40,804 nt of DNA from Flavobacteriales bacterium (GTDB taxonomy: Bacteria > Bacteroidota > Bacteroidia > Flavobacteriales_D > Cryomorphaceae), in the NCBI GenBank assembly GCA_022448105.1, contig JAKVAV010000001.1, forward strand, positions 16,231-57,034, in the 5' to 3' direction. Numbering within the stretch: the first letter of the stretch is position 1; the number at the start of each line of letters is the position of its first letter. The translations under genes were made by a program, and so were the position numbers. The notes below the pieces were generated by a model. It was not told the DNA's origin, did not search any database, and saw only the letters and a list, made by a program, of their open reading frames with translations. Below, one piece after another: positions 1 through 40,804 of the stretch.

Positions 1-338
1 CCGGGCAATCCCTCATGCGTCGTAGGGTGACCTTGAAGTCTAGTATTAAGCTTTCTGAAAGAAGCCAGCTCCGATACCTCAAAAAATCCGTGTCTGGCCA
101 ATACGCTATACCAGACTGGTGAGATATGACCGTTGGACAAGAAGAAAATATCTTCTCCTATTCCGTCCATGGCAAAATTTTTAGGGTCGTACTTCATGAT
201 TTCGCCATAAAGCGCCACGAGGTAATCGGTGCAACCGAGGCTACCTCCAGGGTGTCCTGAGTTGACGGCGTGAACCATTCTAACTATGTCTCTTCGGACT
301 TGGCTTGCAAGTGATTTTAAGGAGTCAGTTTTACTCAT
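1..338 (-). CDS. Transketolase, N-terminal subunit (partial, 3' end beyond the window)
   Basis: The first 112 residues of a split-type transketolase, read leftward from an ATG at 338 and cut by the window edge. The start MSKTDSLKSLASQVRRDIVR is followed by HAVNSGHPGGSLGCTDYL, the thiamine-diphosphate enzyme signature of transketolase N-terminal halves, and by the conserved DIFFLSNGHISP segment. The enzyme moves two-carbon ketol units between sugars in the non-oxidative pentose phosphate pathway in the cytoplasm. In Bacteroidetes the enzyme is often encoded as two genes, so the C-terminal subunit is probably the next gene to the left (inference). A -7 type promoter box lies 26 bases upstream of the start. 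Only the amino end is visible, so a full-length transketolase cannot be excluded. Confidence 0.88.
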   Translation of the reverse strand, partial: MSKTDSLKSLASQVRRDIVRMVHAVNSGHPGGSLGCTDYLVALYGEIMKYDPKNFAMDGIGEDIFFLSNGHISPVWYSVLARHGFFEVSELASFRKLNTRLQGHPTTHEGLP

Positions 339-363
339 GGAAGATGTATAGAATTGATAAATG

Positions 364-371
364 CAAAATTA
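364..371 (-). promoter_or_regulatory. Putative -7 promoter box of the transketolase gene
   Basis: On the minus strand this reads TAATTTTG, a full match to the Bacteroidetes -7 consensus TAnnTTTG. A transcript starting about 7 bases downstream would have a leader of about 19 bases before the ATG at 338. No good -33 TTTG is seen. Confidence 0.45.
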
Positions 372-470
372 AAACTATGCCAGCACAGATTAGATTTTTT
401 CACAACGATTTATCAAGACTGTGTGTGCATTTCTTAAAAAGATATATCGAAGAATCAAAACTTCTCCAAA

Positions 471-502
471 TTTGGTAAAAACGAAAGCTGCCATTATTTT
501 AG
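471..502 (+). promoter_or_regulatory. Putative promoter of the DUF4190 lipoprotein gene
   Basis: TTTG at 471-474, 20 bases, then TATTTTAG at 495-502, which matches TAnnTTTG at seven of eight positions. The predicted start of transcription near 509 gives a leader of about 24 bases to the ATG at 533. Confidence 0.4.
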
Positions 503-532
503 GCGGATCGATAAACTATCAACTTAATTCCC

Positions 533-1147
533 ATGAAATTTAGTCCTATTTTTTCTTTGTTCGTTATAGGCCTGGTCGGCTTCCTCACTTCCTGCAATAC
601 TACTTCATCACTAGCGGATGGCAAGGTTTTTCAAAAGAGAAAGTATACTAAAGGTTACCACGTAAATCTCCGTAAATCTTTGAAAACCCGCGAGTCAAAA
701 ATTGTGACCGCAGATGCGTACGAAGAGATCGGTCGGGATAAAAGTATCAAATTGCCATCCTTTTCTGCTGAGCCTATCGAACGCAAAGTGGAGGAGAGAA
801 AGCTGATTTTGGCTGCGGCATCTCCTGAGGAGAGAACTCAAGCCTCAAAAAAGTGGACGAGCAACATTTCGCTTCCAACCTTAATTAGTGAGGTGTTTGT
901 AAAGCCTCCTCAAGGTGTTGTAGAGCAGCCCGCACCTGCTGGCGCAATAATTGGTTTTATTTCGGCGATAGTTGGGCTCTTTGTAGCCGGTATTCCACTT
1001 GGTCTTTTGGCGGTCATATTGTGTTCTATTGCTATTGGGAAAATTCAAAAAAACCCAGGCATGAGGGGTAGAGGATTAGCCATTGCTGGAATTATAATTG
1101 GGGTTATTGCTATTGTTGGAGCGCTCATTGTGATCTCAAATATGTAA
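533..1147 (+). CDS. DUF4190-type membrane-anchored lipoprotein, function unknown
   Basis: A 204-residue protein with a lipoprotein signal peptide: a hydrophobic stretch at residues 5-19 ends in the lipobox LTSC, so Cys21 should be lipidated. The middle (about 25-135) is polar, rich in Lys, Glu and Ser, and matches nothing I know. The C-terminal 70 residues contain two hydrophobic segments (about 137-165 and 180-202) separated by a short basic loop with GMRGRGLAIAG. This layout is characteristic of DUF4190, a small two-helix membrane domain of unknown function. The protein would thus be held in the membrane at both ends. It sits alone between the divergent transketolase gene and ychF. The family is common in Bacteroidetes but I can assign no role. 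Confidence 0.75.
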   Translation: MKFSPIFSLFVIGLVGFLTSCNTTSSLADGKVFQKRKYTKGYHVNLRKSLKTRESKIVTADAYEEIGRDKSIKLPSFSAEPIERKVEERKLILAAASPEERTQASKKWTSNISLPTLISEVFVKPPQGVVEQPAPAGAIIGFISAIVGLFVAGIPLGLLAVILCSIAIGKIQKNPGMRGRGLAIAGIIIGVIAIVGALIVISNM

Positions 1148-1174
1148 TGAGTATGCACTCACATTAAAATCCTG

Positions 1175-1182
1175 TAGTTTTG
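1175..1182 (+). promoter_or_regulatory. Putative -7 promoter box of ychF
   Basis: TAGTTTTG matches TAnnTTTG fully. It lies 17 bases before the ATG at 1200 and just after the previous gene's stop, so the leader would be about 11 bases. The -33 element is poor. Confidence 0.4.
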
Positions 1183-1199
1183 CGCTCAAATTTTTAGTC

Positions 1200-2297
1200 A
1201 TGGCGCTCAAATGTGGAATAGTAGGATTGCCGAATGTTGGCAAATCAACTTTATTTAATTGCTTGTCAAATGCAAAGGCGCAGTCGGCAAACTTTCCTTT
1301 TTGCACGATTGAACCAAACGTTGGCACCATCACCGTTCCAGATGAGAGGTTGAATAAGCTAAGTGAACTGGTTAATCCTCAGAAAATCGTTCCTACGACC
1401 ATCGAAATCGTAGACATTGCAGGACTTGTTAAGGGGGCCAGTAAAGGAGAAGGTTTGGGAAACAAATTTCTTGGAAACATACGCGAAACAGATGCTATTA
1501 TTCACGTCTTGAGATGCTTCGACGATGACAACGTAACGCATGTGGATGGATCAGTCGATCCCGTTAGGGATAAAGAGATCATCGATATTGAGCTGCAGCT
1601 CAAAGATTTGGAGACCGTGCAGAAGCGCTCTGAGGCCTTGAATAGAGCTGCCAAGGCAGGAGATAAGACAGCTCAGAAACAGCTTGCTCTACTTGAGAAG
1701 TACAGCGAGGCCCTGGAAGCTGGGAAATCTGCGCGAACAGTGGAGATCGATGATAATAACGTGCTATTTTCCAAAGAGCTACAACTTCTCACCAATAAGT
1801 CGATTCTCTACGTGTGTAACGTAGACGAAGAATCGGTCGCTGAGGGAAATACTTATGTTGATCAAGTTCGCGAGGCCGTTAAAGATGAAAAAGCTGAGAT
1901 TCTCATCATAGGTGCAGCTATTGAGGCAGATATTGCTGAGCTAGAGACCTACGAAGAACGTCAAGAGTTTCTGCACGATCTCGGGTTAGAAGAACCAGGT
2001 GTTAGTAAACTGATTAAGGCAGCTTACGATTTGCTAAACCTGAAGACCTACTTTACCGCAGGTGAAAAAGAGGTGCGAGCTTGGACGATTAAGAAGGGGT
2101 TTACCGCTCCACAAGCGGCTGGTGTCATTCACACAGATTTCGAAAAAGGCTTTATTCGAGCCGAAGTCATCAAATACAAGGACTACATTACCCTCGGATC
2201 AGAATCTGCTGTAAAAGAGGCTGGTAAATTAGGTGTGGAGGGAAAAGAATACATCGTTGAAGATGGCGATGTGATGCACTTCAGATTTAACGTTTAG
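1200..2297 (+). CDS. ychF: Redox-regulated ATPase YchF (Obg family)
   Basis: At 365 residues this is the usual length for YchF/OLA1, an Obg-family P-loop nucleotidase that prefers ATP, binds ribosomes and is linked to stress and redox responses. The P-loop GLPNVGKST starts at residue 8. Switch II reads DIAGLVKGASKGEG and is followed by GLGNKFL. The usual G4 motif NKxD is replaced by NVDE (in YVCNVDEES), the change that relaxes guanine specificity in this family. A coiled-coil insertion lies around residues 125-180. The C-terminal TGS domain shows TIKKGFTAPQAAGVIHTDFE and ends in GDVMHFRFNV. The gene is alone, with 144 non-coding bases before parE. The ATG at 1200 gives the canonical MALKCGIVGLPNVGKST start. 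Confidence 0.97.
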   Translation: MALKCGIVGLPNVGKSTLFNCLSNAKAQSANFPFCTIEPNVGTITVPDERLNKLSELVNPQKIVPTTIEIVDIAGLVKGASKGEGLGNKFLGNIRETDAIIHVLRCFDDDNVTHVDGSVDPVRDKEIIDIELQLKDLETVQKRSEALNRAAKAGDKTAQKQLALLEKYSEALEAGKSARTVEIDDNNVLFSKELQLLTNKSILYVCNVDEESVAEGNTYVDQVREAVKDEKAEILIIGAAIEADIAELETYEERQEFLHDLGLEEPGVSKLIKAAYDLLNLKTYFTAGEKEVRAWTIKKGFTAPQAAGVIHTDFEKGFIRAEVIKYKDYITLGSESAVKEAGKLGVEGKEYIVEDGDVMHFRFNV

Positions 2298-2441
2298 GAT
2301 AAAAACCCAGTATTTTCAGTGCATTCGTGGAAAAGTCTCCGTGATTGTTGATAAAACATGTCAGTTTCAACGTCCTAACGCGGTACTTTAGAGGGTCATA
2401 AATTCTCTCCCTTTTAGTAGTTTAAGATTTGTTAAATATTC

Positions 2442-4316
2442 ATGGCAAACACCGTTGATTACACCGAAGATGACATTCGCTCCCTCGACTGGAAAGAGCA
2501 TATCAGGCTCCGGCCTGGAATGTATATTGGAAAGCTTGGAAACGGAAGCGCATACGATGATGGGATCTATATTCTGATAAAGGAGGTTCTCGATAACTCC
2601 ATTGATGAGTACGTGATGGGGAACGGGAAAAAAATCGAGATCACCGTGAAGGATGGCTATGTTAAAGTGAGAGACTACGGTAGGGGAATTCCGCTTGGTA
2701 AGGTAGTCGACGTGGTTAGTAAGATCAATACTGGGGCAAAATACGATAGTAAGGCATTCAAAAAGTCCGTAGGTCTCAATGGAGTCGGTACGAAAGCGGT
2801 AAATGCTCTTTCTGACTACTTCGAAATTTCATCCTTCAGAGAAGGAGAAGGAAAAAGAGCCGTATTCGAAAGGGGAGAACTCAAAACTGAGGAGACCATC
2901 AAGGCACCTGACGAACGAAATGGAACAAGAGTATATTTTAAACCTGACGCTGAAGTTTTTAAGAACTTTAAGTTTAAGTCCGAATACATTGAACGACTCC
3001 TTTGGAACTACTGTTATCTCAATACAGGTCTTAGTATTTGGTTCAATGGAACCCGTTTTCATTCAAAAAATGGTCTCAAAGACCTCCTCGAAGAGAAATC
3101 ATCCGATGAGCCGCTCTATCCAATAGTACACCTTATCGGAGAAGACATTGAAGTTGCTTTTACCCACACGAGAAGCTATGGTGAAGAGTATTACAGCTTT
3201 GTCAATGGTCAGCATACTACTCAAGGAGGAACCCACCAAGGCGCTTTCAGGGAGGCCTTTGCTCGAGTGGTAAAGGATTTTTTTGGCAAGAACTACGAAC
3301 CTACCGATATTCGATCCAGTGTTTTGGCCTCCATCGCGGTGAAGGTTATGGAGCCTGTCTTTGAGTCACAGACAAAGACAAAACTTGGTTCGCATGAAGT
3401 AGAGCCAGGAGGGAAAAGCATGAGAGCATTTATCGGAGATTTTCTTAAAGAAAAGCTAGATAATTTCCTACACAAGAATCCTGATGTGGCCGAGATCATC
3501 GAAAAGAAGATCAAAGAAAACGAGAAGGAGAGAAAAGATCTAGCCGGAATCCGAAAGCTCGCGAGAGAAAGGGCTAAGAAAGCTAATCTACACAACAAGA
3601 AACTAAGAGATTGCAGAAAACACTATAACGATCCAAAGAGCGGAGAGCAGGGAAAAGAAACCATGCTTTTCATCACAGAGGGAGACTCTGCTTCAGGTTC
3701 GATTACGAAATCAAGAGATGTAAATACTCAGGCAGTTTTCTCTTTGAAGGGAAAGCCGCTTAACAGTTATGGCCTGACGAAGAAGATCGTTTATGAAAAT
3801 GAAGAATTTAATCTCGTCCAGGCTGCGTTAAATATTGAGGACGGTCTCGAAGGACTGCGTTACAACAAAATTGTCATTGCGACAGATGCAGATGTCGATG
3901 GAATGCATATTCGACTATTACTGATGACGTTCTTCCTTCAATTCTTCCCCGACCTTGTAAAGAATAATCACCTCTATATCTTACAGACACCGCTTTTTAG
4001 GGTTCGAAATAAAAAGGAAACGATCTACTGTTATTCCGAATCAGAGAGAATATCCGCTATCGAGAAGATCGGAAAATCTGCAGAGATCACTCGATTCAAG
4101 GGGCTTGGAGAAATTTCGCCTGAAGAATTTAAGAATTTCATCGGTGATGATATTCGTCTGGAACCAGTGGTATTGAATAAGGACTCCCAATTGGCAGAAC
4201 TGCTCAAGTTTTACATGGGTAAAAATACCCAAGAACGCCAAGAGTTTATCATTGAAAACCTCAGGGTGGAAAAAGATGCAGTGGATGAAGCATTGGTAGA
4301 AGAAGTTAACGCCTAA
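2442..4316 (+). CDS. parE: DNA topoisomerase IV subunit B
   Basis: A 624-residue GHKL-ATPase subunit of type IIA topoisomerase, which supplies the ATP-driven gate for chromosome decatenation. The N-terminal ATPase shows [10 protein letters not shown], the Mg-binding [10 protein letters not shown], the RDYGRGIP loop and [16 protein letters not shown]. The transducer domain carries [17 protein letters not shown]. The TOPRIM domain shows the acidic motif [14 protein letters not shown] near residue 408 and [16 protein letters not shown] near residue 485, then [13 protein letters not shown]. The length (well below gyrase B with its insertions) and direct coupling to a ParC-type subunit 8 bases downstream identify it as ParE rather than GyrB. 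The ATG at 2442 follows an AT-rich leader; I could not fix a confident promoter. Confidence 0.95.
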
Positions 4317-4324
4317 TGATATAA

Positions 4325-6958
4325 ATGGCAGACGAAAACGAAAATAACGAAGAACAGATATTCGAGCCTGGTGATACCCATGCTGAAGAAAAGATTGTCC
4401 CTGTTAAAGGACTCTATGAAAATTGGTTTCTGGATTACGCTTCTTACGTAATTCTGGAACGAGCTGTTCCGGCTATAAATGACGGTTTAAAGCCAGTACA
4501 GCGTAGAATTCTTCACGCCATGAAGGATTTGGATGATGGCCGCTACAATAAGGTGGCTAACATCATAGGACATACCATGAAATATCATCCCCATGGTGAT
4601 GCTTCCATTGGTGATGCCTTAGTACAGCTAGGACAAAAAGATCTCTTGATCGATACTCAAGGAAACTGGGGCAATACCCTCACGGGCGACGGTTCGGCTG
4701 CACCCCGATACATCGAAGCTCGACTCTCGAAATTTGCCCTAGAAGTCGTTTTTAACCACAAGACTACTAAGTGGGGACTTTCTTACGATGGTCGAAATAA
4801 AGAACCGTTTTTCCTTCCGGTGAAATTCCCTCTCCTCTTGGCTCAGGGTGCAGAAGGTATCGCTGTTGGATTGGCCTGCAAGATACTGCCTCATAACTTC
4901 AACGAGCTCATCGATGCAAGTATTGGTGTGCTGCGAGGAAAACGGCCCAATATTCTACCTGATTTCCCAAATGGTGGGATGGCTGATTTTAGCAATTACA
5001 ATGACGGGTTGAGAGGAGGTAAGATCAGGATCCGAGCTAAAATGCGTCAACTCGACAAGAAGACGTTGGTCATCGATGAGATTCCTCACGGAACAACAAC
5101 AGGCTCTTTAATCGAGAGCATCATCAAGGCCAACGACAAAGGAAAAATTAAGATCAAAAAGATCGAGGACAATACGGCCGACAAAGCAGAAATTCTCGTC
5201 CATCTTCCTCCTAATATTTCTCCCGACAAGACCATGGATGCCCTCTATGCGTTCTCCGATTGCGAGGTTAGCATTTCCCCAAATGCTTGCATAATTGAGA
5301 ACGAGAAACCTCGATTCGTAGGAGTCAACGAGATTCTCAAGATCAATACTGAACAAACGGTAGATTTGCTCAAGCAAGAACTGGAGATCCGCAAACGGGA
5401 GCTCGAAGAGCAATGGCATTTCTCAAGCCTAGAAAAGATCTTCATTGAGCATCGTATTTATCGAGACATTGAAGAAGCTGAGACTTGGGAAGAGGTCCTT
5501 GGCAATATCGATTTAGGGTTAAAACCGCACATCAAACATCTCAAGAGAGCTGTAGTTGAGGACGATTTGGTTCGCCTCACCGAAATTAAGATCAAGCGCA
5601 TTTCAAAGTTTGATAGCTTTAAAGCCGATGAGAAGATCGCTGGACTCGAAGCCGAATTGGAAGAAGTACAACATAATCTGGATAACCTAGTAGACTTCGC
5701 GATCGACCACTACAAAAGACTTAAGAAAAAATATGGAGAAGGCCGCGAGCGGAAAACAGAGATTAAAATATTTGATTCCATCGAGGCGGCTAAAGTGGTC
5801 GTGGCCAATAAGAAGCTTTACGTGAATCGCGAAGAAGGATTCATTGGTTACGGTTTGCGCAAAGATGAATTCGTTTCAGACTGTTCCGATATTGACGATA
5901 TCATCGTTTTCCGTAAGGATGGGAAGATGATGGTCACCAAGGTTGATTCTAAAAAATTCGTAGGTAAGGGAATCGAACACGTTGGCGTCTGGAAAAAGGG
6001 CGATAAGCGAACCATTTACAATATGGTTTACCACGATGGCCTTAAAGGAACAGCCATGATGAAGCGTTTTCCTGTGAATAGTATAACCCGAGACAAAGAG
6101 TACGATCTGACTGCGGGAAATAAAGGTTCTAAGCTGCTATATTTCACGGCAAATCCAAACGGTGAAGCGGAAATCATCCAAGTACTTCTCAGACAGAAAG
6201 CCAATCTCAAGAAGCCAAAGTTTGACTTTGATTTTGCCGATTTGGCCATAAAAGGTCGAGCAGCTAAAGGGAATATTCTCTCTAAACATCTCGTCAGAAA
6301 GGTTGAGCTGAAAGAAGTTGGAGCAAGTACTTTAGCACCCAGAAAGATTTGGTTTGATGACATCGTTCAGCGTTTAAACCCAGAGGGTAGGGGAACCTAT
6401 CTTGGTGCATTCAAAGGCGACGACAAGATATTAGCCATCTATCAGAGAGGATATTATAGGATCACTGGGTATGACCTGAGTACTCGTTTTGATGAAGAGC
6501 TCATTCATATTGAAAAGTTTGATCCAGAAATAGTCGTTACTGCGGTTTACTGGGAAGGCGAAAAGAGCCAGTACAATGTCAAGCGATTCCATCCAGAGCT
6601 GTCTTCAAAGCCCGTCGCCTTTATCACTGAGCATAATGATTCCCGATTAGAATTTGCGACCACACATCCCAACCCGGTTGCAAAAATCCAATACGACAAG
6701 AGAAGCAGTGATCAGGAAGATGAGGATGTTGAATTAGCAGAGTTCATCTCCGTGAAAGGCCTTTCTGCCATGGGGAATAGACTTACTGCTCAAAAGGTGA
6801 GAACCATTGATCGTTTTGAACCCGATATCTCAGGGGATGAAACAGCAGAAGAGGCTACAGAGGATGTAAATCAAACAGTTGAGAATGATGGACCTCCTAG
6901 TGATGAGGATCCCCCAGATACTTTAAATGGAGATGGAGAACAGATTACTCTCTTCTAG
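4325..6958 (+). CDS. parC: DNA topoisomerase IV subunit A
   Basis: An 877-residue breakage-reunion subunit, partner of the ParE encoded 8 bases upstream. The winged-helix region shows YASYVILERAVPAINDGLKP and HPHGDASIGDALV. The active-site tyrosine is Tyr129 in AAPRYIEARLSKF. A long coiled coil spans about residues 340-470. The C-terminal part (about 500-790) has repeated strands typical of the beta-pinwheel DNA-wrapping domain, but I see no canonical GyrA box, which fits topoisomerase IV rather than gyrase. The last 45 residues form an acidic Glu/Asp-rich tail ending in QITLF. The stop overlaps the 3' end of the convergent TPR gene by 14 bases. The complex decatenates daughter chromosomes. 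Confidence 0.95.
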   Translation: MADENENNEEQIFEPGDTHAEEKIVPVKGLYENWFLDYASYVILERAVPAINDGLKPVQRRILHAMKDLDDGRYNKVANIIGHTMKYHPHGDASIGDALVQLGQKDLLIDTQGNWGNTLTGDGSAAPRYIEARLSKFALEVVFNHKTTKWGLSYDGRNKEPFFLPVKFPLLLAQGAEGIAVGLACKILPHNFNELIDASIGVLRGKRPNILPDFPNGGMADFSNYNDGLRGGKIRIRAKMRQLDKKTLVIDEIPHGTTTGSLIESIIKANDKGKIKIKKIEDNTADKAEILVHLPPNISPDKTMDALYAFSDCEVSISPNACIIENEKPRFVGVNEILKINTEQTVDLLKQELEIRKRELEEQWHFSSLEKIFIEHRIYRDIEEAETWEEVLGNIDLGLKPHIKHLKRAVVEDDLVRLTEIKIKRISKFDSFKADEKIAGLEAELEEVQHNLDNLVDFAIDHYKRLKKKYGEGRERKTEIKIFDSIEAAKVVVANKKLYVNREEGFIGYGLRKDEFVSDCSDIDDIIVFRKDGKMMVTKVDSKKFVGKGIEHVGVWKKGDKRTIYNMVYHDGLKGTAMMKRFPVNSITRDKEYDLTAGNKGSKLLYFTANPNGEAEIIQVLLRQKANLKKPKFDFDFADLAIKGRAAKGNILSKHLVRKVELKEVGASTLAPRKIWFDDIVQRLNPEGRGTYLGAFKGDDKILAIYQRGYYRITGYDLSTRFDEELIHIEKFDPEIVVTAVYWEGEKSQYNVKRFHPELSSKPVAFITEHNDSRLEFATTHPNPVAKIQYDKRSSDQEDEDVELAEFISVKGLSAMGNRLTAQKVRTIDRFEPDISGDETAEEATEDVNQTVENDGPPSDEDPPDTLNGDGEQITLF

Positions 6959-7913
6959 CTTTTTTATTGGAGCAATGTTCCGAAACCAAAGCTTGGAAGC
7001 TGCTGTCTGATTGATCATCATAGCCTAGTTTAATTGCAGTATCGAAGCATTTACATGCTTTTTCTACCTCATTATTCTCTTCATTCAGTAAAATTTCTCC
7101 CTTGTAGACGTAGGCAAGTGGATTCAAATTGTCGCTGCGGATGGATTGATTGATGTCGTCGAGTGCCCGATCTATTTGACCCAGTTTCAAGTAAGCAAGA
7201 GCTCTATTACTTCGGGCCAATGGTTCGGTGGGGTCATATGCAAGAGCCATATTACAATACTCAAGCGACTGTCTGTAAAAATTGAGATGATTATAGGTAT
7301 AAGCAAGATTAATGAGGATTTCTAAATCTCTTTGATCGTTTTCCATAGCTTTCAATAGAAGGCTTTCTGCTTGTTCGAATTCACCCATTTTCATTGCGAT
7401 CCTGGCAGCCTTTTTGAAACCGCGATTATTTGTTGTATCAAGCTGAAGACTCTCGGAAAAATATTCAAACGCCTCTTCGTTGTCATCTTTATTGTAAAGG
7501 ACTTCACCCAGAAGGGAGCCAGCTCGCGCTTGCTCATACTGAGTCTGCGCCAATATGTATGCAATGTGCGCGACCATGAGGGCTGAGTCTAACTCATTTT
7601 TGTATAAATGACAAAGGCTTTTTCCGATCCAAGGTTCTACGCTCATTCGATCAATTTGCATTGCTCGTTCAAAATCTCTTTTGGCCTTCTTATTCTTTTC
7701 TAAGCCCAAATAGAGGTGGCCTCGTTCCACGTAGTACTCGGCATTTTCTGGTGCAAGCTCAATACCCTTTGTCATCATTTTTACAGCCCAGTTATAATCG
7801 AGTTGAGACTTTGACAACTTGGCCATTTGATGGTACTCAAAGTGAGTTTGTGACCAAGATAATTGAGCGATTAAGGTGAAGGAAGCGAAAAGAAAAAATC
7901 GGGGATAACTCAT
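6945..7913 (-). CDS. Secreted tetratricopeptide-repeat protein
   Basis: A 322-residue protein with a Sec signal peptide (hydrophobic residues 5-18, likely cleavage after SWS before QTHF) followed almost entirely by TPR helices. Recognisable repeats include AKLSKSQLDYNWAVKMMTKG, AEYYVERGHLYLGLEKNKKA, GEVLYNKDDNEEAFEYFSES, LINLAYTYNHLNFYRQSLEY and SNRALAYLKLGQIDRALDDI, about seven or eight units in all. TPR arrays mediate protein contacts; the export signal places this one in the periplasm or at the envelope. No enzymatic domain is visible and the partner is unknown. It is transcribed leftward, is convergent with parC (14-base overlap of coding ends) and is divergent from the hydrolase gene at 7965. 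Confidence 0.85.
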   Translation of the reverse strand: MSYPRFFLFASFTLIAQLSWSQTHFEYHQMAKLSKSQLDYNWAVKMMTKGIELAPENAEYYVERGHLYLGLEKNKKAKRDFERAMQIDRMSVEPWIGKSLCHLYKNELDSALMVAHIAYILAQTQYEQARAGSLLGEVLYNKDDNEEAFEYFSESLQLDTTNNRGFKKAARIAMKMGEFEQAESLLLKAMENDQRDLEILINLAYTYNHLNFYRQSLEYCNMALAYDPTEPLARSNRALAYLKLGQIDRALDDINQSIRSDNLNPLAYVYKGEILLNEENNEVEKACKCFDTAIKLGYDDQSDSSFQALVSEHCSNKKARRE

Positions 7914-7964
7914 TATCGAGAATTCTATGATTCTATATTTACATTGTATAGTCTATTCGGTCTT

Positions 7965-8801
7965 ATGAAAATCCACTCAACCTATCAAGGTGCTTCAGGC
8001 AGAGAGTCCACGTTCGATTTGACCCTTTCCCCTTTACGAAAAAATGGGGATTTGGTTATCTTTTGCCATGGTTATAAGGGTTTTAAGGATTGGGGTGTTT
8101 GGAATTTGGTGGCAGAAAAATTTGCCAATCAGGGGCTGGATTTTCTCAAATTCAATTTCTCACACAATGGCGGAACTGTAGAAAACCCCATTGATTTTCC
8201 AGATGAGCAAGCCTTCGCTGAAAATTCTTATTCAAAAGAACTTGAGGATATCGGTCATATTTGGGAATTGTTGAAAAATGGAATAGCCATAGATGGTGAA
8301 TGCAGAAAGTATAGGTCAGTTCATTTAATTGGTCATAGTCGGGGAGGAGGAGTAGCAGTTTTGGCGGTAGTCAAATATGGATCATTTAAAACCTTAACCA
8401 CTTGGTCTGCCGTGGCTGACTTCGGGGAGCGGTTTAACTTTGATATGGAAAAGTGGAAAGAAACTGGAATTACTCATATTAAGAATGCCCGCACCGGTCA
8501 GATGCTACCACACAATTATTCGTATTACCAAGATTATCTGGCCAACCAACATGCACTTGATATTCTCACCGCTGCTAAAAAGGTCTCTATTCCTTGGCTA
8601 ATTGCTCACGGAGATAGAGATGAAGCCGTAAGTTTCGACAATGCCGAGCGTTTGAATTCGGCAATGGATTCATCAAAATTGCTTCCCGTTCTTCACACGG
8701 GACATACCTTTGGAGCGAGCCATCCGTGGCGAAAAAAAGAGCTGCCCCAAGCCTTAAATGGGTTATGCGAGAAGACAATTGAATTCATAAAAGCTTATTA
8801 G
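7965..8801 (+). CDS. Alpha/beta hydrolase
   Basis: A 278-residue serine hydrolase of the alpha/beta fold. The oxyanion-hole region is VIFCHGYKGFKDWG, the nucleophile elbow is LIGHSRGGG (Ser125), the acid is probably the Asp in AHGDRDEAVS and the catalytic His lies in HTGHTFGASHPW. There is no signal peptide, so it should be cytoplasmic. The family includes esterases, acylpeptidase-like enzymes and dienelactone hydrolases; the substrate cannot be read from the sequence. I chose the ATG at 7965 (MKIHSTYQG) over an in-frame TTG at 7944, because the TTG sits directly against a promoter-like TATATTTA (7934-7941). Its stop overlaps the convergent tsaD stop by 4 bases. Confidence 0.85.
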   Translation: MKIHSTYQGASGRESTFDLTLSPLRKNGDLVIFCHGYKGFKDWGVWNLVAEKFANQGLDFLKFNFSHNGGTVENPIDFPDEQAFAENSYSKELEDIGHIWELLKNGIAIDGECRKYRSVHLIGHSRGGGVAVLAVVKYGSFKTLTTWSAVADFGERFNFDMEKWKETGITHIKNARTGQMLPHNYSYYQDYLANQHALDILTAAKKVSIPWLIAHGDRDEAVSFDNAERLNSAMDSSKLLPVLHTGHTFGASHPWRKKELPQALNGLCEKTIEFIKAY

Positions 8802-9823
8802 TCGATTGTCCACCGTGCAGTTGGGGGCATGTGTAGACTTCCTATCGCCCCACTTTTGATCTCATAATATCCCGTAATGGCAATCATCGCTCCATTATCA
8901 GTGCAAAACTCAAAAGGAGGCACGTAAGTACTCCAACCAAATTGGTCGGCTCGATCTTGCAATGCCTTCCGAAGTCCTTTATTGGCAGAAACTCCGCCGG
9001 CTAGAGCCACGTGTTTTATTCCCTGTTCTTTCACAACCGCCTCGAGTTGCTCCATCAAAATTTCCACAATGGTATGGCGAATGGAAGCAGAAAGGTCTTC
9101 CAAATTCTTTTTTACAAAATCAGGATCCTTCCGTCTATTCCTTTCTAAGTAATTTAGGATATTGGTTTTGAGCCCACTGAAGCTGAAGTTGTAGCCATCT
9201 ACTTTTGGTTTGGTAAAACTGTGCGAACCAGGATTTCCCACTTCTGCCAGTCGATCTACTTCAGGCCCTCCAGGATAGGGGAGTCCCATCATTTTAGCGG
9301 CTTTATCAAATGCTTCTCCGGCAGCGTCATCTATGGTTTCGCCAAGAATTTTGAACTCTTGTGGGCTACTTACTTTCAGCAGCTGTGTATGTCCCCCACT
9401 TACGGTAAGGCAGATGAAAGGAAATGGTGGATTTGGGTTGCCGTCATTGATGAAGTGAGCCAGCACATGGGCTTTCATATGATGAACGGGCACAGCTGGG
9501 ATTTCTAAGCTCTGTGCCATACTTTTTGCAAAAGAACTTCCAACCAATAATGACCCAAGCAAACCAGGCCCTCTGGTGTAGGCGATGGCATCAAGATCCT
9601 CTGGATTCATTTTCGCTCTTTTCAGTGCAGCATCTACTACCGGAATAATACTCTTCTGGTGCGCACGTGAGGCCAATTCGGGAACTACTCCGCCATAGCC
9701 TTTATGGACGGACTGAGTCGCTGTGATGTTTGATAAGATGGTATCCTCCTTAATTACTGCTGCGGCAGTATCGTCGCATGAAGATTCAATTCCCAATACA
9801 ATTAAAGGCCGTGGCACGTTCAA
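8798..9823 (-). CDS. tsaD: tRNA N6-threonylcarbamoyladenosine transferase TsaD
   Basis: A 341-residue enzyme that transfers the threonylcarbamoyl group to A37 of tRNAs reading ANN codons; it acts with TsaB, TsaE and TsaC, none of which is in this window. The Kae1/TsaD signature is complete: GIESSCDDTAAAV at the N-terminus, GGVVPELASRAH, the metal-binding HMKAH (His115, His119), LTVSGGHTQL, the nucleotide-binding loops FSFSGLKTN and ALAGGVSANKGLR, and CTDNGAMIA near the end. The start is a TTG at 9823 giving MNVPRPLIVLGIESS; a GTG two codons later is possible, and there is no ATG in frame. The start lies only 13 bases from the divergent tamB-like gene, so each gene's promoter must sit in or against the other's 5' end. 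Confidence 0.96.
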   Translation of the reverse strand: MNVPRPLIVLGIESSCDDTAAAVIKEDTILSNITATQSVHKGYGGVVPELASRAHQKSIIPVVDAALKRAKMNPEDLDAIAYTRGPGLLGSLLVGSSFAKSMAQSLEIPAVPVHHMKAHVLAHFINDGNPNPPFPFICLTVSGGHTQLLKVSSPQEFKILGETIDDAAGEAFDKAAKMMGLPYPGGPEVDRLAEVGNPGSHSFTKPKVDGYNFSFSGLKTNILNYLERNRRKDPDFVKKNLEDLSASIRHTIVEILMEQLEAVVKEQGIKHVALAGGVSANKGLRKALQDRADQFGWSTYVPPFEFCTDNGAMIAITGYYEIKSGAIGSLHMPPTARWTID

Positions 9824-9836
9824 TGGATGACAGGTT

Positions 9837-12800
9837 GTGTTATTTTCGCGAAATTACAATTCTGCCTTAACGAAAAGAAAAATCAGAAAGATTAAGAAAA
9901 TAGCGGTTGGATTAGGCCTCATTTTGATTCTATTTGGCCTATTCTTATTCCTTTTACTAAAGTCCTCTTTTGTGCAGACTAGGCTGGCCCGAGTTGCTGC
10001 AAATTATCTTTCGTCACAACTCCATACAGAAGTCATTGTAAATAAGCTAGATTTCCGTCCATTCAAGGGTTTTACGCTTGACGGTTTTCTAATCTTTGAT
10101 CAGAGAAAAGACACACTTATTTCTGCCGATTTTTTAGATGTTGATATCGACCAATTCGATCTCCCAAATCGAATCTTACGCTTTGATAAGGTTACGCTTA
10201 CCAAGGCTCAATTAAATCTTTTCAAGCTTGATTCCAGTGGAACAACTAACCTCGATTTTCTAATAGATTACTTTAGCTCTGAAAAGAAGAATGAGCAAAG
10301 AGATATTTACACCTTCGACGCTAAGAGCCTGAATATTCGTAATTCGAAGTTTTCCTACGAAAGTCTTTTTAGTGAGAACAAACAGTCGGGAATTGATTTC
10401 AGTAGCATCGTAGTATCGCAGATAGACGCTCAGTTCTCTAATTTAAAACTAGGGCCCGATTCAACTTCTTTGAGCATTGATCATCTTTCTTTTTATGAGA
10501 AATCTGGCTTCGGGTTGATTGGTCTGCGTTCTGATTTTAAAATCGATAGTGCAGGAGTCCATGCAACCGATCTATCCATGGAAACGAATGCCAGTTTTAT
10601 AGAAGGAAAAGTCAGTTTACTCTCTGAAAATTTTGACCAGTATTCCGATTTCTTGAATCAGGTGTACTGGAATGCAGAGTTCTTTAATTCCAGAATAAAT
10701 TTTGGAGACATTGGATATTTTGTAGAGGATCTCTACCAAATAAATTCTGAAATATTGTTTGACGGAAGAGTTCGAGGACCCATTTCGAATCTGAGTGGCC
10801 GACAAGTTTCTATAAAAGGAGGAGATCGAACACTACTCAAAGGAAATATAGATTTTAATGGTCTTCCAGATTTTGAGAATACTTTTATCGATCTGCGGAT
10901 TTCGGAGTTCAGCACTGATTTGGAAGATATACTGAGCATTAGCGAATCCATTCCTTCTCAGGGCAGGCTCACTGAATCCATCCCTCAAGAGTTTAGACGA
11001 GCGGGAGACTTGTTTTATGCGGGTTCATTTACTGGATTTCCAGAGGATTTTGTGACGTATGGTGTTTTAAATACAGACGCTGGTTCATTTTCTCTTGATC
11101 TCAATTTTGAAAGAGATTCAATTAATGATGGTGTTAATTATCTCGGTTCTTTCGAGGCCATTGATGTCAATGCAGGAAGACTTTTGGATATCGATACACT
11201 CGGAGTTTTATCGGGTTCTTTCAGTGTAGACGCTTTTTCAAGAGAAACTTTTGAATCTGCTCAGGTAAAAGGGAAGCTGAGCGAATTAAACTATTTAGGT
11301 TACCGGTATGAAAATATCGATCTAGATGGGAACTTTGCCAGGAAGAGATTTTCTGGTTCGCTCGAATCCGATGATCCGAACTTGAATTTAATCTTTAATG
11401 GTGTTATCGATTTTTCGAGTTCAACTCCATTCTATGATTTCGACGCAGAAATTGCCAATATAGACCTTACCGCACTCCATTTGGTTCAGCTTGAAAAAGA
11501 CTTGAGCTTTTCTACTCGTATTTCTCTCGATGGTCGTGGGAAGGACCTTAATAACGCAGCTGGGAAAATGGTTGCAGAACAAACGCTTCTATGCTACGGT
11601 GATAGCACCATTGCGGTGGAGAAATTAAACTGCAGTATCTATGGTGATTCGCTTAATAGAAAACTAAGTTTCGATAGTGATATTGTCGACATATCCATAA
11701 CTGGATTATTTGATCCTGCTGGTCTGCAATACGCATTTACGAATATGCTTGCTGAAATAATGCCTTCGCTCGCAAGTCCTGCAAACTACGGCTATAGGGA
11801 AGTTTTTGAATTTAGTGTTAATTACCAGTCTCATAATTCGATCAGCTCATTTCTAGTACCCGGTCTTTTGATTTCCAAAGGAACATCTCTTTACGGTAGT
11901 TTTAACTCAGATGCTCGAAAATTGGAAGTGTCTTTTCTAACCCCCGGAATTGAGTACAGAGAGTTCTCTGCGAAGGGTCTTTCGGCTGATATGGTTAAGA
12001 CTGGTGAGATTTTTAAGGGGAGGATTTACGCTAATAGTTTTTGGATTGATAGCTTAAACTTTGATCAACCAGATGTAGACATTGAAGCGTACAATAATTA
12101 CATAGAATTGAAATCGGGATGGTTTGGAACTACCGGAAACACCTCGGCACAACTTGAATTACACACCGATTTTATCGACAAAAATCATTTTATTGTTGAG
12201 CTTGAACCAGGGTACTTTAATGTGCACGATCTGAAATGGGAGATAGACGAAAAAGCAACGTTTGAAAAAGATAGTACCACCATGAACTTTAGCGGTTTCA
12301 GAGTTCACTCTGACGCTCAAACACTGCGTCTCGATGGCTCAATAGGAAAGACAAGTGAGGATACGCTGTTTTTTGAAATTAGAGACTTCGACCTTGCTTC
12401 TTTAAATCAGATGGGACTTGGGCCCAAGAAAAAAATCAGTGGGTCTGTCAATTTAGGTGGTAGCTTGACAGATTTTTACGGATCCAAATTTACAGAGGCA
12501 AGCGGTGGTATTGAAGATTTTATTCTTGGAGAACAAAAAGTTGGTGATCTAAACATTTCGAGTATTTACGAAGATCAATCAAAGAATTTACTTCTGGACG
12601 CAGTGCTCGTAAGTGGTGATTTAGAATTATTGTCCTTCAAAGGCGTATACAACAGCAAGCGAGACGACCAACTCACAGGAGAACTGATACTCGATCAATT
12701 TGACCTTGATATCATCAACGAAATTGATATTCCTCAAGTCTCAGACTTCTCGGGAATAGCAAATGGTCGAATAGACGTAAAAGGACTTATCACAAAGCCG

Positions 12801-14297
12801 CAGCTGAGTGGTTTTATAGATTTTAATCAAGCCAATTTTAAAATTGATTACTTAAATACAGATTTCACCTTTAATGATCGTGTTCGTGTAGAACCAGATT
12901 TCTTTGGAATAGACTACAAGCCACTTTACGACTCACGAGGAACTAAAGGTTATATCGTAGCTTCTGCATTTCATGAGGATTATGGGAATTGGACGTACGA
13001 TATCAGTGCAGACGTTCAGAATTTTTTTGGCCTTAACACCACCAGAAATGACAATAGCCTTTATTACGGGAAGGCCTATGCCTCAGGAACGGTTCAGCTA
13101 GGAGGGTATGACTCGAAATTGGAAGTAAGTATTGATGCTTCTACTGAAGATGGTACCGAAATAAGTTTGCCGCTCGATGAAAATGATGAAGTAGCACTGG
13201 AAAACTTTGTTCATTTCATAAATCAGGAGGAAAATACTGATGAAAACCGCGAGATAGACCTTTCGGGAATTTCAATAAAACTCAATTTGGATGCAACTCC
13301 TGGAGCTTTGGTGAGAATCATTTTTGATGAAAAGGCAGGGGATATTTTGCAGGGAAGCGGTGTTGGAAAAATTACGCTTGAAACCACAGAAGGAGGCGAT
13401 TTTAATATGTTTGGTCGCTATGAAATCTATAGTGGTGACTACAATTTCACTTTAAAGAATCTTATCAGTAAACGATTTACTCTTCTTCCCGGCGGAACTA
13501 TAAGCTGGTACGGTGACCCCTACAATGCCGATTTGGATTTGTCTGCACTTTATGGTGTTAGGGCTCCACTATATCCCATTATGATTGAAAATAGAGAGCT
13601 TTATCGATCTCGAGAACTAGTTAATGTGGTTATGGCGTTGGGAGGAAAACTTGTTGCACCAACCATTGGGTTTCAAATAGAGCTCCCGCAAGCCACAGAA
13701 AACGAACGCACCCAGCTAGCCAGCGCCGTGAGCACGGTCAATCAGCTAAATCAACAAGTTTTTTCTCTACTTATTTTAAACAAGTTTTTTGCCATCGCTG
13801 CGCCAGATCAAGCCGGAACGGGAGTGGTCAATGGCCTTGGCGCAGTTGCCAATACCAGTACTTCGGAGTTTATCAGCAACCAATTGAGTGGGTGGCTCAG
13901 TGAGATCAGTAATGAGTTTGACATCGGATTTAATTATCGTCCAGGAGATGAAATTACTAACGAAGAGATAGCGGTGGCTTTGAGTACTCAATTATTTAAC
14001 GAAAGACTCCTCGTGAGTGGAAGTTTTGGGGTGACCAATACAAATGAGGCCCAAGTAACTGAAGGACAAAGCGGTATTCTGGGAGATTTTTTATTGGAGT
14101 ACATGCTAACCAAAGACGGAAAAATAAGACTCAAAGTGTTTAATGAGACAAATCCCTATGAGGTTTTCTCAACCTCTACTTCCATGTACACTCAAGGTGT
14201 TGGATTGATTTACCAAGAGGACTTTAACACGATCGGTGAGTTTTTCGATAAAGTAGGCGAGCTTTTTAAGGATGACGTGGTGGAAGAAGAACCATAA
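9837..14297 (+). CDS. TamB-like translocation/assembly module protein (DUF490 family)
   Basis: A 1486-residue AsmA/TamB-type protein. A basic N-terminus (KRKIRKIKK) precedes one membrane anchor at about residues 22-41. Then comes a very long beta-rich region of alternating polar and hydrophobic strands, as expected for the bridge-like proteins that span the periplasm and carry lipids or help insert outer-membrane proteins. The C-terminal 400 residues are the conserved TamB domain, with FNMFGRYEIYSGDYNFTLKN, LLPGGTISWYGDPYNADLDL and EFDIGFNYRPG near the end. Bacteroidetes members are typically this long. The only usable in-frame start upstream of the anchor is the GTG at 9837, yet a promoter-like TATTTTCG lies at 9841-9848, inside the first codons, so the true start is uncertain. 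The partner outer-membrane TamA-like protein is not in the window. Confidence 0.88.
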   Translation: MLFSRNYNSALTKRKIRKIKKIAVGLGLILILFGLFLFLLLKSSFVQTRLARVAANYLSSQLHTEVIVNKLDFRPFKGFTLDGFLIFDQRKDTLISADFLDVDIDQFDLPNRILRFDKVTLTKAQLNLFKLDSSGTTNLDFLIDYFSSEKKNEQRDIYTFDAKSLNIRNSKFSYESLFSENKQSGIDFSSIVVSQIDAQFSNLKLGPDSTSLSIDHLSFYEKSGFGLIGLRSDFKIDSAGVHATDLSMETNASFIEGKVSLLSENFDQYSDFLNQVYWNAEFFNSRINFGDIGYFVEDLYQINSEILFDGRVRGPISNLSGRQVSIKGGDRTLLKGNIDFNGLPDFENTFIDLRISEFSTDLEDILSISESIPSQGRLTESIPQEFRRAGDLFYAGSFTGFPEDFVTYGVLNTDAGSFSLDLNFERDSINDGVNYLGSFEAIDVNAGRLLDIDTLGVLSGSFSVDAFSRETFESAQVKGKLSELNYLGYRYENIDLDGNFARKRFSGSLESDDPNLNLIFNGVIDFSSSTPFYDFDAEIANIDLTALHLVQLEKDLSFSTRISLDGRGKDLNNAAGKMVAEQTLLCYGDSTIAVEKLNCSIYGDSLNRKLSFDSDIVDISITGLFDPAGLQYAFTNMLAEIMPSLASPANYGYREVFEFSVNYQSHNSISSFLVPGLLISKGTSLYGSFNSDARKLEVSFLTPGIEYREFSAKGLSADMVKTGEIFKGRIYANSFWIDSLNFDQPDVDIEAYNNYIELKSGWFGTTGNTSAQLELHTDFIDKNHFIVELEPGYFNVHDLKWEIDEKATFEKDSTTMNFSGFRVHSDAQTLRLDGSIGKTSEDTLFFEIRDFDLASLNQMGLGPKKKISGSVNLGGSLTDFYGSKFTEASGGIEDFILGEQKVGDLNISSIYEDQSKNLLLDAVLVSGDLELLSFKGVYNSKRDDQLTGELILDQFDLDIINEIDIPQVSDFSGIANGRIDVKGLITKPQLSGFIDFNQANFKIDYLNTDFTFNDRVRVEPDFFGIDYKPLYDSRGTKGYIVASAFHEDYGNWTYDISADVQNFFGLNTTRNDNSLYYGKAYASGTVQLGGYDSKLEVSIDASTEDGTEISLPLDENDEVALENFVHFINQEENTDENREIDLSGISIKLNLDATPGALVRIIFDEKAGDILQGSGVGKITLETTEGGDFNMFGRYEIYSGDYNFTLKNLISKRFTLLPGGTISWYGDPYNADLDLSALYGVRAPLYPIMIENRELYRSRELVNVVMALGGKLVAPTIGFQIELPQATENERTQLASAVSTVNQLNQQVFSLLILNKFFAIAAPDQAGTGVVNGLGAVANTSTSEFISNQLSGWLSEISNEFDIGFNYRPGDEITNEEIAVALSTQLFNERLLVSGSFGVTNTNEAQVTEGQSGILGDFLLEYMLTKDGKIRLKVFNETNPYEVFSTSTSMYTQGVGLIYQEDFNTIGEFFDKVGELFKDDVVEEEP
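9841..9856. promoter_or_regulatory. Back-to-back -7-like boxes between tsaD and the tamB-like gene
   Basis: The 16 bases TATTTTCGCGAAATTA read as TATTTTCG on the plus strand and TAATTTCG on the minus strand. Each is one base away from TAnnTTTG. The minus-strand box would give tsaD a leader of about 19 bases to its TTG start. The plus-strand box lies inside the annotated start of the tamB-like gene. The core TTTCGCGAAA is a perfect palindrome and could also be an operator. No -33 elements are convincing. Confidence 0.3.
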
Positions 14298-14325
14298 TTC
14301 CTACCAAAAAAATCAGGACAGCACC

Positions 14326-14538
14326 TCACGTTAGCTGCATTTGAGTTCCTAAATCTGCGGTACTGCTTGAGGTAATGGTAGAGGAGGTGGCATCCACCAA
14401 ATTAGACTTAATGATGTCTAGCTTAGGAGTTCCCCCAGACTCATCGATTTCCGTGAAGTATAAGTTGTATCCGGTGGCGGTGAAGGCTAGGCTGTATATT
14501 CTTCCATTATTTGGAGCGCTAAGTTGGAAGTTGGTCAT
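14326..14538 (-). pseudogene. Orphan 70-residue ORF, probably a remnant of a larger beta-propeller-like gene
   Basis: This short reading frame lies in the 353-base gap between the tamB-like gene and the phosphoesterase gene. From the ATG at 14538 it encodes about 70 residues, including GRIYSLAFTATGYNLYFTEI, which resembles a blade of a six- or seven-bladed propeller, and a Ser/Thr-rich C-terminal part with SSTITSSSTADLG. It has no signal peptide and is too short for a stable propeller. I see no continuation of the same protein in other frames on either side. It may be a decayed fragment or simply a chance ORF. The remaining bases of the gap hold nothing I can identify. Confidence 0.3.
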
Positions 14539-14650
14539 ACTGCACAAAAATCATTCAGTGGTTTTATGGAGGAGATACCCTATAGTTGGATTTCTTGATA
14601 TTTACCTTGTTCGTATTATTCCTAAAACAAGATTTTGATTGTACCAGCAC

Positions 14651-15535
14651 TTAGGGCAATACGTAGTCTTCTAGATTACCCAAAGAGCTTAAATCATCTC
14701 CGTTGAGGGCGATCAATCTAAAACTTACAGATTTATCATTCTGAATATCAACGATTACCATATTATCTCGATGTTCAGTACCCATTCCACTGGCTATAAG
14801 CGTTATGTTATCGTAATTGTGGTACATAAATTCACTCCCGTTGGATATAGCACCAACATCTCCCGCGAACATATATACCTCGTTAGGCAATGAGCTAAAT
14901 AATGGTTCTACCTCACTCCAAAAGTTAACTGTATCCGCTCTACCAAAAAGGGAGTTTGGCATTACATTGCCATATATATTGTCTTCTTCCCACCATATCA
15001 ACTGATGAAAGAATACAAAAATGTTATCGATTTCTTCAAGGTTATCATTAAGCACAGTTTTGAGAAACTCCAGTTGATCACCAGAGATATTCCATTTGTC
15101 CAAATTCGGATCAAGTACAACCATTAAATCTGAATTATGGATAAAACTGTAGTAGGTTGGGCCGTATCTCGACTCGTAGAGTGGTCTATTTGAAACGTCA
15201 TGATTTCCCACTGCGAAATATACCGTGTCATCAAGAAGTTCTAGGTCTGAATCAATTTCATTCCAGTCCTGTTCTGTTGAATTCTTAACAATGTCCCCAG
15301 TAAAAACTCCAAATTCGATATACTTATCGTTGTTGATCAGCTCAAACTTTTCTTTAAACGGAGGGTGAACACCAGCATTATCTACTCCAGGTTTCCCGTA
15401 TGTATGTCCTGCTACAAAAAATGAATATTTGGGTGGGTTTGAAACTGTAGCTGATTCTTTACATCCAAAAACTAGGATGGTTGGCACTGCAAGGATAAAA
15501 GCTTTGCGCAGCGGTCTGAAGCATTTGTCAATCAT
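14651..15535 (-). CDS. Calcineurin-like phosphoesterase-fold lipoprotein with altered metal motifs
   Basis: A 294-residue protein from the ATG at 15535. A basic start (RPLRK) and hydrophobic stretch end in the lipobox LVFGC, so it should be an envelope lipoprotein. The metallophosphoesterase fold is indicated by FTGDIV, AVGNHDV, VFFHQLIWW and MFAGDVGAIS in the right order and spacing. The first motif, normally D-x-H-G, reads AGHTYG, and the last, normally G-H-x-H, reads GDVG, so Asp and His seem exchanged between the two ends of the site. Activity and substrate are therefore unclear. An alternative ATG at 15562 would add nine residues (MTHITHFTT) before the signal peptide. The gene stands alone, with a promoter box at 15610-15617. 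Confidence 0.75.
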   Translation of the reverse strand: MIDKCFRPLRKAFILAVPTILVFGCKESATVSNPPKYSFFVAGHTYGKPGVDNAGVHPPFKEKFELINNDKYIEFGVFTGDIVKNSTEQDWNEIDSDLELLDDTVYFAVGNHDVSNRPLYESRYGPTYYSFIHNSDLMVVLDPNLDKWNISGDQLEFLKTVLNDNLEEIDNIFVFFHQLIWWEEDNIYGNVMPNSLFGRADTVNFWSEVEPLFSSLPNEVYMFAGDVGAISNGSEFMYHNYDNITLIASGMGTEHRDNMVIVDIQNDKSVSFRLIALNGDDLSSLGNLEDYVLP

Positions 15536-15562
15536 TGTTGTAAAATGGGTTATGTGAGTCAT

Positions 15563-15961
15563 CTTAAAATATGGGATCTACTTCCTAAAGCCAATCGATC
15601 GACATGGGACAAATTTAGTGCAATTCTTTAGGCATTCTTGACTTTCCTGTATCCTTCTATTTTTTGTTTCCAAACCTACCTGTTTACTTTATAAAAATTT
15701 GAATAAAACGATGAAATTAGAGATGAATGAGTTATTCCGAGCTGCACTGTTCGAGGGGTGACGGAATATAATAGCTTATGTTGTCTTCACACCCTAAATC
15801 ATATCCTAAGAATCATCAAGGTGGATAGCCATTTATAAATGCATCATCATCAACGTGCCTTGGTCTTTACTTGTAGAATACTCGACGAGTGACGCTTATA
15901 AAATCAATTAATCCCGATGAATCTTCTAGAAATTAGAAAGTAGTAGACAAAAGGTGGAATT
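15563..15961. other. Gene-free stretch of about 400 bases between ribBA and the phosphoesterase gene
   Basis: I find no ORF of convincing composition here. On the minus strand 15610-15617 reads TAAATTTG, a full match to the Bacteroidetes -7 box. It would give the phosphoesterase gene a leader of about 40-70 bases. The rest lies downstream of ribBA and shows no strong hairpin with a T-run. I see no FMN riboswitch signature, which in any case would be expected upstream of ribBA. Confidence 0.5.
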
Positions 15962-17191
15962 CTACTCTTCGTCACCAAAGTTCAGTATATGGCCCATTTT
16001 ATCCCTTTTGGTTCTAAGGTATCTTTCATTGTGCTTGTTTGGCTTTATTTCTAAACCTGAGATTTCAGTGATCTCTAGGCCATAGCCTACTAAGCCGGTG
16101 CGCTTCTTGGGATTGTTTGTCATCAGTTTCATCTTACTAATACCCAAATCACGTATAATTTGAGCTCCAACTCCATAATCTCTTTCATCCATCTTAAAGC
16201 CAAGCTTCAAATTGGCTTCTACAGTATCTAATCCTTGTTCCTGCAATTTGTAGGCTTTTAGCTTATTCAGAAGCCCTATCCCTCGACCTTCTTGGTTCAT
16301 GTACACGATCACGCCTTTTCCTGCTTCCTCAACCTTCTCCATCGCAGCGGCAAGTTGTGGCCCACAATCGCAACGACACGATCCGAAAATGTCTCCCGTC
16401 ATGCAACTACTATGGACCCGAACCAAAATAGGCTCATCTTTGGCCCATTCTCCTTTCACTAGGGCCATATGTTGCTCACCCGTGGTGTTTTGCGTGTATA
16501 GATGGAGTTGGAAATCGCCCCATTCGGTGGGCATTTCCACTACAATGTTTTTAGTAATTAGCGACTCATGTTTTAAGCGGTAAGTGATTAAGTCTTGAAT
16601 GGTCACTAACTTAAGGTCAAACCGATCGGCAATTTTCCTTAGTTCTGGAAGCCTGGCCATGGAACCATCTTCATTCATGATTTCAACGATGACTCCAGCG
16701 GGCTTAAATCCAGCTAATCGAGCCAAGTCTATCGCTGCTTCAGTATGGCCAGCTCTTCGAAGCACTCCGCCCTTTCGCGCTTTCAGGGGAAATATATGTC
16801 CTGGCTTACCAAGATCTTTTGGGTCGGTTTCTGGATTAACTAGTGCTTTAACAGTCTTCGCGCGATCAGAAGCAGATATCCCAGTACTACATCCGTGTCC
16901 AAGCAGATCTACAGATACTGTAAAAGGGGTTTCATGAAGAGCGTTATTGCTTTGCACCATTAACTCTAGACCAAGTTCCTCACAGCGGCTCTCAATAAGG
17001 GGAGTACATATCAATCCACGGCCGTGTGTTGCCATAAAGTTGATCATTTCGGGAGTTACGCATTCAGCTGCGGCCAAAAAGTCGCCTTCATTCTCTCTAT
17101 CCTCATCATCAACAACTATGACCACTTTTCCCATAGCTATATCAGCTATGGCCTCATCAATCTTGTCTAATCTAATTTTGTTTTCAGTCAT
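15962..17191 (-). CDS. ribBA: Bifunctional DHBP synthase / GTP cyclohydrolase II
   Basis: A 409-residue fusion that makes both precursors of riboflavin. The N-terminal RibB half (about 1-205) converts ribulose 5-phosphate to 3,4-dihydroxy-2-butanone 4-phosphate and shows [32 protein letters not shown] and [12 protein letters not shown]. The C-terminal RibA half (about 210-405) opens GTP and shows the zinc-binding [20 protein letters not shown], then [17 protein letters not shown]. Both active-site sets look intact. I chose the ATG at 17191 ([14 protein letters not shown]); the longer frame to 17227 would lie inside the upstream glycosyltransferase gene. The start overlaps that gene's end by 8 bases, suggesting translational coupling. 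No FMN riboswitch is visible ahead of it, so regulation is probably through the operon promoter. Confidence 0.96.
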
Positions 17192-18398
17192 GTGGCAATT
17201 TCGGTGAATTAACAACCATCTCCTCACTTTGTGCTAACATGATGCCTAAAAGCTCATTTGAAGAAGATCTCCAGGAAAACTCAGATTGAACATAAGATCT
17301 ACCTGCTTTTCCTATAGTTTGGCAAAGATCGGGATTTCTGAGTAGAAGTGCTACCAAGCTGGCATACTCTTCGGGAGTTTCTCCCACCATTATATTCCTT
17401 CTGTGAGTGCCCATGAGCGCCCGATTTGCCAAGACGGAGGTGACACAAGGTATCTCCATTGCCATTGCCTCCAGTAATTTATTCTGGAGTCCAGTACCAA
17501 TGAGCATAGGGGCGAAAAATACTCTACCCCTTCCATAGGCTTCACGAATATCGGGAAGCCCTGCTTTTACAGTCACACCATCCGATTGATGAAGAGCAAG
17601 AACCCTTTTGTTCGGTTCCGCCCCTGCAATAAGCAGAGTAATTTCTGGGAAGGACTTCCGCAAAATGGGGATAACCCGTTGCACAATGTACTCGGCGGTT
17701 TCCACATTGGGCGGATAAGACATATTCCCTACAAAAACCAGATCAAACTCAGATTGATGGTTAATAGAAGGATGAAAGAATTCTGTATCTATTCCATTTG
17801 TGACAATATGAATATCCTGCCTTTCTGGATGATAAATGTACCTTCTGTCTTCGTCGGAGATAATCACTTTATTTTCGAAATATTCAAAAATGATATTTTC
17901 ATAAGCGACCAGTCTCTTTCTTTCTAGGTTGAATATTTCTCGAAAAGGGAAATTAGCCCTTTCAGCGCGTCTTTCCATTCCCTTTGAAAAAGCGTCTTGG
18001 TAGTCAATAGTTTTATTGTAATTGTGTTCATTTTTCGCATATTCAGCTGTGCGAAGAAGTTGGCAAAAAATGTGCTCAGGGTCTGTTTCTTGGATGATTT
18101 TCAGAATTTTCTTGTGAATTGATCTCTGATAGAAATAATGTACTTGAAAGGGCTTTCGCGAAAATAGAGCAAGTGCCAAATTGAAGTAAATTTTCCACTT
18201 AGTTAATTGAAATACGTGCAACTGCGTGCAGATTTTCTCTACCTCCGAAATCTCTTGATGCGTATGATTTTGAGTTGTGAGACAGCAAAGAGTTACCTCA
18301 TTTGTCATACTCAGTTCTCTGAGCTGGTGGTAAGCTCGAAGTTTATCACCCTTTTCAAGAGGATAGGGAAGTCTGCTAAGAATTACGAGCAATTTCAT
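17184..18398 (-). CDS. GT4-type glycosyltransferase
   Basis: A 404-residue GT-B fold glycosyltransferase. The N-terminus [20 protein letters not shown] is the usual acceptor-domain start of this group (strand, glycine-rich loop, Lys-Gly-Asp). The C-terminal nucleotide-sugar domain shows [14 protein letters not shown], then [20 protein letters not shown] with the conserved Glu of the E-x7-E region, and [13 protein letters not shown]. It should transfer a sugar from a nucleotide donor to a glycan or lipid on the cytoplasmic side of the membrane; donor and acceptor are unknown. It lies between an LptF/LptG permease (33-base gap) and ribBA (8-base overlap), in one leftward run. The association with lipopolysaccharide export suggests a role in surface glycan assembly, but this is only inference from position. 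Confidence 0.85.
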
Positions 18399-18431
18399 TT
18401 GACGACTAAGGTAAATCCTTTAAGGTATCAG

Positions 18432-19865
18432 TTAAGCAACAGGCCGATGGCTTTTCTTTTTGAAAAATGACTTTAGTCGATCCATTAATTTGGAATACGT
18501 GTCTCGATCAAATAAAGAAGCATCCTTTGCTGCTTTATAGGTCAAGAACAGTGAAATTGGAAAAAGAATACCCGAACTCAACCACATGCCTTCAACCGGT
18601 GAAAGGACTCCAGTTTCCACCATTTTCTCCCCTGCTATTCCAGAGATATGCCAAACAAGAAAGAAGATAACCGAGAAAATTACGGGTAGCCCTAAACCTC
18701 CCTTTTTTATAATTGCGCCGAGGGGAGCGCCAATGAAGAATAAAAGCAAGCATGCGATCGATAAAGTAAGCTTCCTATGCCACTCAATTTTATGTTTGTT
18801 AATGTACTCTATCCTCCCTTTCATTTCTTCTTTGGTGCGACTCATGTAGTTTTTCGCGTTACGAGTCATATTGATAGCGACATTTACTACGCGTCTCTGC
18901 TCTAATGTGGTTAGGGAGTCAAAAGACGCTGTTCCAGCCACCTCGATACCGGGCATAAGCTCCATGGTATCGTTAAGGGAAACTAGTCTATTCATGTAAT
19001 TCAAGAAATCATTCTTACGCTTGAGTTTTTGGGTTTCTAGAGAATCAACTGTGATCTGCAATTGGCCCATTGAAAGCATCTTCATGTGGTTTTTCCACAG
19101 ATCTTCATCAGTTCTTTGCAGGTCAAAAGCTGATAAGTCAAGTAAGATTAAATCCCTCTCAAATTCGCTAGTGATGTGCGGAACATTCTTTTGTTGACGC
19201 CGATTTCCGGCCTCATCATAACTTACGCCGTCAATTAGCTCGAGAGTCAGGTATCGGCCATTTTCAGATTTAATCATTTTACCCTCTTTGGCTCGAATGA
19301 CGTGCCTATTCCCCGGCTGATCTTCTGTGTGTCGGTAGATGATTAAATCTTTTAGAATATCGGTTTCTTCCTCCTTTTTGTCAACCCGGATAGAGTACCC
19401 ATCCAGTCCGTTGTAAAAGATATTTTCATTGAGGTCTAAAGTGGGTTTTTTCTTTCTTACGTCCCATAGAAGGGATTTGAACTTAAGGGTGGCATACGGC
19501 GAAACGGTATTCGAAAAATAGAAAGCACCCAACGATAGCATCCCTGAGAAGATGATCAGCGGCATCATAATTTTAATGAGGGATAAACCGCTTGATTTCA
19601 TCGCAACTAGCTCATAATGCTCAGCTAGCCCGCCAAATGTCATTATACTGCTCAAAAGAACCGCTAGAGGAAGCGCAAGTGTCACCAGATTTGCTGACGC
19701 ATAAATTAGTAGTTCCGCAATGGTGTACCACTCTAATCCCTTTCCTACGAAGTCATCAATATATGTCCACACAAATTGCATGAGCAGGATGAACATCACA
19801 ATAAAAAAGGTCATGACAAATGGACCTGCATAAGACTTAACAACAAGAATGTGGAGCTTCTTCAT
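18432..19865 (-). CDS. LptF/LptG-family permease (YjgP/YjgQ)
   Basis: A 477-residue inner-membrane protein of the lipopolysaccharide export ABC transporter. Six membrane helices are readable, three on each side of a large periplasmic beta-jellyroll domain (about residues 120-350): the N-terminal block includes VKSYAGPFVMTFFIVMFILL and the C-terminal block SIACLLLFFIGAPLGAIIKK. The latter motif, FxGAPLGAIxRKGG-like, is diagnostic. With LptB it extracts lipid A-core for transport across the periplasm. LptF and LptG cannot be told apart here. I chose the ATG at 19865 (MKKLHILVVKSYAG): the upstream TTG extension would overlap a promoter-like CAAATTTG at 19875-19882, preceded by CTTG 20 bases away, implying a nearly leaderless message. 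It heads a run with the glycosyltransferase and ribBA. Confidence 0.92.
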   Translation of the reverse strand: MKKLHILVVKSYAGPFVMTFFIVMFILLMQFVWTYIDDFVGKGLEWYTIAELLIYASANLVTLALPLAVLLSSIMTFGGLAEHYELVAMKSSGLSLIKIMMPLIIFSGMLSLGAFYFSNTVSPYATLKFKSLLWDVRKKKPTLDLNENIFYNGLDGYSIRVDKKEEETDILKDLIIYRHTEDQPGNRHVIRAKEGKMIKSENGRYLTLELIDGVSYDEAGNRRQQKNVPHITSEFERDLILLDLSAFDLQRTDEDLWKNHMKMLSMGQLQITVDSLETQKLKRKNDFLNYMNRLVSLNDTMELMPGIEVAGTASFDSLTTLEQRRVVNVAINMTRNAKNYMSRTKEEMKGRIEYINKHKIEWHRKLTLSIACLLLFFIGAPLGAIIKKGGLGLPVIFSVIFFLVWHISGIAGEKMVETGVLSPVEGMWLSSGILFPISLFLTYKAAKDASLFDRDTYSKLMDRLKSFFKKKSHRPVA

Positions 19866-19906
19866 TTGACGCGGCAAATTTGACAAAAACCGTGCCTACA
19901 GACAAG

Positions 19907-20293
19907 CTAGGCGCCAAGTACTCTGCGTAAATCTTCTACTTGACTTTCCCAAAGGTCGGCAACATCATCTTCATCGTCCCCATCTTCTGGAAAATCGGTA
20001 ATGAGTAAAGCTACTTCCCGCGTAATGGCATCAATCTTGATCCTCAACTCGAAAAACACGCTTTCCCCTTCATCTTTCTCCCATTGGTACTTTACATACT
20101 GATCTTTAACTTTAGAAAGAACCTTGGCTTTTTCCTGAGAGCCTTCCCAAAAGAATGTCATGGTGTTGTTGCGAATATTAACATCGTCGGCAAACCACTC
20201 GGATAATCCACTTGGGGTGGAAATCATATTGTACAAAATTTTTGGCGACGTCTTCAGAATATACTCTAATTCAACTTTTTGGCGATCAGACAT
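19907..20293 (-). CDS. START-like (SRPBCC) domain protein
   Basis: A 128-residue single-domain protein of the helix-grip superfamily, belonging to the START-like group common in Bacteroidetes. Diagnostic features are the start VELEYILKTSPKILYNMIST, PSGLSEWFADDV (the Trp-Phe-Ala-Asp turn typical of AHSA1/SRPBCC proteins), the strand MTFFWEGSQEKAKV and a C-terminal amphipathic helix ESQVEDLRRVLG. An acidic cluster (EDGDDEDD) sits before that helix. Such domains bind hydrophobic ligands or chaperone partners, but no function is established for this group to my knowledge. It has no signal peptide. Its stop lies 41 bases before the LptF/LptG start, and that gene's promoter box falls in this gap. 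Confidence 0.82.
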   Translation of the reverse strand: MSDRQKVELEYILKTSPKILYNMISTPSGLSEWFADDVNIRNNTMTFFWEGSQEKAKVLSKVKDQYVKYQWEKDEGESVFFELRIKIDAITREVALLITDFPEDGDDEDDVADLWESQVEDLRRVLGA

Positions 20294-20399
20294 GAATCAA
20301 TGTGTGACAGGGTTTCAGAACCGCCAATATATGAATTATAATATCTTCTTTGCTTCAAATCTCTTGACCGATATTTTTTTGAATGAAATCCTGTAGACC

Positions 20400-20430
20400 T
20401 TTGTTGCATTTCATCAAAATCCTATATTTG
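20400..20430 (+). promoter_or_regulatory. Promoter of the tRNA-Met gene
   Basis: TTTG at 20400-20403, exactly 19 bases, then TATATTTG at 20423-20430. This is an ideal Bacteroidetes housekeeping promoter. Transcription would start near 20437, about ten bases before the mature tRNA. Confidence 0.75.
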
Positions 20431-20447
20431 CGCCCGCATTTTTACAT

Positions 20448-20524
20448 GGCGAGATAGCTCAGTTGGTTAGAGCGCACGACTCATAATCGTGAGGTCCCGA
20501 GTTCAAATCTCGGTCTCGCTACCA
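20448..20524 (+). tRNA. tRNA-Met (anticodon CAT)
   Basis: A 77-base cloverleaf with an encoded 3' CCA. The acceptor stem GGCGAGA pairs with TCTCGCT, with a G-U pair at position 1-72. The D-arm contains AGCTCAGTTGGTTAGAGC. The anticodon stem CACGA/TCGTG encloses the loop CTCATAA, with CAT at 20482-20484. The T-arm contains GTTCAAATC. The initiator hallmarks (1-72 mismatch and three G-C pairs at the base of the anticodon stem) are absent, so this is elongator tRNA-Met. A lysidine-modified tRNA-Ile(CAT) is the alternative; the G-C and A-T pairs at 4-69 and 5-68 argue mildly against it. Confidence 0.95.
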
Positions 20525-20525
20525 G

Positions 20526-20555
20526 AAAAGAGAGGTTCACACCTCTCTTTTTTTA
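20526..20555 (+). terminator. Rho-independent terminator of the tRNA gene
   Basis: A perfect 11-base-pair hairpin, AAAAGAGAGGT (20526-20536), four-base loop, ACCTCTCTTTT (20541-20551), running straight into a T-tract that ends at 20554. It starts two bases after the tRNA CCA. Confidence 0.9.
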
Positions 20556-20583
20556 TTCCCATATTTGAAGTATCGCTTTTGAA

Positions 20584-21906
20584 GTGAAGTTTGCTATCGT
20601 AGATATAGAGACTACCGGTCTGTTCCATCAAGGACACGGCATTACCGAGGTTGCGGTAGTCGGGTTGGAGGATGGCAAAATCGAGATGCTCTTTCAGCAG
20701 CTCTTCAATCCAGGAAGGGACATCCCAATTTCCGTCGAAGCAATTACTGGAATCTCCCGAGAGCTCATTGCAGATAAGGGACACATTTCCGATGCATTAG
20801 ACGAATTGACTGCTGTCTTGGAAGACCGAATATTTGTAGCTCATAATGCGAATTTTGACTATCAGTTTCTAAAGGCTGTTTTCGAAAAAGAGAAATACCC
20901 ATTTAAGCGCAAAAGACTTTGCACACTGCGCTATGCGCGAAAAATGTATCCAGAGCTGAAATCTCACCGGCTTGATGTGCTATGCGATTTTCTAGGAATA
21001 CAGAATGTCGCCAAACACAGGGCTTTTGGGGATGCAATGGCCACCGCACGTCTGCTTTTGCATCTCATGAGCAAGGATGAGGAATTTCTCACTCTGAAGA
21101 AACTTTTGGGAAGATCAGAGCATCACATTGTTCTCCCGTCGAATTTGGATGAGCGCGATGTGATTGATTTACCGGAAAGACCTGGAGTCTATTACATGTT
21201 TGGACTTGAAACGAAACCGCTCTATATTGGTAAAGCAAAATCCCTAAAGAAGAGAGTGTTGAGCCATTTTACCGCTTCTGGATCTTCTAGACGAAAGCAG
21301 CTTTTTCAGAGGTTGGTACACCGCGTCGAGTTCAAAGAAACAAGTAGCGAGTACCATGCACTGCTTCTTGAAGATGCGGAGATCAAGAAGTATTGGCCTA
21401 AGCTCAATCGAGCTCAAAAAGAGAAGAATCAAGCCATAGCTGTAGTGCCGTACGAAGATCGCACTGGTGCAAAAAGACTTGCTATGGTTCGTCAACCTCA
21501 AGCTGAGGTTGACGTGTTGAGTTGGTTCAATTCGCTTCACTCAGCTAAAAACTGGCTTTGTCGTTGCTGCTTAGAGTACGGTATTGACCCAGCAAGGGCA
21601 GGATTACCCGCATTTGAAGAAATTCCAAATTACGATAGACAAGAAGAGGCTGAGGCTCTAGAGTCCTTTATTCAAAAGTGTTTTAGCGAAAAGAAAAAGT
21701 CATACGTCCTGCTGGAGCAGACCAGCAGAAGATTTGCGCTAGTCACAGAAGGCCGGTATAGAGGTTTTGGTGAGATGAAGGAGAAGGATTTGACAGAGCT
21801 TGAAGAATTTGAGAAAGCAATGCGCCCAGCTCGAGATAGTCCTGTTGCTCGGGCAGTAGTTCGCACTATGCTTGCCGACGAAAAAATTAAAAAAATAGAT
21901 CTCTAA
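20584..21906 (+). CDS. DnaQ-type exonuclease fused to a GIY-YIG (UvrC/Cho-like) nuclease
   Basis: A 440-residue two-domain nuclease. Residues 1-165 are a DEDDh 3'-5' exonuclease: FAIVDIETTGL (Asp7, Glu9), FVAHNANFDYQFL and HRAFGDAMATARL carry the expected acidic residues and His. Residues about 195-280 are a GIY-YIG domain, with GVYYMFG, PLYIGKAKSLKKRVLSHF and a downstream conserved Glu in HALLLEDAEIKKYWPKLN. This layout is found in several bacterial lineages and suggests nicking plus end-trimming during repair. The C-terminal 160 residues match nothing I can name. The start is a GTG at 20584, because a CATATTTG box lies at 20560-20567 just after the tRNA terminator, giving a leader of about ten bases. 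The stop overlaps the next ATG (TAATG). Confidence 0.88.
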   Translation: MKFAIVDIETTGLFHQGHGITEVAVVGLEDGKIEMLFQQLFNPGRDIPISVEAITGISRELIADKGHISDALDELTAVLEDRIFVAHNANFDYQFLKAVFEKEKYPFKRKRLCTLRYARKMYPELKSHRLDVLCDFLGIQNVAKHRAFGDAMATARLLLHLMSKDEEFLTLKKLLGRSEHHIVLPSNLDERDVIDLPERPGVYYMFGLETKPLYIGKAKSLKKRVLSHFTASGSSRRKQLFQRLVHRVEFKETSSEYHALLLEDAEIKKYWPKLNRAQKEKNQAIAVVPYEDRTGAKRLAMVRQPQAEVDVLSWFNSLHSAKNWLCRCCLEYGIDPARAGLPAFEEIPNYDRQEEAEALESFIQKCFSEKKKSYVLLEQTSRRFALVTEGRYRGFGEMKEKDLTELEEFEKAMRPARDSPVARAVVRTMLADEKIKKIDL

Positions 21907-22331
21907 TGAAGCTTAAAATTCTCAGTTTATCATTCCTTATCGCACTTAGCGCCTGCTATCCAACGAGTGGTGCGGAAGAAGAGATTGCCAAAGTATTAAT
22001 GAAACAACAATCCTCATGGAATCAAGGGGATATACCTGGTTTTATGAATCATTACTTCAATGATAAAAAACTTACTTTTGCCAGCGCAAGCGGACTTACT
22101 AGAGGGCATCAAAAGGTGCTAGAACGCTATCTGAAGAACTATGATTCTCCTGAAAAAATGGGAGAGCTGACTTTTAATATGTTGGACTTTCGTGAATTAT
22201 CGGATGATTCTGCATTCGTGATTGGCGAATGGGCGCTAAAGCGCGAGGGTGACAATCCTTCAGGCTATTTCACGTTGGTTTGGAAGAAGATAAATGGTGA
22301 ATGGAAAATCATTCATGACCATACAAGCTAA
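21906..22331 (+). CDS. NTF2-like (DUF4440/SnoaL-type) lipoprotein
   Basis: A 141-residue protein with a lipoprotein signal peptide (SLSFLIALSAC, Cys17) and an NTF2-like cone fold. The first helix contains VLMKQQSSWNQGDIPGFMNH, the standard opening of DUF4440 proteins (catalytically silent or ligand-binding). The end FTLVWKKINGEWKIIHDHTS is the typical closing strands of the family. These domains bind small molecules or act as accessory subunits; no specific ligand is apparent. The ATG overlaps the stop of the nuclease gene by one base and the rhomboid ATG follows immediately after this gene's stop, so the three are very probably co-transcribed and translationally coupled. Confidence 0.85.
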   Translation: MKLKILSLSFLIALSACYPTSGAEEEIAKVLMKQQSSWNQGDIPGFMNHYFNDKKLTFASASGLTRGHQKVLERYLKNYDSPEKMGELTFNMLDFRELSDDSAFVIGEWALKREGDNPSGYFTLVWKKINGEWKIIHDHTS

Positions 22332-23003
22332 ATGGAACTCTCTTTAAACACAATAATTGTCGGGATAAACGTGCTAGTTTCTCTGGCTGCATTCAATAAT
22401 CGGGGATTACGGTCGAGATTGATGTATAATCCCTATCAGGTTAAGCACAGGAAACAGTATTACCGCGTAGTGACACATGCATTTATTCATGCTGATTTTA
22501 TGCATCTCTTCTTTAATATGTATGTGTTGTGGAGCTTTGGAGGGCTTATTGAATCCATTTTCACTGAGAAAGAAGTTTTTGATTATCTCTTTCCTGAGCT
22601 AGAATTCTGGGGTAAATCAACGGGTTACCTCAATTTCGTGCTGCTTTATTTCGGTGGGGTGATATTTGCCACTCTCCCTTCCATGAGAAAACACGGAGAT
22701 AATCCTGGATACAATTCTCTAGGTGCATCAGGTGCCGTTTCTTCTATCGTTCTAGCGGCTATTCTACTCATGCCAACAATGGATATTTACATTTTCTTCA
22801 TTCCGATAGGTATTCCAGCGTTTATCGTTGGAGCAGCCTACCTGGCCTATGAGTACTACATGAGTCGCTATGCGCAGACGCGAATTGCGCACGATGCGCA
22901 CTATGTGGGTGCCATCTTTGGATTAGTCTTTCTGCTAATTCTCAAGCCCTATTTCGGACTAAGATTTCTTGAATTGATAGGTTCCTTCGTTGGTCTAGCC
23001 TAA
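22332..23003 (+). CDS. Rhomboid-family intramembrane serine protease
   Basis: A 223-residue polytopic protease. Six hydrophobic segments are readable. The conserved HxxxN pair is in ADFMHLFFNMYVLW, the catalytic serine is Ser133 in SLGASGAVSS and the catalytic histidine is His190 in AHDAHYVGAIFG. All active-site residues are present, so it should be active, cutting helices of membrane proteins within the bilayer. An unusual stretch between helices 2 and 3 (about 75-98, EKEVFDYLFPELEFWGKSTG) is longer than in the minimal GlpG core. It directly abuts the NTF2-like lipoprotein gene. Its stop codon supplies the first bases of the promoter box of the next gene. Confidence 0.93.
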   Translation: MELSLNTIIVGINVLVSLAAFNNRGLRSRLMYNPYQVKHRKQYYRVVTHAFIHADFMHLFFNMYVLWSFGGLIESIFTEKEVFDYLFPELEFWGKSTGYLNFVLLYFGGVIFATLPSMRKHGDNPGYNSLGASGAVSSIVLAAILLMPTMDIYIFFIPIGIPAFIVGAAYLAYEYYMSRYAQTRIAHDAHYVGAIFGLVFLLILKPYFGLRFLELIGSFVGLA

Positions 23004-23008
23004 CTTTG
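23001..23008 (+). promoter_or_regulatory. Putative -7 promoter box of the PabC-like gene
   Basis: TAACTTTG matches TAnnTTTG fully. The first three bases are the rhomboid stop codon. The leader to the ATG at 23025 would be about ten bases. No -33 TTTG at the right spacing. Confidence 0.4.
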
Positions 23009-23024
23009 CCTTGTCTTTTAAAAA

Positions 23025-23891
23025 ATGAATAGCATTCAGAAGAAATACATGATCAATGGTCTCCTCAGTGATGGAGCGGAGAGCGATTTCCTCAGTCGGA
23101 ATCGCGCTTTTAAATTGGGTGATGGTTTTTTCGAAACGATTAGAATAGTAGACGGAAGAATTCCTTTCTGGGATGCACATTTCAAAAGAATCCAGTCTAC
23201 TTGCGGGGCTTTACGCCTTGAGTTGACTCCAGTATTTGAATCGGAGTTTTTCAAAAAATCATTGCTCCAGCTCATTTACGACCGAGGTATAGATCAAGGA
23301 GGACGGCTAAGAATTACGGTGTTTCGAGAAGGCGGCGGCGCCTATACTCCCGAAACGAATAGGGCAGGCTACATTGCCGAGGTGATTCCTTACTTTCCCA
23401 ATCACTTCACTATCCAAGATCGGGGTGCTGCCCTCGGAACTTTTACCGATATGACCATCATCCCAAATAGGCTCTCGGCATTTAAGATGATGGGAAACCA
23501 CGTTTCCCTCCAAGCAGCAGTTTGGGCCAAAGGAGAAAATTATTCGGAAGCATTGTTGCTCAACAATAAAGGAAGACTTGCGGAGACGACCTCTGGGAAT
23601 ATTTTTACCGTCAAAGGAGGAAAAGTGAGAACACCAGCCCTTAAAGAGGGCGGAGTGGCCGGAGTAATGCGCATGAAGGTCATCAACCTTTGTCTCCAAG
23701 AAGGAATTCCCGTTTACGAATCAGACATGGACGAAACCGATATTCTTTCTGCCGAAGAAGTGTTTTTCACGAACGCCATCGTTGGAATTCAATGGGTAGG
23801 AAGCTTTAGGCACAAACGTTTCTATCACAAAGTGAGTGATCATCTTGTAGACGCTCTTTGCAAATTGGTTAAAGAAGAGGTAGTTGCTTAA
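23025..23891 (+). CDS. Class IV aminotransferase, probably 4-amino-4-deoxychorismate lyase
   Basis: A 288-residue pyridoxal-phosphate enzyme of fold type IV. The start of the domain is NRAFKLGDGFFETIR, the Schiff-base lysine is Lys154 in SAFKMMGNH, and the phosphate-binding loop is GRLAETTSGNIF (Glu187). The segment EEVFFTNAIVGIQWV near the C-terminus resembles PabC-type enzymes rather than branched-chain or D-amino-acid aminotransferases, which suggests formation of p-aminobenzoate for folate; folP lies 11 kb downstream. The assignment within class IV is tentative because these enzymes are hard to tell apart by eye, but a true branched-chain aminotransferase is encoded separately at 33261. 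Its stop shares TTAA with the convergent yqgE stop. Confidence 0.8.
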   Translation: MNSIQKKYMINGLLSDGAESDFLSRNRAFKLGDGFFETIRIVDGRIPFWDAHFKRIQSTCGALRLELTPVFESEFFKKSLLQLIYDRGIDQGGRLRITVFREGGGAYTPETNRAGYIAEVIPYFPNHFTIQDRGAALGTFTDMTIIPNRLSAFKMMGNHVSLQAAVWAKGENYSEALLLNNKGRLAETTSGNIFTVKGGKVRTPALKEGGVAGVMRMKVINLCLQEGIPVYESDMDETDILSAEEVFFTNAIVGIQWVGSFRHKRFYHKVSDHLVDALCKLVKEEVVA

Positions 23892-24460
23892 TTCAAGCTC
23901 GGATCAGAAGGAAAATTGGCCAATGCAGTAAACTGCCCGCCCATTTCTCGAAAAGCTTGAGACCATAGATCGTCCCTGGAAGTGTCCATCAAATTTAGAT
24001 CTCCAACTTCGCTAACATACCAGCTCTCAAAAGATATCTCTTCCATGAGTTGTCCTTCGCCCCAACCGCTGTAACCCACGAAAAATCGAACAGAATTCTC
24101 GTCAATTGTTTTGCTCGCCAAGAGTGATCTTAAAATCTCGTAGTCACCACCAACAAAAATGCCATCGGCTATCTCAGCGCTTCCTGGTAACCTGTCGCCA
24201 AGTGTGTGAAGAAAGTATAATTGGTTATTCTCCACTGGCCCACCAATGCTCACTCGATTTGAAATTTCCGGAACTCCTTCTAAGACTTCTGTCAAATCCA
24301 TTTCTACAAACTTATTGAGGATGAATCCAAACGAGCCTTCGTCGTTGTGTTCGCATAGCAAAATTACACAACGACTGAAGTAATCGTCCCCCATAAAAGG
24401 ATCCGAGATCAAGAGTTTTCCCTTTGCTGGTAGTTCTGTATTTTCAGGTTTAAAATCCAA
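23888..24460 (-). CDS. YqgE/AlgH family protein
   Basis: A 190-residue member of the UPF0301 family (YqgE, AlgH). Characteristic segments are GKLLISDPFMGDDYFSRCVI at the N-terminus, GSFGFILNK, SIGGPVENNQLYFLHT and FFVGYSGWGEGQL. The length is normal. The molecular function of this family is not firmly established; AlgH was first noted as a regulator of alginate genes in Pseudomonas. It begins 6 bases after the stop of miaE and is surely in the same transcript. Its 3' end overlaps that of the PabC-like gene by 4 bases. Confidence 0.93.
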   Translation of the reverse strand: MDFKPENTELPAKGKLLISDPFMGDDYFSRCVILLCEHNDEGSFGFILNKFVEMDLTEVLEGVPEISNRVSIGGPVENNQLYFLHTLGDRLPGSAEIADGIFVGGDYEILRSLLASKTIDENSVRFFVGYSGWGEGQLMEEISFESWYVSEVGDLNLMDTSRDDLWSQAFREMGGQFTALANFPSDPSLN

Positions 24461-24466
24461 TCTATC

Positions 24467-25051
24467 TCAGTGTAAAGCTGCTCTCCAGGGAGTTGACTCA
24501 CAAATCTTACCTTCTTCTCTATTGAGGTATTCAAGGCGTTCGTAAACTTCTTCTTCTGGCCAATAGTTCAAAGCAAACTTAACAAAAATGTGTCCGTGCT
24601 TTGCCTCAGATGTCCAAAGCCTTTTATAAAACTGCTTAATCTCTGCGTCTTGAGCTGCTTCAGCCACTAGACGGAATCTTTCGGCACCTCGACACTCTAT
24701 AATTGAGGCGAGCAACATCCTGTCCATTAGCCTTTCCTGTACTGATGACCGGCATAGTTTTATCAGTCTGTCGATATAAGTATCCTTTGGCATTCGATCC
24801 GGAAGTCTCACTCCCCGCTTTTCCATCAATTGGTAAACAGCCTGAAAATGTTCGAGCTCCTCCAAGGCCGTGTCGATAAGTTCTGGAATAATCTCTACCT
24901 TATCAGGACATTTTGCTACGAAACTCATCGCCATAGATGAGGCCTTACGCTCGCAATCAGCGTGATCTTGCAAGAAACTGTCAAAGTCCTCTAAAACTTG
25001 ATTGGCCCATTCTGGCGGAGTTGAATATTCTAAGTCGAGTGAAAGCTTCAC
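24467..25051 (-). CDS. miaE: tRNA-(ms2io6A)-hydroxylase MiaE
   Basis: A 194-residue di-iron monooxygenase of the ferritin-like fold that hydroxylates the isopentenyl group of modified A37 in tRNAs reading UNN codons. The four-helix bundle and iron ligands are visible: the first Glu lies in HADCERKAS, EELEHF supplies Glu and His (Glu65, His68), and SIIECRGAERF and TSEAKHGHIF supply the second set. The N-terminal WANQVLEDFDSFLQDHA is typical of the family. I chose the GTG at 25051 (MKLSLDLEYSTPPEW) over an ATG at 25084, because the ATG is upstream of a perfect -7 box at 25068-25075. It leads the miaE-yqgE pair and is divergent from pdxH, sharing a 98-base region. Confidence 0.92.
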   Translation of the reverse strand: MKLSLDLEYSTPPEWANQVLEDFDSFLQDHADCERKASSMAMSFVAKCPDKVEIIPELIDTALEELEHFQAVYQLMEKRGVRLPDRMPKDTYIDRLIKLCRSSVQERLMDRMLLASIIECRGAERFRLVAEAAQDAEIKQFYKRLWTSEAKHGHIFVKFALNYWPEEEVYERLEYLNREEGKICESTPWRAALH

Positions 25052-25067
25052 GTATTTTGAATTTAGG

Positions 25068-25075
25068 CAAAAATA
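25068..25075 (-). promoter_or_regulatory. -7 promoter box of miaE, deciding its start
   Basis: The minus strand reads TATTTTTG, a full match to TAnnTTTG. Transcription near 25061 would leave the GTG at 25051 as the first start and exclude the ATG at 25084. Confidence 0.5.
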
Positions 25076-25099
25076 ATATTTCACAAAGAGAGTTAGACC

Positions 25100-25130
25100 T
25101 TTGGGAGAGGGCTTCCGCTTTGTATTTTTA
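25100..25130 (+). promoter_or_regulatory. Promoter of pdxH
   Basis: TTTG at 25100-25103, 19 bases, then TATTTTTA at 25123-25130 (seven of eight consensus bases). The leader to the ATG at 25150 would be about 13 bases. Confidence 0.55.
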
Positions 25131-25149
25131 CACCCCGAATAATTAGCTC

Positions 25150-25806
25150 ATGAAGAAGGACATTCGATCATTTGTACAACAAGATCGTCGTGATTTTAAG
25201 AACAAAGACATTTCTAAAGAATCGATGGCTGAGAATCCATTTGATCAGTTTGAGGAATGGTTTGATGAAGCTCTCCAAGCGGAGATTCAGGAACCGTATG
25301 CGTTTACTTTGGCTACTGCTTCGGCGAAAGGTGTACCAAATGCGAGAGTCGTTTATATGAGAGATCTCTCAAAAGAAGGGTTCGCCTTTTTTACGAACTA
25401 CAATAGCGACAAAGGCACAGACCTATCCGAGAACCCCAATTGTACTGCTAATTTCTTTTGGATGGAGCTGGATCGACAAGTAAAGTTTTCAGGAACAGCA
25501 GAGAAACTTACTCCAGAAGCCTCTGATGCCTACTTCAATTCGCGACCTAGAGGCAGTCAAATCGGTGCTTGGAGCAGCGATCAAAGCTCAGTGCTCAAAG
25601 ATCGTCAGGAGCTTTTGAGCAAACTGGAAAAATTGAAGGGAGAATTTGAAGGAAAGGAAGTTCCTAGACCACAGCATTGGGGCGGTTACATCATACGACC
25701 AACTCGAATTGAATTTTGGCAGGGACGGGAAAACCGACTTCACGATCGTATTTTATATAGCCTTTCCGAAGCAGGAGAGTGGCAGAAAGATCGATTATCT
25801 CCGTGA
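25150..25806 (+). CDS. pdxH: Pyridoxamine 5'-phosphate oxidase
   Basis: A 218-residue FMN-dependent oxidase that makes pyridoxal 5'-phosphate, the cofactor of the two aminotransferases in this window. The family's landmarks are all present: NPFDQFEEWFDEAL at the start, the FMN-binding PNARVVYMRDLSKEGFAFFT and NYNSDKGTDL, FFWMELDRQVKFSG, the SRPRGSQIGAWSSDQS signature and the C-terminal substrate-binding IEFWQGRENRLHDRILY. The length is normal for the family. A good promoter lies directly upstream. The glycosyltransferase gene begins one base after its stop, so the two are probably translated from one message. Confidence 0.97.
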   Translation: MKKDIRSFVQQDRRDFKNKDISKESMAENPFDQFEEWFDEALQAEIQEPYAFTLATASAKGVPNARVVYMRDLSKEGFAFFTNYNSDKGTDLSENPNCTANFFWMELDRQVKFSGTAEKLTPEASDAYFNSRPRGSQIGAWSSDQSSVLKDRQELLSKLEKLKGEFEGKEVPRPQHWGGYIIRPTRIEFWQGRENRLHDRILYSLSEAGEWQKDRLSP

Positions 25807-25807
25807 T

Positions 25808-27115
25808 TTGAAGCAATACCTCGATAAATACACATATCGCCGCAGGTTGATTGAGGCTTCACCTCCTAAAGAACTCGGAATTGTAGTTGTTATTCCTTGC
25901 TACAATGAGACCGAGCTCAACCAAACCCTGGTTTCACTTCAAAGCTGCTCCAGACCTCCTTGTCATGTGGAGGTTATTGTTGTGGTTAACCAAACCGATA
26001 CGACCCCTTTACACATTATAAAAACCAACGAGAAAGCTTTTGATGAAGTCAAACGTTGGGAAGGCCGCACGACCGGAATGCGAGATCATGGTTTTAGTGT
26101 TTACGGTATCTTTGAAGAGGCCCTACCTAAAAAACATGCTGGGGTCGGTTTTGCCCGAAAAATTGGCATGGATGAAGCCGTAAGGCGATTCGATGATATT
26201 CAACGAGAAGATGGTATTATTGCTTGTTTCGATGCAGATAGCACTTGCAGCCCCAACTATCTAACAGAATTATATGACCATTTTAAAAGGTATCCACATA
26301 CTCCTGGTTGCGCGATAAAATTTGAGCACCCGACTTTCGGAACCGAGTTTGAGCCTAAAACCTATTTGGCCATTACCTATTACGAACTTCATCTACGCTA
26401 TTATAATCAGGCAATCAAGGCCACTGGTGTACCGTACGCTTTTCATACCGTAGGGTCTTCCATGGCCGTAAGGGCCTCTGCCTACCAGAAGCAAGGCGGA
26501 ATGAACAGGAGGAAAGCTGGAGAGGATTTCTACTTTCTCCACAAGATCATCGAATTAGGGAATTTCACTGAACTCAATTCTACTGTAGTTTACCCTTCGC
26601 CTCGACCATCAGACAGGGTGCCCTTTGGAACGGGCAAGGCAGTCAACGCTTATTTAACCAACGGCCAATCTGGATATTACACCTACAACTTGCAAGCATT
26701 CAGGTACCTTTCTGATTTCTTCCAAAATATTCCAGAATTCTACATAACGAAGCCTGAATTAGTGACTCTCGGGGGACAGATACCTTACGTGATGATGGAC
26801 TTCCTCAGTGCTTACTTTTTTGACGACCGGATTGTGGAGATTTACAGCAACAGTAAAGGACTAAGTAGTTTTGAAAAAAGATTTTACCGCTGGTTTAATG
26901 CATTTATGGTCTTGAAATTTGTACACTTCGTACGCGATAATGCACATCCCAATGTGCGGGTTGAACTAGCCGCGCTTGATCTATTGAGAAATATTGGCTA
27001 CCCAGCTGTTGAGAAAATTGGCTCGGTAGGAGAGTTGCTTGAAATTTATCGTCAGCTAGATCGAGGTGAGTCACCAGTACCAGTAAAATTCTTAACCACA
27101 AAAAACCCCGAATGA
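25808..27115 (+). CDS. Family 2-type glycosyltransferase
   Basis: A 435-residue GT-A fold glycosyltransferase. The nucleotide-binding start is LGIVVVIPCYNETELNQTLV, the metal-binding D-x-D equivalent is ACFDADSTCSPNYL, and the acceptor-side region has GEDFYFLHKIIELG with the conserved E-D of family 2. Sugar donor and acceptor are unknown. No membrane helices are obvious, so it is probably cytoplasmic. The frame stays open 160 bases into pdxH, but the sensible start is the TTG at 25808, one base after the pdxH stop (MKQYLDKYTYRRRL); there is no ATG between it and the catalytic domain. The last codons and stop form one arm and the loop of a hairpin that terminates the convergent THX gene. Confidence 0.85.
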   Translation: MKQYLDKYTYRRRLIEASPPKELGIVVVIPCYNETELNQTLVSLQSCSRPPCHVEVIVVVNQTDTTPLHIIKTNEKAFDEVKRWEGRTTGMRDHGFSVYGIFEEALPKKHAGVGFARKIGMDEAVRRFDDIQREDGIIACFDADSTCSPNYLTELYDHFKRYPHTPGCAIKFEHPTFGTEFEPKTYLAITYYELHLRYYNQAIKATGVPYAFHTVGSSMAVRASAYQKQGGMNRRKAGEDFYFLHKIIELGNFTELNSTVVYPSPRPSDRVPFGTGKAVNAYLTNGQSGYYTYNLQAFRYLSDFFQNIPEFYITKPELVTLGGQIPYVMMDFLSAYFFDDRIVEIYSNSKGLSSFEKRFYRWFNAFMVLKFVHFVRDNAHPNVRVELAALDLLRNIGYPAVEKIGSVGELLEIYRQLDRGESPVPVKFLTTKNPE

Positions 27116-27121
27116 TCGGGG
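27098..27121 (-). terminator. Rho-independent terminator of the THX gene, inside the glycosyltransferase 3' end
   Basis: Minus-strand hairpin CCCCGA-TCAT-TCGGGG (27106-27121) followed by TTTTTTGTGG. The stop codon of the opposite gene falls in the loop. On the plus strand no T-run follows, so it should act only on leftward transcripts. Confidence 0.75.
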
Positions 27122-27150
27122 TGTAGTTTATTGATTGTTTCGGAAAGAGG

Positions 27151-27405
27151 TTATTTCTTCTCTTCTGCTTTTTCAGTTGTTTTCTTTGATGTCGTCTTTT
27201 TTGCAGCAGCTTTCTTAGCAGGGGCTTTTTTCGCCGATGTTTTCTTTGGAGCCGCTTTTTTGGTTGGTTTTTCGGCTGCTTTGGTTTCTTTTTTTGGTCT
27301 TATTTCTGAGGGTTGGAAACTACTTCCACTGCTCTTGGTTCTTTTCTTACCGTAAGAGCCCTTGAAGCGTTTTCCCTTTTTGGATTTTCGGTCTCCTTTT
27401 CCCAT
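27151..27405 (-). CDS. Small ribosomal protein THX with a histone H1-like basic tail
   Basis: An 84-residue, highly basic protein in two parts. Residues 1-25, MGKGDRKSKKGKRF then KGSYGKKRTKS, match ribosomal protein THX (bTHX), a 25-30 residue peptide that sits in the head of the small subunit in Thermus and relatives. Residues 26-84 form a low-complexity tail of Lys, Ala, Thr and Pro, with repeats such as KKAAPKK, AKKAPAKKAAAKKTTSKK, much like bacterial histone H1-like proteins. The tail could contact rRNA or DNA; this is inference. The gene follows a TrmH-type methyltransferase gene (40-base gap) and is close to the HU gene. Its leftward transcript ends at the hairpin at 27106-27121. The basic composition could suggest an H1-like protein alone, but the N-terminal match is specific. 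Confidence 0.85.
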   Translation of the reverse strand: MGKGDRKSKKGKRFKGSYGKKRTKSSGSSFQPSEIRPKKETKAAEKPTKKAAPKKTSAKKAPAKKAAAKKTTSKKTTEKAEEKK

Positions 27406-27445
27406 TGATTCGTTAAGTTTAGGTTAATAGTCCCAATATACGAAT

Positions 27446-28117
27446 CTAATTGGCTCTTCTACTCCGGTAGTAGTGTTCAACTATTTTATCGCTCCGATTT
27501 ATCGAGCTCATACACCAACTTAAGAGTACTTCTGTTTGTTGTTCTTCGGTAAGTAACAGATTTCTTTCATCTCGAATGAATTTACTTCGAAGTGAATGTA
27601 AACTTATGGCTGCTGCCACACTTATATTGAAACTCTCAGTAAAGCCGTACATCGGGATTCTAACCAGCTGGTCAGAATTTGATTTAACCACTTCCGAAAT
27701 GCCCTGCATCTCGGTGCCAAAAACCAATGCAACGGGTTTATCCGTTTGAATATCGTCAATGGAGAGATCCGTATGTGGAGTGGTGGCAGCAATGAGATAG
27801 CCTTTGTCTTTGAGGAAATTCAAGCAGTGATCAGTGTTCTGTTCTTGATCGTTGTACCGACTAATGGATAGCCACTTTGAGCTGCCCTGTTCTATGTCGG
27901 GGTGCGGATTCCATTGGTTTCGGTTCTCAATAATGTGCACATCCTGAATTCCGAAACAATCGCAGGAACGGAGAACCGCTGCGGCATTATGAGATTGATA
28001 GATATCTTCTAGAACCACGGCAATACTCTTGGTTCGTTTTTCTACCGTTTCCAAAAACAGCTCTTTTCTGTTTTCGGAGATCATCGTGAAGAGGTATTCT
28101 AGAAGTTCTTGGTTCAT
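27446..28117 (-). CDS. TrmH/SpoU-family RNA 2'-O-methyltransferase
   Basis: A 223-residue SPOUT methyltransferase, most like TrmH, which methylates the 2'-OH of G18 in tRNA. Motif 1 is SHNAAAVLRSCDCFG, motif 2 LVFGTEMQGIS and motif 3 IPMYGFTESFNISVAAAI; together they form the knotted S-adenosylmethionine site and contain the catalytic Arg and the dimer contacts. The C-terminal tail with DKIVEHYYRSRR is typical of TrmH in this phylum. The precise target (tRNA G18 or an rRNA site) is inferred. It lies between HU and THX on the same strand, behind the HU terminator at 28128-28159, so it probably has its own promoter, which I could not fix. Confidence 0.88.
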   Translation of the reverse strand: MNQELLEYLFTMISENRKELFLETVEKRTKSIAVVLEDIYQSHNAAAVLRSCDCFGIQDVHIIENRNQWNPHPDIEQGSSKWLSISRYNDQEQNTDHCLNFLKDKGYLIAATTPHTDLSIDDIQTDKPVALVFGTEMQGISEVVKSNSDQLVRIPMYGFTESFNISVAAAISLHSLRSKFIRDERNLLLTEEQQTEVLLSWCMSSINRSDKIVEHYYRSRRAN

Positions 28118-28127
28118 TCAAGCAGAA

Positions 28128-28159
28128 ACAAAAAAGTCTCTTCATTTGGAAGAGACTTT
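28128..28159 (-). terminator. Rho-independent terminator of the HU gene
   Basis: Minus-strand hairpin AAAGTCTCTTC with GAAGAGACTTT (11 base pairs, 28133-28159, five-base loop) followed by TTTTTTG. It lies 21 bases past the HU stop. Confidence 0.85.
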
Positions 28160-28179
28160 CTAAATAATGAAAGCGTGAA

Positions 28180-28452
28180 TTACTTCACTTTGTCAGACAA
28201 GTCAGCTCCTGCCTTGAACTTAACTACCTTTTTAGCAGCGATGTTGATTTCTTTTCCAGTTTGCGGGTTACGACCTTTACGCGCAGCACGCTCACTTATA
28301 GAAAAAGAACCAAAACCCACCAAAGCAACGCGATCTCCTTTTTTAAGAGCTGCTGTAGTTGTGTTGATGAATCCGTCTAGTGCTTTTTTTGCATCTGCTT
28401 TAGAAAGTCCAGCATCTTCTGCCATGGCTTCTACCAATTCTGCTTTGTTCAT
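28180..28452 (-). CDS. HU-family DNA-binding protein
   Basis: A 90-residue histone-like protein that bends and compacts DNA. The dimerisation helices are in MNKAELVEAMAEDAGLSKAD and KKALDGFINTTTAALKKGD, the beta-saddle is VALVGFGSFSISERAARKG, and the DNA-binding arm is GRNPQTGKEINIAAKK, with the intercalating Pro. Length and all core residues are typical of HU. It is alone between its own promoter (28494-28524) and its own terminator, as expected for an abundant protein. IHF is unlikely, because the arm carries the HU form GRNPQTG and the protein has no IHF-specific extensions. Confidence 0.97.
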   Translation of the reverse strand: MNKAELVEAMAEDAGLSKADAKKALDGFINTTTAALKKGDRVALVGFGSFSISERAARKGRNPQTGKEINIAAKKVVKFKAGADLSDKVK

Positions 28453-28493
28453 TAGGATTGAAAATTTAGTGTTTAGAAATCATTGAACGAGAG

Positions 28494-28524
28494 CAAATTT
28501 ACACGAATAACCAAGCGGGACAAG
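28494..28524 (-). promoter_or_regulatory. Promoter of the HU gene
   Basis: On the minus strand CTTG (28521-28524), 19 bases, then TAAATTTG (28494-28501), a full -7 match with one mismatch in the -33 box. The leader to the ATG at 28452 would be about 35 bases. Confidence 0.6.
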
Positions 28525-28619
28525 CCTTTGCGGCGATTGTGCGGGTGTTTGTTGATAAAATAGGAGCTTTGTTGAAAAGTACAACCTAAAAACCTTGGAT
28601 TCATCCTGTTTTCGGGGAT

Positions 28620-29009
28620 TTACGGTCCTTTTACTCGGTCTTTTCCCAGAAATTCTGGACTCTGAATACTCAAAACGCGAAGAGGTTCGTCTGAAATCAC
28701 CTTCACCATATGCCAACTTTCAGAAGGAATAAAGGTGTAGGTCCCCGATGAAACGATACTGGTATCGCTGTTTAGCACGAACTCACCTTCGCCCGAAAGG
28801 ACGTAAACATGCTCGCTGTGATAAGCGTGGTAATGAAGAGGTACATCATTTCTTACCTGAATCAAAAATGAAGAGGTGAGCGTGTCTCCAGCCAACCGCT
28901 TCACCACAATATTATCGTCCGAAGCGCTAGACCAATTAGAAATGTTGGTTTGTGCTGAGCATAAAAAGCTCAATAATGACAGAACGACCGCCGTAATGGT
29001 ATTCTTCAT
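28620..29009 (-). CDS. Secreted cupin-domain protein
   Basis: A 129-residue protein with a Sec signal peptide (hydrophobic residues 5-17, cleavage likely after CSA before QTN) and a single cupin domain. The metal-binding first motif is in PLHYHAYHSEHVYVLSGEGE, with three or four His and a Glu, and the second motif in YTFIPSESWHMVKV contributes the last His. The fold often binds a metal and a small ligand; no catalytic role can be read. It should act in the periplasm. Its ATG overlaps the stop of fmt (ATGA), so it is probably translated from the same message, although its subject has no evident link to translation initiation. Confidence 0.87.
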   Translation of the reverse strand: MKNTITAVVLSLLSFLCSAQTNISNWSSASDDNIVVKRLAGDTLTSSFLIQVRNDVPLHYHAYHSEHVYVLSGEGEFVLNSDTSIVSSGTYTFIPSESWHMVKVISDEPLRVLSIQSPEFLGKDRVKGP

Positions 29010-29941
29010 GACAAGAATTTAAAGGAATCACTCAATTGATATCCATTCAAAAAGCTTTGAACAGTTCCTCTCTTTTTGCCAGGAACTTGAATTTCTAGTA
29101 TTTCTAGGAAGAAGTCTTTCGTTTGGACATAGAGTTTACCCTTTGAGCTATCAATCTCTCCGGGGTTATCTCCTGATTCACGATCGGTAATCATCGTTTT
29201 GAAAATCTTTACGCGGTCAAAATCTCCTTCAGAGACTAACGAAAAAGCGGCGGGATAAGGACTTAATCCTCTGATATGATCGTGGATCACCTTTGCTGGT
29301 TGATTCCAGAATATCTGGCAGTCTTTTTTGAAGATCTTATGAGCCATTTTTAGCTCGGCACTTTCTAACTGATCTTTTGAAGCGACACTTCCCTTTTCAA
29401 TATCTATCACTGTATCTACTAATAGACCCGCTCCGAGTTCCATCATCTTGTCATGGAGATCACCTGCAGTTTCGTTTTCGCCAATCTCACAAGTCACGCT
29501 ATCGATGATCGCACCGGTGTCGATATTTTCGTTTATAAAAAAGGTGGTGAGTCCAGTTTTCGTCTCTCCGTTCATAATAGCCCTATTAATTGGCGCTGCC
29601 CCCCGGTAGTCGGGCAGTAGAGAGCCATGAAGGTTGATCGTTCCTTTTGGCGGCATGGACCACACCGCATGAGGAAGCATGCGAAAAGCAACGACGACGA
29701 AAAGATCAGCACCAAGAGCTTCTAGTTTACTATGAAATACGGTATCCTTTAAATTGATGGGCTGCAAAACCTTCAAACCGAGATCAAGCGCGGCTTCCTT
29801 CACTGCAGAGTGGCGAATTTTCTTCCCTCTACCGGATGGCTTATCTACTGCAGTAATCACTCCAACTACCTCATGATGTTCGATTAATTTTTTTAACGAA
29901 GGAACCGCAAAGTCTGGCGTTCCCATGAATACAATCTTCAT
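29006..29941 (-). CDS. fmt: Methionyl-tRNA formyltransferase
   Basis: A 311-residue enzyme that formylates initiator methionyl-tRNA using 10-formyltetrahydrofolate. The N-terminal formyltransferase domain starts MKIVFMGTPDFAVPSLKKLI and contains the folate-binding INLHGSLLPDYRGAAPIN (with the Asn-His of the catalytic triad) and FFINENIDTGAII (Asp). The C-terminal OB-like domain (about 205-311) is recognisable by IRGLSPYPAAFS. I chose the ATG at 29941; a TTG at 29956 would add five residues and lie inside the upstream gene. It starts 7 bases after the stop of the RlmI-like gene and its own stop overlaps the cupin start, giving a four-gene leftward run headed by recQ. Confidence 0.96.
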   Translation of the reverse strand: MKIVFMGTPDFAVPSLKKLIEHHEVVGVITAVDKPSGRGKKIRHSAVKEAALDLGLKVLQPINLKDTVFHSKLEALGADLFVVVAFRMLPHAVWSMPPKGTINLHGSLLPDYRGAAPINRAIMNGETKTGLTTFFINENIDTGAIIDSVTCEIGENETAGDLHDKMMELGAGLLVDTVIDIEKGSVASKDQLESAELKMAHKIFKKDCQIFWNQPAKVIHDHIRGLSPYPAAFSLVSEGDFDRVKIFKTMITDRESGDNPGEIDSSKGKLYVQTKDFFLEILEIQVPGKKRGTVQSFLNGYQLSDSFKFLS

Positions 29942-29948
29942 CTCTTTC

Positions 29949-31106
29949 TTAGTCAATTCTTAAAAGTAATCCTTTAAGGTACTCTCCTTCCGGATGATAA
30001 ATACTTACCGGATGATCAGGCGGTTGGTGTAGATGTTTTAATACTCTAACATCTCTGCCAGTCTCCATTGCGGCCGCAGCGATCGTGTGTTCAAAAAGAT
30101 CAGGAGTGACCACCTGACTGCAGCTAAAGGTAAACAGCAGGCTTCCTGCCTTCGCCTTTTTCATCGTCATCGCATTGAGACGTTTATATGCTTGTACAGC
30201 TTTATGTCTGGCTGATCGATGTTTTGCGAAAGCGGGAGGATCTAAAACGATTATGTCGTATAAATCAACCTTTGCTTCGCTAAAGAAACGCAAGGCATCG
30301 GCCTGAATACTCTGATGTTTCTCTCCGGCAATAGAATTCATTTGTAGGTGCTCTTCTCCAAGCTTTAATGCCATCTCAGAACTGTCGAGACTGTGGACCG
30401 ATTCCGCTCCAGCCTTGAGCGCATAAATTGAAAAACCTCCTGTGTAGCTGAACGCATTGAGGACTTTCTTGCCATGCGCAAGAGAACCCAAAAGTGCTCG
30501 ATTCTCACGCTGATCAATGAAAAATCCCGTTTTCTGTCCCTTCGCCCAGTTGGCAAAAAAAGTGTGCCCATTCTCCAAGAATTCTGTGCCTTCAACTGGA
30601 AGAACAGATTGACCGCGATTCTTCTCCGCTGAAATATGAATGACATGGTCAAAATCAATTCCATCCAAACTCTTAAGCCCCTTTTCGATCAAGGAGAAGT
30701 CCTGCGACATTCCAGAACTATGCGTTTGTACTACCGCACAATTGGCGTAAACATCTATTACTAAACCCGGAAGTTGATCTCCTTCACCGTGAACGAGTCT
30801 AAAGGCATTGGTCTCTTCTGATGGAAGATCGATGAACCGCCTCGTTTCTAAAGCATTTTGAAGCTTCTTCTGGTAAAAATCCGCGTCAATTGCAGACTGA
30901 TTAAAGCTCAATAACCTCACGGCAATGCTGCGTTGACCGAAGTGACCCGTCCCGAGGATGTTATTTTTTGAATCAGCTATACAGACCTTTTCGCCTTCAG
31001 ATAGCCCACTCATATCTGAGTAAATACCTCCAGAGAAAACCCAAGGATGTTTTCGTCTTATACTTTTGAGACTCTTATCTTTCAGCTTAATAATGGGGTA
31101 GTCCAT
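29949..31106 (-). CDS. RlmI-like class I rRNA (cytosine-C5) methyltransferase
   Basis: A 385-residue protein with an N-terminal PUA RNA-binding domain (IRRKHPWVFSGGIY at about 17-30) followed by a fused Rossmann methyltransferase. The S-adenosylmethionine loop is VLNAFSYTGGFSIYALKAGA, the catalytic Pro motif is VLDPPAFAKHR and the catalytic Cys lies in LLFTFSCSQVV. RlmI methylates C1962 of 23S rRNA in E. coli; the same target is likely but not proven. The ATG at 31106 (MDYPIIKLKDKS) is preferred to a TTG at 31115, because a perfect -7 box at 31113-31120 overlaps that TTG, which points to a nearly leaderless message. It lies 23 bases after recQ on the same strand. Confidence 0.9.
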   Translation of the reverse strand: MDYPIIKLKDKSLKSIRRKHPWVFSGGIYSDMSGLSEGEKVCIADSKNNILGTGHFGQRSIAVRLLSFNQSAIDADFYQKKLQNALETRRFIDLPSEETNAFRLVHGEGDQLPGLVIDVYANCAVVQTHSSGMSQDFSLIEKGLKSLDGIDFDHVIHISAEKNRGQSVLPVEGTEFLENGHTFFANWAKGQKTGFFIDQRENRALLGSLAHGKKVLNAFSYTGGFSIYALKAGAESVHSLDSSEMALKLGEEHLQMNSIAGEKHQSIQADALRFFSEAKVDLYDIIVLDPPAFAKHRSARHKAVQAYKRLNAMTMKKAKAGSLLFTFSCSQVVTPDLFEHTIAAAAMETGRDVRVLKHLHQPPDHPVSIYHPEGEYLKGLLLRID

Positions 31107-31112
31107 GGTTAG

Positions 31113-31120
31113 CAAAAGTA
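31113..31120 (-). promoter_or_regulatory. -7 promoter box of the RlmI-like gene
   Basis: The minus strand reads TACTTTTG, a full match to TAnnTTTG. Transcription would start within a few bases of the ATG at 31106, so the message would be essentially leaderless. No clear -33 box. Confidence 0.45.
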
Positions 31121-31129
31121 ATTTCTTTG

Positions 31130-33040
31130 CTAAGACTTTAACGAAACAACGTTTGAAGAGCTCACAATGATCTCTTTATTATCTGCCATCCATCGAAGCG
31201 TAGAAGAAACTTCTGCCGATTTCACACCGGGTAGCCGATTCAAATACCCTAATGTTCTAGGCTCTTTGGCTATTTCCTCTTTTATGAGTTTGTAGCTTTC
31301 AAACTGCTTTCCTTCTGCGGGTTTAGTCTTTTTTCTGGCAAGGCAAACATCGCAACGACCGCAATCTTCCGCGGAATAATCATCGAAGTAAGCCACCAAC
31401 TGGCGGCTTCGGCAGATCACGTCATTTTGAGTGTAGCGTAAAACAGCCATCATTTTATCTTCCAGTCTTTTCTTGTGTGCTTTGAGCAGTTCATCGTTCA
31501 GCTTCAAATCATCGACTTTGATTCGGTTTGAGGAAAAAGTGATAAATGGCAAGTCTGTATGAGCTTGAAATGTAATCACGCGTAATTCCGCGAGGTATTC
31601 CAATTGGCTCTTAACCTCCCCGTAGTTGGATTTTAGCCTTCTAGCAATGGCCATTTCGTCGACTTTTGTCGGATGATCGAAAAGGCCTTCGTATGATCGT
31701 AGCAAAACGCGAATCAGAGGTTCAAGCTTTGGATGACCGATTTCAAAACTGTAGAGCTCCTTGGTATTCATTAAAACATGAACACGAGAAGGGTTGAAGA
31801 TAGCATCTGAAAGTGATAAGATTCCTTCTCTTTCAAGTGCTTTGAGGCAATGAACGGTGTTAGTTGGATTGAGGTTGAAGCGTTTGGCAAAGGCTTTTAA
31901 ATCGAATACTTTATTGTCTTCGCTGGCTATGCCCGTTGCAAGTTGGTAATGGTTCACCAAGGCTCTGTAGACCTTCTTTATCTCAGCTTTTACGGGAATC
32001 TGTTGACGCACTCTATCTTCCAAGTTTTTTCTGTCTTCGTCATTGACGAGGCAAATGGCGTAGGCCTTTTTCCCATCCCGCCCAGCCCTTCCAGCCTCTT
32101 GAAAGTATGCTTCAAGCCCCGAAGGCAAGTCGACGTGTATGACAAACCTCACATCAGGCTTGTCGATTCCCATTCCGAAGGCGTTCGTCGCAACTACGAC
32201 TTGAGCTTTATTGGCAATCCACATGGTTTGAGTTTCCTGGCGATCTTTGGTCGACATTCCTCCGTGATAGGGCAGCGCTCCAATGCCATTTGCGCGCAGC
32301 AAATGAGCCTGTCGTAAAGTCTCTCTTCTTGTGCTGACATAGATGATCCCACTACCTCGAAGATTCTTTATTGCGCTCACCATTCGATTTAGCTTATGCC
32401 CCTCTTCTTGAACGACGTATATCAAGTTTTCTCTAGTAAAGCTTTTTTTGTAGATACGTGTGCTATTCAGATCGAGCTTGTTGATAATATCGTCAATGAC
32501 ATCTTCAGTTGCTGTTGCTGTCAATGCCACGAAGGGAGTAGGTTTAGGTAATAGAGAACGAAGTTCAATGATTTCTCTATAGGCAGGTCTGAAGTCGTGC
32601 CCCCATTCCGAAATGCAATGAGCCTCATCTACTGCGACCATGGAAACCTTCATTCTTTTCAGTCTCTCTTTAAAAAGTTGAGATTTGATTCTTTCGGGGG
32701 AGACATACACGAACTTGAGAGCACCGTGAACTGCATTGTCAAGGGCGACGTCAATTTCTCTTTTTGATTTCGCGTTAGTAATAGCAAACGCGGTGATCCC
32801 ACGTTTTCGAAGGTTCTGCACTTGATCATTCATCAAAGCGATGAGTGGCGAAATCACCAAACAAACTCCTTCCATGACCATAGCCGGAACCTGAAAACAA
32901 ATCGATTTTCCGCCTCCGGTTGGAAGTAAAGCCAAGGTGTCATTACCTTCTAAGATAGATTCTATGATATCCTCTTGAAGTGGTCTAAAGCTTTTATGGC
33001 CCCAGTACTTTTTAAGAATTCCGAATATTTGATTCTCCAT
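31130..33040 (-). CDS. recQ: ATP-dependent DNA helicase RecQ, without HRDC domain
   Basis: A 636-residue superfamily 2 helicase that unwinds DNA 3'-5' in recombination and repair. The helicase core has the RecQ motif 0 in KYWGHKSFRPLQEDI, Walker A LLPTGGGKSICFQ, VDEAHCISEWGHDFRP, VALTATAT, GIIYVSTR and EAGRAGRDG (motif VI). The zinc-binding RQC region is CRSRQLVAYFDDYS then CGRCDVC. The C-terminus has no recognisable HRDC domain; after the zinc module only about 65 residues remain, with a winged-helix-like RTLGYLNRLPGVKSAEVSST. I chose the ATG at 33040 (MENQIFGILKKYWG); the frame is open to 33181, but that extension has no family resemblance. It heads the recQ, RlmI-like, fmt, cupin run. Confidence 0.95.
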   Translation of the reverse strand: MENQIFGILKKYWGHKSFRPLQEDIIESILEGNDTLALLPTGGGKSICFQVPAMVMEGVCLVISPLIALMNDQVQNLRKRGITAFAITNAKSKREIDVALDNAVHGALKFVYVSPERIKSQLFKERLKRMKVSMVAVDEAHCISEWGHDFRPAYREIIELRSLLPKPTPFVALTATATEDVIDDIINKLDLNSTRIYKKSFTRENLIYVVQEEGHKLNRMVSAIKNLRGSGIIYVSTRRETLRQAHLLRANGIGALPYHGGMSTKDRQETQTMWIANKAQVVVATNAFGMGIDKPDVRFVIHVDLPSGLEAYFQEAGRAGRDGKKAYAICLVNDEDRKNLEDRVRQQIPVKAEIKKVYRALVNHYQLATGIASEDNKVFDLKAFAKRFNLNPTNTVHCLKALEREGILSLSDAIFNPSRVHVLMNTKELYSFEIGHPKLEPLIRVLLRSYEGLFDHPTKVDEMAIARRLKSNYGEVKSQLEYLAELRVITFQAHTDLPFITFSSNRIKVDDLKLNDELLKAHKKRLEDKMMAVLRYTQNDVICRSRQLVAYFDDYSAEDCGRCDVCLARKKTKPAEGKQFESYKLIKEEIAKEPRTLGYLNRLPGVKSAEVSSTLRWMADNKEIIVSSSNVVSLKS

Positions 33041-33207
33041 TCTGTTAATCAGACGACAAGTAGAACAAAATAACAAATATTGGCCTTTGCGTGAAAGTTG
33101 ATATTCTCTACTGACTAACTTAGCAATATCCTTAAGTTCAATGGGAAAGCTCGATTTCACGCCAAAGTGTTCAGCGCACACTTAGTTGATAATGAATCCT
33201 TTTCACC

Positions 33208-33238
33208 TTTGAATGCACGCTGATAATAGCTATTTTTG
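33208..33238 (+). promoter_or_regulatory. Promoter of ilvE, deciding its start
   Basis: TTTG at 33208-33211, 19 bases, then TATTTTTG at 33231-33238: a complete Bacteroidetes promoter. It lies downstream of the first ATG of the frame (33213) and supports the ATG at 33261, with a leader of about 16 bases. Confidence 0.7.
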
Positions 33239-33260
33239 CACTCCCAATTTGGAACCAGAA

Positions 33261-34328
33261 ATGATAGAAACTCATAATATAAATATTCAAAAAACAACAA
33301 GTAGCAAACTACCTGAAATTGATTTCGCTAATCTTGCTTTTGGAAAGACCTTCGCCGACCACATGTTTGTGATGGACTTTGTTGATGGCAGATGGCAAGA
33401 GCCGATGATTATGCCTTTTCAGGATATGACTATGTCTCCTGCCTCTCTGGTTATTCACTATGGCCAAAGTATATTCGAAGGAATGAAGGCTTTCAAAAAT
33501 ACAGATGGTCGATTTGGATTATTTCGCCCTGATTTAAATATCAAAAGGATGAATAAATCGGCAGTAAGAATGTGCATGCCCGAAATCCCTGAAGATATTT
33601 TTATGGATGCTCTTTCGGAGTTAGTTAGCTTAGACCATCAGTGGATTCCAACAGGTGAGTTGGCTTCGCTGTACATTCGCCCAGTCCTATTCGCGATAGA
33701 CGACTACATCGGTGTAAAAGCAAGCCAGAGCTATCGATTTATGATTTTACTGGCACCGGTAAATGCTTATTACACTAAACCAGTAAGAGTAAAAATCGAA
33801 AGAGAATTTACCAGAGCCGCTCAAGGGGGTACTGGTTACGCTAAGACTGCTGGAAACTACGCTGGATCACTTTATCCCGCTAAATTGGCGAACGACCAGG
33901 GCTACGATCAGCTTCTTTGGACCGACGCCAAAGAACACGCTTACATTGAAGAAAGTGGTACAATGAATATAATGTTTGTCATTGAAGGTAAACTCATTAC
34001 TCCTTCCCTTGGTGAAACTATCCTCGATGGTGTGACGCGAAGAAGTGCCATCCAATTAGCCAAAGATTGGGGGATTGATGTAGAAGAAAGGCGCGTTTCG
34101 GTGATTGAACTACAAGAAGCGATGAATAACGACACTCTAGAAGAAGCGTTTGGATGCGGAACTGCCGCTACGATAGCCCACATTGAAGCCATTGCCGACG
34201 GAGAGTCGGTATATCAATTGCCAAATGTAGAAGACCGAAAGCTCTCTAATAAAATGATGAAGCATTTTATTGACCTTAAAAAATTCAGAGTAAATGATCC
34301 ACATGGTTGGATGGTCGAGCTCTCATAA
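33261..34328 (+). CDS. ilvE: Branched-chain amino-acid aminotransferase
   Basis: A 355-residue class IV aminotransferase of the longer branched-chain type, which interconverts valine, leucine and isoleucine with their 2-oxo acids. Features are SLVIHYGQSIFEGMKAFK (substrate loop), FRPDLNIKRMNKSAVRM, the Schiff-base lysine (Lys195) in GYAKTAGNYAGSL, the phosphate-binding YIEESGTMNIMFV, LDGVTRRSAIQLA and AFGCGTAATIAHIE near the C-terminus. The length and the GNYA/GTMN pattern fit the ilvE type II group rather than E. coli IlvE. The ATG at 33261 (MIETHNINIQK) is chosen because a perfect promoter at 33208-33238 lies downstream of the other ATG. It is monocistronic, closed by a bidirectional terminator at 34355-34384. 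Confidence 0.96.
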   Translation: MIETHNINIQKTTSSKLPEIDFANLAFGKTFADHMFVMDFVDGRWQEPMIMPFQDMTMSPASLVIHYGQSIFEGMKAFKNTDGRFGLFRPDLNIKRMNKSAVRMCMPEIPEDIFMDALSELVSLDHQWIPTGELASLYIRPVLFAIDDYIGVKASQSYRFMILLAPVNAYYTKPVRVKIEREFTRAAQGGTGYAKTAGNYAGSLYPAKLANDQGYDQLLWTDAKEHAYIEESGTMNIMFVIEGKLITPSLGETILDGVTRRSAIQLAKDWGIDVEERRVSVIELQEAMNNDTLEEAFGCGTAATIAHIEAIADGESVYQLPNVEDRKLSNKMMKHFIDLKKFRVNDPHGWMVELS

Positions 34329-34350
34329 ATTTACCATTTATTCGAATTAA

Positions 34351-34384
34351 AAATCGCCTCAGAAATTTTAGTGGGGCGTTTTTT
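34351..34384 (+). terminator. Bidirectional terminator between ilvE and sixA
   Basis: Hairpin CGCCTC (34355-34360) with GGGGCG (34373-34378), 12-base loop, followed by TTTTTT on the plus strand and by ATTTTTAATT on the minus strand. The T-run touches the stop codon of the convergent sixA gene. Confidence 0.75.
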
Positions 34385-34886
34385 ATTGACCAAACTCTTT
34401 TTTGGGGTAGTCAAAAAACTCGAGACTACCTGTCCCAGCCGAAATTTCATTCCAGCGACCTGCCTGCGCAAAGCTGATCTTGATGATCCCGCACGTCGGA
34501 ACATTTCCTACATATTCGTTGGTTAAATATTCTACAACGTCGGTAATACCTGGATTGTGAGCAAACAATATCGCCGAACTAAACCCTTCTGAGATTTCAC
34601 CAATGCTCACTAAGAAGTCTTTGATGCTTGGCAAGTAGAGCCGTTCCACTTGAACTATCTCTTTTGAGGTATATCCGAAACCATTGGCCATAATTCGAGC
34701 TGTGCTGATTGCTCGATTGGCTGGGCTGCTAATAAAGACGTCTATTCGTTCTTTTCGCTTTAAAAGTCTCTCAGCCATGTTGGGAGCATCCCGCAGACCT
34801 CTTTTGTTAAGCGGGCGGTCAAAGTCGCTGAGTGTATGATCAGACCAATCTGATTTTGCATGACGATTAAAGTAGAGCGTTTTCAT
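34383..34886 (-). CDS. SixA-like histidine phosphatase
   Basis: A 167-residue member of the histidine phosphatase superfamily. The signature is at the N-terminus, YFNRHAKSDWSD (catalytic His9 in the RHAKS form typical of SixA and its relatives), followed by FDRPLNKRGLRDAP. ISSPANRAISTARIMA provides the Ser-Pro and Arg of the site and LFAHNPGITDV the second His. SixA in E. coli dephosphorylates phospho-His in signalling and the nitrogen PTS; the substrate here is unknown. It follows folP after 9 bases on the same strand. Confidence 0.9.
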   Translation of the reverse strand: MKTLYFNRHAKSDWSDHTLSDFDRPLNKRGLRDAPNMAERLLKRKERIDVFISSPANRAISTARIMANGFGYTSKEIVQVERLYLPSIKDFLVSIGEISEGFSSAILFAHNPGITDVVEYLTNEYVGNVPTCGIIKISFAQAGRWNEISAGTGSLEFFDYPKKEFGQ

Positions 34887-34895
34887 GTTGAAAGT

Positions 34896-35729
34896 TTAAT
34901 TGACGTGAACTTTCTGCATGAGTGCGATACATTCTTTGGCTTCTCTCACATCGTGAACTCTCAAAATGCCTGCACCTCTTTCGAGTGCAAGCATATTAAG
35001 CGCGGTAGTTCCATTCAATGCTTCTTCTGGAGTGGTTTCCAGAGTCCGCCAAATCATTGATTTCCTAGAAATTCCAACAAGGAGAGGGCTCTCGAGCATT
35101 TTGAATTCACCCAGTCTTCGTAGCATCTCGAAGTTATGTTCTACTGTTTTGGCGAATCCAAAGCCAGGATCGATGATAATATCTGTTAAGCCTTTTCTGC
35201 GAAGACTGTCGATTTTCTCCGAAAGCTCAAATATCACTTCACTCACTACATCTTGGTAGACTGCCTTGTCATTCATGTTTTTAGGCGTACCTCGATTGTG
35301 CATAAGCACGTAGGGGACACCCAGCTCAGCCACGGTGTCAAACATTTCTTTATCTAGAATTCCGCTACCCACATCGTTGATGATTGACGCTCCAGCACAG
35401 ACCGCTTTTCGAGCCACCGAAGCCCTGAAAGTATCGGCAGATATGATCGCGTGAGGATACATGTCCTTCACAACTTTGATCCCATCAATTAGTCGTTCAG
35501 TCTCTTGTTTTTCAGAAATATCATCTGCTCCAGGACGAGTCGAGTATGCGCCTAGATCAAGAATTTCAGCCCCTTCATCGAGCATTTGAGTTGCTTTTTG
35601 CAATATGGATTCATTGCCAGCTACTCTGCTTCCAGAATAAAAAGAGTCATCGGTTAGATTGAGAATTCCCATCGTTAACGGCTTGTTAAAAACTCGCAGT
35701 TCCCCACCGATATTCATAGTTTCACACAT
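34896..35729 (-). CDS. folP: Dihydropteroate synthase
   Basis: A 277-residue TIM-barrel enzyme that joins p-aminobenzoate to dihydropterin pyrophosphate in folate synthesis, and the target of sulfonamides. The family signatures are MGILNLTDDSFYSG (the usual NVTPDSF reads NLTDDSF), EILDLGAYSTRPGADDIS, ASIINDVGSG, VLMHNRGTP, IIDPGFGFAKT and LLVGISRKSM, with HDVREA near the C-terminus. I chose the ATG at 35729 (MCETMNIGGELRVF); 35717 is also possible. The TTG at 35756 overlaps a -7 box. It is followed by sixA in the same run and is divergent from the DUF1599 gene, as commonly seen in Bacteroidetes as far as I recall. Confidence 0.95.
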   Translation of the reverse strand: MCETMNIGGELRVFNKPLTMGILNLTDDSFYSGSRVAGNESILQKATQMLDEGAEILDLGAYSTRPGADDISEKQETERLIDGIKVVKDMYPHAIISADTFRASVARKAVCAGASIINDVGSGILDKEMFDTVAELGVPYVLMHNRGTPKNMNDKAVYQDVVSEVIFELSEKIDSLRRKGLTDIIIDPGFGFAKTVEHNFEMLRRLGEFKMLESPLLVGISRKSMIWRTLETTPEEALNGTTALNMLALERGAGILRVHDVREAKECIALMQKVHVN

Positions 35730-35753
35730 AGAAAAACAGGTATCTTTCGTGAT

Positions 35754-35761
35754 CAAAATTA
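35754..35761 (-). promoter_or_regulatory. -7 promoter box of folP
   Basis: The minus strand reads TAATTTTG, a full match to TAnnTTTG. It overlaps the TTG at 35756, so the start must be downstream, at 35729 or 35717. Confidence 0.45.
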
Positions 35762-35782
35762 GTACTTAAATTCAGGAATTGA

Positions 35783-36334
35783 ATGTCTGCAAAAACAGAA
35801 GCCCAATACGATAATGTTGCCAGAGAGTGTGAGGATATCTTTTTTAAGAAAATGCGTGACTACGGTACTGCTTGGCGCATCTTGAGAACAAGTTCTATTA
35901 CCGATCAGATTTTCATTAAGGCCAATAGGATCCGAACCATTCAACAGCTTGAGCAAAAGAAAATTGATGAAGGGATTCGCCCAGAGTTTATTGGGATCAT
36001 CAATTACAGCATCATGGCTCTTATTCAGCTTGAGCTCATTGATGATGAAATTCATTTAGACGAGAAAGAGGCGAAAGGCCTTTATGAAAAGTACCGCCAA
36101 GAAGCTTTTAGTCTCATGCAAAAGAAGAATCATGATTACGGTGAAGCTTGGAGAACCATGAGAGTCTCTTCACTCACAGATCTAATTTTGATGAAGCTTC
36201 TTCGCATAAAGCAAATTGAAGATAATCGTGGAAATACATTGATATCAGAAGGCATTGATGCCAATTACTACGATATCATTAACTATGCTGTATTTGCAAT
36301 GATCCACTTAAATCTAACCGAAAATGGTAAATGA
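35783..36334 (+). CDS. DUF1599 protein (tandem duplicated domain)
   Basis: A 183-residue cytoplasmic protein of the DUF1599 family, whose function is unknown. It is built of two homologous halves. The first half has FFKKMRDYGTAWRILRTSSI followed by TDQIF and, after a linker, FIGIINYSIMALIQLEL; the second has LMQKKNHDYGEAWRTMRVSS, TDLIL and YDIINYAVFAMIHLNL. Each half keeps the DYG-x-AWR core. Such short helical repeats resemble MazG-type nucleotide hydrolases in outline, but I see no certain E-x-x-E-D metal motif. It is divergent from folP with 53 bases between, and is followed in the same direction by the DoxX gene after 288 bases. Confidence 0.92.
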   Translation: MSAKTEAQYDNVARECEDIFFKKMRDYGTAWRILRTSSITDQIFIKANRIRTIQQLEQKKIDEGIRPEFIGIINYSIMALIQLELIDDEIHLDEKEAKGLYEKYRQEAFSLMQKKNHDYGEAWRTMRVSSLTDLILMKLLRIKQIEDNRGNTLISEGIDANYYDIINYAVFAMIHLNLTENGK

Positions 36335-36350
36335 TATGATTCGTCATGTT

Positions 36351-36403
36351 AAAAGTCAATGTGAATGTTATCGTGCGGAAGAATGTGCAATTTTGACTTT
36401 TTT
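36351..36403 (+). terminator. Weak terminator-like hairpin after DUF1599
   Basis: AAAAGTCAA (36351-36359) and TTGACTTTT (36393-36401) form a 9-base-pair AT-rich stem, with a T-run at 36398-36403. The loop of 33 bases is long, so activity is doubtful. Confidence 0.3.
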
Positions 36404-36425
36404 CTAGACGAAGCTCAAAACAAAT

Positions 36426-36458
36426 TTTGCAGACGACTGAAAGGAGCGAATAAATTTG
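36426..36458 (+). promoter_or_regulatory. Putative promoter of the DoxX-type gene
   Basis: TTTG at 36426-36429, 21 bases, then TAAATTTG at 36451-36458, a full -7 match. It implies a leader of about 158 bases before the ATG at 36623, long for this genome; nothing recognisable as a riboswitch lies in it. Confidence 0.45.
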
Positions 36459-36622
36459 ATTAGGCGAATCGGAAATCAGCTATTATTTTCAGAAAGCGGC
36501 CGTAGATGCACCTGTGAAATACAAATGAATTTGGTGCTTTTCTCTTTTGGGAAAAGAACAGAAGTGAAAACTAGAATTAACTGAATATTCAAGTCAGTTC
36601 GAACAAAAAATAAAGTATAAAT

Positions 36623-38155
36623 ATGTCGACGAGTAATCGTGTTTTAGGACTTTTTCTCTTGGCCGCTGGCCTATTTTTAATTGTACTTGGAATTGCTAAT
36701 CCTGAAGCTGTTGATGAATTCAACGTTTACTGGATAGCTACCGTTCTCGCCATAGTTCCGGGATTATTGATCACGGCCAAGAAGCCCGAAGCAGCAACCT
36801 ATTTCTCTCGGATAGTGGTCGGATCAATTTTTATTGTGTCTGGATTGATTAAAGCGAACGACACCGTTGGTTTTGGTATAAAACTCGAAGAGTATTTTGA
36901 CGAAAATGCGCTTGGCGCTTTCTGGGCTATATTTCATGATTACGCACTCGCCATTGCCATTTTTGTATCGGGAATTGAAGTGTTATTGGGCTTAGCGATG
37001 CTCTTTGGTGCTGCGGCAAGATTGGTCTCATTCACCCTGTTGGGTATGACCCTCTTCTTCGGTTGGTTAACCTATTTTACCGCAGAATGTAATGATGCTC
37101 AAATGGCAGCTATCACAGCCGGTGAAGCATTTGAACGCGTTTGCGTTACAGACTGTGGATGCTTTGGAGATGCACTTCGAGGATCTGTAGGGCGATCACT
37201 TACGCCCTGGGAATCATTCTATAAAGATCTCGGCTTGTTCTTCCTTACGCTAGTTGTAGTGGTAAGAAATGCTTCAATTAAAGTTAACACTAATAAAGAA
37301 GACCTCTTCATCGTCCCAGCTTCATTGGTTATTCTTCTACTTTTTGGAGGATGGCTGTTCGGCTGGATGTTTCCAACGTACTTCTTCATCCTTTCTGTAG
37401 CAGTTTATTACCTGCTCAAGATGCTCAAGCTACGAGCGATTAAGATGGAATTCTATCTTGGAATGAGCTTAGGCCTTATCACTTATGCCTTCATTTCATA
37501 CACTTACAATCATCTGCCTATAAAAGATTACCGTCCTTATGCCGAGGGAAAGAACATCAAAGATCAGATGAAGTCAGCATCGGAATTGGGCTTGATCCCA
37601 ACCAAGTACGCGAACGTTTACAAGCTTGAGAATTCAGAAACAGGAGAGACCATATCAATGAATTCAGACGAGTATCTGAAGCAGGAAATCTGGAAGGATA
37701 AGTCTTGGAAGATCGTTTACACCAGTCCTGATCCAATTGTGATCGAAAGGGGATATGAGCCGCCAATTGCGACTTTCAATGTGATGGACTCCGACGATTT
37801 TGATATCGGTGAGGAGCTTCTGAATGATGCCAATTACAGCTTCATGGTGATCATGTATGACGTTAGCAAAGTGCAAACATCCAATCTCGGTGACTTGAAT
37901 GCGCTGGCGCAAGCAGCGGAGACCGCTGGACACGATTTCTATGCCATGACTTCATCACCGTATGAAGAATACGATAAGCTGCGACATGAAAATTCATTAG
38001 CCTTTCCATTTTATTTAGGCGATGAGATTTTCTTGAAAACGATCATTCGAGCTAATCCGGGTATTCTTCTTTTGAAAAACGGGGAGATCATTAAGAAGTG
38101 GCACGGGAATGATACACCAAGTTTTGAAGAGGTGAAGAGTGAGTATTTGCAGTAG
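36623..38155 (+). CDS. BT_3928-type DoxX membrane protein with a thioredoxin-like C-terminus
   Basis: A 510-residue inner-membrane protein. Residues 1-150 hold four or five helices and a MauE/DoxX-like core (VVGSIFIVSGLIKANDTVGF, then AIAIFVSGIEVLLGLAMLFG). The cysteine-rich loop CVTDCGCFGDALRG (Cys174, Cys178, Cys180) is the conserved motif of MauE-type proteins and lies before LTPWESFYKDLGLFFLTLVV. Two or three more helices follow (to about 300). The C-terminal 200 residues are soluble and end in a thioredoxin-like fold (SFMVIMYDVSK, FPFYLGDEIFLKTIIRANPG, ILLLKNGEIIKKWHG) but lack the CxxC motif. In MauE-type systems the role is in redox transfer across the membrane. A disulfide-relay role is inference only. 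Confidence 0.85.
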   Translation: MSTSNRVLGLFLLAAGLFLIVLGIANPEAVDEFNVYWIATVLAIVPGLLITAKKPEAATYFSRIVVGSIFIVSGLIKANDTVGFGIKLEEYFDENALGAFWAIFHDYALAIAIFVSGIEVLLGLAMLFGAAARLVSFTLLGMTLFFGWLTYFTAECNDAQMAAITAGEAFERVCVTDCGCFGDALRGSVGRSLTPWESFYKDLGLFFLTLVVVVRNASIKVNTNKEDLFIVPASLVILLLFGGWLFGWMFPTYFFILSVAVYYLLKMLKLRAIKMEFYLGMSLGLITYAFISYTYNHLPIKDYRPYAEGKNIKDQMKSASELGLIPTKYANVYKLENSETGETISMNSDEYLKQEIWKDKSWKIVYTSPDPIVIERGYEPPIATFNVMDSDDFDIGEELLNDANYSFMVIMYDVSKVQTSNLGDLNALAQAAETAGHDFYAMTSSPYEEYDKLRHENSLAFPFYLGDEIFLKTIIRANPGILLLKNGEIIKKWHGNDTPSFEEVKSEYLQ

Positions 38156-38179
38156 GTGAATTCAATAGAGCTCCATCAA

Positions 38180-38205
38180 GGTCGTTGAGCGGAGTCGAAA
38201 CGTCC
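38180..38205. repeat. Imperfect palindrome upstream of a decayed GIY-YIG gene
   Basis: Arms GGTCGTT (38180-38186) and AACGTCC (38199-38205) pair at six of seven positions; the centre is GAGCGGAGTCGA. I recall similar TTGAGCGNAGTCGAAA palindromes as interspersed repeats in Bacteroidetes genomes. It is the only copy I see in this window. Confidence 0.5.
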
Positions 38206-38250
38206 GCAGAGTTAGCAGTATTTTGATAAATCTAAATAAATGAAGGGTTG

Positions 38251-38514
38251 ATGTACAACTCCAAGTGGATCGACAACACCTATTGTACCGGCAGTTCGAA
38301 CAACCTAAATCGTCAATTAGAGCAACACATTTCTGGATTTAGAGCTAATATCACAAATAGGCAACTTCCAGTCGATCAAGCAGCTCTTTGTCGAGAAAAG
38401 CAGGTAAAAGGGTGGTCCGAGAAGAAAAAAGGGCTCATTTCTGGAGATAAAAAACTTCTTCACGAATTAACCGTTTGTCAAAATTCTACACGTTTTAAAT
38501 TGGAACGTGGTTGA
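38251..38514 (+). pseudogene. Decayed single-domain GIY-YIG endonuclease gene
   Basis: The frame encodes 87 residues with unmistakable resemblance to the small GIY-YIG (URI/YhbQ-type) nucleases: NTYCTGSSNNLNRQLEQH, then GFRANITNRQLPVD, and CREKQVKGWSEKKKGLISGD followed by LLHELTVCQN. But two pieces are wrong. The N-terminal core that should read like YVYIL-C-D is replaced by MYNSKWID; in the +1 frame the same bases read VQLQV, as if small indels had shifted the frame. And 11 or so residues between LPVD and the CREK helix are missing, including the segment that normally carries LVYYE. The usual catalytic Tyr of the GIY-YIG motif is therefore lost. It is almost surely inactive. It lies beside a palindrome (38180-38205). 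Confidence 0.75.
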
Positions 38515-38526
38515 AAGAGGAATAGC

Positions 38527-38555
38527 TTTGAAAACCGTTCAAAAAACTAGATTTG
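38527..38555 (+). promoter_or_regulatory. Putative promoter of the ABC permease gene
   Basis: TTTG at 38527-38530, 17 bases, then TAGATTTG at 38548-38555, a full -7 match. Spacing is two bases short of the usual 19. The leader would be about 46 bases. Confidence 0.4.
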
Positions 38556-38607
38556 ACACTTTAGCCTGGGTTTTTATTCCGCTCATCCTCCTTAAAGCTA
38601 CTTTGAA

Positions 38608-39888
38608 ATGAAAAGATACATCCTCAAAAAAATCAGCTACGGAATACTAGTGCTTTGGGGAGTGGTGACCTTAGTCTTTACCATTTTTAGTATAAATCCT
38701 GGTGATCCAGCCGCTATGCTCCTTGGTCAGCGAGCCGACGAAGAAGCAATAGAGCGGGTGAGGAGAGAACTTAACCTTGATCTACCATGGGAGAAACAAT
38801 ACGCTCTTTACATCAACGATATTAGTCCGATTTCGCTACACAGTGAAACTCTAGAGAGTAGAATCTACCTAGACAGTACCAAGTACAATTATGTTCGGCT
38901 CATTGATTTTGGCAACAAGATTTTAGTAGTCAAAACTCCTTATCTACGTCGCTCCTACCAATCGAAGAAGCAAGTAAGTGAGATCATAGCCGAAGCAATG
39001 CCAGGAACGGTTGTCTTAGCTATTGGAGCGATCTTCTTTGCTCTTGCTTTTGGAATTCTCTTAGGTGTCCTCACCGCGGTTCACAAAGGGCGATTCATTG
39101 ACGGTTTTTCACTTTTTGCTGCCGTATTAGGAATGAGCGCTCCATCTTTCTTTAGTGCAATTATTATATCGTGGGCAGGTGGTTATCTCTGGTCGGTACA
39201 AACCTCACTTCCTGCAATTCCGATAGTTTTGGGCTTAATCTTTTTGGCAGTTTCGTTCTTTCGAAAACCTCGAACTTGGATTAAGTCAACGGAATGGTTG
39301 ATCAAAGGAATTCTTTTAGGTCTATCTCTCATTGTCGTGAACTCTTTAACCGCTATGGCTTTTGATTTCAACTTTTTACTATTCAGTGATGTCGCGATAA
39401 CCCTTCCGGGAACTGGATTAGGAATGACTGGTTCACTTTATGACATAGATGTCTTTACGGGAGAATATTTGGCCTTGAGCAATCTCATCCTACCGATGTT
39501 TACTCTCGGTATTCGTCCGTTAGCCATTGTGGTGCAACTTACGCGAAATGCACTACTCGAAGAACTTTCCAAAGACTATACGAGGACCGCGAGAGCTAAA
39601 GGGCTTTCTTCAAATACAATTGTATTCAAGCACGCTTTGAGAAATGCGCTAAATCCAGTGGTGACGGCAGTGTCGGGTTGGTTTGCCTCGATGCTTGCAG
39701 GAGCTGTTTTTGTTGAGTTTGTGTTTAACTGGAAAGGTTTGGGGCTACAAGTGTTTCAATCCTTACAGAATGATGATTTTCCAGTGGTGATGGGAAGTGT
39801 GCTGGTTATTGCGGCGAGCTTTGTGGTGATCAATATTTTTGTTGATGTGATTTATGGTTTGCTCGATCCGAGGGTGAGAGTAAGTTGA
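38608..39888 (+). CDS. DppB-type peptide ABC transporter permease, enlarged
   Basis: A 426-residue membrane subunit of a peptide or nickel type ABC importer. The family start is YILKKISYGILVLWGVVTLV with TIFSINPGDPA, and the EAA loop that contacts the ATPase is YTRTARAKGLSSNTIVFKHALRNAL, followed by GAVFVEFVFNWKGLGLQVFQ. DppB-type permeases are normally about 310-340 residues; this one has about 90 more. One insertion enlarges the first periplasmic loop (about 60-130); the other (about 200-260) adds roughly two extra membrane segments, around PAIPIVLGLIFLAVSFF and GILLGLSLIVVNSLTAM. No ATPase, binding protein or second permease is found in the window. The substrate is unknown. Confidence 0.9.
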   Translation: MKRYILKKISYGILVLWGVVTLVFTIFSINPGDPAAMLLGQRADEEAIERVRRELNLDLPWEKQYALYINDISPISLHSETLESRIYLDSTKYNYVRLIDFGNKILVVKTPYLRRSYQSKKQVSEIIAEAMPGTVVLAIGAIFFALAFGILLGVLTAVHKGRFIDGFSLFAAVLGMSAPSFFSAIIISWAGGYLWSVQTSLPAIPIVLGLIFLAVSFFRKPRTWIKSTEWLIKGILLGLSLIVVNSLTAMAFDFNFLLFSDVAITLPGTGLGMTGSLYDIDVFTGEYLALSNLILPMFTLGIRPLAIVVQLTRNALLEELSKDYTRTARAKGLSSNTIVFKHALRNALNPVVTAVSGWFASMLAGAVFVEFVFNWKGLGLQVFQSLQNDDFPVVMGSVLVIAASFVVINIFVDVIYGLLDPRVRVS

Positions 39889-40041
39889 TGTATTCACGTC
39901 AAGTCATATTTATCAAGAAATATATCATGTTCGAGCTAGATGAATTTTATTGGTAGAGCTACCTAATCACTTCTCTGTCACATCTAATGATTTTGGTGAG
40001 GTACAAGCCAAAATTTTGTCGAGACGCGGGGTTTGGTGAAT

Positions 40042-40164
40042 GGCTCTGTCAGTTCGAGTGAATTTTACGATTGAAATGAGTAAAATTTTTATCGAGAACA
40101 TGACCACCATAATGGTTCTCGATGGAATTTTTCGTTCCTCGAAATCACTCGAACTGACATGGCC
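40042..40164. repeat. Large nested inverted repeat (double hairpin) upstream of tpiA
   Basis: The outer arms TGTCAGTTCGAGTGA (40047-40061) and TCACTCGAACTGACA (40145-40159) are perfectly complementary over 15 bases; with wobble and short flanking matches the arms extend to 40042 and 40164. Inside, ATCGAGAAC (40091-40099) and GTTCTCGAT (40115-40123) form a second perfect 9-base stem with a 15-base loop. Between outer and inner stems the two sides carry related AT-rich runs (TAAAATTTTT against GGAATTTTTCG). Nothing in it is coding. The rest of the 374-base gap from 39889 to 40262 holds only this element and the tpiA promoter box. Confidence 0.85.
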
Positions 40165-40218
40165 GTTTTGGTCTGCTAACTCTATATCATTTGATCACTC
40201 ATAAAGCATGAGGAAAAC

Positions 40219-40226
40219 TATATTTG
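40219..40226 (+). promoter_or_regulatory. Putative -7 promoter box of tpiA
   Basis: TATATTTG is a full match. Transcription near 40233 would give a leader of about 30 bases. A TTTG at 40190-40193 is 25 bases away, too far for a standard -33. Confidence 0.45.
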
Positions 40227-40262
40227 CGGAACATATTGAGAATGACTTAATCAAAGATAACC

Positions 40263-40804
40263 ATGAGAAAACCGCTAGTTGCAGGGAATTGGAAAATGAA
40301 TAAGAATCACGTTGATGCGAAAAATCTTTTGCAGGCATTGGTAGATAGATCAAATGAGATTCCGAGCGGAGTGGATGTGATGGTGGCACCACCTTCTTTA
40401 TACCTCTCAGAGATGGCAGGAAGTGCTAACGATTCTGTTTTGGTCGGTTCTCAAGATGTTAGCTCTCAACAAAATGATGGAGCTTTTACCGGAGAATTTT
40501 CAGCGGCGATGCTCGCAAGTGCTGGCGTAAAGTATGCTATCATTGGTCATAGCGAAAGACGTCAATACCACGGTGAGACCGATGATTTGATTCGTGAAAA
40601 AATTGCTGCCTGTGTTGTGGCTGGAATTAGTCCGGTTTACTGCTGTGGCGAAGTGCTCGAAGAGCGGGTGAGTGGTGATCATGTAGAAGTGGTGTCTGGA
40701 CAAGTGACAACGGCCCTGACTGGCTTTACAGCAGATGAGCTTAGTGACTTGGTCGTCGCTTACGAACCTGTTTGGGCCATCGGAACTGGTAAAACAGCCA
40801 CGGC
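40263..40804 (+). CDS. tpiA: Triosephosphate isomerase (partial, cut by the window end)
   Basis: The first 180 residues of a TIM-barrel isomerase that interconverts dihydroxyacetone phosphate and glyceraldehyde 3-phosphate in glycolysis. It begins MRKPLVAGNWKMNK (catalytic Lys11), then SQDVSSQQNDGAFTGEFS, the catalytic His96 in YAIIGHSERRQYHGE, and the catalytic Glu168 in VVAYEPVWAIGTGKTAT, where the window ends just in the flexible loop 6. About 70 residues are missing. The start ATG at 40263 gives the canonical N-terminus. The neighbourhood folP, DUF1599, DoxX and tpiA is, as I recall, conserved in Bacteroidetes, here with a permease and a decayed nuclease gene in between. Confidence 0.97.
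   Translation, partial: MRKPLVAGNWKMNKNHVDAKNLLQALVDRSNEIPSGVDVMVAPPSLYLSEMAGSANDSVLVGSQDVSSQQNDGAFTGEFSAAMLASAGVKYAIIGHSERRQYHGETDDLIREKIAACVVAGISPVYCCGEVLEERVSGDHVEVVSGQVTTALTGFTADELSDLVVAYEPVWAIGTGKTAT

Follow-up and report, generated by a model that had tools for sequence, protein, structure and literature searches.

The stretch of DNA surveyed in this study, referred to here as the window, comprises 40,804 nucleotides of a Flavobacteriales genome. An inverted structure of 113 nt was found at 40047-40159, in the gap between a permease ORF (38608-39888) and tpiA (from 40263). A preliminary description of this DNA had placed the structure between genes, in agreement with these ORF boundaries, and had read it as a nested double hairpin spanning 40042-40164. 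The perfect 15-nt and 9-nt stems of that reading are present, but the parse adopted here is different: the two stems are the tags of two inverted copies of one unit, each with its own hairpin. The element proper is limited to 40047-40159, and the excess forms part of a weaker stem, found by folding outside the repeat proper, between 40039-40046 (forward strand) and 40160-40167.

The two units are arranged head to head, with their tags outermost. The forward unit (40047-40099, forward strand), which contains the exact search pattern, consists of a TGTC tag, CAGTTCGAGTG, a variable hairpin and TATCGAGAAC; the reverse unit (40115-40159, reverse strand) carries the same tags, with CATCGAGAAC at its inner end, and encloses a different inner hairpin. 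With a covariance model termed R1 they scored 58.9 and 48.8 bits, respectively, both being among the 37 units used to build that model. The outer arm with its TGTC tag, 40047-40061 (TGTCAGTTCGAGTGA, forward strand), forms the perfect 15-nt inverted repeat with 40145-40159 (reverse strand), and the inner arm, 40091-40099 (ATCGAGAAC, forward strand), forms the perfect 9-nt one with 40115-40123. The variable hairpin of the forward unit (AATTTTAC/GTAAAATT, 40061-40087, forward strand) was recognized in both the stem listing and the single-strand fold, and a 15-nt spacer (40100-40114) separates the units. The order in the window, TGTCAGTTCGAGTG, hairpin and TATCGAGAAC, follows a general formula of a [C/T]GTC tag, CAGTTCGAGTG, a freely varying hairpin and TATCGAGAAC.

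Folded as RNA, 40035-40175 reached -57.3 compared with a mean of -31.1 kcal/mol (z -6.6), and none of 200 dinucleotide shuffles folded as well. As single-stranded DNA, 40047-40162 gave z values of -7.5 and -7.8 for the two strands, while each unit folded alone was unremarkable (z -1.4 and -0.9). An Rfam scan of the window found no family at gathering score for the element, the sole match being a tRNA elsewhere. Adjoining the dimer upstream, a possible decayed third unit (TGTCACATC..., inner stem ATTTTGG/CCAAAAT; 39976-40029, forward strand) scored 13.2 bits with R1 (E 0.11), below threshold and too weak for a claim. Outside the element, 59 nt beyond it, a TANNTTTG box (TATATTTG, 40219-40226, forward strand) is a possible -7 box for tpiA; such boxes number 38 in the window against 33.8 expected, no significant excess over chance.

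The design of the units is unusual, with two constant tags placed around a wholly free hairpin sequence whose pairing is kept across families of the order. Among the 37 units, 96.5% of cells were paired under the structure given above, compared with 34-55% when the partners were slid, and the covariation score was 0.479 against 0.085-0.141 for slid structures. Changes on both sides of a pair were counted in 69 cells (17.8 in shuffles). At seven inner positions the two arms of the same unit paired in 62-97% of cases, arms taken from different units in 34-54%. The tags belonged to the pattern by which units were selected, unlike the inner hairpin, so the covariation test is a fair one for the hairpin; compensatory changes in the tags comprised GT/AC, CT/AG and CA/TG. 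A dimer in the pgi-fba gap is common to the genome of the window and to the same-genus genome G001 at an orthologous site (L007 1500-1558 and L181 1469-1592), and in an alignment inspected by eye the inner hairpin of its second unit was wholly different between the two genomes.

The preliminary description had pointed to interspersed CAGTTCGAGTG/TCGAGAAC repeats in Flavobacteriales, and these were recovered by both pattern and model searches. Two instances of the pattern CAGTTCGAGTG-N(20-50)-TATCGAGAAC are present in the genome of the window. The exact pattern with N(18-46) was found in 19 of 150 related genomes (this one included) from five families, and a reversed-pattern control gave no hits in the 150. 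A scan of public genomes returned at least 118 stretches, and the titles among the matches listed were of Flavobacteriales or other Bacteroidetes, with one exception labelled Candidatus Dojkabacteria that is possibly a misbinned contig. Model R1, built without nested outer units or duplicates from arrays, matched 17 of the 18 genomes scanned, the majority of which had been chosen because of known units. The copy-number check suggested at the outset gave at least five matches in the genome of the window, compared with at least 23 in G001 and a maximum of at least 51 in G059; these counts are lower bounds, from up to 150 first-look candidates scored per genome, and include nested pairs twice. 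In G105 and G123, composite copies of about 90 nt lie at unrelated loci with homology confined to the element, and three locus pairs are orthologous and filled in both.

The element is therefore not a single copy kept at one locus, the case in which a local role had been favoured. Its own genome holds at least five matches, and none was found in the syntenic gap of G001, where the permease and tpiA stand in the same order across a gap of similar length; in G002 and G005 that gap is a few bases. The absence from the G001 gap indicates an interspersed repeat and not a regulator of tpiA. In three Tenacibaculum genomes (G299, G300 and G301) the matches numbered 66, 73 and 51, respectively; those listed were almost all to the dimer segment, and some Tenacibaculum copies form tandem arrays of about 145 nt (L288 5770-5955). 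Four near-identical units of G001 are set inside long low-complexity repeats of GGTCAGTGG type (L175 1519-4714).

The arrangement of units was surveyed on 173 model hits from 84 sources, neighbours within 120 nt being simply paired. Tags-out (head-head) pairs, as in the window, were the commonest dimer with 21 cases, and 13 tags-in (tail-tail) and seven tandem (head-tail) pairs were also counted. Thirteen units were nested in the hairpin of another unit, all 13 of them inverted. Many nested copies were noted in one genus, g31 (L115, L117, L118, L121, L122, L124, L125, L127, L128, L129 and L131). The units make up 106 clusters, of which 10 were not placeable, and 92 of the 96 placed clusters are located outside ORFs longer than 150 aa, as called mechanically.

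These clusters tend to lie closer to the 3' than to the 5' ends of genes: a distance within 60 nt was seen for 42 of 97 flanking 3' ends and for 20 of 87 5' ends. This bias, together with the strong RNA fold, would suit a terminator or an RNA-processing or stabilising structure for the permease transcript, a role that had also been considered in the preliminary description. We regard such a role as unlikely. A consensus scan of 39860-40320 found no terminator-like site and thus lends it no support; the element begins about 160 nt past the permease stop, and the same-genus gap lacks it. A position mostly downstream of genes has, moreover, been reported for REPs in general (Di Nocera et al. 2013; PMC3733652). 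Any effect of the window copy on permease read-through RNA is probably incidental at most.

A MITE moved by a DDE transposase by way of the 15-nt terminal inverted repeats would account for those repeats and for the dispersal, and one Tenacibaculum dimer does sit in a larger inverted element. This was found in two Tenacibaculum finnmarkense genomes (96% identical over the matched flanks) in which one locus measures 732 bp and 57 bp, respectively; the extra DNA is the larger element holding the dimer, so the locus is no clean test of a filled against an empty site, and comparison of the two genomes gave no clean pair of this kind. The target duplications proposed as a check were absent, with 4-9 bp duplications at none of 21 dimers, although 3-bp direct matches at the dimer ends were seen in three of the 21 (0.35 expected). 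MITE families share their centres, whereas the inner part here varies freely under conserved pairing, and single units, tail-tail pairs and head-tail arrays are found as well. An origin of this kind appears quite improbable. Two other candidates were set aside: palindromes flanking the dimers, striking by eye, showed a complementarity of 0.315 compared with 0.279 for crossed pairs, and a K-turn reading of the CGAG/CGAG motif was dropped by inspection, the bulge being wrongly placed.

A candidate partner emerged from the genes that surround the units. When ORFs around 80 of the at least 118 loci were clustered, a small GIY-YIG protein was found in six loci, second to response regulators, which are a large family, in seven. 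In five of the six, units occur on both sides of the gene, one of these loci (L264) being probably from the same genome as G034; in the sixth (L273) the gene was not shown by the ORF filter used. Thirty PF01541 loci contained 29 R1 hits, in seven of the loci. Two of the proteins tested match PF01541 in Pfam and have no match to an NCBIfam model, and the solved relatives found for these GIY-YIG proteins were UPF0213 proteins only.

A profile (A3) of ten GIY-YIG proteins, most of them selected for their position next to units, was run against 299 genomes of the order; the 30 top-scoring loci were then examined for units at E up to 0.01. Taking a split at 126 bits, set after the scan, units were present at 15 of the 17 loci at or above it (12 on both sides, three on one side) and at one of the 13 below it (Fisher P 1.7e-5), that one at E 0.01; among the one-sided loci of the top group, L347 has a single weak hit (E 0.008). 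With seed genomes excluded the figures were 9 of 11 and 1 of 13 (Fisher P 0.0005), and in genomes whose GIY-YIG flanks had previously been unexamined, units were found at five of seven loci. When these 30 proteins were placed in a tree, 12 of the lower-scoring rows, one with a unit, formed a firm sister clade (support 100/99). Of the 18 rows outside it, 15 have units; the tree does not unite them firmly (44/85), and one lower-scoring row falls on the side of the 17 top-group rows. In an earlier tree of 13 rows the two sets were fully separated.

Units are also locally dense at these genes. In six genomes, picked as array carriers, the density at GIY-YIG genes exceeded the genome mean with Poisson P of 1e-14 to 3e-6 (E up to 0.01), or of up to 4e-4 (G123) when nested pairs were counted once. 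A 13-mer common to both flanks was found at 20 of 25 usable GIY-YIG loci, 11 of 26 Y1_Tnp loci and none of seven TpiA loci; as Y1_Tnp loci share it too, this measure alone is a weak one. Across genomes, the exact pattern was present in 8 of 11 with a top-group gene compared with 11 of 139 without (P 2e-6, assuming that all 150 are among the 299 drawn). No top-group gene was found in 11 of the 19 exact-pattern genomes, including that of the window, nor in G001 with its at least 23 matches, which fits, without proving, a readier loss of the enzyme than of its repeats. The genome of the window (92.7% complete) gave no match to the A3 profile at 1e-15, so that its copies look like relics.

The anatomy of the units (a tag, a hairpin, inverted dimers, an intergenic setting and tandem arrays) resembles that of REPs mobilised by RAYT, a Y1 tyrosine transposase whose classes are treated in PMC6006769. 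The tag is [C/T]GTC instead of GTAG, however, and Y1_Tnp genes do not accompany the units. R1 units were found at none of 30 Y1_Tnp loci, 14 of which are in exact-pattern genomes; Y1_Tnp genes are present in 9 of 19 exact-pattern genomes compared with 10 of 11 scanned genomes without the pattern, and neither the genome of the window nor G001 has one. RAYT was accordingly rejected as the partner and is very improbable as the mover of this repeat. A local regulatory cruciform for tpiA, in keeping with the position of the element 59 nt ahead of the possible -7 box, is barely credible given that no R1 match occurs at the tpiA loci of six relatives, the same genus included, even at E up to 1, and that the repeat recurs at unrelated genes.

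Of the three readings offered in the preliminary description, that of a non-autonomous mobile repeat is the best. Very probably, the window holds two copies, tags out, of a [C/T]GTC-tagged palindromic repeat that is non-autonomous, interspersed in Flavobacteriales and linked to a GIY-YIG nuclease, and they survive here as a relic. This reading draws together the observed anatomy and covariation of the units, their dispersal, their absence from the orthologous tpiA gap and their presence around one group of GIY-YIG genes; the dimer of tagged units and the flanking of GIY-YIG genes in relatives were absent from the earlier account. The nuclease would recognise the tags on a single-stranded hairpin, for example on the lagging strand or in incoming DNA, and would nick there; in genomes with the enzyme, now or in the past, the repeats may thereby spread or be maintained. 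The window copy itself is probably an immobile relic. Against this reading stand the lack of 4-9 bp target duplications and of a clean pair of filled and empty sites, the exact-pattern genomes without a top-group gene, and the second rank of GIY-YIG in the ORF clustering.

The loci described here share several features with REP/RAYT REPtrons, the carriers of GTAG REPs, namely a nuclease-type gene flanked by repeat copies, inverted dimers, and the lack of the gene in some genomes that keep the repeat. They differ in having a GIY-YIG protein instead of a Y1 HUH enzyme, and [C/T]GTC instead of GTAG. GIY-YIG single-strand nucleases (Ssn) with cognate repeats (NTS) were reportedly described in 2025 from Neisseria and elsewhere. 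These too are reportedly small single-domain GIY-YIG proteins whose cognate repeats are scattered in the genome, and a single-domain GIY-YIG gene flanked by the repeat is likewise seen here, in relatives and not in the genome of the window. The phylum and the repeat family are different from those of Ssn/NTS, and cleavage is a proposal in the flavobacterial case. That report probably covers the principle; if so, the principle is known and the flavobacterial repeat is a further variant. Among the papers searched, none joined GIY-YIG with 'repetitive extragenic palindromic', and none of those listed dealt with GIY-YIG and such repeats by title and abstract start; a search on the tag strings found none on bacterial repeats by title among the matches listed.

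CGTC-tagged REPs were defined by Di Nocera et al. (2013; PMC3733652), where they are stated to be apparently without a dedicated transposase, their carriers include Bacteroidetes and G. forsetii, and the Neisseria dRS3 is classed as CGTC-1. The flavobacterial repeat resembles them, as they are characterised there, in having a [C/T]GTC tag at one end (TGTC in both window units, at 40047 and in the inverted one; most of the 37 aligned units carry TGTC or CGTC), and in being palindromic, intergenic, mostly arranged in tags-out dimers and apparently unlinked to a Y1 transposase. In that survey the REPs have a stem of 8-9 bp beginning with AT, a loop of 4-5 nt and mostly a CCA tail. The flavobacterial unit, by contrast, is longer, with a long variable hairpin between conserved CAGTTCGAGTG and TATCGAGAAC; it has no CCA tail, and it forms nested inverted pairs. 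The A after the tag faces a T in only 9 of the 37 units, and the next pairs are G-C/C-G and T-A/A-T. Since the tag, dimers and location are shared and the stem, loop and tail rules are not, the repeat functions as a CGTC-tagged REP would and is a variant of these REPs, no strict member.

Other repeats were also found beside GIY-YIG genes. The lower-scoring genes are often flanked on both sides by other repeats, by a measure whose background is high at Y1_Tnp loci; in L359-L371 these are palindromic, for example CTTTCGAGAGCCTCAAGC (L367) and CTACGCTCAGTC (L365), and L357 is likewise flanked by CTGAGCGGAGTCG. On plasmids, the GIY-YIG gene has [C/T]GTC-tagged simple palindromes on each side in 4 of the 15 loci scanned (from 42 matching records); at most 0.12 were expected per locus, and control tags gave a single hit overall. 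These four represent two lineages of alphaproteobacterial genera, Shinella (L390 and L401) and Sphingobium (L391 and L402).

The survey of 2013 closed by asking which enzyme, if any, moves CGTC-tagged REPs (PMC3733652), and the flavobacterial loci, like those of the two alphaproteobacterial genera, suggest a single kind of enzyme. We tentatively propose, as a possibility that we would not yet back, that the GIY-YIG group may be this missing enzyme, forming a REPtron in which GIY-YIG replaces RAYT. It would read the two fixed tags on a single-stranded hairpin whose sequence it leaves free to vary, and would drive both the spread of the repeats and their dimeric, nested and tandem forms; in Bacteroidota and Alphaproteobacteria, each repeat family would have a GIY-YIG group of its own. 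The question of the mover is now testable with small proteins (about 96 residues), each paired with its own repeat.

Other GIY-YIG genes, including one in the genome of the window (L334, G000:C6:14155), were found beside repeated tRNA-gene-like pieces. These measure 75 nt at 80% identity in L334 and 41 and 21 nt in L317, and L332 shares the read-through start of L317. All three loci have the look of an insertion into a tRNA gene with duplication of its end.
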